The translations under genes were made by a program, and so were the position numbers. The notes under the pieces were generated by a model that searched no databases, had not been told where the DNA came from, and saw only the letters and a program-made list of their open reading frames with translations. Positions 1 through 64,000 of a stretch of 64,000 nt of DNA are shown here, piece after piece. The stretch's first letter is position 1. Every line of letters starts with the position of its first letter. Source of the stretch: Gallionella sp. Its GTDB lineage: Bacteria; Pseudomonadota; Gammaproteobacteria; Burkholderiales; Gallionellaceae. The stretch is taken from assembly GCA_028688275.1 (NCBI GenBank), contig JAQTYN010000009.1, forward strand, positions 1 to 64,000, given 5' to 3'.

Positions 1-181
1 CGAAAAAGTTCAAACATAATCTGGCCGTATCTATAGAAATAGAAACAAAAACACGGGGCAGCGCCGACCAGCTGCATGAAATAGGCGACCCTCTTAAACT
101 AGACACATTATTGTCTTGACCGAGGGGGCCACTTTAGAAGGCGCGTCCCTGCGATGGGAGGGAGCGAGCTTGAGCGCAGGG

Positions 182-634
182 TTAGGCAATTGATTTTACC
201 CGCATGGCTCTAAGACAAAGAAACCCACCAAAGGCTGATAAAGCGGGGCTCGCAACAAAAGCTACCAAATGTTGCCAGACTGGGACATGTGATGACGTAA
301 ATATAAGGGCATACAGCCCGCTGCCGACACAAAGAAAAGCAGCGAGAGTGCCATTCAAAATTTCATCATGTTTGGCAACTCGAGCTGCAACGTAGCCGCC
401 AAGTATTGAGCAGAACGAACCTATTAACAATTGCGTTGTATGCAAGAGAGGATCGTCTTTCAGAGTCTGTAAAAGTACCTCGGAGAACTGTTCTTTGGGA
501 ATTGAATCAAGATGCCGAGTGGCTGTGATGTAGAGAATTAGCGGAATGACAAGGATATTGGTCGCAACAATATCTGTGATTGAGCCAAGAACAACGCCTT
601 TAAACGAAATTTTATTCAACGTACTTCCTTTCAA
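182..634 (-). CDS. small multi-span membrane protein, hypothetical
   Basis: 150-aa ORF with several hydrophobic segments; flanked by inverted GTTAGGCAATTG/CAATTGCCTAAC. Confidence 0.6.
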   Translation of the reverse strand: MKGSTLNKISFKGVVLGSITDIVATNILVIPLILYITATRHLDSIPKEQFSEVLLQTLKDDPLLHTTQLLIGSFCSILGGYVAARVAKHDEILNGTLAAFLCVGSGLYALIFTSSHVPVWQHLVAFVASPALSAFGGFLCLRAMRVKSIA

Positions 635-893
635 GATAACGATCTATGCAATTGCCTAACGTTAAATAGACACCCTAAAAAGTGCCGTGAAATACACCTT
701 GAAGGTGTGTAAACTGGAAATTATTTTATAGTGCATTGTTTATATTGGAGGTTAAAACAATAACACGCCCAATTTTCCGACAAAAACACCACCCTAAAAT
801 TTCATTTTGCGACTGAATCGCGGGCGGAATTAGACGCTTTATTTCGTTCTGTCGCAAGCCGCGTTTTCCCCATTACCAAGCCCACCCCGCCTT

Positions 894-1652
894 TCACGGA
901 TAGCTAAACGATTTAATCAAGGTTAATTCCCCAGGGTTGCGTAGGGGGGCTTGGAAGGTTTGGCGTTTTTCGGACAAGGTGCCTTCTTGGGAAACAATGG
1001 TCACTTGCACGAGGGTGACGTGTGCGTCTTGCATATCGCCGCCGCCGAAGTAGTTGACGAAAACGTGGTACACGCCATTGGGGGGGCTGGGGTTGGCGTA
1101 GATTTCGGGGCCGTAGCCTGTGGTGACATCGACATCCAACGCCCCGCCATTTTCTGCCACGCGATTACCGTAAAAAACGTGCGCGCCATCAGGTGAAACC
1201 ACGTGTAAATCCAAATCGGTGCTGTCGCTGTCCCACGACAAAATCACGCGCAGCCGTGCGGGGGCTTTGTCGGGATTGCGGTCATAAAACTGCACGCGCT
1301 GGACTTGTTTGCCGTCCGCGCTGCGAATTTCCACATTGTTTGAGCCTGAACCGAAGCTGTAGGGGCGGGAGAAGTTGCCGTTTTCATCCACGGAAATGGG
1401 CATAGGCGCGCCGTTGACGATAAGTTTGGCGGGGCGGTTTTTGGGATGACGGGCGATGTGTCCTCGAATCAACGCCATGTCGCTATGTCCTGCGGTATTC
1501 ACCGACGCAGCGGGATAGTTCACTTCCTGCCGAAAACCCGCCGCCGCACCCGCACTGTCGCGCCACCCCCCACGCGGCAACTCCAAAGTCGCCTCCGCGT
1601 AAACGTGGCTGGATAGGGTTAATAAACATAGCCATTTCAAAGTGTTTAACAT
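894..1652 (-). CDS. yfaP: YfaP-like (DUF2135) secreted protein
   Basis: Motif ILSWDSDSTDLDLHVVSPDG...GPEIYANPSPPNGVYHVFVNYFGGG; position in yfaATSQP-like cluster. Confidence 0.8.
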   Translation of the reverse strand: MLNTLKWLCLLTLSSHVYAEATLELPRGGWRDSAGAAAGFRQEVNYPAASVNTAGHSDMALIRGHIARHPKNRPAKLIVNGAPMPISVDENGNFSRPYSFGSGSNNVEIRSADGKQVQRVQFYDRNPDKAPARLRVILSWDSDSTDLDLHVVSPDGAHVFYGNRVAENGGALDVDVTTGYGPEIYANPSPPNGVYHVFVNYFGGGDMQDAHVTLVQVTIVSQEGTLSEKRQTFQAPLRNPGELTLIKSFSYP

Positions 1653-1675
1653 GATTTAAGTCGCTCCAAGTAAGT

Positions 1676-1806
1676 TGGTCGTTAGTCGTTAGTTGCTAGG
1701 GTGAAAGGCGCTCGCTTATATATTTTCACATATATTCAATTAGATGATGAAAAATACCAGCCAGTTTTCCAATCTGGCAACTAACGACTAGAGACTATCG
1801 ACTAAC
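1676..1806. repeat. inverted GTCGTTAGTTGCTAG / CAACTAACGACTAG repeats
   Basis: GTCGTTAGTCGTTAGTTGCTAG ... GGCAACTAACGACTAGAGACTATCGACTAACGACC; related copy at 8131-8168. Confidence 0.65.
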
Positions 1807-3505
1807 GACCAAACTCAACCAATCGCCGAGCCAATCGCTCGATATAGTTTTCATCCGCCCCATTGGGATGATAGCGCAATGCCAGATGCAAATACTCGTG
1901 TGCGAGGGTGATGCGTTCGTTTAGGCTGCGCCAGCCTCGAATGTAGATGCGCAAGCGTTGTTGGTCGGAATACGGATTTCCGTTGTTGAGCGCGCAAATT
2001 TTGGGCGGGGTGTCTAGCGGCTCAAATCCTGCTTCACGTTGTAGCTTGGGCGACCATTTTGCAGCGGCATTGGTCAGCCATGTTTCGGCGGCGATTAGGC
2101 GGTGGCATTCGGTTTGCGCATTCAAGGTGGTCAGCGTTGCTTGCGGATAACTGTGCGACAACATGCGTTCAAAGTCCCAACCTTCGCCCGCTTGTGACAC
2201 GGCAGCTTGCCATGACAATTGATTTTCGCCCGCCAGCGTTTGGTGATAGCGCACTGCCACCCCTTGCAATACCAGCTCATCGGTAAACCATGCCGCCGCC
2301 AGCGCGCCGTCCGTGGGCGGATTGGGGCTGACGCGCTGGGTTTGGCTGGCATCGGCAATGTGCCAACAACCGCCTGTAAAAGCTGCGTTTTGCAACACAT
2401 AACTGCGGGCGGCAATCGCCAAAGCGCGGGCGGCTTGGGCTGGTTGCGCATTGCCTTCGCGGTCAATCACGCGGGCGAGGTAATCGTTTAAACCAAATCG
2501 CCCTGTGATGACGGGCGGTTGATCTGAACTCAAGCGCATTTCGCCTTGCGCGACGATATTGAGGTGATTGCCATTGGCAAATTGCAGCCGATACGCGCCT
2601 CTTAGATGACCCGCTGGCGCGGGGGCAGTGCCTCGCCACACACTTTGCAACGGGTAGCGGGCAAAAAAATCGACATCGACACAGCGGGTTTCGTGGGTGT
2701 TTTGCCAACGGGGGGATGGCAAAGTTGCTGCCAACGTCGTTGCCCAAGTGGTCAGCGCGCTACGACTTGCGCCCGCCGCGCCAAACCAAAACGGCGTGCC
2801 ATCCACCAACCAACCCGCACCGCCGCCGATGTTATTGCCCGCCACATCGTGCCACGAATAGGTTTTGTAGCGTATGCCCGTGCCTAATCGGGTCCACGCT
2901 TCCCGCCCATAACCTTGCACACTGGTTGCCAATAATGCTTGCCGCGCTTCGGCTTGGGCGAGGGGCGAAATGTCTGCCAGTGCTTGCAGCAAACTCGCCA
3001 ATGGCACGCGGGTGTCGGGCTGAAGTTGGTTGATATTTTGCAACCACGCGGCGGCGGTGCGCGTTTGCCAATACCGTTGCCACGCGTCGGGCGTAATAGA
3101 CAAACGGGCAGGTAAAAAATACGGCGCGCAAGAACGGGCTAAGGCGATGTCGCGGGAAATAGATTCATTGGGTTCGCCGCAATAACGATCTGCCTCGCTC
3201 AACACAGCGGGAACGAGGTAATCAGGCTCGTGCGCGTGCGTGTCGGCGAGATAGGCATAGACAAATAATTTCCATAGACTGCCCAACGGTACATGACTCG
3301 GCAAAGCCGCGTTGCCGCTCAATGCCCGCATTTCCACCCGCCCATCGCGCAACCACGCTACCTGCGCATCCGCCCAAACATTGCCCGCCAGTAAAACAAG
3401 CAGCACGCCCCAAAAACCGTTCATCCTGAGCGTGTCGAAGGAAGAACGGTTTTTCAGCAAGGCGTGATGTTTTTCGTTCATGGTTCGACCGTTCGACAAG
3501 CTCAC
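1802..3505 (-). CDS. yfaQ: YfaQ-like (DUF2300) secreted protein; true start may be 3424 (MNGFWGVLLVLLAGNVWA signal peptide)
   Basis: Between yfaS and yfaP homologs; SpoIID-like segment (AARALAIAARSYVLQNAAFTGGCWHIADASQTQ); signal peptide. Confidence 0.8.
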   Translation of the reverse strand: MSLSNGRTMNEKHHALLKNRSSFDTLRMNGFWGVLLVLLAGNVWADAQVAWLRDGRVEMRALSGNAALPSHVPLGSLWKLFVYAYLADTHAHEPDYLVPAVLSEADRYCGEPNESISRDIALARSCAPYFLPARLSITPDAWQRYWQTRTAAAWLQNINQLQPDTRVPLASLLQALADISPLAQAEARQALLATSVQGYGREAWTRLGTGIRYKTYSWHDVAGNNIGGGAGWLVDGTPFWFGAAGASRSALTTWATTLAATLPSPRWQNTHETRCVDVDFFARYPLQSVWRGTAPAPAGHLRGAYRLQFANGNHLNIVAQGEMRLSSDQPPVITGRFGLNDYLARVIDREGNAQPAQAARALAIAARSYVLQNAAFTGGCWHIADASQTQRVSPNPPTDGALAAAWFTDELVLQGVAVRYHQTLAGENQLSWQAAVSQAGEGWDFERMLSHSYPQATLTTLNAQTECHRLIAAETWLTNAAAKWSPKLQREAGFEPLDTPPKICALNNGNPYSDQQRLRIYIRGWRSLNERITLAHEYLHLALRYHPNGADENYIERLARRLVEFGR

Positions 3506-3528
3506 GACTCACCACGAACGGGAAAATC
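3415..3528. repeat. interspersed GTTCGACAAGCTCA-type palindrome
   Basis: CCGTTCATCCTGAGCGTGTCGAAGGAAGAACGG ... GACCGTTCGACAAGCTCACGACTCACCACGAACGG. Confidence 0.7.
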
Positions 3529-3541
3529 ACTCCGCACGAAT

Positions 3542-6500
3542 TTAGCGTATCTCAATCTGCCCACGCGGATGCGCCTCAAAGGCTTTTTGGGTGGGTTGGT
3601 ACATGGGGTAATAACGCACGGGCGGCAGGGTAAATTTACCTGTTTGGGCGGCGCGCACTAAATGACGTATCACCATTTCTTGGTGCAGCACTTCTACAGG
3701 CACCGCGTAACCTTGGGGTGTGAGTTCGTACTGCGCACGTTCCAACGGCGAGGCGGGTTTGCCTTGTGATTGGATGTTAATCCCCCAAGTGGAACGATCC
3801 GCTGTTGCCCCAGGCGGGAGCGGCACTTCGAGGATGCCAAAACGAAGCGGTGAGCCTTTGGTGTTTACCAGCATGATTTCATCCAGATAGAGTTCGTCGG
3901 TTTTCAGCACGGCATTGCTCGGCAATAATTCCAAGGTGTAATTCATGCCTAGCTCAGATTCCCCGCTGGTTTTTTGAGCAGCCGCAGACTGTTGCACCAT
4001 GCGGTAAATATGCCGTTCCACTTTCACCGCTAATTGGCTGGTTTCGGCTTCGCGGCTGTCAAACTGCACCATCGCGGTGAGTCCCGCTGTCGGTGCGGCG
4101 GCGAGGTTGATGCTGTTCGGCACGCCCGTATTCCAGCGATAAACGCGTTGTCCCGATGACGTTTCGACGGCTTGCCACGGCGCGGCGAGGTCGATGCGCG
4201 GACTGCGCAAATCCCGTCCGCCGCCCAAGGCGCGGTATGTCCAGATCAAAGTCAACGCGCGGTCTATGGTGGGGGACTCGGCGCGTACTTGTTCCAACAC
4301 TTTGCCCGCGTCCGTCACGGGCAATTTGCCTGTCAATAACAACAGCGCGTCGCCCAATGGCAAGTCCAGCTTTTCCACTTGTTGCGCAGCAAGACTCAAT
4401 GCCAGCGCGGCTTTGGGCGGCAATGTTCCTTTACTTTGTTGCACCACATAACCCGTTAATAACAAGGTCATAGCTTGTACCGAATCACGTTCATCAGTGC
4501 CCAACACCAGACTATTTTGCGCAGAAGGCACGGCGGTGGGGGCGTTGAGACGCACCGCGAGTTGCTCTTGCAACAAGGCTTCTGCCATCGAACGCACAGG
4601 CAAACCGATTTCCTGCATCCAATGCAACATCAATGCCCGATGCCACGGTGAACGTTGCGCCCCGCTGCTGCGATACACTTCCAATAAACGCTCAAAATGT
4701 CCATTCGGCAAACTCAGCTTCAAGGCGCGGCTGGCGTGCCAATCGGCGTAATAGGCGTAAGTGGTCAACAACGGGTCATTTTCCTCGCGGTCAGGCGCAC
4801 GCCACCAACCAAACGTCGCTTGATCGCCCGCCATTTGTGCCAAACGGAAACGATAACTGTGTAGCCGTTGCGCCAATTGATCCGCCAGCCCCGCTTCCGT
4901 GGGCAACAGCGATTGCAAGGCTAAACTGTAGGGAATCAAGCGACTGGCGGTTTGTTCCACGCAGCCGTAAGGGTACGTTATCAAATCTTCCATCACGCGG
5001 CGCAGTTGGGCATTCGCGCTGTCGGTCAATTGCAGCCGAATGTTACTGGCATCGGGTGGCAATTTCAGCGCGTTGTCTTTGCTCGTCAGCGGCACACTGA
5101 GCGAGCGCGGGCTTTGCCAAGCCAAAGGCACGACTTTCAGCGGCACGGTCAGCGCGTCCACGGTCTTTTTATTGACGGCCAACGCCAAATTAAGCTGCAT
5201 CGCATTCGCTGCCGCGCTCAAGGGCAGACTGACAAAATTCGCTCCTGGCTTTAAATTCACGCTATCGCGGCGTTTTAAATTGCCGCCGCTGGTGCTGAGT
5301 TCAGCGGTCGCCGCCTGATTGCCTTGGTTAAAAATCGCCACGCTGGCATTGGGCGCGTCTTGGCTGCGCATCCAATTCGGACTTGTCCATTTAACGTAAA
5401 AATCTTTGTCGGAACGCAAGTACGACACGCCTTGCCCCACCGTCCCTGCGGGTGCAGTGGCGCGCACGGTCACGCGCCAACGGGTCAGCGAGTCAGGCAT
5501 CACAAAGGAAACCTTGGCGTGACCTTGTTTATCCACGGCCACACTGGGTTGCCAAAACGCGGTGTCTTTATCTTCGCGCCGTGGACGTTCCAACACTTTA
5601 ATCGCCCGTTGCGGGGTTTGGCTGCGCGATGGCATGGTCAAAGACGAAGGCGGTTTTGCCAAGTCATACGCGATAAAGCTCAAACTGGCGGAGGTGCGCA
5701 CATTGTTGCGGCGGGGGTGATAAAAGAAATCGGCAATGTCAGGCGCAATTTCAGGTTGCAGCACGTAAATCATTTCATCCACCACGCCGACGGTGAGTTG
5801 CGTCCCCGCCGCCACTTTGCCGCCCACCAAGGCGGATAAATCCAGTGTCACTTTTTCACCTGGCGCATACACAGCTTTATCGGCTTGCACAGTCACTTCG
5901 ATGCGTGGAATTTCCACCTTCAACCCCAAGTTTTGAAACACATATTCTCCGCCTTGCACATAGACTACCGATAAGGTGATATTCGGCCCGTAATCCGCCC
6001 GCACAGGCATATCCACCTTCCACTGTGTCGGCGTGAGTCGCGTAGCGTGTACCCAATCTGCCCCGCTGGTCAGCAGCGCGGTTTTCTCGACTTTATCGCG
6101 TTCCAATGTAAACAAAGCTTGTTCCACTTTTTGCGGGAACGTCACCAGCGCGTGCGCCGTTTCACCCGCCCGATAACTGCGTTTATCGAACACCATGTCT
6201 ATCGAACCTTGCGGCGCACTCAAGCCCGCACCGCTGACGTAATGCGAAGTCGCGCCCACCAAATTGCCCGTCGCATCGCGCAGCGACACGGTGTACGTGC
6301 CTGATTCGGCGAAGTTCAACGAAAATTGATTGGAATTTGCCAATTTACCACTGGCGCGTTGGCGATTTTCCAAGCGCACCCATTCCCACGCCACGGGCGC
6401 GGAGGTGATGGCATCGGCAGTGGCAACGACTTGGATGGCGAAATCGACTTTTTCCCCCACCGCCGAGAAAGCGCGCTCACTTTTCAGCGCGTAAGTATTG

Positions 6501-8101
6501 ATGCCGCGCTCGACTAAAATTTCTTTTGTGACACGCACGCGATACGACGCGCCGTCGGTTGCCAACGCGGACAACACATAGCGGCTGGGATCGCTTGCGG
6601 GGGGCAAGACAAAATTCGCCACGCCTTTTGCATCCGTCACGAGGCTTTCGGTAGTGAGTTGCACGGGGAATTGCCCCGCATAACCCAAGTCACCTTCAAT
6701 CATGGAAATGCGTTGCGAACGTGCGGTGAGCTCTACTTTGGCTTTCACCACAGGTTTGCCATCGGGGTAGAACAATTGCATTTTGCCTTTCACAGGCTCA
6801 TTGGTTTTGAAATCACGTTTTTCAGGTAACACTTTGATTTCAAAATGAGGTTTTTGGTATTCCGCCACGCGGAACGCAGCACCATAGGTGTTGCCTTTGT
6901 ATGCAAAGCGCAACTCATACCCGCCTGCCACGGCATTATCAGGTAATTGAAAACTGGTATCACCGCCGCTTTGCGGTGTCATTTTCAGCGTTTTTCCCGC
7001 CACAGGGAAACCATTGGCATCAAACACTTGCAACTTTAATTCGCCCGCCGTGATGGGCGTGGAATCGCGGGCAGAAGTAAAGGTGCGCCCCATAAACTTC
7101 ACAAAAACCGTTTCGCCCGCGCGGTACAAAGGGCGGTCAGTGACGGCATAAAGTTTGGTGTTGTAAATTTCGCTGTCGTAGTAAAAATTCTCGGCGACAT
7201 ACACCCCGCCTTGCGGGTCTTCGCCATACAAATAGGTTTTTTCAGGCGCGCTGCGGGGAAAAGAAACCAAACCATTTTTGTCGGTTTTACCGTCACCCAA
7301 CACACCCACTCCGTCCGTCCACACGGTTTTAGCATTGGCAACTGGGCTACCGTTGGTACGATTCGCCACCCACACCAACATTTGTTTGCCCGATACTTTG
7401 GTGACGGCAATCGAGTTGGAGACAAATACCAAGGTAACGGCACGATGATCGCCCGCCATGACTTCGACTAAATACAACCCAGGTTTACGTTTCCCCAAGG
7501 GAATCATCACATTTTTACCGCGTTCGGCGGGCATAAATTCGCTACTACTGCCTTCCATTTTCAAACCTTTGGGCGGCATGATGGATTGAGCCTGATGAAT
7601 CGGGTAGCGAAAACTATCCACCAAAGTATGCCCTTGCAAAGGACGATATTTGGGATCAAGGGTTAGTGGCGTGGGCACGGATTCCAGCGGATGAGTGCGC
7701 ACACCTGATGCTTGGGCGGTGACGGCAGTACGCGCATCGAGCGAAAACACCTTGCGCCATGACTCGCGGGAATTCACCCACCAACTGTCCCAAATACGCG
7801 CCAAAGCATTAGAAAACCCCTCCCCCACGTAGTCGCCTTTGACATTGATACGATGCAGATTTTTTTGTGATTTCAAAAATTCCATGGGCTGGCTGACGCG
7901 ATACACATACACATCCACCCCGCCGTATTCGGGCACGGACGCGAGATCCTGCATTTCCAAGCGCACCGTAGCGATGTCATTTGACCCAAACGCCGCATCA
8001 CTCAATAAGAAAAACGGCGCGCCATCCTCCGCCAGCGTGGGATAGGTGAGCAACAACGCACACAGCGCGGTGAACAAAGCCAAGTAGCGAGTGATTTTCA
8101 T
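3542..8101 (-). CDS. yfaS: bacterial alpha-2-macroglobulin (YfaS-like)
   Basis: 1519 aa; MG-domain-like sequence, thioester motif YGCVEQTASRL, signal peptide. Confidence 0.92.
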   Translation of the reverse strand: MKITRYLALFTALCALLLTYPTLAEDGAPFFLLSDAAFGSNDIATVRLEMQDLASVPEYGGVDVYVYRVSQPMEFLKSQKNLHRINVKGDYVGEGFSNALARIWDSWWVNSRESWRKVFSLDARTAVTAQASGVRTHPLESVPTPLTLDPKYRPLQGHTLVDSFRYPIHQAQSIMPPKGLKMEGSSSEFMPAERGKNVMIPLGKRKPGLYLVEVMAGDHRAVTLVFVSNSIAVTKVSGKQMLVWVANRTNGSPVANAKTVWTDGVGVLGDGKTDKNGLVSFPRSAPEKTYLYGEDPQGGVYVAENFYYDSEIYNTKLYAVTDRPLYRAGETVFVKFMGRTFTSARDSTPITAGELKLQVFDANGFPVAGKTLKMTPQSGGDTSFQLPDNAVAGGYELRFAYKGNTYGAAFRVAEYQKPHFEIKVLPEKRDFKTNEPVKGKMQLFYPDGKPVVKAKVELTARSQRISMIEGDLGYAGQFPVQLTTESLVTDAKGVANFVLPPASDPSRYVLSALATDGASYRVRVTKEILVERGINTYALKSERAFSAVGEKVDFAIQVVATADAITSAPVAWEWVRLENRQRASGKLANSNQFSLNFAESGTYTVSLRDATGNLVGATSHYVSGAGLSAPQGSIDMVFDKRSYRAGETAHALVTFPQKVEQALFTLERDKVEKTALLTSGADWVHATRLTPTQWKVDMPVRADYGPNITLSVVYVQGGEYVFQNLGLKVEIPRIEVTVQADKAVYAPGEKVTLDLSALVGGKVAAGTQLTVGVVDEMIYVLQPEIAPDIADFFYHPRRNNVRTSASLSFIAYDLAKPPSSLTMPSRSQTPQRAIKVLERPRREDKDTAFWQPSVAVDKQGHAKVSFVMPDSLTRWRVTVRATAPAGTVGQGVSYLRSDKDFYVKWTSPNWMRSQDAPNASVAIFNQGNQAATAELSTSGGNLKRRDSVNLKPGANFVSLPLSAAANAMQLNLALAVNKKTVDALTVPLKVVPLAWQSPRSLSVPLTSKDNALKLPPDASNIRLQLTDSANAQLRRVMEDLITYPYGCVEQTASRLIPYSLALQSLLPTEAGLADQLAQRLHSYRFRLAQMAGDQATFGWWRAPDREENDPLLTTYAYYADWHASRALKLSLPNGHFERLLEVYRSSGAQRSPWHRALMLHWMQEIGLPVRSMAEALLQEQLAVRLNAPTAVPSAQNSLVLGTDERDSVQAMTLLLTGYVVQQSKGTLPPKAALALSLAAQQVEKLDLPLGDALLLLTGKLPVTDAGKVLEQVRAESPTIDRALTLIWTYRALGGGRDLRSPRIDLAAPWQAVETSSGQRVYRWNTGVPNSINLAAAPTAGLTAMVQFDSREAETSQLAVKVERHIYRMVQQSAAAQKTSGESELGMNYTLELLPSNAVLKTDELYLDEIMLVNTKGSPLRFGILEVPLPPGATADRSTWGINIQSQGKPASPLERAQYELTPQGYAVPVEVLHQEMVIRHLVRAAQTGKFTLPPVRYYPMYQPTQKAFEAHPRGQIEIR

Positions 8102-8172
8102 AAATAAATGCTCCTAAAAAATTTTTAGCTGCTAGTCGTTAGTTGCTAAAAACTAGGAGCTAACGACCAATT

Positions 8173-8808
8173 TCACACCGACAAAAAATTCAACCGATAC
8201 ACGCCCGCAAAGTTAGGGTTCTCCGCGACAGGATGCCAACGCGTATCTTGCCAATGCAACAATTCGCGCAACGACACGGCGCGCAGCCCGTTGTCATCGG
8301 GGCGCACTGTGCCTGTGTGGTAGGCAATATACGATCCCATCCATACCATCAAATGCTGCGCATCCCCTTGATCGAAAAACAATAAATCGCCCAGCGCGGC
8401 GAGATTGCAATTTTTATGCAAAAAACGCGCATTGCCCTGCACCATTTCCAAAGCACTGGCATACGCTGAATACGAACCATCTGCCAATTTCCAATGGTGG
8501 CGCAAAGTTTGTTGCTCGGCGGTTAGCACTAAGTCGGGCGGCAACGGCATTTGGCTCATGCCATTGGCGTGTCGCCATTTTGCATCATGGGTGCGCAAGG
8601 CTTCCGCCACCGCAAACCGCACCAATCCCGCACAATCGTGCTGCTGCCAGCGCGGGGTCAGCGTCTTAAATTGCGCCGCAATCATTTGCGCCATCCATGC
8701 CCGAAACGTGCGCGATTGCGCAGGAGTCAAAACAGGCTCAACCGCCGCTCTCACATTTGAACAAAAAGCTGCAAATAACGCGCTCAATAAAAAATCACGG
8801 CGTGTCAT
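8173..8808 (-). CDS. yfaT: YfaT-like (DUF1175) protein
   Basis: DCAGLVRFAVAEALRTHD...GDLLFFDQGDAQHLMVWMG; syntenic position. Confidence 0.8.
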   Translation of the reverse strand: MTRRDFLLSALFAAFCSNVRAAVEPVLTPAQSRTFRAWMAQMIAAQFKTLTPRWQQHDCAGLVRFAVAEALRTHDAKWRHANGMSQMPLPPDLVLTAEQQTLRHHWKLADGSYSAYASALEMVQGNARFLHKNCNLAALGDLLFFDQGDAQHLMVWMGSYIAYHTGTVRPDDNGLRAVSLRELLHWQDTRWHPVAENPNFAGVYRLNFLSV

Positions 8809-8841
8809 GATGGAACGGACAGCATACTAGGTAAATCAACC

Positions 8842-8872
8842 TGCTCCCCTCGCCCACTTGTGGGAGAGGGAA
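8842..8872. repeat. GC-rich CCCCTCGCCC...GGGAGAGGG interspersed palindrome (related copy at ~43384-43420)
   Basis: GCTCCCCTCGCCCACTTGTGGGAGAGGGA; second copy TCCCCTCGCCCGCTTGCGGGAGAGGGTTAGGG. Confidence 0.55.
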
Positions 8873-8890
8873 TGTATAAAAAACCGCGCC

Positions 8891-10432
8891 TCATTTCACC
8901 GCTTCCGCACTGCGCCATTCCACACTTTGCCAGCCATTTTTACCCGCGCTGGTCAGTTCTAAACGATAAGCAGGATAGGTGGCGAGGGCTTGAATACGGG
9001 GAGGGAGATGGGTTTGTGCAACCGTTAAAAAATTGCTGTCATAGCGCAAGGCTTGCAACATTTCGCGTTCCGCCATAGCGGACAAGGGGCGGGGCATCAT
9101 CAATGCCAAGGTGGTGTTGGAGGTGGGGGTTTGGTCGGCAATGGACGGATGAGTGTGCACCAGCGTGTCTAGGGTTTTATCCACCAGCGCGCCATCGGGT
9201 GAAAATGCGACATATTGCCCTGTTGCCCCAAATGCGGCTTTGCCTTTCGTGCTGCGCCAAAGCGACGTGTCACCTTTGTGATTTTTATCCAGCGCGCCAT
9301 CCGCCGTCATCGCCCAATCCGCCAACGATTGCAACGCGGCTGCGCGATCAGGCAATTGTTTTGCCAGTCGAGCGATAAACACGGGGGAATACAAATTCGA
9401 TTCGTTGTACCAACATGCCAGCGCGTTGCCGTCCAAAGACAACAGCGCGGCGGATTGCACGGGTTTTTTCTCGGCTTGCGTTACCACGCGTTTGGCCGTG
9501 CGCCAATCCACGGGCAACATCACGCAGGCACTGGGGTTGGCTGGTGCGGCGCGCCATAACTCAGCATCACCCAGCCCTGCGGTGGGCAAGCCCTTTTCGT
9601 TAATCCACGCCGAAGTTGACCAACCATCACCAAAATCAAAGCGCAAGCCTTTGAATCCTGAAAGAAAAGCGGTGTAGCCTAAAGTTAAGGTCGGTGCGCC
9701 CATCACAAGGGTATGCTGACTGCGCGGCGTATCGTCCAAGGCAAATTTTTTGGCTAGCACCTTGTCTTCAGTCAACCATGCCGACACGGCAGCACGGGAG
9801 GTGGGCACAATTTGATTATCCGCATCAAACAACAGCCCCGCATCCGACAGCACCACCAAACGGTCACCCAAACTAATTAACAAAAACGTGCGCCGTGGAT
9901 TGACTTCCAACGCCAAAATCGTCGCCTTGCCTTTGCCCGTATCCAGCTCACCCGCCCGTTTTAATTGGGCATCATTCATTGCGATATTGGCGGCTTGTTG
10001 TAACATTTTGGTCAACATATTGCGCCGCAACACCAGCGCGTAATGCCGTAACGCGCCTTTGCCATCGCGCCACCACGCCACTTCGGCAGGTTCATTCAGT
10101 GCGCTGACCAATAACTTATCCGTCCAATCCAAATTATGTTCGTAAGCAATGCGCTTTATCGCCCCTGCCACGCCCATGCGATCTTCCTGCTGTTCGTAGT
10201 AAAACGCCAAATCTTCGGTCAACACATCCCGTACCAGCGGCACTTTCAACAAATCATGAGGCAATTTTGACAAACTCGCTGTGCGAATCAAAGCATCAGG
10301 CTGATTCAAATCCGCCATCAAACGTGTACCGACATAATGAAATTCTTGCCAGTTGCTACCGTGGCGTAACGTTGCCGCACCGACTAGCGTCACCCCCAAC
10401 AAACCCAACACCATCCAAATACGACGCATCAC
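8891..10432 (-). CDS. yfaA: YfaA-like (DUF2138) protein
   Basis: 513 aa, N-terminal signal/TM; syntenic with yfaT-yfaS. Confidence 0.8.
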   Translation of the reverse strand: MMRRIWMVLGLLGVTLVGAATLRHGSNWQEFHYVGTRLMADLNQPDALIRTASLSKLPHDLLKVPLVRDVLTEDLAFYYEQQEDRMGVAGAIKRIAYEHNLDWTDKLLVSALNEPAEVAWWRDGKGALRHYALVLRRNMLTKMLQQAANIAMNDAQLKRAGELDTGKGKATILALEVNPRRTFLLISLGDRLVVLSDAGLLFDADNQIVPTSRAAVSAWLTEDKVLAKKFALDDTPRSQHTLVMGAPTLTLGYTAFLSGFKGLRFDFGDGWSTSAWINEKGLPTAGLGDAELWRAAPANPSACVMLPVDWRTAKRVVTQAEKKPVQSAALLSLDGNALACWYNESNLYSPVFIARLAKQLPDRAAALQSLADWAMTADGALDKNHKGDTSLWRSTKGKAAFGATGQYVAFSPDGALVDKTLDTLVHTHPSIADQTPTSNTTLALMMPRPLSAMAEREMLQALRYDSNFLTVAQTHLPPRIQALATYPAYRLELTSAGKNGWQSVEWRSAEAVK

Positions 10433-10606
10433 GGTCTCCCTTTAAATTCTGTGCCAAATGCCCACGAGTGATCTCATCAAATACAAGGGTTGAAAACACA
10501 GTCTGGCGCGGGCGAATGCTACGCCCAGAATAGGGCAATTGCAATGTCAAAAACCTTGCGTGATTATGGTTTTCATCAAGAAACATGATGATTGCCCAAT
10601 CGTTTG

Positions 10607-13600
10607 TTAATGATTGAGTTGAATGGTGCACATCACTGTTTCCCAGTTTTCAACTTTAAGACTGTTTTTGTACTCTACTTTCGTCATTTTTTTATTGCGA
10701 GCGAGGATCGCGCACACCTTGACGGAAAGTACATTTCCCTTTGGGAGATTAAATTTTTTCGCCAATTCCCCAACAGCGACTCCCCTCGGCGTTTGAATCT
10801 CGCGCCCGACTAGCTTCAATTTATCGCCTATTTTCAACTCCAGAATTGCCTGATGCACTTTGTTATCAGCAGGTTGACGACCTGAAAAATCCAGATTCAT
10901 AAGCGGCTCGACAAACGTAACATCCAGTGCAACATTTGGCGAGGGAGGCGAGAGATACGGGGCTAAAAAAGCACAGGGTTGTCCCTGCAAACTTGGACTA
11001 TACGGATTCGCGCCCCGATCAAATTCAAACAAGGTCAAGGTCTGTTCGGCACGCGTCATACCGACATAATACAAACGCCGTTCGGTTTGATTCGGTTTGG
11101 CTTGCCAGCCGCCATCTAGCAGGATGACGTGTTTAAATTCCCGCCCCTTTGCGCCATGCACGGTTGAAAGGGTTAATTTGCCCGCCACGGCATGGCGTTG
11201 TTCCTTGCCAAACTCAAACACCCAATCGAGCAATTGACTGGCGGGGATGCGTTCTATATCCCACGCCAAGCAAAATTCTGCAATGCACTGCTGCAACATT
11301 TGCAACCACGGGTTGTCTGGTTGCAGGGCGACCAACGCGCTTGCCCAATACAGCCAAGATTTTTGGCGCGCAAGTTGATGTTTAGGCTTGAGCAATAGAC
11401 GAATCAGCATCTGCCCTTCTCGAACTTGATGAAACGCTAATCCATGGTCGAGATGTGCTACAGGGATGTGCTTGAGTTCACAATAGGCGCGAATGGGCAT
11501 CAATAACTTGTGTTCTTTTGCCAAAATTGCAAAATCAGACCAGTCCGAATTGGGCGATAATTTGAACAAACGCAGCACTTCCGCCATTGCCATTTGCGCT
11601 TGGATGTTGGAATTATTGGGACAAGAAGCACGGTGGACTCGTCCTTTTGCAAGCATGTCCAGTTTTTCCCACTGACCGCCAGATGGATTGCCTAGGCGCA
11701 TAAAATTGAGGCGAATCGGATGGGCTTGTTTTAGGCGTTCGGTGTTGGCGTTGATAATGTGATTGGCGGCATCAATAATGTGTCCCGTCGAGCGGTAGTT
11801 CTCCACGAGGTAGGCTGTTTTCGCTTGATAATCGGCTTCAAAGCGTTGAATAAATTCATTGCTGGTGCGGCGGAATTCATAAATGTTTTGGTCATCATCG
11901 CCCACTGCCATGATGGTCAGTTTGGCATCCTTATCCAACAAAGTACGCCCAGACAAGGCACTGACTAATTCGTATTGCGCCGCATCAATATCTTGATATT
12001 CATCAACCAAAATATAGCGATAACCGCGTAACAATTGGTCTCTTAAGTCATCAGCCGTATCGTCATCTGTTTGATTTTTACCTTGCAATAGCTGGATGGC
12101 ATTCTGAATAATTTCACCGAATGTGTCTTCGTCTTTCGCGACATTTTGCTCTGCCAAACTGCGGAAAGTCGTACCCGTCAAGCGCATCGCCATCGCGTGA
12201 TAAGTTAAAACCGTCACGCCATATGCGGCATTCCCAACCAAATCATAAAGCCGACGGCGTACTTCGTAAGCGGCAAGTCGATTAAAGGTCAGCACAATGA
12301 TACTATCAGCAGGGGTGCGCAAGACGCGCAGCAAATATGCCACGCGATGCACAATCACACGGGTTTTGCCTGAACCTGGTCCTGCAAGAATCAGTTTGTT
12401 GGTATCGGTTTTGTCTGCGACCAACGATTGTTGTAAAGGATGTTTCAAGTCATCCACAATGCGGTGCAAAGATTCCCCTGTGGTTGCCAACTCCAGTAAA
12501 TCCTTGCGCGTGGCAAAATACCGTTTGATAAAACCGCCTTTGGGTTCGCGAAAATACGCGGCAATAAATGCCATCGCGACATTCATTTTCTCCAATCCAA
12601 GGCTGGCATATTCCTGAATCACATGAATCTGAAAATTGCGCTCTTGATAGTATTCCTGCAAACCGAGGTAATCGCTTTGCCGAAATCCGCGCTTATTTTC
12701 ATCGGCAATCACCGCTATGGTCATGGCGGATCGAAACACTGTGCGCCCACGATCCAATTGAATGGCTTTGATGCGATCCAAATACAGCAAGCCTTGCTCT
12801 AAGGCTTTCGCCTCGTCTTTCAATTGCCCCGCCAAGGTGAAATCAGTACGCAAATGCTCACACAACTCACCCGCTTTGCTTTCCACCAATAGCTCCGCAC
12901 CCCGAGCATCACTGGGCAATTTAGCCAAAAAGCAGAGCAGCAAGCTTTGCGCCACAACCTGTCTTTTTTCGCTAATGGCTTTGATGGTTGACCATGCGCG
13001 CCGCAATTTCACCTGATAGTGCTCGCGGGTAATTTTCTTTAATTCCAGACTGGCTCGATCGGCCTCGTCGTTGCCAAATGGCTGACTCATTGCCCGCAAC
13101 AACATCAACAAATCTTCAATCAAAATTTCCTGATCGCACCCATCCTTTACACCTTGACACAAATGGCGCAAATTTAACTCTTGCCACTGCGTTGAGTCAG
13201 CATCAGGTGCGAGCTCGGGCAACAAATCCAGCAAAGCCCGCTCAACGCTCGCCGTTTGTGAAAAAATATCTTGCGAGGGATTCACCACACCTTTGCGCAA
13301 GCGCGCCGTAATCACCAGGTCATTGCTCAGAATTCCCAACTTCTCCATCTGTTGCAGGACGCGCACACATTCTTCGCTGGATTGTCCAGATTGCAACATC
13401 AATTCATCGGTACTAATCCCTTCCGCGGCATCAGCATTTATCAGCAACTGAATAATTTTCAAATAATCTTCGCTTTTTTGCTGCGACAAACCCGCGCCTT
13501 TAAGCTTTTCGGCTGCCATCTGCATATTGGTGACTTTCAAGCTAGCAGGAAAGACGCGGGTTTCATTCTCATTGCGCTGTATCAGTCTGGCACGTTCTAA

Positions 13601-15706
13601 CCATGAAATCGCCGTTTTCACGCGGGTATCCGCATCTCGACTTTCCGCCTCAATGCTGGATTCCTGATCGTCATCGGCAAGAATTTCCCCTGCTGTTACT
13701 ACCACAACGCCTTCTTTGGCCTTTTTCGCTTTTTTGCGTAAAACCTGCAATATCTCGCCTATGTCTTTGCGACTGAGCTGCGAGCGTGCCGCTAAACCAA
13801 ATTGCACTTCCACATCATTTTCGTCATATAGCAAAATACAGCTTGCATGGTCACGATCCCGCCCCGCCCGCCCTGCTTCTTGTAAATAATTCTCCAATGA
13901 GCCAGGGATTTCAGCGTGAATCACGGCGCGCACATTGGACTTATCCACCCCCATACCAAAGGCATTGGTCGCCACAATCACGCGTAAATCGCCATTGATA
14001 AAATCTTGCTGTACCTGTTTTTTGACCTCCGAAGACAGCCCTGCATGAAAGTAAGCACACTGCCAATTCATGGCTTTCAGAAAAGCGGAAATGTCCTCGG
14101 CACTTTTTCGTTTTGCGGCGAAAACAATCGCACCGCCTTCAGTTGATTTCAATTCATTTTCAACTAATTGATGAATCAGGCTAAATTTTGTTTGGCTAGT
14201 GGTATTGACCACTTGATATTGAAGATTATTTCTTTCATGCCCGCCCTCGAACAATTGCAGCTCGATGTCCAAATTTTCTTTGAAATGGCTGCGCAAATCG
14301 GCAATGACTTCGATTTTGGCGGTCGCAGTAAAACAAGCGATTTGCGGCAGTTCCCCGCTGCGCTGTTCTTTGATGAACCGAGAGGCATATAGGTAATCAG
14401 GGCGGAAGTCTTGTCCCCATTTAGATAAACAATGTGCCTCATCAAATACCCACGCACCAATTTGACGGTAACGAATGGCTTCTCTAAAGCCTTTGTTGCG
14501 CAATTGTTCGGGCGAAACCAACAAAATGCCGATGTCGCCTAATCTAATTTTTTCTAAAACATCGCGCCGTTCCAACACGTTTAGCAAACCATTCAATGCC
14601 GCAGAACAAGATATGCCTTGTTTAATCAAGTTATCCACTTGGTCTTTCATTAGCGATTGCAGCGGCGAGATAATGATGGTCAAGCTGCCATTTCGCCAAT
14701 AACGATTGAGCGCGGGTAATTGATAGCAAAGCGATTTTCCGCCACCAGTCGGCAAAATTGCCAACAAATGCTCCTCCCGCATGCCTGCGACCACAATATC
14801 CGCTTGTAAAGAGCCTCCTTGAGAGTTGACTGGCTCGGTACGAAACTCGGAAAACCCAAAGTAGCGTTGCAATTCCGCCTGCGGATTGTGTGTCTTGTTG
14901 CAATAGACACAATCAGCCTGATTACAGGGTTGATCACGCAATCCTTTAAGCAACATGCGGGTGGCGGGATATTGCATTCCCACCCAAGGCGGTAGCACAG
15001 AATTCCCGCCCGACACGCGCAACCATGCCAGTGCGTAAGCAATCGGCAGATGCAAACTGGGATTGAGCAGGTCTTCTTGCAACAATTGGTGCAAACGCGT
15101 GCGACAGACTTTATCTTGCACAATGGTATGAAGTGCGGTTTTTACTTCGTCTAAACTAGGCGGGCGCAATGCCCGCCGCGCACTGATAAATAAGCGAGAC
15201 CATCCATTTCCTTGGGCGGTAGTCAGCAAATAGTGATAGCACAGCAACTCATCAGGAGAAGTGGTATCGAGATCAGCCAAGGCTTTGCGCTGTTCTTCAA
15301 ATAATTGCAACGAAAGTTGCGCATCTTTCAGAGGATCATTGAGGGAGTCGCGAACAATTTTGTAGTCCTTGACCAAGCGATGATAGGGATTTTGTGGAAA
15401 GGCGATGGGCGACAATACCAAGGTATCAACCACGGGCAAAGACAACAACGTTAAATCAGGATAGTCGCGTTTTAACAGGGGTAGATCGTGTTGCACCACA
15501 TTGTGTCCCAACACAAAAGGCGCACCATCGGTCAACTTATCCAGTTTAGGTTGCACGGTATCAACCCGAAATTTCCCTTGAAACACTTCGCCTTGCTGAA
15601 TATCCCCTCGCCACGCGGCGATTTTATAAATGGCTGGCTTTTCACCAATGGCGGTTTCCAAGTCAAGGCAAAGCGAATTTGAATAATTCCCGATTTTTTC
15701 AGTCAC
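10607..15706 (-). CDS. DnaQ-like exonuclease + RecQ helicase + UvrD-like helicase fusion protein
   Basis: 1699 aa: LDLETA (exonuclease-like), LPTGGGKSLCYQLPA and FDEAHCLSKWGQDFRPDY (RecQ), GRAGRD, LAGPGSGKTRVIVHRVAYLLR, VDEYQDIDAAQYELV, VGDDDQNIYEFR, LSTVHGAKGREF (UvrD/Rep). Confidence 0.9.
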   Translation of the reverse strand: MTEKIGNYSNSLCLDLETAIGEKPAIYKIAAWRGDIQQGEVFQGKFRVDTVQPKLDKLTDGAPFVLGHNVVQHDLPLLKRDYPDLTLLSLPVVDTLVLSPIAFPQNPYHRLVKDYKIVRDSLNDPLKDAQLSLQLFEEQRKALADLDTTSPDELLCYHYLLTTAQGNGWSRLFISARRALRPPSLDEVKTALHTIVQDKVCRTRLHQLLQEDLLNPSLHLPIAYALAWLRVSGGNSVLPPWVGMQYPATRMLLKGLRDQPCNQADCVYCNKTHNPQAELQRYFGFSEFRTEPVNSQGGSLQADIVVAGMREEHLLAILPTGGGKSLCYQLPALNRYWRNGSLTIIISPLQSLMKDQVDNLIKQGISCSAALNGLLNVLERRDVLEKIRLGDIGILLVSPEQLRNKGFREAIRYRQIGAWVFDEAHCLSKWGQDFRPDYLYASRFIKEQRSGELPQIACFTATAKIEVIADLRSHFKENLDIELQLFEGGHERNNLQYQVVNTTSQTKFSLIHQLVENELKSTEGGAIVFAAKRKSAEDISAFLKAMNWQCAYFHAGLSSEVKKQVQQDFINGDLRVIVATNAFGMGVDKSNVRAVIHAEIPGSLENYLQEAGRAGRDRDHASCILLYDENDVEVQFGLAARSQLSRKDIGEILQVLRKKAKKAKEGVVVVTAGEILADDDQESSIEAESRDADTRVKTAISWLERARLIQRNENETRVFPASLKVTNMQMAAEKLKGAGLSQQKSEDYLKIIQLLINADAAEGISTDELMLQSGQSSEECVRVLQQMEKLGILSNDLVITARLRKGVVNPSQDIFSQTASVERALLDLLPELAPDADSTQWQELNLRHLCQGVKDGCDQEILIEDLLMLLRAMSQPFGNDEADRASLELKKITREHYQVKLRRAWSTIKAISEKRQVVAQSLLLCFLAKLPSDARGAELLVESKAGELCEHLRTDFTLAGQLKDEAKALEQGLLYLDRIKAIQLDRGRTVFRSAMTIAVIADENKRGFRQSDYLGLQEYYQERNFQIHVIQEYASLGLEKMNVAMAFIAAYFREPKGGFIKRYFATRKDLLELATTGESLHRIVDDLKHPLQQSLVADKTDTNKLILAGPGSGKTRVIVHRVAYLLRVLRTPADSIIVLTFNRLAAYEVRRRLYDLVGNAAYGVTVLTYHAMAMRLTGTTFRSLAEQNVAKDEDTFGEIIQNAIQLLQGKNQTDDDTADDLRDQLLRGYRYILVDEYQDIDAAQYELVSALSGRTLLDKDAKLTIMAVGDDDQNIYEFRRTSNEFIQRFEADYQAKTAYLVENYRSTGHIIDAANHIINANTERLKQAHPIRLNFMRLGNPSGGQWEKLDMLAKGRVHRASCPNNSNIQAQMAMAEVLRLFKLSPNSDWSDFAILAKEHKLLMPIRAYCELKHIPVAHLDHGLAFHQVREGQMLIRLLLKPKHQLARQKSWLYWASALVALQPDNPWLQMLQQCIAEFCLAWDIERIPASQLLDWVFEFGKEQRHAVAGKLTLSTVHGAKGREFKHVILLDGGWQAKPNQTERRLYYVGMTRAEQTLTLFEFDRGANPYSPSLQGQPCAFLAPYLSPPSPNVALDVTFVEPLMNLDFSGRQPADNKVHQAILELKIGDKLKLVGREIQTPRGVAVGELAKKFNLPKGNVLSVKVCAILARNKKMTKVEYKNSLKVENWETVMCTIQLNH

Positions 15707-15867
15707 ACAATTCCTTCATCAGATAATGTTGCGGCGCGGCAAGGGGGAATCAAGCATACACGCCATCCCGTCACCCATTCAACTTGTGATACCAGTGAGC
15801 AATCTCCCTCCCCTTCAAGGGGAGGGAGTCTTGTTTTACCCACCATCAATCACATAGAATCAATGAG

Positions 15868-17655
15868 TTAATACCCCAGCCCCCGCGCTGCTTGATAAAA
15901 CACGAAACTCACGCCCCACGCGAGTGCTAATGACCATGCCAGACTAAACAGGGTATAGGCTTTGCTTTGGGATTCGGTTTTTAGCGTCGCGATGGCGGAT
16001 AGGCAGGGGGTGTAAATCAGGGTGAAGAGCATAAAGCTGTAGGCTTGTACCCAGTCTAGTTGTTGGGCAAGGGCATGACCCAGCTCGCCGCCGCTCAGTC
16101 CGTAAATCACCGCGAGGGAACCGATGACGATTTCTTTTGCCACGAAGCCGAAAATCAGGGCGATGGTCAATTCTGGGGTGATGCCGATGGGGGCGAAAAA
16201 GGGATGCAGCGCGCTGCCGATCATACCTGCGAGGGTGTCGGGACCAGCGGGAACTGCGCTAAAGGGAATGTGCGTGAGCAACCAAACCAACACCACGCCT
16301 GCGATGATAAATTGGGTAGCGCGACGCAAAAAATGTTGCACTTCTAACCAGCCGCGCATGACCAATTGGCGGGTAGTGGGGAAGCGATACGGCGGCAACT
16401 CCAGCACAAAAGGTTCAGTGCTTTGAAATTTTCCTTTAAATAACAAGGCAGTGAGAATGGCGGCGGCAAAACTGAAGAAATAGAGACTAAATAACACCAG
16501 CGGCGCGGCTGTTGGGCTAAACAACGCGGCGGTGATAAACACGAAAACTTGTAAGCGCGCTGAACACAGCGAAAATGGAATGACCAACATGGTCAGCAAG
16601 CGCATCGCCCGCGAGCGCATCACGCGTGTGCCCATGAGGGCGGGGACGTTGCAACCAAACCCCATGAGCAACATGACAAAACCACGTCCATCTAGTCCTA
16701 ACTTTGCCATCAGCGCGTCCATTAAAAACGCGGCACGAGACAAATAGCCGCTGTCTTCGACGGTTGCCATAAATAAAAAGAACAGCACGATAATCGGCAC
16801 AAATGCCATGACGGTGGCTAAACCGTTAAACACCCCGTCTAACAACAAGCCTTGCCACACGGGCGACAATCCTGACAACAGCGGTTCAAGCTGGCTGTCG
16901 CGCAGCCAAGTAAACGCCGTGGCGATGCCGCTTTGTAGCGGTTGACCAAAGAAAAAAATGCCTTGAAACAGCGCGTACATAATGGCGAAAAAAATCGGCA
17001 AGCCGAACACGGGGTGCAACATCACGCGATCCACTTTGTCGGTGATATTTTCGGGCAGGCGGGCGGGAATTTGAACGGATTGTTTTAACACCCGCGCCAT
17101 TTCGCTTTCGAGGTGTTCGTCTTGTTCTAACTGGCTACGTAATTCTTCCGCCATACCAGGCGTGGGGTAGCGCAAGGCTTTGGTGACAGCCTGCAAGGCT
17201 TCCGCATAACCTGTGCCGTATTTGCCACTCAACAAAAATATGGGCATTCCCAACAGCTCAGACATTTTTTTACAATCTATGGTGATGCCAAATTGTTTGG
17301 CTTCATCCGCCATATTCAACAGCACGACCACGTTTAAATTCAATGATTTGAGTTGCAATAGTAAGCTCATCTGGCGTTCGATTTGGGTGGCGTTTAACAC
17401 CACCAACGCCAAGTCGGGCACATTGTCATGCAGAAAATGGCGCACTACTTGTTCATCATCGGAAAAGCCGTGCAGATCATAAAACCCTGGTAAGTCGATG
17501 ATCTCGACCATATTCTCGCCCAGTAAGATTTTGCCTGTCAGCAATTCCACTGTGATGCCAGGCCAATTGCCTACGCGCGCTGAACCACCCGTCATGCGGT
17601 TAAATAAGGTCGATTTTCCTGTGTTGGGCATACCCAATAATGCAATGCGTTTCAT
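15868..17655 (-). CDS. feoB: ferrous iron transporter B
   Basis: GMPNTGKSTLFNRMTG, IDLPGFYDL, Gate motifs; start MKRIALLG. Confidence 0.96.
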   Translation of the reverse strand: MKRIALLGMPNTGKSTLFNRMTGGSARVGNWPGITVELLTGKILLGENMVEIIDLPGFYDLHGFSDDEQVVRHFLHDNVPDLALVVLNATQIERQMSLLLQLKSLNLNVVVLLNMADEAKQFGITIDCKKMSELLGMPIFLLSGKYGTGYAEALQAVTKALRYPTPGMAEELRSQLEQDEHLESEMARVLKQSVQIPARLPENITDKVDRVMLHPVFGLPIFFAIMYALFQGIFFFGQPLQSGIATAFTWLRDSQLEPLLSGLSPVWQGLLLDGVFNGLATVMAFVPIIVLFFLFMATVEDSGYLSRAAFLMDALMAKLGLDGRGFVMLLMGFGCNVPALMGTRVMRSRAMRLLTMLVIPFSLCSARLQVFVFITAALFSPTAAPLVLFSLYFFSFAAAILTALLFKGKFQSTEPFVLELPPYRFPTTRQLVMRGWLEVQHFLRRATQFIIAGVVLVWLLTHIPFSAVPAGPDTLAGMIGSALHPFFAPIGITPELTIALIFGFVAKEIVIGSLAVIYGLSGGELGHALAQQLDWVQAYSFMLFTLIYTPCLSAIATLKTESQSKAYTLFSLAWSLALAWGVSFVFYQAARGLGY

Positions 17656-17885
17656 GCTAAGCACACCATAATTTTAGCCGCTTCACTGCGCCTTAAGACA
17701 ATATCGGTTGTACCGAGTCGTACTTGCAATGGTCCAGAAAAGGGCGCTTTGCGTATCACCTCCAACGATTTCCCACTCCGAAAACCCAACGCCAATAAAC
17801 GTTGGTGCAACGCTTCTTCGGCGTGGATAGAAACGATGGTGGCAAGGTTGCCTGCGGATAAATCACTCAAGTTCAAAGCGGGCAT
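17652..17885 (-). CDS. feoA: ferrous iron transport protein A
   Basis: 77-aa SH3-like FeoA sequence, overlaps feoB by 4 nt. Confidence 0.93.
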   Translation of the reverse strand: MPALNLSDLSAGNLATIVSIHAEEALHQRLLALGFRSGKSLEVIRKAPFSGPLQVRLGTTDIVLRRSEAAKIMVCLA

Positions 17886-18012
17886 GATGACGAGTTAAAT
17901 GGGCATATATCGGCATTATTCCACAGGCAGCATAATTTTGTCGCGTAAGCCTTTGGTGCGCTTACAACGATTAGGTTAGAATGCGCGCTTTCGATTTATG
18001 TGTGAGTCCATC

Positions 18013-18891
18013 ATGATTAAGGGCAGTATTGTTGCAATCGTCACCCCGATGTTGGTGGATGGCAGTTTAGACCTCATTTCATTTCGGTCTTTGATTGATT
18101 TTCATATCGCCGAAGGCACCAAGGCGATTGTCGTAGTCGGCACGACAGGCGAATCGCCCACAGTCAATGTGCACGAACATGAAACGTTGATTCGAGTCGC
18201 GGTGCAGCACGTCGCCAAGCGTGTACCCGTCATTGCGGGTACGGGTGCAAATTCAACGCAAGAAGCGATTGAATTGGCACAGTTCGCGCATCGAGCGGGG
18301 GCTAATGCTTCTTTAAGTGTAGTACCCTACTACAACAAGCCCACGCAAGAGGGTTTGTATCAACACTTCAAAGCCATTGCGCAAGCCGTCAACATGCCTC
18401 ACATTTTGTACAATGTGCCGAGTCGCACAGGTGCGGACATGAGCAATGACACCGTGCTGCGCTTGGCACAAATTCCTAACATTATCGGCATTAAGGATGC
18501 CACAGGCGATATTTCTCGTGGCAGCGATTTACTACACCGTGCGCCTAAAGATTTTGCCATTTACAGCGGTGACGACGCCAGCACGTTGGCGTTGATGTTG
18601 TTGGGTGCACATGGGTCAATTTCGGTGACCGCCAACGTTGCCCCGAAACTGATGGCTGAAATGTGTGCGGCGGCTTTGGCTGGACGTGTTGCGGAAGCAC
18701 GCTTGATTAACTTCCAACTACTAGGCTTACATCGTCATTTATTTGTGGAAGCGAACCCCATTCCTGTTAAATGGGCGGTGGCTCGCTTAGGGCTGATGCA
18801 AAATGTGTTGCGTTTGCCGCTAACTCCTCTGTCCCCAAATGCCCAAATGGTCGTTGAACAAGCGATGCGTTCGGCTGGGGTTATTAACTAA
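18013..18891 (+). CDS. dapA: 4-hydroxy-tetrahydrodipicolinate synthase
   Basis: [38 protein letters not shown]. Confidence 0.96.
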
Positions 18892-18905
18892 TTGTGGGAG
18901 AAAAA

Positions 18906-20018
18906 ATGAAAAAATTGCATATAGGCGTGGCAGCCATCACATTGATCTCAGTGACAGGCTGTAGTAGCCTAGGGCTGGGCGGTAAGCGCGTCGACTACCA
19001 AGCGGGTGCAGCCGTTGCCCCGTCATTAGAAGTCCCGCCTGAAATGACTACACCTGCCAGCGATGATAGATTTAAGATTCCACAAGGTGATGGTGTAGCC
19101 ACTTACTCTAACTACAGCCGCACAGGTGAAACGCCTACTACCCCAACCGCTACCCCCGTGGGCAATCTACTCCCTGAAATCAAAGGCGCGCATTTAGAAC
19201 GCAATGATAGCCAACGCTGGTTAGTGGTCGAAGACAAAGCGGAAGCCGTTTGGCCCATCGTCAAAGCTTTCTGGAAAGAAAATGGCTTGACCATTAAGTC
19301 CGAAGAAGAGGCCATAGGTGTCATCGAAACCGATTGGTCCGAAAATCGCGCCAAAATTCCACAAGATGGCGTGCGTAATCTGATTGGCAAAGTGTTTGAT
19401 GGACTCTATTCTTCCAACGAACGAGATCAATATCGCACGAGACTGGAACGCAGCAAAGACGGTCTCAGCACCGAAATTTACATCACCCATCGTGGTATGG
19501 CAGAAGTGTCATCTTCAGACAACTCCTCGACAAAATGGCAAGCGCGCCCCAATGATCCCGAATTAGAAGCCATTATGTTGCAACGCTTGTTGGTACGGCT
19601 TGGTGGTAAATCCGCACCTGCAGCTGAAGTTGCTGCGACGCCCCCCCCTACACCAACCACGACCAGCGGAGCCGCCACACTTCAAGAAGTTTATGATGGC
19701 AGCCAAGTGATCATTATTCAGGATGCCTTTGATAAAAGCTGGCGGCGTACTGGTCTTGCAATTGAGCAATCGGGATTGACCATTGAAGACAAAGACCGCA
19801 CTAAAGGAATTTACTTGCTACGTGCAGTCAAAGTCGAACGTGGCTTCCTCGATAAGTTGCAATTCTGGAAAGACAGCCCTGATGAAAATGCACGTTATCG
19901 CGTAACAGTTAAAGATGGCGGCACAAACTGCGAAGTCGCAGCTACGAATGCCGACGGTTTAAGCAGCAACGATAGCAAAAAACTGTTGAGCGCGATTTTC
20001 CAGCATATCAATCAATAG
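18906..20018 (+). CDS. bamC: outer membrane assembly lipoprotein BamC/NlpB
   Basis: Lipobox LISVTGCSS, downstream of dapA, BamC-type repeats. Confidence 0.88.
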   Translation: MKKLHIGVAAITLISVTGCSSLGLGGKRVDYQAGAAVAPSLEVPPEMTTPASDDRFKIPQGDGVATYSNYSRTGETPTTPTATPVGNLLPEIKGAHLERNDSQRWLVVEDKAEAVWPIVKAFWKENGLTIKSEEEAIGVIETDWSENRAKIPQDGVRNLIGKVFDGLYSSNERDQYRTRLERSKDGLSTEIYITHRGMAEVSSSDNSSTKWQARPNDPELEAIMLQRLLVRLGGKSAPAAEVAATPPPTPTTTSGAATLQEVYDGSQVIIIQDAFDKSWRRTGLAIEQSGLTIEDKDRTKGIYLLRAVKVERGFLDKLQFWKDSPDENARYRVTVKDGGTNCEVAATNADGLSSNDSKKLLSAIFQHINQ

Positions 20019-20032
20019 GTATTTCACGCGCC

Positions 20033-20800
20033 ATGCGCTTTGCCTCTTTAGGCAGCGGGAGTGAAGGCAACGGATTATTGATTTCCGTTGCCCAAACGCA
20101 TCTGCTGATGGATTGTGGTTTTGGATTAAAAGACAGTCTGATGCGTTTGGCACGCTTAGGTATGTCCGCCGAGCAGCTCACGGGCATACTCGTCACGCAC
20201 GAACATGGCGATCACAGTGGCGGCATTGCTAAGCTGGCACGCAAATACAACTTGCCCGTATGGCTGACGCACGGTACGCGGCGCGCGCAACCCAAGGTCT
20301 TTGCTGACCTACCTCAGTACCACGAAATTGATCCCCACCAAGCCTTTCACATCGGCGATGTCGCCATTCAACCCTACCCTGTGCCCCATGACGCAGGCGA
20401 GCCCGTACAGTTCGTGTTCAGCGACGGCGCAAAACGCTTAGGCGTATTAACCGACACAGGATGCAGCACACCCCATATTGAAGCCATGCTGACGGGCTGT
20501 CACGCCTTAGTTTTGGAGTGCAATCATGACCGTGACTTATTGGAAAATGGCAACTATCCATACAGCCTAAAACAACGCGTGGGCGGACGGCTGGGACATT
20601 TAAATAACCAACAATCGGCGCAACTCTTGGCTCAATTGGAGGTGAGTCAGTTACAACATATCATCGCAGCGCATTTGAGCCAGCAAAATAATATGCCACA
20701 ACTGGCAATACAAGCCCTAAGCCAAGTGCTCAATTGCAATGAGGCGTGGATAGGTATTGCCGATCAACAGACAGGGTTTGATTGGCGAGAAATTACCTGA
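20033..20800 (+). CDS. MBL-fold metallohydrolase
   Basis: SLGSGSEGNGLLI, THEHGDHSGGI, DTGCSTPH, LECNHD. Confidence 0.92.
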   Translation: MRFASLGSGSEGNGLLISVAQTHLLMDCGFGLKDSLMRLARLGMSAEQLTGILVTHEHGDHSGGIAKLARKYNLPVWLTHGTRRAQPKVFADLPQYHEIDPHQAFHIGDVAIQPYPVPHDAGEPVQFVFSDGAKRLGVLTDTGCSTPHIEAMLTGCHALVLECNHDRDLLENGNYPYSLKQRVGGRLGHLNNQQSAQLLAQLEVSQLQHIIAAHLSQQNNMPQLAIQALSQVLNCNEAWIGIADQQTGFDWREIT

Positions 20801-20820
20801 TACAACTAACGATAAATGAA

Positions 20821-20844
20821 AAAAGCCGACTTACGTCGGCTTTT
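20821..20844. terminator. bidirectional intrinsic terminator between convergent genes
   Basis: AAAAGCCGAC-TTAC-GTCGGCTTTT. Confidence 0.88.
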
Positions 20845-20869
20845 TACTACATTCGCGGTTAAGGACGAA

Positions 20870-21094
20870 TTAGTGTGCAGCTGGAGCAGCTGGAGCAGCA
20901 GAAGCAGCAACAGCAGAAGCGTCAGCAGCAACAACAGCAGAAGCGTCAGCAGCTGGAGCAGCAACAGCGGATACAGCTGCTGGAGCTTCAACTACAGCAG
21001 GAGCTGGAGCAGCAGCTGGTTCTTCAGCTGGTTTATCACCACAAGCAGTCAAAGCCAACGCCAACAAAGCAACAACAAGAGCGGATTGTTTCAT
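20870..21094 (-). CDS. small Ala/Val/Pro-rich lipoprotein
   Basis: MKQSALVVALLALALTACGDKPAEE lipobox followed by Ala-rich low-complexity repeats. Confidence 0.8.
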   Translation of the reverse strand: MKQSALVVALLALALTACGDKPAEEPAAAPAPAVVEAPAAVSAVAAPAADASAVVAADASAVAASAAPAAPAAH

Positions 21095-21242
21095 TTTATT
21101 TCCTTAAGTTAAATTTCGACACAGTTTAAATTTTCGCTTGACCCCGAATAACTGCCTAAGCAATCACACAAAATCAAAGACGCGGCATTCTACCAGTGCG
21201 CCACAGAAAATCTAGTCTATTTTCAACTATTTTTGTGTTTTA

Positions 21243-21734
21243 TTACAAACCCAACTTGTCTGGCGAAAGTGCCTGTGGAGACTCCCCCCACATTTCCATA
21301 AAAAATCCCTTTAGAACACGGGCTTGAACTGCATCATTTTGTTCAAAAACACCACGAGCATCATCAAAATGAAAACGTCGCACGCAATGATTGTCATCCG
21401 CCACCGCAAAAGGCGTGGAAATATGATGCAAATGCGTAATGGTCCGATGAATAAACATTCTGCTAGAGAATTGGCGCAAAAGCATCATCATGCGCGGGCA
21501 AAAATTCGACAAATAATGAATATCATGTGCCAACACATACAGTCGATGGGTAGGGCTATCTAACAAAAAACGATGCAGGATGCTATAACGCGCCTCGCTA
21601 TTAAATCCTAGTCCATCAAAACTCTTGTCAAAAAGATAAAGATTGCGCTCGGCCAAACCACACAAAGTATCCAAAGCGGCCGTGTATTCACCCATTCCGT
21701 TCAACTGAATATGTTGCAATAATTTATCCGACAT
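21243..21734 (-). CDS. conserved hypothetical protein
   Basis: 164-aa ORF starting MSDKLLQHIQ immediately downstream of roxA. Confidence 0.7.
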   Translation of the reverse strand: MSDKLLQHIQLNGMGEYTAALDTLCGLAERNLYLFDKSFDGLGFNSEARYSILHRFLLDSPTHRLYVLAHDIHYLSNFCPRMMMLLRQFSSRMFIHRTITHLHHISTPFAVADDNHCVRRFHFDDARGVFEQNDAVQARVLKGFFMEMWGESPQALSPDKLGL

Positions 21735-21745
21735 TTTGTTCTCCG

Positions 21746-22882
21746 TTATCTTTTGATCTGCCCAACGACTAAATAACCATCCAAATACCATTCATACAAC
21801 AAGACCCCCAACGCTTCTGGACAATCTGCCAGTTCGGTTAAGACACGCTGATCCGCCAACTCACGCACTCGCACATAAAGAGTGTGGCTTAGCTGTTGCG
21901 CTTCCCCATTGATAAACACGCTACCACCCTGACACAACATTTGCGATTTTAAATCTAACTCAACGCCCTTCTTTTGAATGGCGGCAATAAACTTTCCTTG
22001 GGCCAAAGGACGCTCTGGTGCATCAAAGAAGATATGTGACTTAGGTTCACTCAAATAACATCCCAGGAAGTTTGCAATATCTTCTTTATCCCAGCGCACT
22101 TGAGCAATCGCCTTTGCGACCTGGTCTAACATGGCACCCCCAATTTCAGAAGGGTGAGATTGAGTGGTTAAATCGGGGTCGGCATACACCCCCTCCACCG
22201 TAATACGGTCTTGCAAATAAACCAGAAATTGCTCCGCCAATTCCTGATACGCTGGCGTGCGAAAACCAATGGAATAAGTCATGCAATCATCTTCGGCGAT
22301 ACCGTTATGCCCGCAATGCGGCGGCAAATACAACATATCGCCCGCTTCCAACACCCATTCTTGCTCAACCTGAAAATTCTTAAGAATACGTAGCGGCGCA
22401 CCTGCTATCAATTCTTTATCCGCCTGCGTAGAAATCTGCCAACGTCGATGCCCTAACCCTTGCAGCAGAAACACATCATACGAATCAAAATGTGGCCCAA
22501 CGCCACCGCCCTTGGGCGCATAGCTGACCATCAAATCATCCAAGCGCGCATGAGGAATAAAACTAAATGCCTTCAGCAACTCAGCTGCTTCAGGCAAATA
22601 ATGATTCACCCCCTGCACTAATACCGTCCATTTGGTTTTACCAAACCCCTTAAAATCCTCGACATCAAACGGAGAGTGCTGGAGCGCAAACTTACCTTTT
22701 GGCTGCGTCACTAAGCGCGCTTGTACATCGTCGCTGCATGCAAGATCAATTAATTGTTGCGGATTTAATAATCCTGTGAAATTGGGAACCGCTTGACGAA
22801 TCAATAACGGTTTCTTTTGCCAATAATCACGCAGGAATTCGTCAACGCTCAGGTTGCCAAGTAGGGTAGTTAGATTTTTCAT
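21746..22882 (-). CDS. roxA: cupin (JmjC-like) ribosomal protein uL16 arginine hydroxylase RoxA/YcfD
   Basis: YWQKKPLLIRQAVPNF, APKGGGVGPHFDSYDVFLLQGLGHRRW, LPPHCGHNGIAEDDCMTYSIGFR. Confidence 0.92.
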   Translation of the reverse strand: MKNLTTLLGNLSVDEFLRDYWQKKPLLIRQAVPNFTGLLNPQQLIDLACSDDVQARLVTQPKGKFALQHSPFDVEDFKGFGKTKWTVLVQGVNHYLPEAAELLKAFSFIPHARLDDLMVSYAPKGGGVGPHFDSYDVFLLQGLGHRRWQISTQADKELIAGAPLRILKNFQVEQEWVLEAGDMLYLPPHCGHNGIAEDDCMTYSIGFRTPAYQELAEQFLVYLQDRITVEGVYADPDLTTQSHPSEIGGAMLDQVAKAIAQVRWDKEDIANFLGCYLSEPKSHIFFDAPERPLAQGKFIAAIQKKGVELDLKSQMLCQGGSVFINGEAQQLSHTLYVRVRELADQRVLTELADCPEALGVLLYEWYLDGYLVVGQIKR

Positions 22883-23109
22883 GTGCGAATTATAGCCGTG
22901 TGCGGCTTCGGCAGCATGGCAAAAATAAACTTATCGCTTCAAACAAAAACAATTAAAATGTCACCCCAAGTCCGTCATAGGTCTTATGGCATGGTTGTGC
23001 TGTTATTTATCACATGTATCTTTTGACCTTTATATTTCGTCAAGCTGAAACAAAACCATAGCATTATTCAAGCGGCATACTTAAAATTTAACCACCTAAA
23101 GGAATCAAA

Positions 23110-23598
23110 ATGAAAATCACTAAAGACGCTGTTGTCTCGCTACGCTATACCTTAGTGGATGCTAATACCAACGAAATACTAGAAACCATGGAAGAACCCA
23201 TTAGCTACCTGCACGGCGGTTATGACGGCATTTTTCCTTTGGTTGAAGAGGCACTGCAAGGCAAAAGTACGGGCGACACTTGCTCTGTCACTTTGCAACC
23301 CGATGACGCATTTGGTGAATACGACCATGATCTCGTAGAAGAAGAAAACATCAGCTCCTTCCCCAAGGATATTACGGTTGGCATGCAGTTTGAAGGCGGC
23401 CCAGAAGACTCAGAAGATGAGGATTTTATCCTGTACACCGTGGTGTCTATTGATGGTGAAAATGTCACCGTCGATGGCAATCATCCTCTGTCAGGTAAAA
23501 CACTGACTTTCAATTGCACCGTCACGGGTGTGCGCACAGCGACCGCTGAAGAATTAGCACACGGTCACGTACATGACGGCGAAGAAACATTGCACTAA
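23110..23598 (+). CDS. slyD: FKBP-type peptidyl-prolyl isomerase SlyD
   Basis: SYLHGGYDGIFPLVEEALQGKSTGD, VDGNHPLSGKTLTFNCTV. Confidence 0.92.
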   Translation: MKITKDAVVSLRYTLVDANTNEILETMEEPISYLHGGYDGIFPLVEEALQGKSTGDTCSVTLQPDDAFGEYDHDLVEEENISSFPKDITVGMQFEGGPEDSEDEDFILYTVVSIDGENVTVDGNHPLSGKTLTFNCTVTGVRTATAEELAHGHVHDGEETLH

Positions 23599-23612
23599 AC
23601 GCGCGTCATTTG

Positions 23613-23634
23613 AGAGGGGGCAATTGCCCCCTCT
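23613..23634. terminator. perfect 22-nt palindrome between convergent slyD and thiG; probable terminator
   Basis: AGAGGGGGCAATTGCCCCCTCT; weak T-tract. Confidence 0.5.
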
Positions 23635-23642
23635 TAAGCTGA

Positions 23643-24437
23643 TTAAGCGCGCACTGAGCTAATCATGCCCGTCACAGGCGAACTGGGACTGGCACTGTAA
23701 AATTTCTTAGGCATACGTCCCGCCAAAAAGGCAGATCGTCCAGCCAACACCGCTTGTTTCATCGCGGATGCCATCAATACAGGTTGTTGAGCCGCCGCAA
23801 TAGCGGTATTCATCAACACGCCTTGGCAGCCCAATTCCATAGCAATGGCTGCATCAGAAGCCGTACCCACGCCCGCATCCACAATCACGGGCACTTTAAC
23901 GCGCTCCATAATCAATTGCAGATTCCATGGGTTCAAAATTCCCATTCCTGAGCCTATCAATGAAGCCAGCGGCATAATTGCCACGCAGCCAATGTCTGCT
24001 AGTTGCTGCGCAATAATGGGGTCGTCCGAAGTATAAACCATCACATCAAAGCCCTCTGCCACGAGCGTTTTGGCCGCCGCAATCGTTTCAATCACATTAG
24101 GATACAGCGATTGAGGATCGCCCAATACCTCTAACTTAACCAAACGATGGTCATCCAACAATTCACGCGCTAAGCGCAAAGTACGCACCGCATCGTCTGC
24201 GGTATAGCAGCCTGCGGTGTTGGGTAGTAAAGTGTATCTTGATGGAGGCAAAATTTCCAACAAACTCGGCTCATTGGGATTTTGCCCTATGTTGCTGCGG
24301 CGAATAGCAATGGTAATAATTTCTGCGCCGCTCGCTTCAATGGCAGCTTGGGTTTCAGCAAAATCTTTATACTTTCCCGTGCCGACGAGCAATCGGGAGG
24401 AATAACTTTTACCAGCGATAATAAGATTGTCGTTCAT
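23643..24437 (-). CDS. thiG: thiazole synthase
   Basis: [47 protein letters not shown]. Confidence 0.96.
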
Positions 24438-24594
24438 AGTATTCTTTCGTTTAAAAAATACCTCACGCGCGAACGTAAAGGAATAATACGGCGCCAGGCA
24501 GGCAAGCGTAGCACATCCTAAGGCTGCAAAGTTACGCGCACAAGACAGTGCAAAAGACTGGAGACCGAAGCACGCCCTATCAACCGAGGTGCTA

Positions 24595-25647
24595 TCAGTC
24601 GTGATATTGATTCTGTATATCCAACATATCGGGAAGGATGCCTATCAACAAGGGAATAAGATTTGGGTCAAAACACTTCCCTGCTTGCTCTTGCATATAA
24701 GCCAAAGCTTTGTCCAACCCCCAAGATTGTTTATAAGGGCGCGCACTGGTCAATGCATCGAAAACATCTACAATCGCAACGATGCGCCCAACCAACGGAA
24801 TTTCTTCACCCACCAAGCCATTAGGGTATCCAGAACCATCCCATCGCTCATGATGGGTTGATACCACCATTCGAGCCATTTGCATCAATGCGGATGAATC
24901 ATCGCCAATAATTAGTACGCCCATCTCAACATGGGACATCATCACCTGCCACTCCTCGCGGGTCAGATTATCTTGCTTGCGCAGTATCTCATCAGGAACG
25001 CCTATTTTGCCAATATCGTGCATCGAAGCTGCCAATAACAGTAACTCTGCTTCGTCATGACTCATATTGGCTTTTAAGGCAAGAAGTCTTGCATAGCGAC
25101 TCATGCGCATAATATGCATCCCTGTGCCATGGTCCCGATATGCGGCAGCACAGCATAGACGCTCAACGACTTGCTGCCGAGTGCTCGTCAGTTCAGCAGT
25201 ACGGAGCTCAACCAACTTCTCTAAATGTAAACGATACTGTTCATTTTCTTGTTTCAATCGGACGCGTTCAATACAGCGACGGATCAAGTGTTCCAGTGCT
25301 GCCATACTATGGATGGGTTTGGTTACGAAATCCCACACCCCTTTGTGTATCGCGTTTACTGCACGTTCCAGATTTCCCGTACCAGAAATGACAATAACAG
25401 ACTGACCAGGGGCTTCCCGCCGCAGCTGGTCAATAAATTGAAATCCATCCATGAAGGGCATACTTAAATCGACCAGTATTATGTCTGGATGGTGTTGATG
25501 AAGTATCTCAAGACCTGTCACCCCATTCTCAGCTTCAAACACTTTGATGCCAGAATCTTCAAAATAGACACTAATGCTAGATCGAAACCGTTGGTCGTCG
25601 TCGATGATGAGCAGTGAAAAGGGAGCCGTATAATGTTTGGTGTGCAT
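24595..25647 (-). CDS. response regulator with HD-GYP c-di-GMP phosphodiesterase domain
   Basis: Receiver ([18 protein letters not shown]) + HD-GYP ([28 protein letters not shown]). Confidence 0.95.
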
Positions 25648-25657
25648 CCCACCTCCA

Positions 25658-26038
25658 CTAAATCCCGCCCAAATCTCTCAAGCGGGTGAATAGTGCAGCT
25701 GGATCGGATAATGGCTTAATGAAAACATCATCATCAGTTAATCCAATGTGGCGAAGTTCATTAGACAACAAGTAATTTGATGAACCAGTATAAATCACAA
25801 AACACAAATCTGGATAAGACGCATGGGCTATTTCGACAAATTTGCCGCCACTCATACTCGGAAGTCGAATATCAACGATGACCACATCAATGGCAACCGA
25901 ATACATTACTTGCAGTGCCGCTTCCCCACTTTCAGCTTCAAACACTCGAAAACCTTCATCCTCAAGGAGCACCTTCAAGTTACGCCGATGACTATCATGA
26001 TCATCCAACAACAATACGGTCATGGGTATCGACATCAT
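25658..26038 (-). CDS. single-domain response regulator receiver
   Basis: LLDDHDSHRRNLK, VVIVDIRLPSMSG. Confidence 0.92.
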   Translation of the reverse strand: MMSIPMTVLLLDDHDSHRRNLKVLLEDEGFRVFEAESGEAALQVMYSVAIDVVIVDIRLPSMSGGKFVEIAHASYPDLCFVIYTGSSNYLLSNELRHIGLTDDDVFIKPLSDPAALFTRLRDLGGI

Positions 26039-27912
26039 CTAGCACCGCCTAACGCTAACGGCAAGGTCACCACAAATGTACATCCCTTGTTAGGTATTGA
26101 TTCTAATGTCATTTCTCCACCATGCTTATCGACCACAATGACATATGCAATCCACAAGCCCAACCCCGTACCGCTACCGATGGGTTTAGTGGTAAAGAAG
26201 GGCTCAAAAGCGCGCCGCCGTGCATCCTCACTGAATCCAACCCCGTTATCTTGAACTTCAATGCGTACACGATCTGCGAGCAATCGTGCACGCAAAGTGA
26301 TCTGCGGCGTGAAATCACCACCAGCGGTCATTTCAATTTTATCCATCAATGCCTGCGCACTATTTTTGAGCAAATTCAACAAAACCTGTTCAATCTGGCT
26401 ACGCACCATGGGCACGGGGGGCAAGTCAGGATCCACTTCAATGACAATTTTAATCTGACGAAAATCAATGTTTTTATTGAAGTCATAGTCTTTCTGTGCC
26501 AAATCAATAGATTGATTAAATAAGGTTTCAAGTCGTATTGGCGTATATTTAGATTCACTATTGCGACTGAATTCGAGCAAACTACGCACAATCTTAGCGG
26601 CACGCTCACCATCCAACTTGATGTCATTCAAAAATGCAAATACGTTGCGCTTCTCAAGATAACAGCGAATCGCTTCAACCGTGATGCCACATTCCATTGC
26701 CGCCTGATGGTTAGTTTCTAAGCTTTCTGATACACGACGCTCGATGTTTTGCGCGGCTTGCACCATAACACCAAGCGGGTTGTTGATTTCATGGGCTACG
26801 CCAGCTGCCAACCCTCCAATCGACACCATCTTATTAGTTTGCATCATTACTTCTTCGACACGTACGCGTTCAGTCACGTCCACAATATGTATCACAGCTC
26901 CACCTTTAACCGCAGAGGAAAGCGGGTAAACAGCAACCTCAAAGAAATAGGTCTGCCCCCCTTCTTGTTTTACCATGGGTAATCGGTTAATGGCCTTGTG
27001 TTTACGAACCGCATCGAGAATTACTTTGACGTTATCTTCCGAGTATGGAAATGCGGCACGCAACGGCCTACCTATCATAGATTCCGCTGAGTTTTCGCTT
27101 GCCCCAATCGCGGCTGAATTACAGAATGAAATCAGACCTTCGCGGGTTACTACGATCAATGCGGAGGGCATGGCGCAGGTTACATCGACCAATAAGGAGC
27201 GTGCCGCCGCAATTTCGGTCAGCATCGCAATGCGCGCTTGGTCTCGTGATTGCAAACCATCCAACATACTGGAAAAACGCTCGTGCAACACGTCAATTTC
27301 ATCTTGCGATCCTTTACGCAAAAAAGACAAATCAACTCGTCCTGACAGTTCTGTTGCAATAACTTCTTCAGTCAGCAATTTCAACTTTTCAATACGTTTA
27401 ACAACCACTCGGCTGAGTATGTAATGCAATATCAAGCTAAACAAAATAACGAATATCCCCATATGGATAATCATTGATTTAATACGTTTAGCGATAATTA
27501 CCTCATTGTCCTGTTCTGATATCAGCAGCTTGACCTCGCCTAATTTCTGTTTTTCTCTTGAGGTGTTGTAGAGCATGATATCGGCTCGTGAGACCAACAC
27601 ATTCCCTAGAACCGCATTGCCATAACGAGCAACAACACGACCCTTTTGTGACACTTCGACCAACTTGACGCTATCACTCTCATGTGCAATGGTTTTTAAT
27701 GCTATCTCTAACGCGGGATAGTCCTCTGAAACCAACACTTCCACACTATAAGCCGCGATTGACTGCGCAATGGCGTTGCCTTGTTCGTGCAAAATGGATT
27801 TCAATGCAAGACGTTCATCATTCACCGTCAGAGCCCCGAACAACCCCATCAGCAAAGGAGGAACAAGAAAGATACTTAGCGTAATTCGGGTCGAGAGGTG
27901 CATGGTCGTCAA
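26035..27912 (-). CDS. membrane PAS/HAMP-type sensor histidine kinase
   Basis: Two TM segments, GVAHEINNPLGV H-box, LLNLLKNSAQAL N-box, GTGLGLW G-box. Confidence 0.95.
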   Translation of the reverse strand: MTTMHLSTRITLSIFLVPPLLMGLFGALTVNDERLALKSILHEQGNAIAQSIAAYSVEVLVSEDYPALEIALKTIAHESDSVKLVEVSQKGRVVARYGNAVLGNVLVSRADIMLYNTSREKQKLGEVKLLISEQDNEVIIAKRIKSMIIHMGIFVILFSLILHYILSRVVVKRIEKLKLLTEEVIATELSGRVDLSFLRKGSQDEIDVLHERFSSMLDGLQSRDQARIAMLTEIAAARSLLVDVTCAMPSALIVVTREGLISFCNSAAIGASENSAESMIGRPLRAAFPYSEDNVKVILDAVRKHKAINRLPMVKQEGGQTYFFEVAVYPLSSAVKGGAVIHIVDVTERVRVEEVMMQTNKMVSIGGLAAGVAHEINNPLGVMVQAAQNIERRVSESLETNHQAAMECGITVEAIRCYLEKRNVFAFLNDIKLDGERAAKIVRSLLEFSRNSESKYTPIRLETLFNQSIDLAQKDYDFNKNIDFRQIKIVIEVDPDLPPVPMVRSQIEQVLLNLLKNSAQALMDKIEMTAGGDFTPQITLRARLLADRVRIEVQDNGVGFSEDARRRAFEPFFTTKPIGSGTGLGLWIAYVIVVDKHGGEMTLESIPNKGCTFVVTLPLALGGAR

Positions 27913-27916
27913 TTAG

Positions 27917-28771
27917 TTAATCATCAAAACCTTTAATCTTCAGCATACTGCGACGTACGCCATCGAAATCAGTATCTTTAGCGGGTAAAAAACCATCCCG
28001 ACCAATGTACTCCAAATCATCCCCCTTCATCCTGAACATCGCCTTTTGCAACTGCTCAACAATGCCTGTAGCAAGCCCCGCCCTACCTACCCAAGCATGT
28101 GTGGGACTCTGAAATGTCACGATCTGACGCAGCCCTTTCGCTTGTCCATATTTTTGCAATGTCGTTTCGTTAGCCGCCCCCGCATCGTAATTGCCTGCAG
28201 CAACGGCGAAAGCGACTTTATCATGTCGTCCAATGAAATCGTATCCTGCCAAGTCGCGTGCGGTAATACCCGCCTGTAATAGCACCTCTTGAGCAAGATA
28301 ACGTCCTGTCGTTGAGTTTTCCTCACCAAAGGCAAAACGTTTTCCTTTCAGATCGGATAATTTCCGAATAGCAGAATCGGTCGCAACGAAGATGACACCA
28401 TTAAAAAAATTTTCACCATGACTGCTTTCCATCGCGATCAACTGGATATCCTGATTTTTCATTTTAGCCATCACATAACTCACAGGGCCAAGTCGGGAAA
28501 AGTCGGCCTTACCGCTGACCACGGCTTCAATAGCCTCTTCGTAAGTAGGAAATATGCGCATTTTAATCTGCACATTGACCCCCTGTTTAGCAAGCTGCTT
28601 TTCCAAATACAAATGGAAGGGATCCATTTTTTTATATTCTTCTGAGGGACGCTCGCTCGCATAGGTGGCGAAATGCAAAATTAACGACTCTGCCATCACA
28701 GTTAGGCTAAACAACAAACACAATAGCCCCAAAAAGCCCAAAGCGAACGGTTTAAAAAATAGTGAATTCAT
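27917..28771 (-). CDS. PhnD-like periplasmic phosphate/phosphonate-type binding protein
   Basis: Signal peptide; FATYASERPSEEYKKMDPFHLYLEKQL, GKADFSRLGPVSYVMAK, LKGKRFAFGEENSTTGRYL. Confidence 0.9.
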   Translation of the reverse strand: MNSLFFKPFALGFLGLLCLLFSLTVMAESLILHFATYASERPSEEYKKMDPFHLYLEKQLAKQGVNVQIKMRIFPTYEEAIEAVVSGKADFSRLGPVSYVMAKMKNQDIQLIAMESSHGENFFNGVIFVATDSAIRKLSDLKGKRFAFGEENSTTGRYLAQEVLLQAGITARDLAGYDFIGRHDKVAFAVAAGNYDAGAANETTLQKYGQAKGLRQIVTFQSPTHAWVGRAGLATGIVEQLQKAMFRMKGDDLEYIGRDGFLPAKDTDFDGVRRSMLKIKGFDD

Positions 28772-28809
28772 TTTATAGATACGGTATTAAGCAATCAATG
28801 ATCGTCCGA

Positions 28810-29670
28810 TTACGAATCATTGACGATATCGGCAAGTTCTAGACTTGCCACGGGATCGTGGAAATAGAAAATAGGTGGGTGCTGGCGGAATATCCCAGCG
28901 GTTCTCAGTTCAAGATACAACTGATTACCTAGTGCTAATAGCGCATCATCCCAATCTGCTTTCAATGATTTAAAAATTTTGTAAGACAATTCAGATTCAA
29001 GCAACGTACGTGTCTGATTATCCCAACGATTCACCAAATCCCACTCAAGCGTAATATCCCCCCACGTCGTGACCATTTTGCCACACACGGTTTCCTGCCA
29101 ATGTGAAACAGGATAAAGCAACGTTTCAGACGGCGAAATCTGCTCTATCTTAGGAAAGAGTTGCGTGAAATCGCCCACTGTCGTGATGTCGGTTCGCCGT
29201 CCTTTGAGAAACAACGAACCTGAAGCACAATATTTGCAATTATTGAAATGAATGTCTTGTTCCAGCTTTAGCTTGACACTGGTTCCTTTATTCTTGGGGT
29301 AGCACAATGCAGATTTGGGTTTGCGATACAACAATTCAGGAATGAAATTGTGTTGCTTGCATTTGAACTTAGTCAGCTCATCGGTCGCTTCAATGGCGAG
29401 CGACATATTATGCTTGCGAAATAAACCGTTGCTTGACGGTACAGCGGTATCGTAACGGATACCCTCTCGTATCCAAGGCTTGGGAAAAGTCGTCTTCAAC
29501 TTGGTTTTACCCGCTATCTTCTTGACGACTTGAGAAATGACCTTTTGTACTTTGGCGTACAACTGCGCATCAATTTCTGTAGGCTCAGTTTTAGTCAATA
29601 CCACAGCGGTATCAATCTTTAACTGGAACTCAATACTTCTTTCGTGAAAAATCTTGCTGGACATATTCAT
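28810..29670 (-). CDS. hypothetical protein, no recognised family
   Basis: 286-aa ORF on same strand as the signalling cassette; contains CKYC. Confidence 0.65.
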   Translation of the reverse strand: MNMSSKIFHERSIEFQLKIDTAVVLTKTEPTEIDAQLYAKVQKVISQVVKKIAGKTKLKTTFPKPWIREGIRYDTAVPSSNGLFRKHNMSLAIEATDELTKFKCKQHNFIPELLYRKPKSALCYPKNKGTSVKLKLEQDIHFNNCKYCASGSLFLKGRRTDITTVGDFTQLFPKIEQISPSETLLYPVSHWQETVCGKMVTTWGDITLEWDLVNRWDNQTRTLLESELSYKIFKSLKADWDDALLALGNQLYLELRTAGIFRQHPPIFYFHDPVASLELADIVNDS

Positions 29671-29979
29671 ACCCTCACTTTAGAAAATATAATACCTAGA
29701 CAATATTCAACCTAAGAAAAAGCTAGTTGCAATACACAACGATTCGCTGTTTGTGCGACAGAATAATAGCATGAAAAACAAAACATACAACACGATGGTT
29801 ATCGAAAAAAAACAAGCCTAAAAGCAGACAACCAATTGATTATATATTACATTTAAAAGACAACAGACTCACAAAAACACCCTAAATCACACACAAAAAG
29901 CAGTATTTATCGCTTAATACCGCATAATGATGCAAATCGGAGTATGGTAGTACAGCGATTTTGCACTCAGCCCCCCCGC

Positions 29980-30183
29980 CTAACCCCCGCCCACAGCAAC
30001 CACAATCTCTAACTTATCACCTTCATTCAATACTTGCGTAGGAAACTGGCCACGCGGCACGAGCTCTCCATTGCGCTCAAGGGCGATACGCTTACCTGTT
30101 AAGCCGAGTTCGGCGATCAATTCAACTAGATTAATGGCATCAGGAAATTGGCGAATATCGCCATTCAATGTAATTGTTTTCAA
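29980..30183 (-). CDS. thiS: sulfur carrier protein ThiS
   Basis: 67 aa ending VAVGGG; MKTITLNGDIRQFPD. Confidence 0.93.
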   Translation of the reverse strand: MKTITLNGDIRQFPDAINLVELIAELGLTGKRIALERNGELVPRGQFPTQVLNEGDKLEIVVAVGGG

Positions 30184-30220
30184 AAGTAGCTCACTTGCGG
30201 TAAAATGCTAATCCTAACAC

Positions 30221-30294
30221 GCGGGTGTAGTTCAATGGTAGAACGGCAGCTTCCCAAGCTGCATACGAGGGTTCGATCCCCTTCACCCGCTCCA
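30221..30294 (+). tRNA. tRNA-Gly (CCC)
   Basis: GCGGGTGTAGTTCAATGGTAGAACGGCAGCTTCCCAAGCTGC...GTTCGATCCCCTTCACCCGCTCCA; stem GCAGC/GCTGC, loop TTCCCAA. Confidence 0.95.
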
Positions 30295-30359
30295 CTGTGT
30301 TTCTTGCCGCGATGCGGCTTTTTTATTGCCTGTCGTTTGGAACGGAACACAGCAATTCC

Positions 30360-31058
30360 TTATCCTTGCCAACTCACCCAGCGTTGATTTTTCTCTACGC
30401 TTTGCATGTCAGAATAGGTGAAGATTTTTTGCTGTTTTGCGGTGTGAATCAGTGCCATCAACAATTGCGCAGTACAAACGGCATCCGCCAATGCGTTGTG
30501 GCGCGCATTATTCCTAATCCGCATAAAACTTAACCAATCATCCAAGGCATGCAGTCGCTTTTCTGGATGTAGCCCTGGCGCAACATAAGCCAAATCCAAC
30601 CATTCACGTTTAAATGTCAAACCCAGAAACTGACGCAGCGCGCGACACAACATCGTTTGGTCAAAAGTCACATGAAACGCGACCAAAGGCGAGCTGCCAA
30701 GATATTCTAGAAAATCGAGCAGTGCATCTGCTGGCATTTTTCCGTTGGTTTGCGCGCTGCCCCCGATACCGTGTATCAGTATATTCGACTTGCTGCTGGC
30801 TTGATCTTGTTGCAACACTACTTCAAAACTATCGCTTAAATCAACTTTTCCCAGCACAACAGCGACCGCACCGATCGCAATCAGTTTATCTTTGACTAAA
30901 TTCAGCCCCGTAGTTTCAACATCCAGCACGACCAAACGAGCCGCATCAAAGGGATGTTGAGTATCGCTCTTAGGCAATGCCTGCCAACTCCTCAAACGTT
31001 TTACTTGTGACTCAGTCAAATGAATGTTGCGATTCAACCATCTGGTTAAGTAATACAT
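30360..31058 (-). CDS. DnaQ-like 3'-5' exonuclease (PolC-type)
   Basis: VVLDVETTGLNLVKDKLIAIGAV; HNALADAVCTAQL. Confidence 0.92.
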   Translation of the reverse strand: MYYLTRWLNRNIHLTESQVKRLRSWQALPKSDTQHPFDAARLVVLDVETTGLNLVKDKLIAIGAVAVVLGKVDLSDSFEVVLQQDQASSKSNILIHGIGGSAQTNGKMPADALLDFLEYLGSSPLVAFHVTFDQTMLCRALRQFLGLTFKREWLDLAYVAPGLHPEKRLHALDDWLSFMRIRNNARHNALADAVCTAQLLMALIHTAKQQKIFTYSDMQSVEKNQRWVSWQG

Positions 31059-31072
31059 TTAGCCCCCCAATG

Positions 31073-31103
31073 AAAACGCCTTGGAAATCTCCAAGGCGTT
31101 TTT
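31073..31103 (-). terminator. intrinsic terminator downstream of symporter
   Basis: AAAACGCCTTGG-AAATCT-CCAAGGCGTTTTT. Confidence 0.85.
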
Positions 31104-31133
31104 GAACACCATCAAAAAATCAAGATGATGCGT

Positions 31134-33173
31134 TTAATGCACCGAAGCTTGTTCAGCATTAATACCTGTGTTTTGACGTACATAAAGCTCATCCCACATA
31201 TCTTCCGCACGTTTGTCACGCGTAAACAAAGAGCCCAAAATCACCATCAGGAATCCCAAAGGAATTGAAATCAAGCCTGGGTTTTTCAACAAGAAGAACG
31301 GTTTTTCCAACCCCATGATACTGGTCGTTTGTCCTTCCACCTTCTTTAGATCAGCCTCTGCCTTATCATTTGCCGTTTGAACCTTAGCCATCTCGGCGGT
31401 GAGCGTAGCTTTTTCAGTCGCATCCGCGACCGTTTCCAACTTCGCTTTCAACACCAGCAACTTCTCGCGCGTACCTGGTTTAGCTGGTTTTGCGGCTTCA
31501 GCTGCCTTAGCAGGTTCCGCTTTTTGGCAACCATCCATCGCAAACAGTTCACACATAAAGCCACTGCTTATTTTCTCAGGAACAGCTTCTTTGGCTAGCG
31601 TTGCAGGCTCGCCATCTAACACCTTGTTTGCCGCTTTCGCTACAGCCAAGGGGTAGGTCATATTAGGCGAAACCATCACCAACCCAATCGCAGTCAATGA
31701 ACCAACCAACATCCCGCCGATAATGCCTGTGGTGTTGCATTTCTTCCAATACAGCGTCAAAAATACCGCTGGCAAGTTGGAGGATGCCGCGACCGCAAAC
31801 GCCAACGCAACCAAATGCGCCACGTTTTGACCTTTCGCCATAATCCCAACCACAATCGCGATGATCCCGACGATGACAGAAGAAACACGCGCAGCAATCA
31901 CTTGTTCTTTGGGTGTTGCTTTTTCGCCACGAATCACGCCGACATAGATGTCATGTGCCATCGCAGATGCAGATGCTAATACTAAACCCGCAACCACCGC
32001 CACAATCGTTGCAAATGCCACCGCTGCGACGAAAGCCAACATGAAGTTCCCCATCATGGAATTTTCGCCACCGCCTAAGAACTGCGCTAACAGAGGACCC
32101 GCCATATTGCCACCAGCATCAATTGATGAGATTTTAGCTGCCCCCACCAACATTGCTGCACCAGTACCTAAGAACAAAGTCAGCACATAAAAACCACCGA
32201 TGATGCCCATTGCCCAGATGACGGATACGCGCGCAGCTTGTGCTGTTGGTACCGTAAAGAAGCGCATCAGAATATGGGGCATCCCTGCGGTACCCAACAC
32301 CAATGCCATCCCTAAAGAAATTTGGTCAATTGGATTTTTCAGAAACAAACCAGGCTCAAGGAAGCGTTGCCCCAATTCAGCAGGGGTCATATTGGCAGAC
32401 TTGTCGCCCAGCAATTTTGCCACTTGCTTTTGCACATCCGCATCGCCCACAACTGCTTGCAGATAGTCAGGCAAACTGAAACCGTAAGGTGCCCACACCA
32501 TCGCAACCAGCAGCAACGAAGCCATCACCAACAATACCGCTTTGGTAATTTGCACCCAAGTCGTCGCTTTCATGCCACCGAAAACCACATAGGTCAGCAT
32601 CAAGATACCCACACCGATCACGGAGATTTCGTAATCAATACCAATCAGCGTTTTAATCAGCACGCCACCACCGACCATTTGTGCAGTCAGATAGAACGTG
32701 GAAACGGTGATCGTTGAAAGTGCCGCAACCACTTTGGTTTTCTTAGGGTCATTACGGAACGCCAAAATATCGCCCATGGTGTACTTACCGATATTGCGGC
32801 AAGGTTCGGCAATCACCAACAGCACGGTGATATACGCGACCAACCAACCCACGGAATACATAAAGCCATCATAGCCGTACAGCGAAATCAGCCCTGCAAT
32901 GCCCAAGAACGAAGCTGCAGACAGATAGTCCCCTGCAATCGCCCAGCCATTTTGAATGCCACTGACCGAACGACCTGCTGCATAAAACTCGGAGGTGCTG
33001 TGCGTAGAGCGTGCAGCCCAAAAAGTAATCGCCATGGTAATGGCGATAATGCAGCCAAACACGGCGAAGGTCATCCACTTGAACTCATCTGCTACAGCAC
33101 CACCCGCAGCAAACACAGATGAACTACTCAGTAGAAACGAAAGGAGCGCGAATTTTTTCATTAAATTATGCAT
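31134..33173 (-). CDS. sodium:solute symporter, acetate permease (ActP)-like, with internal hydrophilic insertion
   Basis: 12-13 TM SSS-type sequence (FYAAGRSVSGIQNGWAIAGDYLSAASFLG); insertion near C-terminus. Confidence 0.9.
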   Translation of the reverse strand: MHNLMKKFALLSFLLSSSSVFAAGGAVADEFKWMTFAVFGCIIAITMAITFWAARSTHSTSEFYAAGRSVSGIQNGWAIAGDYLSAASFLGIAGLISLYGYDGFMYSVGWLVAYITVLLVIAEPCRNIGKYTMGDILAFRNDPKKTKVVAALSTITVSTFYLTAQMVGGGVLIKTLIGIDYEISVIGVGILMLTYVVFGGMKATTWVQITKAVLLVMASLLLVAMVWAPYGFSLPDYLQAVVGDADVQKQVAKLLGDKSANMTPAELGQRFLEPGLFLKNPIDQISLGMALVLGTAGMPHILMRFFTVPTAQAARVSVIWAMGIIGGFYVLTLFLGTGAAMLVGAAKISSIDAGGNMAGPLLAQFLGGGENSMMGNFMLAFVAAVAFATIVAVVAGLVLASASAMAHDIYVGVIRGEKATPKEQVIAARVSSVIVGIIAIVVGIMAKGQNVAHLVALAFAVAASSNLPAVFLTLYWKKCNTTGIIGGMLVGSLTAIGLVMVSPNMTYPLAVAKAANKVLDGEPATLAKEAVPEKISSGFMCELFAMDGCQKAEPAKAAEAAKPAKPGTREKLLVLKAKLETVADATEKATLTAEMAKVQTANDKAEADLKKVEGQTTSIMGLEKPFFLLKNPGLISIPLGFLMVILGSLFTRDKRAEDMWDELYVRQNTGINAEQASVH

Positions 33174-33181
33174 ATTTGCTC

Positions 33182-33493
33182 CTATTTTTGATCGTTGATA
33201 ATAGTCTGAGCCATGGCATCAAATTGACCATTGGCTTTAATGGAATACCAAACTGCGATTCCCCATGCCACAGCAAATTCTGACAACGCGAACAGTATCC
33301 CTACATTGACCACTCCCCACACTTTAACTTTAAATAAGTCTTGGAAATATGCGGCCCCTATTGGCAACAAGAAGTAATAAATTGTCGAGAAAATCATCAA
33401 CCCCCACAAAAACAGAGTCTTTTTTCGGTGCAACGCTTGGAAACGGGGATCTGCATCAATCGCAGCCCAATTTATATCATTTGTTTTTGACAT
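33182..33493 (-). CDS. DUF485 membrane protein (YjcH-like), partner of symporter
   Basis: 103 aa, 2 TM, directly upstream of ActP-like gene. Confidence 0.88.
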   Translation of the reverse strand: MSKTNDINWAAIDADPRFQALHRKKTLFLWGLMIFSTIYYFLLPIGAAYFQDLFKVKVWGVVNVGILFALSEFAVAWGIAVWYSIKANGQFDAMAQTIINDQK

Positions 33494-33664
33494 CTCTGCC
33501 CCCTAATTTTGTGAATAAAACACATCCCACTCATCATAAATTGTGTAAGCATTTATGATCAGCATAAGACCTTTGGCCTACACATTCAGACCAGTGCTCA
33601 CAATACAGATGTATCCACCTAAAAGCTAGAGTCTGTGAGCCTGTTTCCTTAAAAACTAGGCAAA

Positions 33665-33692
33665 ATAAAAGCCGTACTCAAACGGCTTTTAT
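33665..33692 (-). terminator. intrinsic terminator downstream of caspase-like gene
   Basis: ATAAAAGCCGT-ACTCAA-ACGGCTTTTAT. Confidence 0.7.
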
Positions 33693-33772
33693 CAGTTGAT
33701 AATACGCATTTTAAATATACATTAAACCAAGGGACACCCATATTCTAGCCACCCTTGGTATATAGCACTTAT

Positions 33773-35290
33773 TTATTTTTCCTTAATTTCAATCTCTTTC
33801 TTCCCCCCCCAGAATCCATTTCCATTCGATGCGGTTGCAGCGGGTGCACTGGTATCGGCACTCACACCCAGATCACGTGTTTTGTGTACGGCTTGAATGC
33901 CACTTTCAGTGACATGCGCAAAAGGTCTGATCGTTTTTCCTGAACTGTCGCGATTACCGAAGCCTTCTTCCAGTAAATTCAGCGGCTCTTGACTCAAGAA
34001 AGCAACCACCATGGTTTTGCCGTAAGGTGGCATTGCTGTGATTTTGAAGCCCATTTTTGCGGTTGGGAAAGTAAATTTCCCTGCTTCAACACGATTGTCT
34101 TTTGCAAAAGAATTGGGAAATAGTACCGTACCATTATCTGTTGGCCCCACCATCACCACGTTCAAGTAACCTTTGGCAGGAATATCAATGGTGAACTCAG
34201 TTTTTTCACCATTCAATAAAACACTCGGTGCGGTGATGTCCAATACAGGCATATCCACCAATAATTTAGATAACTTGTTCCACAAAGGGCCGTTACGTGG
34301 TGTGGCTGATACTGCAGGCGTGGATGGGGTTGCTGTTTCAGCTGATATATTATCCCCTGTATTGCTGGCTACTTTCATCGTGTTATTGGCAATCGCCATA
34401 TTGCCACTCAGATTCGGCTGAAACTTCACGCCACTGTTTGCCAGTCGCGCCTCAGTGGACTTAAACACTTTCTGCAAACTGAAATTTCCCTTGCTACGCT
34501 CTTCATCAAACGCATCCCGAAAGGCGACAGTGAACAGACTACCACGGCGCGTAGCAATAGATTGTTGATTGTCCTGAGCGGCAGCGATAGCGAGGTAATT
34601 GTCTTCACCTGTGGATTTTTCCGACACACCATAATCTCGCGTGTGAGAGGCATTTGGTTTTACATTAAATAGGTTCAGGAACTTCATTTGTCCTTCGTTG
34701 ACATTAAAGCTATTGCCCGATGAACCCCATGATTTTGTCCCTGTTCCACTGTGACAGGCATCCACCATCACAACCATGTTTTGACTCGGAATACGTTTTA
34801 ATGCCGCGCCAAAATCATCATCAACATACAAGCCGTTATAGCTCTTACCGTCAATGTCATGCAACACCATCGCTTCGTCTAATCCATCACCTTCATCATT
34901 ATTTTTATCTGGCACTTGTGTACCATGACCCGAAAAATAGAAAAACACGCGATCTTTGTCACTGACATTTTGGGAGAGCCAAGTCATTTGTTCTTTCACC
35001 CGACCCAATGTCGCATTTTCATCCATGACCACATGGATATTTTCAGGTGCAATGCCCATATAAAGAGCCATATCTGAAGCCATTTTGACATCCAGATCAA
35101 TGCCTTTCAAATTAGCAGATGGCAACTGATAATTACCCACCCCGACAATCAAAGCTTTATCCACCGCGAGTGCATCTCCTGCACACCCCAAAGCCAACAT
35201 CAGTGAAGTCCACACCACAGATTTACGACCCATCAAGCTCAACATTGCGACTCTCCTAACAAGTAGTTTAATTGAATGACAAACAACCAA
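33773..35290 (-). CDS. secreted type I metacaspase/caspase-family (C14) protein with DUF4384-like C-terminus
   Basis: His motif FFYFSGHGTQVPD, Cys motif VVMVDACHSGTG, acidic insert DEGDGLDEA. Confidence 0.92.
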   Translation of the reverse strand: MVVCHSIKLLVRRVAMLSLMGRKSVVWTSLMLALGCAGDALAVDKALIVGVGNYQLPSANLKGIDLDVKMASDMALYMGIAPENIHVVMDENATLGRVKEQMTWLSQNVSDKDRVFFYFSGHGTQVPDKNNDEGDGLDEAMVLHDIDGKSYNGLYVDDDFGAALKRIPSQNMVVMVDACHSGTGTKSWGSSGNSFNVNEGQMKFLNLFNVKPNASHTRDYGVSEKSTGEDNYLAIAAAQDNQQSIATRRGSLFTVAFRDAFDEERSKGNFSLQKVFKSTEARLANSGVKFQPNLSGNMAIANNTMKVASNTGDNISAETATPSTPAVSATPRNGPLWNKLSKLLVDMPVLDITAPSVLLNGEKTEFTIDIPAKGYLNVVMVGPTDNGTVLFPNSFAKDNRVEAGKFTFPTAKMGFKITAMPPYGKTMVVAFLSQEPLNLLEEGFGNRDSSGKTIRPFAHVTESGIQAVHKTRDLGVSADTSAPAATASNGNGFWGGKKEIEIKEK

Positions 35291-35314
35291 AATTGCTTCA
35301 ACTCCTTTATTGCC

Positions 35315-35767
35315 TTACTCGTGGGTAATGCGTGTCACGCCACTACCATAGATCACGCGAACTCGATCACCCGCTTTGAACTTCTCGTTATCACCCTGCA
35401 CGACCGCAACCATTTTGCCATCATCGTATTTAATGGTGATCTCCAACCCTGCTTGACGCGTAATACCTTCTTCAATCCCCGCACCTGCCATACCACCCAC
35501 AACAGCACCGACCACAGAAGCAATCACACTGCCTGCAGATCCGTGATTAGAATTTGCACCCGCCACGCTACCAATAATCGTCCCAGCACCCGCACCAATC
35601 GCCGTCTTTGTCCCTTCAATAGTCACATCGCGCACGCTTTGTACGGTCGCCATCTGTACGTTTTCCACCTGCCTCACTTGCCCGCGCGTATAAGTATCTC
35701 CCTCCATACTGGCTGCGCAGCCCCCCAATCCTATCGCAATCCATAAAACAAGTATTTTCTTAAACAT
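35315..35767 (-). CDS. glycine-zipper (2TM) outer-membrane lipoprotein, SlyB-like
   Basis: Lipobox IGLGGCAAS; GAGAGTIIGSVAGANSNHGSAGSVIASVVGAVVGGMAGAG. Confidence 0.88.
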   Translation of the reverse strand: MFKKILVLWIAIGLGGCAASMEGDTYTRGQVRQVENVQMATVQSVRDVTIEGTKTAIGAGAGTIIGSVAGANSNHGSAGSVIASVVGAVVGGMAGAGIEEGITRQAGLEITIKYDDGKMVAVVQGDNEKFKAGDRVRVIYGSGVTRITHE

Positions 35768-35846
35768 GATTATTCCTTCCCAAGGTATTCAGCTCACACT
35801 CAACACAACGACCCCTAAACCGAAAGCAGAGACCATCAATACTGCA

Positions 35847-36218
35847 TTACGTTCCATACAACAACATACCCCATACCACCACCGCATTCACAATACTGAG
35901 TAACACTGCCGCACTGGCTATGTCTTTAGCTCGTTTAGCCAATCGATGACGCGCTAAAGAGGTGTGATCCACCGCAGCTTCTACCGCAGAATTTAACAAT
36001 TCAACAATCAGCACTAGGAAAAGACTTGCCACCATCACTACTTTTCCGACCCAACTTACCGCACAAAAAAACACGATGGGCAAAGCGCAACACGCAACGA
36101 ATATTTCCTGACGAAAAGCATCTTCGTATTGCCAAGCTGCGCGCAAACCCGCCATGCCATGACGAATACCATATAGCACATGCACCCACCCAGTCGGGTT
36201 CTTATAGGGACTAGACAT
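35847..36218 (-). CDS. dgkA: diacylglycerol kinase
   Basis: RAAWQYEDAFRQE, VELLNSAVEAAVDHTS, AKDIASAAV. Confidence 0.93.
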   Translation of the reverse strand: MSSPYKNPTGWVHVLYGIRHGMAGLRAAWQYEDAFRQEIFVACCALPIVFFCAVSWVGKVVMVASLFLVLIVELLNSAVEAAVDHTSLARHRLAKRAKDIASAAVLLSIVNAVVVWGMLLYGT

Positions 36219-36274
36219 ATTTCCTGCTCACGAGAGGGCAATCACGAGACATCCCTCCTCGTCTCCCTTTATGC

Positions 36275-38512
36275 TCATATTGTACGAACGGCAAGTAAGC
36301 GTTCAAACTCAACGAGTGGAATAGGTTGACTAAACAAATAGCCTTGAAAAAGCACGCAACCCATCTCCTGCAATATGACGCATTGTGCTTCGGTTTCTAC
36401 GCCCTCAGCGATCACTTCTAAATCCATACTTTTTGCCATGGCAATAATCGTTTGCACAATAGTTTTATCATTACTGTCTGTCACTAAATCATTGACAAAA
36501 GATTGGTCAATTTTGATCTGATCGAGCGGTAAACGTTTGAGTTGACTCAAAGATGAATGTCCAATACCGAAATCATCCATAGACAAACTCACACCCAGAC
36601 TTTTAAGCTGTTGCAAAGTGAGAATCGTATGCTCCACATTGTGCAATGCCATACTTTCGGTGATTTCTAATTTCAAGTATGCTGGATTAATAGCACTCTC
36701 AAGAAGCATACTTTTGACTTTATCAACAAATTCATAATCTTGTAACTGCCTCGGACTGACATTCACAGAGACACTGATTGCTGACATCAGTGGATCATTT
36801 TGCCAACGGCCAAGTTGAGTACAGACTGATTTAATGACCCAATACCCTATCGGCAAAATCAGTCCATTCTGTTCAGCAATTTGAATAAACTGGCTTGGAT
36901 AAATCATACCCCGCACAGGGTGCAACCAACGCAACAAGGCTTCTGCCCCAATTGCTTGACGCTGCGGACCAACCTGTAACTGATAATACACATGCAGCTG
37001 CTGGTCACTTTGCGCTGTCCACAAGGCCGCTTCTAACGCGCTGTACTCCATCATTTCCGATTGAATCTGCTCATCAAAAAAACAAACCGTATTCCGTCCC
37101 GCCTTTTTGGCTTGGTACATCGCCATATCTGCATTTTTGATTAATTCTTCACTGCTGGTTTTTCCACTTTTAAATAATGCCACGCCAATGCTCACGCTTC
37201 CACGATGTACCCAATCGTTGAGAAGATAAGGCTGATGCAACAAAAAAGAAATTTTTGCGGCAACTTTGCCAGCCTGTTCAGCCGCCAATACTTCGCTCTT
37301 TGACAAATCATCCAAAATCACGACAAATTCATCCCCACCCAAACGCGCGACGGTGTCAACATCACGCACCGCACTTCTTAAGCGCGTTGCCACCTCCTTC
37401 AGCAATAAATCACCTGCAGCATGTCCTTTGGTGTCATTCAATGATTTAAAGTTATCTAAATCCATAAACAACAACGCACCAGACATCTCAGTGTTTTTGG
37501 TTAAGGCAATGGCACTTGCCAGCTTGTCTTGGAATAAACGACGATTCGGCAATCCCGTCAAGGTATCTGAATACGCCAATTGAAAAATAGTCGATTGACT
37601 CTGTTGCGCTTGTGCTTTGAGCTGCTGGCTGGAAATTTTTAACTGTTCAAAAGATTTTTCTAATTGAGTATTGGAGGTTTTGAGCTGAGCATCCGATTGC
37701 GCCAACTGATTACTAGACCAACTTATCCGCTTAATGAGCAACATAATATTTAATAAGATGCTCGCAACAACTAGGAAAATAGCTCGTTGAATCCGCGCCT
37801 TCACTTGAACAATTTCTGCTTGTTGATTAGCACTTCCTTCTGTCAGCAGCCGCTGCCTAGTCGCTACATTTTCTTGATAAAAAAGCTGCAACTGCCCACT
37901 AAACCAACGATCCAAACCACGCACATGCTCATCTACCAAAAAGGCATTCTGGGCTAATAACGTTACAGGATTCTGTTGCAAAGCTTGCCGATAACTCAAG
38001 CCTATCAAACGATGTGCTGACATCAAACGCAGCACTTTCACACTGTGGTGATTGGCGTCTGAATGTGCGGTCTCCAGCTCATGCTGTTTAATCAAGGCAT
38101 CCCACTCAGCGGCCCCATAAGACTCGGACGGCAAACTTTTGCGAGGGGTGAAATCGGTAGATAACGACTTTTGATAAGATGCTTCTAATGTTTTACGCAC
38201 AGCGGCTTCACTTCGCTCAAAGGCGTGCCAATGCCGCTGATATTGAACTGAATCATGACCACGCAATAAAATATCTTTCCATTCCTGCACCTGACTTTTA
38301 AATTCAAGCTGAAGTGATGCAACATTCTGCATATCTTCCAATTGATCCAATAAGGTTTTTTTATAAACCAAATCTTTTTGATCTAACTCGTTGATGTCAG
38401 CATAAATCGCATACAAGCCTGTCGCCACCAAAATAGATAACATGCCTATTGCGGCCAGCAACCAAAAGTTTTTGCGTTTGGCTTGCGCGATTAGAGCATC
38501 AAATTTCGTCAT
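36275..38512 (-). CDS. GGDEF-EAL dual-domain c-di-GMP signalling protein
   Basis: ARLGGDEFVVILDD; EALLRW; MDDFGIGHSSLSQLKRLPLDQIKIDQSFV. Confidence 0.95.
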   Translation of the reverse strand: MTKFDALIAQAKRKNFWLLAAIGMLSILVATGLYAIYADINELDQKDLVYKKTLLDQLEDMQNVASLQLEFKSQVQEWKDILLRGHDSVQYQRHWHAFERSEAAVRKTLEASYQKSLSTDFTPRKSLPSESYGAAEWDALIKQHELETAHSDANHHSVKVLRLMSAHRLIGLSYRQALQQNPVTLLAQNAFLVDEHVRGLDRWFSGQLQLFYQENVATRQRLLTEGSANQQAEIVQVKARIQRAIFLVVASILLNIMLLIKRISWSSNQLAQSDAQLKTSNTQLEKSFEQLKISSQQLKAQAQQSQSTIFQLAYSDTLTGLPNRRLFQDKLASAIALTKNTEMSGALLFMDLDNFKSLNDTKGHAAGDLLLKEVATRLRSAVRDVDTVARLGGDEFVVILDDLSKSEVLAAEQAGKVAAKISFLLHQPYLLNDWVHRGSVSIGVALFKSGKTSSEELIKNADMAMYQAKKAGRNTVCFFDEQIQSEMMEYSALEAALWTAQSDQQLHVYYQLQVGPQRQAIGAEALLRWLHPVRGMIYPSQFIQIAEQNGLILPIGYWVIKSVCTQLGRWQNDPLMSAISVSVNVSPRQLQDYEFVDKVKSMLLESAINPAYLKLEITESMALHNVEHTILTLQQLKSLGVSLSMDDFGIGHSSLSQLKRLPLDQIKIDQSFVNDLVTDSNDKTIVQTIIAMAKSMDLEVIAEGVETEAQCVILQEMGCVLFQGYLFSQPIPLVEFERLLAVRTI

Positions 38513-38596
38513 TAGAATAGTTCAAAAAAAACCGAGAGAGGGTCGTGATTATAACCAATTAGCAATTACCCATGCCCAATGAAATTATCTATACAT

Positions 38597-41092
38597 CTAA
38601 GGCAGATCCCTTGCCACGCGGAAGCCATAATTGGTGGGACGTTTAGTGATTGAATTCTCATTGCGGTTTGCTGATCGCAATAGACTTGGATAGCTATTCC
38701 ATGACCCACCTCGTAGCACCCGTTGCGTACAAGCCGCATCACTACAATCTTCTACCCACTCCCATACATTACCTTGCATATCATACAAACCAAACGCATT
38801 CGCTGGAAAACTACCAACAGGCGACGCACCTTCCCACGCATCCTTCTCTCCTACCCATCCTGCACAACACGCATCGGCTCCATAATTGGCTTGATTATGA
38901 CTGGGCTGCTCCCCCCAAGGATAAGGGGTAGTCGTCCCTGCGCGGGCAGCATATTCCCACTCAGCATCTGTGGGCAAACGATAAGACTTGCCTGTTTTTT
39001 GTGATAACCACACCACATAGCTTTTAGCATCTTCCCAGCTTATTTGCATAACGGGTTGTTTGCCTCGCCCCCATCCCTCATCACTTGGATGATATCCGCC
39101 ACACCCTCCCCCCGCCACGCACGCATCCCATTCCGCAAAAGTGACTTCATATTTACCGATGGCAAAGGATTGAGAAATAAGAGCCTCGTGTTGTATTTCA
39201 TTGCTGAAACGTCCCTTTTCCGAAGACGGAGAGCCCATCATAAAACGTCCTGCGGTCACCACCACCATTTCTGCGCAATCTGGACAGTCACGAAAAGTCT
39301 CCAAAATACGCGCAGCACTTTCCACAGGGCGTACTGCCTCTGTGGGTTGTACCATCGCCACCACCAGAGGAGACGATACAGCCGCCTGCTGAGAGCCAGA
39401 AGCCCCAACAGCTTGCATTGTTTGAGGGATCACTACAGCATCGACTATTGGAGGGGCAGATGGGGCTGATTCAACCGTCGTCTCTGGCGCAACAACTACG
39501 GTCTCCACCGCGTGAGGTGCCGCGACGAGAGCAGAAACAGGCGATGCCAGCTGCACGGCTTGGTTACTTGGCATAGCAACCTGGGCAACAGGAACCGCTA
39601 CTTGAGGGACAGGCAGTGGCGTGACCGCTTGTGAAACAGGCTGGCTAATGGGCGCAACCACGATCACGGGCGTAATGATTGGTATGGACGGCACTGCCGC
39701 TGGTGACGTAGCGACAGGAACGATCACGGTTGAAGCTGGCGACGTAACGGGACGCGAAGATGCCGCCGCCTCAATAGTTTGGCTGCTGGGCGCAACTATT
39801 TGGCTAGGTTGTGCGACAACTGAAAGATTTGCCGCTGGTGTTTGTGTGCTGGCGGGTGTCGTAGCATGAAGCGATGCTACTTGGGTAGGTTGCACAGCGT
39901 GGCTATCCGTTATCTGCTTCTCAGCCACTTTCTTACGTGCTTCCGCTTGTGTGCGTAAGCTCTCATCTTCCGTACTAAACGGATTATCTTGTGCATAGGC
40001 ATTCAGAAAAAGTTGCCAAGCAGCCACCTGCAACGCAGGTGCTGCGTTCAATGCTAACGTTTCATCAAATGCAGCTTTCATCTCTGCCTGCCATTTCACT
40101 TGACTGGCTTGACGCTGCTTCACATCTTCCAGCGAAAATGCCGCTGACTGCGGCACGTTTGCCAACACAACGGGCGGCGCGGCAGGAATATTCGGCGTCG
40201 CAACGGGGGCAGCTGCCGCCTCTACAGGTTTAACATCAGGTATGGCAACTTGATTGAAATAAAAAGTACCGATGGATTGATCGAACAACGCAGGCACTTG
40301 ATCCTGCCCGACACTCTTGGCTAACTCCGCCACCTGCACACGCACATTGTGCAGCACCTGCCCAATCGGCACATTCGGTTTGTCCATTTCTTGCAAAAAG
40401 ATGCGAGTAAACAAACCATTCTTGTTTTTGTCTTGGTCGGTGAGCTTATCCAAGGCTTTTTGCCCTGTTCCAGCTGAATAAATCACCATTTGCCCCGTCG
40501 CGGGCGAAGTTGCAGCCAGCCCTCGACTGCTTAAACTACGACCATTTCCCAACTTAAAAGGATCATCACGACAAGCATCGACAATCGCTAAAGAAAAACG
40601 CGGCTTTTGCTCTTGCAAATCTTCCATCACCCGCTGCAAAGGCAAGGAGTCATCCCGTATTTGATCTTCACTTTCCGTCGAAATATCCACAGGTAACAAA
40701 TAATTACCTGACGCTAATTGCACGCCGTGCCCTGAAAAATAAAATAACGCCTCATCCCCGCCACTGAGTTTGACCTTAAAACGACGCACCGCTTCCAGCA
40801 TCGCTTTATGATTAACATCCGTTGCCAAAACAACATCAAACCCCAGCTTCTCCAGCGCAACCGCCATCGCACGCGCATCCGCACGTGCATTCTGCAACCC
40901 TTTAATTCTTTGGTAATTATCATTACCAATCACCAGCGCGACCCGTTTGCCCACAGGCAAAACAGCAGGAACACCCTCAACCGCAACCGCTTCATTCAAT
41001 AGCACAAAGCACGACAGGGCATACCAAAGAATCAGGAACAGGGACTTAGCCTTCATTATGCTTACCAAATATAGATGCACTTCAACGCGCAC
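38597..41092 (-). CDS. caspase-family protein fused to FGE-sulfatase (SUMF1) domain through low-complexity linker
   Basis: LFYFSGHGVQL, LAIVDACRDDP; C-terminal YEVTFAEWDACV...RLPTDAEWEYAARAGTTTPYPWG...RVLRGGSWNSYPSLLRSANRNENS...GFRVARD. Confidence 0.93.
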   Translation of the reverse strand: MRVEVHLYLVSIMKAKSLFLILWYALSCFVLLNEAVAVEGVPAVLPVGKRVALVIGNDNYQRIKGLQNARADARAMAVALEKLGFDVVLATDVNHKAMLEAVRRFKVKLSGGDEALFYFSGHGVQLASGNYLLPVDISTESEDQIRDDSLPLQRVMEDLQEQKPRFSLAIVDACRDDPFKLGNGRSLSSRGLAATSPATGQMVIYSAGTGQKALDKLTDQDKNKNGLFTRIFLQEMDKPNVPIGQVLHNVRVQVAELAKSVGQDQVPALFDQSIGTFYFNQVAIPDVKPVEAAAAPVATPNIPAAPPVVLANVPQSAAFSLEDVKQRQASQVKWQAEMKAAFDETLALNAAPALQVAAWQLFLNAYAQDNPFSTEDESLRTQAEARKKVAEKQITDSHAVQPTQVASLHATTPASTQTPAANLSVVAQPSQIVAPSSQTIEAAASSRPVTSPASTVIVPVATSPAAVPSIPIITPVIVVAPISQPVSQAVTPLPVPQVAVPVAQVAMPSNQAVQLASPVSALVAAPHAVETVVVAPETTVESAPSAPPIVDAVVIPQTMQAVGASGSQQAAVSSPLVVAMVQPTEAVRPVESAARILETFRDCPDCAEMVVVTAGRFMMGSPSSEKGRFSNEIQHEALISQSFAIGKYEVTFAEWDACVAGGGCGGYHPSDEGWGRGKQPVMQISWEDAKSYVVWLSQKTGKSYRLPTDAEWEYAARAGTTTPYPWGEQPSHNQANYGADACCAGWVGEKDAWEGASPVGSFPANAFGLYDMQGNVWEWVEDCSDAACTQRVLRGGSWNSYPSLLRSANRNENSITKRPTNYGFRVARDLP

Positions 41093-41305
41093 ATTCTACC
41101 TTTTTATCCCACATCCTCAAACAGTTGCTTCAGACGTTTTCCACGCAATGTTTACAAATACACCAACTTACTATTTCACACCAGCCTTAATTCCGATTAA
41201 AATACCGTGGTATTATGCACTCGTCCAATACGATGGTCGTAAGGCGTTTACGCCCGTAGCAGAATAACGGTATCATTCAAAACTCATTCAATCAGGAGAA
41301 TCATA

Positions 41306-41893
41306 ATGGAACACACCCTACCCGCTTTGCCTTATGCAACTGATGCGCTACAACCACACATGTCGGTTGAAACCTTTGAATATCACTACGCTAAACATCA
41401 TCAAGCCTATGTGACGAATCTGAACAACTTGATTAAAGGCACGGAATACGCCGAATTGAGCTTGGAAGCGATTGTGAAAAAAGCACCCGCTGGCGGCATT
41501 TACAACAATGCAGCGCAAGTGTCTAACCATACTTTCTTCTGGAGCTGCATGAAACCAAACGGCGGCGGCGCACCTACAGGCGCATTGGCAGACGCGATTA
41601 ACGCAAAATGGGGCAGCATAGACGATTTCAAAAAAGCGTTCCAAACGTCCGCAGTTGGCAACTTCGGTTCTGGCTGGACATGGTTGGTCAAAAAAGCTGA
41701 CGGCAGCGTGGACATTGTCAACATGGGCGCAGCAGGCACACCGCTGACCACAGGCGACACACCTTTGTTGTGCGTAGACGTATGGGAACATGCTTACTAC
41801 ATCGACTACCGCAATATGCGCCCTAAATTTGTCGAAACTTTCCTGAACAGCTTAGTGAACTGGGATTTCGCTGCACAAAACTTCGCAGCATAA
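41306..41893 (+). CDS. sodB: Fe/Mn superoxide dismutase
   Basis: [37 protein letters not shown]. Confidence 0.97.
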
Positions 41894-41897
41894 ACCC

Positions 41898-42056
41898 TCA
41901 TTCGTCATCCCCGCGAAGGTGGGGATCCAGTGTTTTCTGTTCACTGGATTACGACTTTCGTCGGAATGACGAGTCAATCAGTGCCTCCCTAGATTCTCAC
42001 CCCCGACGAAAGCATTCGAGGGCAGACTCTTCGCGGGAATGACGAAATACCCCAAA
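41898..42056. repeat. interspersed imperfect palindromes (REP-like)
   Basis: CGTCATCCCCGCGAAGGTGGGGATCCAGTG...CACTGGATTACGACTTTCGTCGGAATGACG, then CGAC...TTCGCGGGAATGACG. Confidence 0.75.
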
Positions 42057-42066
42057 CGAGGTTACT

Positions 42067-42435
42067 TTGAAACTACAGTTAGCCAACCTAGGCGAAACCA
42101 AATTATTCACTTCCCACGAACACGATGCCGTCAAGGTCAATCGTCAACGCTTTGATCGCAGTATTGTCGTGCAAGCAGACGCGGTACATGAAGATTGGGA
42201 TGTCGCCAGTTTTGAACAACTTACGGCTGCACATTTCGACTATTTTTTACCCTTTAAGCCTGATGTTTTACTCATCGGCACAGGTGCAAAACAACATTTT
42301 GCCCATCCCCGTTTATACCGCCAACTGACCGATGCCCACATCGCCATCGAATTTATGGACACCCCCGCCGCCTGCCGCACCTATAACATTTTGGTTGCCG
42401 AAGGTCGCAAAGTCGTTGCAGGCATTCTGTTTTAA
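42067..42435 (+). CDS. Mth938/DUF498-domain protein (TTG start)
   Basis: FLPFKPDVLLIGTGAKQHFAHPRLYRQL...IEFMDTPAACRTYNILVAEGRKVVAGI. Confidence 0.85.
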   Translation: MKLQLANLGETKLFTSHEHDAVKVNRQRFDRSIVVQADAVHEDWDVASFEQLTAAHFDYFLPFKPDVLLIGTGAKQHFAHPRLYRQLTDAHIAIEFMDTPAACRTYNILVAEGRKVVAGILF

Positions 42436-42538
42436 CCACCCTACCCCGCCTGACCTCGACCATTCAGACTCGGACAGACACAAAACCGCGCGCAATCTGA
42501 GTTAAAATACGCCACTTTCCCACCTGAGTAATGGCGCA

Positions 42539-43330
42539 ATGTCTGACATTCTGAACAAAATTCTCGCCGTCAAAGCAAACGAAGTCGCAGCGGCATTGAC
42601 CGTCAAATCCTTAGCACAAATACGCACCGAGGCAGAACAAGCCACGCCTAGCCGTGATTTTGTCGGCGCAATTCACCAAAAGATAGCTGCAGGCAGCCCC
42701 GCCGTCATCGCAGAAATCAAAAAAGCCAGCCCCAGCAAAGGCATCATCCGCGCTGATTTTCGCCCTGCCGACATTGCCGCCAGCTATGAGCAATATGGCG
42801 CGGCGTGTTTATCCGTCTTAACCGATGCGCAATTTTTCCAAGGCAGCACGGCTTATTTGCAACAAGCGCGGGCGGCGTGCAACTTGCCTGTGTTGCGCAA
42901 AGACTTTATGGTCGATGAATACCAAATCTACGAAGCACGCGCCATGGGCGCAGATGCCATTTTGCTGATTGCCGCCGCCTTGGATGTGGCGCAAATGCAA
43001 GCGTTTGAGTCCTTGGCACATACGCTGGGCATGGCGGTCTTGGTAGAAGTGCACAATGGCGCAGAATTGGATGCCGCCTTGCAACTCACCACCCCCTTGT
43101 TAGGCGTGAACAATCGCAATCTACGCACTTTTGAAGTCAGCTTGCAAACCACATTGGACTTACAATCCCGCATACCCGCCGATCGCATACTCGTCACCGA
43201 AAGCGGGATTTTAAATGCCGACGACGTGCGCCTCATGCGCAGCCATCAAGTCAACGCCTTCTTGGTTGGCGAAACCTTTATGCGGGCGGATAGTCCTGGT
43301 GCAGCATTAGCACAGGTATTTGGCGAATAG
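42539..43330 (+). CDS. trpC: indole-3-glycerol phosphate synthase
   Basis: [34 protein letters not shown]. Confidence 0.97.
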
Positions 43331-43492
43331 TATCTACTCGCGTACTAGCAAGAAACCAGCAACACCTGCACACGATGAGAAAATCCCCTCGCCCGCTTGC
43401 GGGAGAGGGTTAGGGAGAGGGCGGTTTTAATTGCGTGTAACAACGCTCGCCCGTAGGCAAAGCAACGACACTTATTCATCGAGGAAAGTATC

Positions 43493-44119
43493 ATGTTCAA
43501 TCTAGATCGCGTCATCATCGAATTTGACAAGGGGCTACGCACCTTATTCAGCCAAGCGCACAGTATTCGTGCATATCCTGACCAACACTTGCCCGAATCG
43601 CACCTTGATGAAGCAGAGCGACATCATGCCGCCAACCTGATGCGCGTCAACCACAGCGGTGAAATTTGCGCCCAAGCCTTATACCAAGGTCAAGCCCTCA
43701 CCGCACGTGATCCCGTGGTGCAACAAAAATTACACCATGCCGCGCAAGAAGAAACCGAACATTTGGCATGGACAGCACGACGCGTGCATGAACTGGGCGG
43801 ACATTTAAGCGTGTTGAATCCTGTGCTTTACACTGCCTCATTGGGCTTAGGCGCGGTAGCGGGGTTGTTAGGCGATAAATGGAATTTGGGCTTTTTGGCG
43901 GAAACCGAACAACAAGTAGGTGCTCACTTGCAAAGTCACCTCGAAAAATTGCCCATAAATGACGAAAAAAGTCGGGCAATTGTCACCCAAATGCACACCG
44001 ACGAAATCGGACATGCCGACATGGCAACCGCCATGGGCGGCGCAGAACTGCCCACCGTCGTGGCGAACACGATGAAATTAGGCGGCAAAATCATGACCAA
44101 CACCACCTATCACGTTTAA
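43493..44119 (+). CDS. coq7: demethoxyubiquinone hydroxylase Coq7
   Basis: LMRVNHSGEICAQALYQGQAL; AAQEETEHLAW; HTDEIGHADMA. Confidence 0.95.
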   Translation: MFNLDRVIIEFDKGLRTLFSQAHSIRAYPDQHLPESHLDEAERHHAANLMRVNHSGEICAQALYQGQALTARDPVVQQKLHHAAQEETEHLAWTARRVHELGGHLSVLNPVLYTASLGLGAVAGLLGDKWNLGFLAETEQQVGAHLQSHLEKLPINDEKSRAIVTQMHTDEIGHADMATAMGGAELPTVVANTMKLGGKIMTNTTYHV

Positions 44120-44160
44120 ATCCACCCCATACTCAACACCGTATCCGCGCGCATAAAATT

Positions 44161-44177
44161 TTGGCACGCTGCTTGCT
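44161..44177 (+). promoter_or_regulatory. sigma-54 (-24/-12) promoter
   Basis: TTGGCACGCTGCTTGCT matches YTGGCACGNNNNTTGCW at every defined position. Confidence 0.8.
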
Positions 44178-44187
44178 TAATAAATGG

Positions 44188-44265
44188 TGGAAGTAAAACG
44201 GAGCCTTTGCTCTGTTGTCATACTTCTCCTCCGTTTAGGGCATTCGCAATGAATGCCCTTTTTTT
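44188..44265 (+). ncRNA. putative sigma-54-dependent small RNA
   Basis: Begins ~12 nt after -12 element; paired AAACGGAG/CTCCGTTT and GAAGTA/TACTTC; ends in a strong terminator; no ORF. Confidence 0.65.
44237..44265 (+). terminator. intrinsic terminator of putative sRNA
   Basis: AGGGCATTC-GCAAT-GAATGCCCTTTTTTT. Confidence 0.9.
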
Positions 44266-44332
44266 GTCTATTCAAACCTTAATTCGCCGCACTCCTCGCC
44301 AAATTCAACACCAACAACCGCCGTAAAATTTC

Positions 44333-44670
44333 TTAATCGGGCATGTCGGGCGTGTAGTCCGTCCAGCCGTAAGCCTGTGCCACGGCGGTATCCAGCGTTT
44401 TGTGGGGATTGTCTAACCACGCGGGGCGGGCATTGTAGAGGTTGGTCAGGGTGCGTTTTTTCAACTCGGCTTCGTATCCTGCTTTCGCCACGGGGCGTAG
44501 CGGATAGCCCGCTTTTTCCTCTTCGGGCGTGCGCACCCAATCCACCCATTTGGACGGGTTAAGCCAGTTGTTGCGCAATTGGTCTAATTGTTGAGCGGCG
44601 GAAGCAATCGCATTGCCGATCTGGGTTGAGTCGTGAATGGATTGCGTGTCTGCCCGCCCTTCGACCCGCT
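44333..44670 (-). pseudogene. C-terminal remnant of a large class I DNA methyltransferase (type IIG / YeeA-like)
   Basis: QLRNNWLNPSKWVDWVRTPEEEKAGYPLRPVAK..TLTNLYNARPAWLDNPHKTLDTAVAQAYGWTDYTPDMPD without catalytic domain. Confidence 0.6.
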
Positions 44671-44720
44671 CAGAGCGAACGGATTTAATCAGAGTTTCCT
44701 TAACAGTATCTACGGCTCTA

Positions 44721-46145
44721 TCAGACCACGGTATTAAACTTTGCTCTTAAAATATTTTTGCCCAGCCGATATGCATACAGACTACTCGGATGAAATTCAA
44801 AATTGACCTCCCTATGTGTTATATCCCGTGTAATTGTTCGTGTGGTAACCATAATTGGTTGCCTAACATTTGGATTTTGCCGAACGAACTCAATGCAGTT
44901 GTTTAGCTGGGAATGATCTTCTACAGGTCTATCAGACCACTTAACTTCTACTGCCCAAATTGGCTTTTGGGTTTCGCTACCTAGCGACACAATATCGACT
45001 TCACCTGTTTTCCAGCGTGCATAATACAAAGTAAAGTTTTCGCTATGCTGCCATTGACTGAATATCGCCGTTTCCGTTAACTGTCCCATTTCTGGTGAGT
45101 CTGCTTCAACTTGTCCGAATAATGCGGCTCGCATTGATGGATTTGTCAGATAGACTTTGAAGCTCACAGCCCGCTTAAACCGTTTAGCATTTTGGTCAAT
45201 GCGCTCTACTCTGATAATTAAAAATGCTGCCTCAAGATAATCAAGGTAGCGATTGATGGTGTTTTTCGCAACACCAGCATAGATTGAAAGTGCTTCGAGT
45301 GACACCTCATTACCAGTGTTATACGCTAGCGTGGTAAAAAGACGGTTAAGTTCTTGAATATCACTAATGCCATAAAGACTTGGTAAGTCCCTGAGTAGCA
45401 CTTTGTCGATTATATCGCTCTTAATATACTGTTGAGTGTTCTTGCGAATGGTCTCAGAAAATACAGCTTCAGGATACCCGCCATAGTTTAAGTAATTTAC
45501 AAATTCTTCGTTTAATCCTGCTATGTCACGTACTGTACTAAAAGTGGAATCTGTACCATCTATCAGTTCTGACTCCCTATCAATAAACCTTAAATACTCT
45601 GCAAATGTAAGTGGTGGCAACACAAAATCGGTAAAGCGTCCTGCACCAGATTCATTACTCTTTAAACGCAAAGCCGCTGCCGCCGATCCAGTAACAACAA
45701 ATCTATATGAGACATAAGAGTCAACAAGCGATTTAAGGTGCACTTCCCAGCCTTTGAGGTATTGAACTTCGTCAAAGAAAATGAATAACTCAGTATCTCT
45801 TCCATGAACGAATGCAGTCGTAAAAAATTCCAATAATCTTTCAAGCGCAATACCTGTATACAAGGGCGTCTCTAGGGATAAATACAAAATATTTTTTCCT
45901 GAGACCCCAGCTTTCAGCAACTTATCTATTGAATGGTGAACCATGACGGTTTTTCCTACCCTACGTGGTCCCATGAGAACCACAGCCCGATTAACACTTC
46001 TATCTATTACTTGAGCAATGAAGGGATCAAAATAGGTTCGTCTTGGCATCTCACTGTATCGTTTGTCGATTCCAACGTGATCCGTCCACCATGGATTGTC
46101 AAACTGGAGGCGCTTCATAATATCAATTTCAGAAATTTCCAGCAT
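44721..46145 (-). CDS. AAA ATPase with DUF4143 C-terminal domain
   Basis: VVLMGPRRVGKTVMVHHSI, LFIFFDEVQYLKGWE, VVTGSAAAAL. Confidence 0.9.
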   Translation of the reverse strand: MLEISEIDIMKRLQFDNPWWTDHVGIDKRYSEMPRRTYFDPFIAQVIDRSVNRAVVLMGPRRVGKTVMVHHSIDKLLKAGVSGKNILYLSLETPLYTGIALERLLEFFTTAFVHGRDTELFIFFDEVQYLKGWEVHLKSLVDSYVSYRFVVTGSAAAALRLKSNESGAGRFTDFVLPPLTFAEYLRFIDRESELIDGTDSTFSTVRDIAGLNEEFVNYLNYGGYPEAVFSETIRKNTQQYIKSDIIDKVLLRDLPSLYGISDIQELNRLFTTLAYNTGNEVSLEALSIYAGVAKNTINRYLDYLEAAFLIIRVERIDQNAKRFKRAVSFKVYLTNPSMRAALFGQVEADSPEMGQLTETAIFSQWQHSENFTLYYARWKTGEVDIVSLGSETQKPIWAVEVKWSDRPVEDHSQLNNCIEFVRQNPNVRQPIMVTTRTITRDITHREVNFEFHPSSLYAYRLGKNILRAKFNTVV

Positions 46146-46437
46146 TTTTGAGCTCCTTTTCTTAAGGTAAGATTAGTCTAGTGACACTAATTCTAGCACG
46201 TTGTAATAAGATCAACGCTCTAATCTTAAAATGCCATTTTTCGATAAATTGCTTGGGTGTCATGTCGGTGGAGGTCGGTTGAGCAAGGCGCGAAGATTAA
46301 CAGGGATTGGCAGCGATGTGCTTTGGGATTTTGCTGGGGAATAGGGATTTCCCCGCATCCAAACCTGAAAAAATCCGCGATGTCGTGAGATAATCCGCGC
46401 CTTGACTTTGTTTTTGACCTTAATCCGAAAGAAACCC

Positions 46438-47844
46438 ATGAAATACACCAGCACGCGTGGCGGGATGGCCGCTAAATCTTTTACTGAAATTCTGTTGGGC
46501 GGCTTGGCTGAAGATGGCGGCTTGGCCGTGCCCGATCATTACCCCGTGTTTAGTGCTGCCGAACTCGCTGCGATGCGCGGCATGAATTACCGCGAACTGG
46601 CGTTTGAAGTGATTAGCCGTTTCGCGACCGATATTCCTGCGGAGGATTTGAAAACCATTCTCAACAAAACCTACACCGCCGCCGCTTTTGGTAGTGACGT
46701 AATTACCCCGATCAAAACGCTCGCACCCAATCTGCATATTTTAGGGCTGTCCAATGGCCCGACTTTGGCATTCAAAGATGTGGCGATGCAGTTGTTGGGC
46801 AATTTGTTTGAATACGCCTTGGCGAAAGACGGCGCGACCTTAAACATTCTCGGTGGTACGTCAGGCGATACGGGATCGGCAGCCGAATACGCCATGCGTG
46901 GCAAGCGCGGGATTCGCGTGTTTATGTTGTCGCCATTGGGCAAAATGAGTCCGTTCCAAACCGCGCAAATGTTCACCTTACAAGACCCGAACATCTTCAA
47001 TATCGCCGTTACCGCGCCGTTTGATGCCTGTCAGGACATGGTCAAAGCGGTGTCGAATGATTTGGATTTCAAAGCCAAATATCAAATCGGTACGGTCAAC
47101 TCGATTAACTGGGCACGGGTGACGGCACAAACGGTTTATTACTTCCAAACGTATTTCGCCCTGACGGAAAACAACAGCCAAAAAGTCTCTTTCGCTGTGC
47201 CTTCGGGCAATTTTGGCAATGTGTGCGCGGGTCATATTGCCCGTCAAATGGGCTTGCCGATTGCTAAATTGATCGTCGCGACCAATGAAAATAACGTGTT
47301 AGACGAATTCTTCAAAACAGGGATTTATCGTCCGCGCGCCGAAACGATGCACACCACCAGCCCGTCTATGGACATTACCAAAGCCTCTAATTTCGAGCGT
47401 TTTGTGTATGACTTGGTGGGTCGCGATCCGCAGGTGCTGAAAGGTTTGTGGCAACAACTGGAAACCAGGGGTTATTTTGACTTAAACGACACGCCTTATT
47501 TTGCCAAAGTACAAGAATTTGGCGTGGCTTCAGGGGCGAGCAATCACGCGGATCGTATCGCAACGATTCGTCGCGTGTATCAAGAATACGGCTTTGTGAT
47601 GGATCCGCATACCGCCGATGGCTTGAAAGCGGGACTGGAAAACCGCGATGCGGATATTCCACTGGTGTGCTTGGAAACTGCATTGCCTGCGAAATTTGAA
47701 GAAACCATCCAAGAAGCACTAGGGATTGCGCCGACTCGCCCAGCGGGCTATGAAAATATCGAAAGCTTGCCACAACGTTTTGATGTGCTGCCACCTGAAG
47801 TCGCGCAACTCAAAGCCTTTATCGCGGCGCGTGTACCACTTTAA
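46438..47844 (+). CDS. thrC: threonine synthase
   Basis: MKYTSTRGG; GPTLAFKDVAMQLLGNLFEY; GGTSGDTGSAAEYAMRGK. Confidence 0.96.
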   Translation: MKYTSTRGGMAAKSFTEILLGGLAEDGGLAVPDHYPVFSAAELAAMRGMNYRELAFEVISRFATDIPAEDLKTILNKTYTAAAFGSDVITPIKTLAPNLHILGLSNGPTLAFKDVAMQLLGNLFEYALAKDGATLNILGGTSGDTGSAAEYAMRGKRGIRVFMLSPLGKMSPFQTAQMFTLQDPNIFNIAVTAPFDACQDMVKAVSNDLDFKAKYQIGTVNSINWARVTAQTVYYFQTYFALTENNSQKVSFAVPSGNFGNVCAGHIARQMGLPIAKLIVATNENNVLDEFFKTGIYRPRAETMHTTSPSMDITKASNFERFVYDLVGRDPQVLKGLWQQLETRGYFDLNDTPYFAKVQEFGVASGASNHADRIATIRRVYQEYGFVMDPHTADGLKAGLENRDADIPLVCLETALPAKFEETIQEALGIAPTRPAGYENIESLPQRFDVLPPEVAQLKAFIAARVPL

Positions 47845-47853
47845 GTCGTCAAT

Positions 47854-48708
47854 ATGACCACACCCCATCGTTATACGCTCACCATTTCCTGCCCAGATCG
47901 GGCAGGCATTATCGCTGCCGTCACAGGTTTTATCGCCCAACATGGCGGCTTTATTGTGGAAGCGAGCTATCACACCGATCAAGAAACCCAGCAGTTTTTT
48001 ATGCGCCAAGAAATAGAGGCGGATTCTTTGCCGTTTTCGGCAGCGGAATTTGACACGTTTTTTGCACCGCTGGCACAAGAATTTGCCATGCGTAGTCAAC
48101 TGACGGATTCAGCGATTAAAAAACGCCTAGTGCTATTGGTCAGCCAGCAAGATCATTGTTTGAACGACTTGCTACATCGTTGGCGCAGTGGCGAATTGTT
48201 GGTGGATATTCCGTGTGTGATTTCCAACCACGAAAATTTACGCAGCTTTGTCGAGTGGCATGGCATCCCGTTTCATTACGTGCCGATGCAAGACAAAGCC
48301 GCTGGGTTTGCCCGCATCGCCGCTTTATTTGATGCGGCACAGGGCGACATCATGGTGTTAGCGCGCTATATGCAAATTTTGCCGCCTGCCTTGTGCCGCC
48401 AGTATGCGGGCAAAATCATCAACATACATCACAGCTTTTTGCCGTCGTTTATTGGCGCAAAGCCTTATCATCAAGCACATCAACGCGGCGTGAAACTGAT
48501 TGGCGCGACTTGTCACTATGTGTCGGACGAACTGGATGCTGGGCCGATTATTGAGCAAGACACCTTGCGCATCGACCACGCGGATTCGATTGAAGATTTG
48601 GTGCGCTACGGACGCGATATTGAAAAATCCGTGTTAGCACGCGGGCTGCGCTATCACGTCGAGGATCGCGTGCTGATCTGTGGCAACAAAACCATTGTGT
48701 TCCGTTAA
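47854..48708 (+). CDS. purU: formyltetrahydrofolate deformylase
   Basis: ISCPDRAGIIAAVTGFI; NIHHSFLPSFIGAKPYHQAHQRGVKLIGATCHYV. Confidence 0.95.
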   Translation: MTTPHRYTLTISCPDRAGIIAAVTGFIAQHGGFIVEASYHTDQETQQFFMRQEIEADSLPFSAAEFDTFFAPLAQEFAMRSQLTDSAIKKRLVLLVSQQDHCLNDLLHRWRSGELLVDIPCVISNHENLRSFVEWHGIPFHYVPMQDKAAGFARIAALFDAAQGDIMVLARYMQILPPALCRQYAGKIINIHHSFLPSFIGAKPYHQAHQRGVKLIGATCHYVSDELDAGPIIEQDTLRIDHADSIEDLVRYGRDIEKSVLARGLRYHVEDRVLICGNKTIVFR

Positions 48709-48745
48709 TTCCCCTTGTTAGCAACCTCACGCTAGATGACTATCC

Positions 48746-49756
48746 ATGATTGAAGTTAAAAACTTGCACTATCGCTATGCCAGCAAACAAGCTTTGCATA
48801 ATGTGTCATTTAAGCTAGAACCAGCCAGCATTACAGCACTGGTTGGCAGTAATGGCGCAGGTAAATCGACCTTGTTGCGCTGTATGGCGGCGTTGGATAA
48901 TCCCTTTTCGGGTTCAATTACCCTGTGGGGGAAAAGTACACATGAAGATCCCCGTGGTTGTCATCGACTGTTAGGTTATCTATCTGATCAATTTGGTTTG
49001 TACGACAATCTGACGGTTAAGCAATCGTTGACCTATATGGCGTTGGCGCACAAGATTCCACATTTTGATGTGGAAGCACGAGTCGAACAAGTGGCCTCTC
49101 AACTGAGCTTGACCGACCGTTTGCACCAAAAAACGGGGGAGTTGTCACGAGGGTTTCGTCAACGCGTTGCTATTGCACAAGCCATTATTCATCAACCTAA
49201 ATTGCTGCTACTCGACGAACCAGCGTCTGGGCTCGATCCCGAAGCCCGCATGGAGTTGTCTGCATTGTTAAAGCAACTTGCCATTCAAGGGATGACCATT
49301 ATGGTGTCGTCTCATATTTTGAGTGAACTTGACGATTATTGCAGTCATATGCTAAAGCTCAATGAAGGTGCAGTGGTGAGCTTTGAATCCCTGAATAATT
49401 ATCAAAACGATCACTCTCAAGTATTGCGTATGCTACTGAGTCGTCCGACTGCGAATGCGGGTAAAACACTCGCTGCGCAGTTAAATGTGAGCCAAGTGGT
49501 TGGCGAAGGGGCTGCTTTTCAATTTACCTTCAAAGGCAAAATTACCGAGCAATCGGTGTTGCTGTTTAATCTCGTCAATGCAGGCTTGCCCGTGGCTGAA
49601 ATTGTGGTGGTGAAACGAAATTTACAAGATCGTTATTTATCTGATATTCGCTTGAATACCGCCATTAAGCAAGATAACGACAAACTTAAACAAGATGAGC
49701 AACTGGCATATGCCAGTGTAGGTGCTGAAGAGCATCCCCCCGCACCGATAGACTAA
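48746..49756 (+). CDS. ABC transporter ATP-binding protein
   Basis: LVGSNGAGKSTLLRC; LSRGFRQRVAIAQAI; LLLLDEPASGLDP. Confidence 0.94.
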   Translation: MIEVKNLHYRYASKQALHNVSFKLEPASITALVGSNGAGKSTLLRCMAALDNPFSGSITLWGKSTHEDPRGCHRLLGYLSDQFGLYDNLTVKQSLTYMALAHKIPHFDVEARVEQVASQLSLTDRLHQKTGELSRGFRQRVAIAQAIIHQPKLLLLDEPASGLDPEARMELSALLKQLAIQGMTIMVSSHILSELDDYCSHMLKLNEGAVVSFESLNNYQNDHSQVLRMLLSRPTANAGKTLAAQLNVSQVVGEGAAFQFTFKGKITEQSVLLFNLVNAGLPVAEIVVVKRNLQDRYLSDIRLNTAIKQDNDKLKQDEQLAYASVGAEEHPPAPID

Positions 49757-49775
49757 CCTTACACCTGGAGTCGAT

Positions 49776-51599
49776 ATGATCTTCAATGCAGAATTCCAAC
49801 GCAATATATGGCTGGAAATCAATTTCCCCCGCCTGATTACCATCCCTTTGGTCTTAGCACTGGTCTTTTGGGCATTTTTTATGTCGAATGCCAATTCAGA
49901 CGTGAGTATTGATGAAATGGGGACTCACCTCAGTAATGCGGCACTTTCATTGTTTTCCATCATTACCATACTATGGGGAACCCAACTTGCCAGTCACAGC
50001 CTGACCGAAGAGGCGCAAGCCCAAACTTGGGATTGGCAACGCTTATCAGCACAAAGCCCTACTGCACTTATTTTTGGTAAGCTTTTCGGCAGTACGATTT
50101 TGGCTTGGTACGGCGGGATATGTTGCTTAATTGTCTACATGCTTTTTGCAAATTCGACGTTAGACGGTATTCGGGTGGAATGGCTGGTACTGGCTATCTT
50201 CAGTGCCATTTTCGTTCATGCCTCCGCGATGTTACTGACGCTGACCACCCCGCCAGAACAACGCCCTGCGTATCAACAGAAACATGGCATGAGTTTCGCC
50301 AAAATGTTTATGTTGCTAATGGCACTGTATGGTAGTGGAATGTTGTTATTGAGCTGGACTAATGATAATTTGGCCAATATTCATTGGTATGGCATGGAGT
50401 TTAAATTATTGCCCTTTAGCGCGTGGAGCATGTTTATTTGGGCATTATGGGCGGTGTTTGGGTGCATTAAGCGCACATCTACGCTTTTGCGTAGCCCGAC
50501 TACACCCACCGCTTGGCTCACATTCGTCTTGTTTTGTATGGTGTATTTTGTAGGATTTACCCCTGCAAGCACGACACCAGTCGATGATTTTATCACCCAT
50601 ACAAAAGGTGGGGTCGCATTTACGGTCACCTATTGTCTATTGTGCGGCATGACCTTGATGGAAGACAAAGCCCCTTTGCAATGGCGGCTCTGGATAGATG
50701 CCTTCAAAAACAAAGAGTTTAAGCACGCTTGGCAAAACACACCACGCTGGATTGCGACCTTCTTCATTAGCATTTTGGTTTTGCTCATCGCACTCCCTGG
50801 AAGCTCACCAGATGTCAGAATTTTTCTCCCTGTCGCGCTATTTTTGTTTATGCGTGACATTGCCGTGCTGTACTGGTTTCACTGGACACCACAACCCAAA
50901 AGACCTTATTTAGCATTTTCCATTTACTTATTGCTGGTTTATCTGTTATTGCCCTTTCTTTTCAGACCGCTTAATTGGTTGTTCTATCCCAAAGCGGACA
51001 ACCCCGTGATTACCCTTGTGGTTTTTTTAGTAGAAGCGATTGTGGCGATGGCATTCTTGCTACAACGTTGGGAACAATATTTTTCTGCGGAATTTATTCG
51101 TGACGAAGAAGAGGAAATATTGCAAAACTCTCTGGTTGAGAACGAAAAAGTAATTTATGCCGCACGCATCAGCATTGGGATACAAGCTCCTTTATTTTTA
51201 TCAGGTTTAGGGATCATCGCACTAGGATTTTTGATTCACTTTTACAGCCCAATCGCAAACGCCAATACGCTTGATAATGCTCTGCTTTGGGCTGCCATGT
51301 TGGGAGGATTGGGATGTTGGCTTTGGGCTTTTGTGCGACATATCTTTGCGCGACGCAACACCCAACTCACGTTTACCAATAAACGGGTGATTGTCAAAAT
51401 TGGCTTTCCATTACAGCAAAATATAGAACTGCCTTTAGGCAAAATCGGCAGTATTCAAGTCACCCAAACCCAGCGCGGACGGATATTCAATTACGGCAAC
51501 ATCATCATCAATAGCATTGGCAATCCGCAAATTACCGTACCTGATATTGCCAACCCCAGCCAGTTCCGTCGTACCTTGATGGAGGCACAACCGCATTAA
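49776..51599 (+). CDS. ABC transporter permease fused to C-terminal bacterial PH-like domain
   Basis: Multi-TM N-terminus; C-terminal RRNTQLTFTNKRVIVKIGFPLQQNIELPLGKIGSIQVTQTQRGRIFNYGNIIINS. Confidence 0.82.
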   Translation: MIFNAEFQRNIWLEINFPRLITIPLVLALVFWAFFMSNANSDVSIDEMGTHLSNAALSLFSIITILWGTQLASHSLTEEAQAQTWDWQRLSAQSPTALIFGKLFGSTILAWYGGICCLIVYMLFANSTLDGIRVEWLVLAIFSAIFVHASAMLLTLTTPPEQRPAYQQKHGMSFAKMFMLLMALYGSGMLLLSWTNDNLANIHWYGMEFKLLPFSAWSMFIWALWAVFGCIKRTSTLLRSPTTPTAWLTFVLFCMVYFVGFTPASTTPVDDFITHTKGGVAFTVTYCLLCGMTLMEDKAPLQWRLWIDAFKNKEFKHAWQNTPRWIATFFISILVLLIALPGSSPDVRIFLPVALFLFMRDIAVLYWFHWTPQPKRPYLAFSIYLLLVYLLLPFLFRPLNWLFYPKADNPVITLVVFLVEAIVAMAFLLQRWEQYFSAEFIRDEEEEILQNSLVENEKVIYAARISIGIQAPLFLSGLGIIALGFLIHFYSPIANANTLDNALLWAAMLGGLGCWLWAFVRHIFARRNTQLTFTNKRVIVKIGFPLQQNIELPLGKIGSIQVTQTQRGRIFNYGNIIINSIGNPQITVPDIANPSQFRRTLMEAQPH

Positions 51600-51662
51600 G
51601 CGCACAGACTGCGCGCCCATTCCTCGCTATAATCCGCCCTCAATTCTTGATGCGGGGCGGAT

Positions 51663-53948
51663 ATGAACAAAATTTTGAAATATAGCTTATGGACTATAGG
51701 CGGTATCGTCGGCGTGACGGCAGCGGGTGCGGGTTATTTGGCAGCCACCTTTAATCCCAACGATTACAAAGACAGGGTTATTCAAGCCGTTAAAGACAGC
51801 AAACAACGCGATTTACATCTGGATGGCGACATCAAACTGATGTTCTTCCCCAGCATAGGCGTAAGCTTAAGCAAAGTTTCTCTTTCCGAATTTAAGTCCC
51901 CTCAGCCATTTGCGGCGATTGATTCCGCGAGTGTTTCCTTGGCGGTGATGCCTCTATTGCAAAAAAACATTGTTGTCGATGAAGTGGTGCTGAATGGTTT
52001 GCAAGCCACCTTAATTAAACATGCGGATGGCACAACCAACATTGACGATTTGCTCAAAAAAGCTCCGAATCAAGCCGCAACCAAAAGTGCGCCCGTTAAA
52101 TTTGATATTGCTTCCGTCACCATCAACAAAACCAATCTGAGCTATGTCGATGAAGGCAGCGGCGCAAAATACGCCCTTCAGGATTTTAAGCTGCAAACAG
52201 GCCGCATTGCCGAAGGTGTGCCGAGCAAAATTGCCTTGTCATTGGGCGTGCAAGCCAATCAGCCTAAGGTGAATGTCAATGCCACGCTGAATGGCACGCT
52301 GACCTTCGATTTAGAAAAACAACTGTTCCAACTGGCGGGCATGGAGCTGCAAGCCACGGGGAGCGCGCTGGACATCAGCGATCTCAAACTAAAAGTGGGC
52401 GGCGATGCCCATGCCGATGTCCCGCGCAAAGACTATGGCGTGAAGCAGTTCAATTTGTCGGTAAGTGGCGTGAAGGTGAAAGACGCGTTTGAAGCCACCT
52501 TGGATGCGCCCGCTTTGGGCATGAATGATAAGCAATTCACAGGCGACAAGCTGATGCTCAATGCCAAGATGGACGGGGCAATGGGTAAAATCGTCGCCGC
52601 ATTGTCTATGCCCAGTGTCGAAAGTGACCCACTTTCCTTTAAAGTCAGCGACTTGGCGTTAGACTTGGACGTACAGCAAGCGGATCAAGCCTTTAAAATC
52701 AAACTCAGTTCACCGCTGTCAGGCAATATTCAAGAACAGCAATTTAACTTGAGCAATCTGGTCATCGCCCTGAATGCCACAGGGGATAAATTCCCTGGCA
52801 AATCCATCAGCAGTGAAATGAAAGGCAGCGTGCAAGCCAATGCCTTGAAACAAACCGTGCAAGTCGCATTGGCGGGCGGGCTGTTGCAAAGCCAGATTAA
52901 AGCCAAAATCGGCGTGGCAAATTTTGCCAATCCTGCGATTAACTTCGATATTGAGCTAGATCAATTGGATGCCGATTTATACCTGCCGAAAAAAGCCGCT
53001 GACGCGCCTAAAACAACCACGCCTGAACAACCGTTTGACTTGTCTGCCCTGCGCAAACTGAATCTGAATGGTAGTTTGCGCATCGGTGCGCTCAAGGTCG
53101 CTAACGTCAAATCTAAAAATGTGCGGATTGATGTCAAAGCGAATCAAGGTTTAGTCAATATCAGCCCGCTTTCTGCCAACTTGTACGACGGCAGTGTCAA
53201 CGGTAGCGTGAGCGTGGATGCCTCACAAGCCACGCCCAGCTTTGCCATTCGCCAAAGTCTGGTGGGCATCAATGTCGCTGCCTTGACCAAAGATGCAGCC
53301 GATTTTGACACGCTGGAAGGCAAAGGGAATGTCAATCTGGATGTCACCACCCAAGGTGATCGCGTCAGCGTATTGAAAAAAGCCTTGAATGGCAGCATGT
53401 CGCTGAATCTGGCGGACGGCGCGATTCGAGGCTTCAATGTCGCCAAGAAAATTCGGGATGCTAAAAGTTCATTAGGCAGCAGCACCAGCTCCGCAAATAA
53501 AGAGGAAAAAACCGACTTTAGCGAATTAAAAGCCAGCTTCAGCATCCGCCAAGGCGTAGCACATAACGAAGATTTATCCTTAAAATCCCCGTTGATTCGA
53601 CTGGGTGGTATCGGCGATATTAACGTCGGCAACGACAGCATGAATTACCTCGCCAAAGCCACGATTGCCCGCACCTTGGAAGGTCAGGGCGGCAAAGACC
53701 AAGTTGGCGGCCTCACCATTCCTTTGCGCATCAGCGGCGCGTTTACTGACTTGAAATACAATTTGGATTTCAGCTCCATGGTGAGCGATAACGCCAAGCA
53801 AGAAATTGCCGCCAAAAAAGCGGAAGTACAACAACAGGTCCAACAAAAAGTCGATGCGCAAAAAGCAGCGGCACAACAGCAAGTGGACATCAAAAAAGAA
53901 GAAGCTAAAACCAAATTGCAAACTGGTTTGCGAGGATTATTTAAGTAA
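51663..53948 (+). CDS. AsmA family protein
   Basis: N-terminal TM then AATFNPNDYKDRVIQAVKDSKQRDLHLDGDIKLMFFPSIGVSLSKVSLSE; C-terminal AsmA repeats. Confidence 0.93.
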   Translation: MNKILKYSLWTIGGIVGVTAAGAGYLAATFNPNDYKDRVIQAVKDSKQRDLHLDGDIKLMFFPSIGVSLSKVSLSEFKSPQPFAAIDSASVSLAVMPLLQKNIVVDEVVLNGLQATLIKHADGTTNIDDLLKKAPNQAATKSAPVKFDIASVTINKTNLSYVDEGSGAKYALQDFKLQTGRIAEGVPSKIALSLGVQANQPKVNVNATLNGTLTFDLEKQLFQLAGMELQATGSALDISDLKLKVGGDAHADVPRKDYGVKQFNLSVSGVKVKDAFEATLDAPALGMNDKQFTGDKLMLNAKMDGAMGKIVAALSMPSVESDPLSFKVSDLALDLDVQQADQAFKIKLSSPLSGNIQEQQFNLSNLVIALNATGDKFPGKSISSEMKGSVQANALKQTVQVALAGGLLQSQIKAKIGVANFANPAINFDIELDQLDADLYLPKKAADAPKTTTPEQPFDLSALRKLNLNGSLRIGALKVANVKSKNVRIDVKANQGLVNISPLSANLYDGSVNGSVSVDASQATPSFAIRQSLVGINVAALTKDAADFDTLEGKGNVNLDVTTQGDRVSVLKKALNGSMSLNLADGAIRGFNVAKKIRDAKSSLGSSTSSANKEEKTDFSELKASFSIRQGVAHNEDLSLKSPLIRLGGIGDINVGNDSMNYLAKATIARTLEGQGGKDQVGGLTIPLRISGAFTDLKYNLDFSSMVSDNAKQEIAAKKAEVQQQVQQKVDAQKAAAQQQVDIKKEEAKTKLQTGLRGLFK

Positions 53949-53951
53949 TGA

Positions 53952-54166
53952 GTCCCCTCGCCCACCAGTGGGCATAGGTATCTACACAATTCATGGCGCA
54001 TTTCTGAGTATGCCCATATTTTGAAGAAAAAAGATTGATTAACGCTAATAGGATGATTTGCAATTAAAATCATAGCGAACCTGCTCCTCCCCCTAGCAGG
54101 GGGAGGGAATATGGCAAGTAGTTAACGAGTTGTGTAGATACTCATGCACCCATGGGCGAGGGGAGT
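53952..54166. repeat. inverted-repeat (MITE-like) element, ~215 bp
   Basis: TCCCCTCGCCCACCAGTGGGCATAGGTATCTACACAA vs reverse complement of TTGTGTAGATACTCATGCACCCATGGGCGAGGGGA. Confidence 0.7.
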
Positions 54167-54185
54167 ATAGGTAGGATTCCGCTGA

Positions 54186-54908
54186 ATGCAATTATTTATC
54201 GACGCAGGCAATACGCGAATTAAGTGGGCGGTGCGCACCAAGGACACGTGGCAACACGCGGGCGACTTACCCAGCGCGTATGCAGATCAACTCTCTTTTG
54301 CCGCCTTGCCATCATCTATTTTACCCGTCGTTTGGGTGAGTAATGTCGCAGGGGAATTCGTGGCGCAGTCTATTCGCGCTGCCTGTTTAGCACGAGGTTG
54401 GCAAACGCGCTTTATTGTCGCCCAAGCCAAGCAAGGCGGTGTGCGCAATGACTATGCGCTACCGTCACAATTGGGCTGTGACCGCTGGGCGGCATTGATC
54501 GCCGCATGGCAGTTGCAACAGCAAGCTTGTTTAGTGGTCAATTGCGGCACTGCGACGACGATAGATGCCTTATCTGCGCAGGGCGAATTTTTAGGCGGGT
54601 TGATTTTGCCTGGTATCACGCTGATGCAAACCAGCTTAGTAGGGGCGACGGCGCAACTGCAAGTCGCCACAGGACACGTCGTTCCTTTCCCCCGCAATAC
54701 GGCGGATGCCCTGTTTTCTGGCGCGATTCAAGCCACGTGCGGGGCAATTGAACGACACTATGCGACGTTAAATGCCGCCGACGCACCCATCCTGTTAAGT
54801 GGCGGTGCAGCTGCTCAACTCAAAACACACGCCACCCTGCCGCTATGCGAGGTGGACAATCTGGTTTTACAAGGTTTACGGATAATTTCTCAGGAAACGG
54901 ACGAATGA
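54186..54908 (+). CDS. coaX: type III pantothenate kinase
   Basis: MQLFIDAGNTRIKWAV; LGCDRWAALIAAW; NCGTATTIDAL; GGLILPGITLM. Confidence 0.95.
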   Translation: MQLFIDAGNTRIKWAVRTKDTWQHAGDLPSAYADQLSFAALPSSILPVVWVSNVAGEFVAQSIRAACLARGWQTRFIVAQAKQGGVRNDYALPSQLGCDRWAALIAAWQLQQQACLVVNCGTATTIDALSAQGEFLGGLILPGITLMQTSLVGATAQLQVATGHVVPFPRNTADALFSGAIQATCGAIERHYATLNAADAPILLSGGAAAQLKTHATLPLCEVDNLVLQGLRIISQETDE

Positions 54909-55654
54909 TAAAAGTGTTGCTCTGGATCATGTTGGTGGCGAACGTGGTATTTTTTGCGGTGATGCAATGGGGGGCTGTGCTGTTCACCACGCCAGAATTG
55001 GAACAAGCCGAACCCGAACTCAACCCCCAGAAGATTGCACTACAAAGCGAACTCCCCCCGCCCGTCAGCACCTCTTCCGTCATGACCGCATCAGGCATCT
55101 CCAGCACCGCTGAGGTCATTGCCGCATCCGCAATCACCCCCGCGATGTCATCTGTGTCAACCACCAATCATCTTGCCTGCATGGAATGGGGAGAATTCTC
55201 TGCAGATGACTTAACCCTCGCCCAAAAAGAACTGGCCGAACTCCATCCCGCCTTTACTCTACGCACCATCCAGTATGGCAGCGAATACTGGGTCTATATT
55301 CCGCCCACCAAAAACAAAAACAAACTCAGCCAAAGAGTCGCCGAACTAGATGCCGCAGGCATCACCGACTATGCTGTGGTGAGTGCAGCGGGCGAATGGG
55401 AACATGCCATTTCACTCGGCACGTTTAACTCAAAGCAAGAAGCCCAAAAATTTGCAGCGTCTATACGTAAAATTTCGCCCCTTAAAATTGGCGAATATCG
55501 CCCTGCCTACCAAACCACCATGCTGCGGCTGAATGACCTAGATGGTGCAACCCTCGCCAAACTCACCGAGTTGCAAAAACATTACCCTAAAACCAGCCTA
55601 AACAACTTGGATTGCTCAACGCATAGTGGAACAAACCTGCCAATCGAGCGATAG
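54905..55654 (+). CDS. SPOR-domain-like membrane protein
   Basis: Start MIKVLLWIMLVANVVFF overlaps coaX stop (ATGA); SPOR-like IQYGSEYWVYIPPTKNKNKLSQRVAELDAAGITDYAVV. Confidence 0.8.
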   Translation: MIKVLLWIMLVANVVFFAVMQWGAVLFTTPELEQAEPELNPQKIALQSELPPPVSTSSVMTASGISSTAEVIAASAITPAMSSVSTTNHLACMEWGEFSADDLTLAQKELAELHPAFTLRTIQYGSEYWVYIPPTKNKNKLSQRVAELDAAGITDYAVVSAAGEWEHAISLGTFNSKQEAQKFAASIRKISPLKIGEYRPAYQTTMLRLNDLDGATLAKLTELQKHYPKTSLNNLDCSTHSGTNLPIER

Positions 55655-55818
55655 GTGCAATTTAATCGAAACTAACACCCTAAAAAACAAGGCATTCAGT
55701 AGCTGAAAAATTTTATTTTCCAACAAGTGATATTTTGATTTTTGCATACTGCACGCCCTAAACGCACTGCATATTGCATTACAATACGCACGTCAAAATA
55801 ATTTACAAGGTGACAGTC

Positions 55819-56109
55819 ATGGGAACACTAACGCTACGCTTACCCGAACAATTAGATGCGCGCCTGAGCTTATTTGCCAAATTGGAAGATAGCAGCCGCT
55901 CGGAATTGGTGCGCATGGCACTGGAAAAGTTTCTACGCGAAAGAGAACGCGAGCAGTTGCTTGCTGAGGTGGTACAGGCGGCACGATTTTTGGCAACCGA
56001 TCCTGAAGCCCGCGCTGAAAGCACGGCGATTGCTGACGAGTTTGCTAGCGCAGACAGTGCAGCACTGACGCAGCTCGAACAAAATGCCCCAGAAAAGTGG
56101 TGGCAATAA
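55819..56109 (+). CDS. ribbon-helix-helix antitoxin
   Basis: MGTLTLRLPEQLDARLSLFAKLEDSSRSELVRMALEKFL; overlaps toxin start (TAATG). Confidence 0.88.
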   Translation: MGTLTLRLPEQLDARLSLFAKLEDSSRSELVRMALEKFLREREREQLLAEVVQAARFLATDPEARAESTAIADEFASADSAALTQLEQNAPEKWWQ

Positions 56110-56471
56110 TGCGGCGCGGTGAAATTTGGGTCGCCAAGCTCAATCCCAACACAGGCGCGGAAGCGGGGAAAGTGCGTCCTGTGCTGATTTTGTTGGATGA
56201 CGCGTTGTTAGCGACGGGCATGAGTCCCGTGTTGTGCTTGCCCTTGACCAGCAAATTATTCAGCCATCTGGCTGCATTGCGGGTGGAAATCCTCCCACGA
56301 GATCGCTTGCTCAAATCATGCTATGTCATGCCCGAACAATTACGCGCACTGGATCGAAATCGCTTCGGCGACGGGCCACTGACCATGCTCACCGCTGCGG
56401 AAATGGCACAAGTCGAACGACTGTTGCTGGTGTGTTGTGGTATGGCGGGGTATCTCAGCTCCTCGCACTAA
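56109..56471 (+). CDS. MazF/PemK-type toxin
   Basis: MRRGEIWVAKLNPNTGAEAGKVRPVLILLDD. Confidence 0.9.
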   Translation: MRRGEIWVAKLNPNTGAEAGKVRPVLILLDDALLATGMSPVLCLPLTSKLFSHLAALRVEILPRDRLLKSCYVMPEQLRALDRNRFGDGPLTMLTAAEMAQVERLLLVCCGMAGYLSSSH

Positions 56472-56588
56472 TCTATCCAATCGGCAAGCACCACAGACCC
56501 GCATCGCAGACTACAAACGCATCGCATCTGAGGCGATTGCGTGCGGTACTTTTGCAGCGTTTATGTTTGGATTCATTTCAAGTAAACG

Positions 56589-56828
56589 GTGGGGAAAATT
56601 TTTGATGCACAGTTACGACCTGAAATCAGTCGCTTGCTGAATAGCTATGCGACGAAGTATCCTATCTATCGCTTTAAACCTGAAGAGCTGGAAGTTCTTA
56701 GGGTTAAGGTTGATGTAGACACGATTTGCGTCGAGCAAGAAGGGATAAGGTTAAAATTGAAAGCCATCTCGCCTGATGAAAAAATCGAAATGATTGAGCA
56801 ATATTTTCCTGTTTGGACGTGGCTTTAG
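56589..56828 (+). CDS. small hypothetical protein (GTG start)
   Basis: 79-aa ORF between TA pair and R-M operon; homology not recognised. Confidence 0.35.
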   Translation: MGKIFDAQLRPEISRLLNSYATKYPIYRFKPEELEVLRVKVDVDTICVEQEGIRLKLKAISPDEKIEMIEQYFPVWTWL

Positions 56829-56898
56829 CTTTTCCTAGGATGTGATGTTGCCTTGCGAATTTTTCGTGAAAGCTGACTGGCACTAATATCACTTACCA

Positions 56899-57027
56899 TT
56901 AGTTAGCTTTAGAACAGATACGCCCCTCATAGGCCATACGGATCAGCGGTTTTCGAGATCGGGGGGTATCGCCTTGCAGTTCTGTGGCTAGTCCTTGGGT
57001 GAGGCGGAATAGTTTGATGTCGCTCAT
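56899..57027 (-). pseudogene. 42-codon stub resembling the N-terminus of a DUF5655-type protein
   Basis: Manual translation MSDIKLFRLTQGLATELQGDTPRSRKPLIRMAYEGRICSKAN; 2 nt after HNH gene stop. Confidence 0.4.
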
Positions 57028-57029
57028 TT

Positions 57030-57866
57030 TCAGGCTCCAGTCGCAATCGTCGCAGCCCAACTTACACCACTCTTTCGCAAGCAGGCTGCCGCCGTCATGG
57101 AAAAAGGTGCCGCTGGCCGAACCATTGCGCGTAATTGATTCCGCTTTTCCTCTATTCTGATTTTTTCAGCTGGCCCAATCGGTCCCGCCAAAGCAATGTC
57201 TCTGCACTCTTCAATTAATAATCGGCACTTCGCCCAAACCTTTGCTCTAGCCTCCTCAAGTTTTTCAAAATCTAGCCGCAGATGCGTGACCGTGGCTGTT
57301 ACCCGAAGCATGTCCGTTGCGTCTGCATCATGGTGTGGTACGGCCTTGCCATTATCAATAAAATCTAGCAATGGCGGGTCTGCAGCGTTTGCAGGATCAA
57401 GTAACACTGGACATTCATTTAGATAAGAAATCCCTCCGAATTTAGCCACTGGGCTGTTGGGCAATAGTGGAAACATCACGCCCTTTTTTCCGTTCCCTAC
57501 ATTTCCACAGATACGATAGTTTTTCCAATCATAGGTCAGCCACCAGTAACCATCTTCATAGGTGATTTTTTTCTGTCCAACTTTACGTTTGCAGGCATTC
57601 TTGGGACGAAAATGCTCAACATCTCTGTACGAAAAAACGTCTTCAGCTTCTGAAAACCAGCATTTATTGTGTGACAGGCTCAGCAGCCAATCCTTAATCT
57701 GCCCCCAAATTTCATTTGCTTTGGTATCGAGTATTAAATCACGCGTCGCTTTATCTGGCGCAGCAGTAAGTGCTGCTGTCAAAGTTGCGGCGGAGGTCAG
57801 CCATACCTGATCTGGTAGTCCATTTTTAACTGGCCCTGTAGTTTCAAGAAGGGGAATATATCTCAT
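57030..57866 (-). CDS. HNH-endonuclease-like protein (PtuB/retron-HNH-like class)
   Basis: HNKCWFSEAEDVFSYRDVEHFRPKN...YRICGNVGNGKKGVMFPL...ECPVLLDPANAADPPLLDF; overlaps ATPase gene by 4 nt. Confidence 0.78.
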   Translation of the reverse strand: MRYIPLLETTGPVKNGLPDQVWLTSAATLTAALTAAPDKATRDLILDTKANEIWGQIKDWLLSLSHNKCWFSEAEDVFSYRDVEHFRPKNACKRKVGQKKITYEDGYWWLTYDWKNYRICGNVGNGKKGVMFPLLPNSPVAKFGGISYLNECPVLLDPANAADPPLLDFIDNGKAVPHHDADATDMLRVTATVTHLRLDFEKLEEARAKVWAKCRLLIEECRDIALAGPIGPAEKIRIEEKRNQLRAMVRPAAPFSMTAAACLRKSGVSWAATIATGA

Positions 57867-59491
57867 GATTTCTTGCTGAATATTTCTTCTAGGAGAGCAT
57901 CAGCTCGCTCGTTACGACTCTTAACTTCTTCAGCCGTCAGGCCAATTGTCGAGCGCTGCTCGCGACGACGCATGGCCTCAATGAATTCTTTTTCCTCGGG
58001 CAAGCGGTAGGTTCGAAGTAAGCCCGCCAGCTCAAGCTCCTCTGAAAGCTGTTTCAGCTTTTTGTCTTCGCTTTTGGTACGAGTCGGCAAAGCAGCGAGT
58101 CTCTCCCGTTCAGAAATTGCCCAAAGAGTATTTGGTGGCAATGCAGAGTCAAGACCAAACACTTCGCTCGTGAGCAACCGGTCAATGCTCATACCTGGTG
58201 GTTCGTCCTCAGGCGGGTATGCGGTGGTAGTTCCATTTTCACAGGAGAGGATGCGCACATGAGTTCTAGGGTGGGCACTGATCATCAATGGATTGTGGGT
58301 TGCTATAAGCACTTGGCTATTGCCCTCCATTGCTGGAGACGATTCAAAATCAATGGGGTTTACCTCTCTTGATTCTTTAGCGTGCTGCTTTCCATCCTGA
58401 TATGGAAATAAAGCCCGGCGGAGCATGTCACGGTATTCATAAGTCCAGCGTGGATTCAAATGCGAATCTGGCTCATCCAACAAATAGAGTGCCTCATCAG
58501 ACTGAGTAAATAATAACAAGCCAAACACAGAAACAAGCTGCTGCTCACCCTCACTCAGTTGGTCAAACCGCACCAGCCCACCATCTTTGCGCTTGCCGAC
58601 GACACGAATCTCTTCGACAAGATCACTTAGATACATACTTTCCAAATGATTAAAAAGGAGCTTCGGGCTCTCATAAGGGGCTCTTAGCTTTTCGAGATGC
58701 TCTCTATCGCGAATGTACAAATACAATCTCTCCGTACTCTGTGTGCGCCCGCGAATATCACCTTCAGTAGTTTCTGCATTTTTTATTGGAGCCAATGCGG
58801 CCGAACGCAACCGCTGCATAAATTCAGTAAAATTCCCACGCGCCCCCCAAAATAAATCGTCAGAATTATCCTTTCTGTTTGCCCCCTGCTTAGCCCACCA
58901 TGGCGATTTCAAGACTACTAATGCTGAGTCAAATGAAACAATTCCAAGTAGTTCTTCACGAATATAGGTGGCCAGTTCATGTTTTTCAAAAAACAAAGCC
59001 ATCAGGGCAAGATTGGCATAGTCCTTTCGACAAAAGAAAAAACGACGCGGAGCATCAGCATCCTCATGGCTAAGGTTCGCCTGATAGTATTTCTTCGTTG
59101 GTTCTGAAAACAAACTTTCAAGGCGGTTATTCCAGCCAGAATAGTAGGCAAAAACATACTTGGGCAAATAGTCTCGAGCGTTTTTCTTAAACGCTGCCAC
59201 TGCTATCTTGTGGCCATCTACCGTAAAACTGATTGACTCTCGCTTTGCGTGAGGATCGGCTTTTACATGTATCTTGTGCCCATGACAGTAATACTGAATT
59301 TCATAGGCGAAGCGCTCTACGGGAGCTGCGCTCTCAAGCGCCCGAAATATTTCAACCAAATTTTCGATAAGGTTTGATTTTCCCGAACCATTACGGCCCA
59401 ATAGAACCGAGATGGGGACGGTCTCTTCAAAGTTGATCTCGAAGTTCTTTAGATTTCTATCATCAGGAATTTTGAGCCAATCAATGCGCAT
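57863..59491 (-). CDS. ABC/SMC-like AAA ATPase, restriction-system-associated type
   Basis: LLGRNGSGKSNLIENLVEIF; FDQLSEGEQQLVSVFGLLLF; ALYLLDEPDSHLNP. Confidence 0.9.
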   Translation of the reverse strand: MRIDWLKIPDDRNLKNFEINFEETVPISVLLGRNGSGKSNLIENLVEIFRALESAAPVERFAYEIQYYCHGHKIHVKADPHAKRESISFTVDGHKIAVAAFKKNARDYLPKYVFAYYSGWNNRLESLFSEPTKKYYQANLSHEDADAPRRFFFCRKDYANLALMALFFEKHELATYIREELLGIVSFDSALVVLKSPWWAKQGANRKDNSDDLFWGARGNFTEFMQRLRSAALAPIKNAETTEGDIRGRTQSTERLYLYIRDREHLEKLRAPYESPKLLFNHLESMYLSDLVEEIRVVGKRKDGGLVRFDQLSEGEQQLVSVFGLLLFTQSDEALYLLDEPDSHLNPRWTYEYRDMLRRALFPYQDGKQHAKESREVNPIDFESSPAMEGNSQVLIATHNPLMISAHPRTHVRILSCENGTTTAYPPEDEPPGMSIDRLLTSEVFGLDSALPPNTLWAISERERLAALPTRTKSEDKKLKQLSEELELAGLLRTYRLPEEKEFIEAMRRREQRSTIGLTAEEVKSRNERADALLEEIFSKKS

Positions 59492-59494
59492 AAT

Positions 59495-61135
59495 TTAACC
59501 CTTGGATTTACCAACACTCACAAGCTCAAGACGCGACTCATCGTCTTTGCTGACCCTCAGCAAACCAGCACTGATTTCACGATTAAGCTGCACATAAAAA
59601 TCATCGATACTCAATCTTGATGATGACCATATAGCTTTAGCATCGTGTTGTTTGATGGAATTAAGTATGTTCGCCAAATGATTTGGCGCAATGTCTTCAA
59701 GTTTTGTTAGTGAGTATTTTTTCATCGTGTCGCCTTTGACTTTGGCTAAAGAAATCAATGCCACCTTTTGGGCTTGCTCTGGCTTCGCTTTCTTGGTGGT
59801 GCGTTTACTTATTGGCTTGGTTGCACCATCTGCACGGTTGGACTTGATTCGCTCAAGCAAGGCGCTGGCAGGTTCGTCGCTGGGGTCTTGCGGCACAAGC
59901 TCGCCGCGAAAGGCTTTGGCGAGCGTGGACGGGGTGAGTTTTTCGACTTGGGCACGGGCGGCGGTGTAGCGGGATTCTAGACGGTCGGCGTAGGCGAACA
60001 GGGCTTCGACGCGGCGGACGATTTCGGTTTGTTCTTCACGTGACGGCCAAGTCGCGGGCGCAGACATAACAGTTGGCTGATTAATTTTGGGCATATTGCC
60101 AGCCGTGCCTGTTGCGTTGTCGCGAAAATGACGACGGACTGGCTCACTCAGCAGCAGATAGTGAAGAAACTTTGTCTCTACAAGGTCATTTGCCTTCGCC
60201 TTCATCATCAAATCAGGGTAGATGAATGTTGATGGCGGACCGTCATATATGGCACTGATGCCAACACTTTCGAGTGTATTTGCTCGCTGAATAAGAATGT
60301 CGCCCGGATGTAGCCACAGATGTGAACCCGGCGGAATCTCTTCGTCGATATATTTAAAATGCTCCCCTTTAAACCGTCCGCTTGTTGTCGCGGTCAAGGT
60401 CAGTGATTTAACGGAAGTTGGGTATTCAACCGCCCGAGGTGAATAACCATTGCGCGGTTTTCCAATCAGCAGGTTGGCAAGCGTGCCTTTCTGCCATACC
60501 GAAGAATGGGACGCAAATGCCTGTTCAGTGCGCCAATCCTCCGTCAGCTCGCCCGAAGTAGCGGCGGCAAGGACGGACTGGCGGAAGCGTTTAAGGATGG
60601 TGGGGATGCGGTCGAGGCGGTCGCGGCAGGCATCTACCCGCGCCAGCACTGCGTCGAGTTTGTTGGCGATGCGTCTTTGTTCGTTGAAAGGTGCTAGATC
60701 AATTTCGGTAGATTCAAATTTCCCTTTGGTGACGTGACGCAGCCCAACTCCACCTTGCGCAATATTGATGAGCTCATTAAGTTTTTGGTTAATCGCAAAC
60801 CGAAAGAAGCTCTTTTCGATCAAAGCCTCATTGAAATCCACCCTAAAAATATGCTGGTTCAGTACGGCTTCCCCGCCCCGCCACACATGAGCACCGAAAG
60901 ACGTACCAGGCGTACCTGACCAAGCAAAAAGCAATTCTCCACCATGCAAGTGATGATTATCCGCAAACTCGCCGTTGAAGTAATTGTAAAGCGCTTGAGG
61001 CCTATTGAGATTTTGGATACGAACAATTGGCAGCCCCTCTGTAGTCCATTCACTTGGCTTGAAAGCACGGCCGTTCTTAAGAGAACAGAGTGAACCAATT
61101 TCAGCCGTGGCCCAACCATTCGGCAACTCGCTCAC
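59495..61135 (-). CDS. hsdS: type I restriction-modification specificity subunit HsdS with C-terminal extension
   Basis: MSELPNGWATAEIGSLC; LAPFNEQRRIANKLDAVLARVD; second TRD; ~100-aa extension after ALLERIKSNRA. Confidence 0.93.
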   Translation of the reverse strand: MSELPNGWATAEIGSLCSLKNGRAFKPSEWTTEGLPIVRIQNLNRPQALYNYFNGEFADNHHLHGGELLFAWSGTPGTSFGAHVWRGGEAVLNQHIFRVDFNEALIEKSFFRFAINQKLNELINIAQGGVGLRHVTKGKFESTEIDLAPFNEQRRIANKLDAVLARVDACRDRLDRIPTILKRFRQSVLAAATSGELTEDWRTEQAFASHSSVWQKGTLANLLIGKPRNGYSPRAVEYPTSVKSLTLTATTSGRFKGEHFKYIDEEIPPGSHLWLHPGDILIQRANTLESVGISAIYDGPPSTFIYPDLMMKAKANDLVETKFLHYLLLSEPVRRHFRDNATGTAGNMPKINQPTVMSAPATWPSREEQTEIVRRVEALFAYADRLESRYTAARAQVEKLTPSTLAKAFRGELVPQDPSDEPASALLERIKSNRADGATKPISKRTTKKAKPEQAQKVALISLAKVKGDTMKKYSLTKLEDIAPNHLANILNSIKQHDAKAIWSSSRLSIDDFYVQLNREISAGLLRVSKDDESRLELVSVGKSKG

Positions 61136-62646
61136 GCCTCCACCTCTGCAACATCCCCGCCCAACTCTGCCAGTATCCCGCGCAACTCGTTCAACGCCGC
61201 TTCCAGTTCGCCCATCGCTTCCTGCGCCAGCATTGCCGGTTCCGGCAATTCGTCCGCGCTGGTGTCGCTGTCGTCCTTGAGCCAGGCAATGTCCAGGCTG
61301 TCGCCGCGTGCGGCGATTTGTTCGCGGGTGAATTTGCGGAAGCGTCCTTGTTCTCCGGTGTCCTTGCGCTTGGCCAGCGCCTTGGCACCACCGAGCGGGT
61401 CGGTGCCGAATGATGCTTCAAATTCTTCAAAGGTTTTGTCAGTGAGCTGGGTGCGTTTGCCGTATTGGGGCATGTTGGCGCGCAGGTCGTAGACCCAGAC
61501 TTGTTTGGTGTTGTCTTTGTCCTTTTCGCCCCGGGTAAAAAACAGCACGTTGGTCTTGACCCCTTGCGCGTAGAAAATGCCGGTGGGCAGGCGCAGGATG
61601 GTGTGCAGGTTGCATTTATCCATCAGGTCGCGGCGGATGTCGGTGCCGACGTTGCTCTCAAATAGCACGTTGTCGGGCAGTATGACGGCGGCACGTCCAC
61701 CAGGCTTCAATCCACGGTAGATGTGTTGCAAGAAGGCGAACTGCTTGTTGCTGGTGGGGTAAGTGAAGTCGGTGCGACTGGGCAAGCCACCGCCTTTTTT
61801 GGTGCCAAACGGTGGGTTGCTGAGAATGAGCGTAGCACCTTGCTTGCACAGTTTTTCGCCATCATCTCCGAGCGTGTCTCCATATTCGATACCGCCATCT
61901 ATACCGTGAAGCAACAGATTCATCAACGCCAAACGGTGCGTATCCTGCACATGCTCCATACCGTAGAAGGTGTTGTTCCGGTATTTTTTTTGCTGCGTTT
62001 TTGTCCAGTCATCAGGGTTAGTGTGCTCACGCAGGTAGTGATTGGCAGCGATCAGAAAGCCGCCAGTACCCGCTGCTGGATCCTGGATGGTGTCTTTCAG
62101 CTCTGGCTTCATTACTGCCACCATGCTGTCGATCAACACGCGCGGCGTAAAGTATTGGCCTGCACCCGATTTCTTCTCGTTAGCATTCTTTTCCAGCAAG
62201 CCTTCGTAGAGGTCGCCCAGGTCTTCGCGGTGTACGCTGTACCAGTCAAGTTTATCGATCTCTGTCACCAGCTTGGACAGCGTTACTGGCTTTTTAATGA
62301 ACGTGCTGGAGTTCGCATAAATTTCTTGCACTACGCCTTCGCCATAGCGTGCATAGTCACGAAGCATGTCTTCATACATACGCAGGCGTTGAGGAGCCGC
62401 TGCACCAATTAAATCTTCCCAGCGTATGCCCGGTACCTTAACGGGCTGTTTGTTTTTGTCCAGAACAAACTCCCCGTCTTCCCCTACTTGCTTAATAACC
62501 AGCTCGCTCTCGCCGCCAGTTTCTTGCATCATCTTTAAGAAAAGCAGGTAGGTCAGTTCAGTGACGTATTGGTGATAGGTAACGCCATCGTCTTTGAGGA
62601 CGTTGCAGAGGTTCCAGAGTTTGCCGACGATGTCGTTTGTAGTCAT
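61132..62646 (-). CDS. hsdM: type I restriction-modification methyltransferase HsdM
   Basis: DPAAGTGGFLIAANHYL; ILSNPPFGTKKGG; overlaps hsdS by 4 nt. Confidence 0.96.
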   Translation of the reverse strand: MTTNDIVGKLWNLCNVLKDDGVTYHQYVTELTYLLFLKMMQETGGESELVIKQVGEDGEFVLDKNKQPVKVPGIRWEDLIGAAAPQRLRMYEDMLRDYARYGEGVVQEIYANSSTFIKKPVTLSKLVTEIDKLDWYSVHREDLGDLYEGLLEKNANEKKSGAGQYFTPRVLIDSMVAVMKPELKDTIQDPAAGTGGFLIAANHYLREHTNPDDWTKTQQKKYRNNTFYGMEHVQDTHRLALMNLLLHGIDGGIEYGDTLGDDGEKLCKQGATLILSNPPFGTKKGGGLPSRTDFTYPTSNKQFAFLQHIYRGLKPGGRAAVILPDNVLFESNVGTDIRRDLMDKCNLHTILRLPTGIFYAQGVKTNVLFFTRGEKDKDNTKQVWVYDLRANMPQYGKRTQLTDKTFEEFEASFGTDPLGGAKALAKRKDTGEQGRFRKFTREQIAARGDSLDIAWLKDDSDTSADELPEPAMLAQEAMGELEAALNELRGILAELGGDVAEVEA

Positions 62647-62667
62647 GTGGTTCAGTTTTCGTGTGCA

Positions 62668-63204
62668 TCAAGCCGCATTGACCTGATCATCTTTCCAGAT
62701 GGATTCGTTGAAGGTTTCTAGCACTTGCTGGAGTTGCCCGTTAAATATTTTGTCGAGCCGAGTAAATTCGCCCCCTTCACGCTTGAAAATCAAGTCAGGA
62801 TCATCCAGTGCGGCATGATCGACCAGCATATTTGCTTTGGTTTGCGCGGCGATTCTTTTTAGCCAATCGCGCTGAGGCCCAGTCCAGGTGTGTGAAGCTA
62901 GCAGCTTTTGCAGCGCATGATCAACGCGTTCATTATTGGGTATGAGCGCATCACCGATAGCGGCATCTCGACTAGACTTTTTAGCTTCAATCACCGCCAG
63001 TGGTTTGCCATTTTTGCCAAGCAACACATAATCACTGAATTGGTGCCCTTGGTAAGGGCTATTCGGTTCAAAAATCCCTTCAGGTAGCCCTGTCAGGATG
63101 TCAAACTCTTCGATGACCTGCGTGGGATCTTTGACGTTCCAACCTGACAAGGCGAGTTGCTGGTCGATCAGTTCTGACCTTGTTTGTGCTTCAGATTTAG
63201 TCAT
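62668..63204 (-). pseudogene. hsdR: internally deleted HsdR: N-terminal nuclease segment fused in frame to EcoEI_R-like C-terminus, helicase motor absent
   Basis: QFSDYVLLGKNGKPLAVIEAKKSSRDAAIG then DALIPNNERVDHALQKLLASHTWTGPQRDWLKRIAAQTKANMLVDHAAL...RLDKIFNGQLQQVLETFNESIWKDD; only 178 aa. Confidence 0.85.
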
Positions 63205-63549
63205 GGATTGCCAGTATTTCCATCAGATTCAATACATACAGCGTCGTCATCGCCATACCCCCACCCCTGTGAGACAAAATTCTAACGAGTTTGTGTACTT
63301 CTGGGGCTGCTTGGTCGTTTTAGCGTTGATTATAGTGCTTATAGTAAAAAATATTGGATGATTCTGATTTTCTATACCAACGTAATCTATCCCTCCTATT
63401 TCCGCAGATGTACTGTCGTTAGCGTTTGCTAGGCTGCTATCAAATTGTGTTGGATAACAAGCAGTATTGGTTGCATGAAACAACAAAAAACCCGCTAAAG
63501 CTTGCGCTATGCGGGTTTGAGTGCTTCTTATACTACCTGAAACTGAATT

Positions 63550-63626
63550 TGGTGGTGATAGGTGGATTTGAACCACCGACCCCAGCGTTATGAGTGCTGT
63601 GCTCTAACCAACTGAGCTATATCACC
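63550..63626 (-). tRNA. tRNA-Met (CAT, elongator)
   Basis: Reverse complement GGTGATATAGCTCAGTTGGTTAGAGCACAGCACTCATAACGCTGGGGTCGGTGGTTCAAATCCACCTATCACCACCA. Confidence 0.95.
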
Positions 63627-63747
63627 GTGAAGAGGGCGGCATTATCCTGATTCACGCCCATATTGTCAACATGCAATATCACGCAACTTTGAGACCGCGA
63701 ATACAAAACTCTCGCCCGTAGAAAATTATTCCGTCGAGCCATGAGAC

Positions 63748-64000
63748 TCATGGCCAAGCCAAAACTAGCACGCCCGAAACAATCAACATGCCGCCCAGCA
63801 CCAGCTTAAGCGACAAGGCTTCGCCTAGAAATACCACGCCTAATACCATCGCAAACACCACACTTAATTTGTCGATGGGAGCAACCAATGAAGCGGGGGC
63901 GAGCTGCAAGGCGCGGTAATAAAACAACCATGAGCAACCTGTTGCGATGCCTGACAAAATCAGATACAGCACGGGACGGGATGCGTCAATTTTTGGCAGC
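63748..64000 (-). CDS. EamA/DMT-superfamily transporter, 5' end outside window
   Basis: SGIATGCSWLFYYRALQLAPASLVAPIDKLSVVFAMVLGVVFLGE. Confidence 0.85.
   Translation of the reverse strand, partial: LPKIDASRPVLYLILSGIATGCSWLFYYRALQLAPASLVAPIDKLSVVFAMVLGVVFLGEALSLKLVLGGMLIVSGVLVLAWP

Follow-up and report, generated by a model that had tools for sequence, protein, structure and literature searches.

The 64,000-nucleotide stretch of Gallionella sp. DNA analysed here (the window) carries a type I restriction operon whose first gene raises the question of how a restriction subunit came to retain parts of its two ends and nothing in between. This gene, hsdR', comprises 178 codons at positions 62668-63204 of the minus strand, with zero internal stops or frameshifts. 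The initial annotation had described it as a nuclease start joined to an EcoEI_R end, in an intact frame and without a motor, and had attributed this arrangement to an in-frame deletion within one hsdR gene. Pfam searches and a check of the open reading frame agree with the description. The comparative analysis points to another origin, and we estimate a probability of roughly 0.88 that hsdR' is what was left when two distantly related type I restriction genes fused.

The Pfam search of the 178-aa product detected HSDR_N on residues 57-86 (profile positions 128-154 of 198) and EcoEI_R_C on residues 79-170 (profile positions 72-163 of 163), and returned no helicase domain. The SF2 translocase motor of an HsdR subunit is thus missing from the chimera, and only the last 92 of the 163 EcoEI_R_C positions are present. 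The PD-(D/E)XK nuclease is likewise incomplete. Its D (D58) and ExK (E73-x-K75) are retained, and Q87 and Y91 of the QxxxY motif are gone, as are the ensuing core helix and strands. Family A proteins, from which this half derives (see below), carry Q87 and Y91 where the chimera has I87 and N91, which bears out an earlier suspicion that QxxxY had been lost. Searches against NCBIfam assigned residues 4-82 to the start of EcoAI/FtnUII-type HsdR (NF046051), of which everything beyond ExK is absent, and residues 79-172 to the end of PRK11448-type HsdR with EcoEI_R_C (NF008521, PF08463), of which the first 92% is absent. This split provided the first hint of two parents.

Compared separately, as the initial annotation had proposed, each half of the chimera has its own close full-length relatives, and these belong to different families. 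Codons 1-80 (62965-63204, minus strand) come from a family A hsdR with an EcoAI-like N-terminus. Residues 1-84 show up to 89% amino acid identity to the family A N-terminus (in locus L067), and 85-87% to full-length L069 and others. Codons 85-178 (62668-62952, minus strand), encoding the end of EcoEI_R_C, were assigned through amino acid identity to family B C-termini, which reaches 77-90% over residues 79-178. Both halves are therefore far above chance, at ~80-90% identity to full-length HsdRs. Family A HsdRs are ~932 aa long (full-length members being mostly 932) and occur in Rhodocyclales, Methylobacillus and others, and family B HsdRs, of ~1,130 aa, occur in Gallionella, Sideroxydans and others; the two families align with each other at ~30% identity.

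When 84,980 species genomes were scanned, 80 relatives were retained, all of which matched either the N-terminal half or residues 79 onward, and none both. The locus matching chimera residues 1-104 (L114) is a plain family A gene, aligned over 1-522 of the reference. The same division between N- and C-terminal matches was observed among the plasmid matches listed, in viral contigs, where a single weak match spans residues 2-97, and in 101 related genomes. A true copy of the fusion should rank first in the scan of the 84,980 genomes, and none was found there; the same join or short architecture, which had been expected to be worth seeking in related genomes, was not found in the viral contigs, the 101 relatives or the plasmid matches listed either. 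A search of the genome itself for a full-length hsdR found no close family A or B copy. It did identify three other full-length HsdRs, all distant (G000 C93, C10 and C107; L001-L003), with frames of 1124, 1033 and 1052 codons, each of them with an HsdM-like gene close by. Other remnants of hsdR were seen in related genomes: a family B C-terminus in a 215-codon open frame with a garbled end (G020; L056/L068), and a family A N-terminus of 86 codons (G026; L053).

Side-by-side alignment of the DNA located the join in a 12-nt tract at 62953-62964 (minus strand), spanning codons 81-84, coding for AAIG and common to both parents. The earlier placement of the switch, at about residue 84 near nt 62950, was thus close. 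The exact 12-mer, GCCGCCATCGGC, is present at the junction site in L071 and L080 (family A) and in L050 (family B). At the join, family A reads RDAAIG-REQAKQY and family B RQAAIG-DALVPYNERV, and the chimera reads RDAAIG-DALIPNNERV. BLASTN searches with the open reading frame delimited homology to family A from the ATG to ~nt 251 and homology to family B from ~nt 241. The frame was preserved because both parents read the tract as AAIG. The tract fits microhomology-mediated recombination but is no proof of it. Many pairs of A and B genes have other common runs of 10-18 nt, which rules out the junction tract as their longest repeat. Breakpoints in family A hsdR genes were seen to cluster shortly 3' of ExK (codon 87 in L067, codon 82 in L107, ~codon 76 in L053 and codons 81-84 in the window), possibly reflecting a fragile or recombining site, or chance.

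The genes flanking hsdR' were examined with regard to the same two families. Upstream, ARAGORN identified a tRNA-Met (CAT) at 63550-63626 of the minus strand, 345 bp from the chimera, and family A hsdR genes follow a tRNA-Met in L067, L085 and L118. In six further loci (L074, L082, L088, L102, L105 and L123) the family A hsdR is preceded by a tmRNA or tRNA gene, which suggests that this family may sit in tRNA- or tmRNA-linked islands. Downstream lies an intact hsdM (61132-62646, minus strand; 504 aa, N6_Mtase and HsdM_N domains). Its product shares 77-81% identity with family B HsdM, against ~27-34% with that of family A, which assigns the downstream operon to family B. With an A-type tRNA gene on one side and a B-type HsdM on the other, the fusion bridges a family A neighbourhood and a family B operon. 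In the family B relatives L059-L062, hsdR and hsdM are separated by ~740 bp, as against 21 bp in the window.

From this arrangement we infer a route. A family A hsdR would have adjoined the tRNA-Met, and a family B operon of the form hsdR-hsdM-hsdS-ptuA-ptuB would have lain downstream on the same strand, or would have been imported by recombination. Recombination at the short common tract would then have linked codons 1-80 of hsdR-A with the final 94 of hsdR-B, with the loss of ~91% of A, ~92% of B and any intervening DNA, leaving an intact HsdM-HsdS methyltransferase and the Septu pair. No genome with both parents in tandem was found among those searched, nor was an empty site beside the tRNA-Met; where the flanking EamA gene is present in the nearest relatives, the tRNA-Met and a matching left flank are both missing.

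The in-frame deletion first put forward would have removed the middle of one hsdR. It accounts for the unchanged position of the gene, for its intact frame and for a nuclease start followed by an EcoEI_R end, and it would require a parent with both termini; yet full-length family A HsdRs lack this C-terminus and full-length family B HsdRs lack this N-terminus. Given this split parentage, with each half having its own close full-length relatives in one of two families of such low mutual identity and with an HsdM of the family B type, an internal deletion was discarded as extremely improbable. The part of the proposal that stands is the loss of restriction, which the missing parts indicate; the part that does not is its origin within a single gene. 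It is just as improbable that an assembly or library artefact merged two loci. The genome is a draft in 112 contigs, which would leave room for such an error, but identity at the join extends over just ~12 nt, and the words used in assembly are usually longer than that. Moreover, the assembly holds neither parent elsewhere, and the two flanks, tRNA-Met for family A and HsdM for family B, each fit the half of the chimera that they adjoin.

The chimera should not be able to restrict, cut or translocate DNA. Restriction is unlikely because the protein has lost QxxxY and the PD-(D/E)XK strands that come later, along with the SF2 motor and a portion of its C-terminal domain. Across 23 family A sequences Q87 and Y91 are invariant, and in EcoR124I long cleavage lags result when either residue of QxxxY is altered (PMC4454674). 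The AlphaFold2 model of the chimera (alignment of 32 sequences) has a mean pLDDT of 49.3, with residues 51-90 in the 30s, and that of the intact family A nuclease segment (alignment of 23 sequences) has a mean of 66.7. Beyond residue 78, the model of the intact segment continues into a long helix and a further three strands, which are impossible in the chimera.

These observations also bear on whether the fusion was retained as a selected small protein, docking for instance on HsdM-HsdS and modulating methylation or PtuAB. Its open frame, in-frame join and first place in the operon would suit such a role, as would the contact with the methylase presumed for the C-terminal helical domain of EcoR124I (PMC4454674). 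Values of dN/dS between the chimera and its parents are low where computable, a signal that largely predates the fusion, with silent sites saturated in the comparison with family A. At invariant sites, the chimera shows 0 changes at 28 family A sites and 2 at 55 family B sites (Y90N and G146E), and relaxed constraint is not clearly visible in its codons. Against selection stand those two substitutions at invariant family B positions, the loss of nearly half of the C-terminal domain, the low confidence of the model and the failure to find a second example in the genomes, viral contigs, relatives or plasmid matches listed. We consider a selected small protein highly improbable, and the minimal nuclease or assembly factor envisaged by the initial annotation finds no backing in a fold that is cut through, in a low-confidence model and in an architecture that the searches found nowhere else. 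The chimera is almost certainly a dead remnant of the fusion, and probably a fairly recent one.

The genes downstream of the remnant are intact. Following hsdM, hsdS (59495-61135, minus strand; 546 aa) contains two Methylase_S target-recognition stretches, and with the N6-MTase and HsdM_N domains of HsdM and the DPAAGTGG and NPPF motifs this constitutes a type I methyltransferase. It is followed by adjacent genes for a Septu ATPase, ptuA (57863-59491, minus strand; 542 aa; PADLOC PDLC00293, full length, E 4e-148), with GRNGSGKS as its Walker A motif, and for an HNH-type nuclease, ptuB (57030-57866, minus strand; 278 aa; PDLC00333, near full length, E 5.8e-72), which overlap by 4 bp. Judging from these sequences, HsdM-HsdS may continue to methylate and PtuAB may continue to act in defence. 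Beyond ptuB, at 55762-56468, two small overlapping plus-strand open reading frames have, by eye, the look of a CopG-type antitoxin and a MazF/PemK-type toxin.

Seven other loci combine hsdM, hsdS, ptuA1 and ptuB1, and six of them (L178, L179, L187, L188, L190 and L191, with varying gene order) showed no HsdR within the sequence retrieved, absence being judged by five HsdR references and ORF length and the plasmid locus L190 lying near the start of its record. The only HsdR-bearing locus among the seven is on a plasmid of Pseudoalteromonas KG3 (L186). By contrast, hsdMS loci with a related, more distant ATPase carry HsdR in 8 of 8 cases, and in all six of these that were scanned the next gene is not PtuB1; the difference in HsdR presence gives a Fisher p of ~0.001 in a small, post-hoc sample. 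The operon type hsdM-hsdS-ptuA-ptuB may thus be able to work without HsdR. It is a possible, if doubtful, extension of this that HsdM-HsdS-PtuA-PtuB forms an HsdR-independent defence, in which methylation marks self, the Septu pair acts as effector and hsdR was lost here as dispensable. Among the papers available for searching, none on Septu inside hsdMS operons was found. A Septu system reportedly cleaves tRNA-Tyr (PMC13096335), so the target of PtuAB need not be DNA.

The locus resembles several known systems without coinciding with any. As in orphan type I methyltransferases, where hsdR is lost and hsdM-hsdS retained, the restriction subunit is broken, and in the window hsdM and hsdS are intact; the hsdR deletion reported for S. 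aureus JSNZ is an example of such loss (PMC12554148). Unlike in those orphans, the remnant in the window derives from two hsdR families, and the operon goes on to encode a Septu pair. The loss of hsdR is ordinary in kind and unusual in route. The Septu proteins align with the PADLOC models PtuA1 and PtuB1 over almost their full length, and the pair does not stand alone, lying directly 3' of hsdM-hsdS with gene ends that overlap or almost touch. Pairs of an AAA ATPase and an HNH nuclease in type I operons (TIGR04435; PADLOC PDC-M01) similarly place an ATPase-nuclease pair after hsdS, but those examined keep HsdR and their nuclease belongs to a different HNH family.

A short HsdR should accordingly not be taken for a minimal enzyme, as matches to its N- and C-terminal domains may stem from two genes. 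The cross-family fusion clearly illustrates how restriction systems that are neighbours, or that succeed one another, can destroy each other. The more useful lead is the hsdM-hsdS-ptuA-ptuB set, which suggests a methylation-gated Septu system with no need of HsdR.
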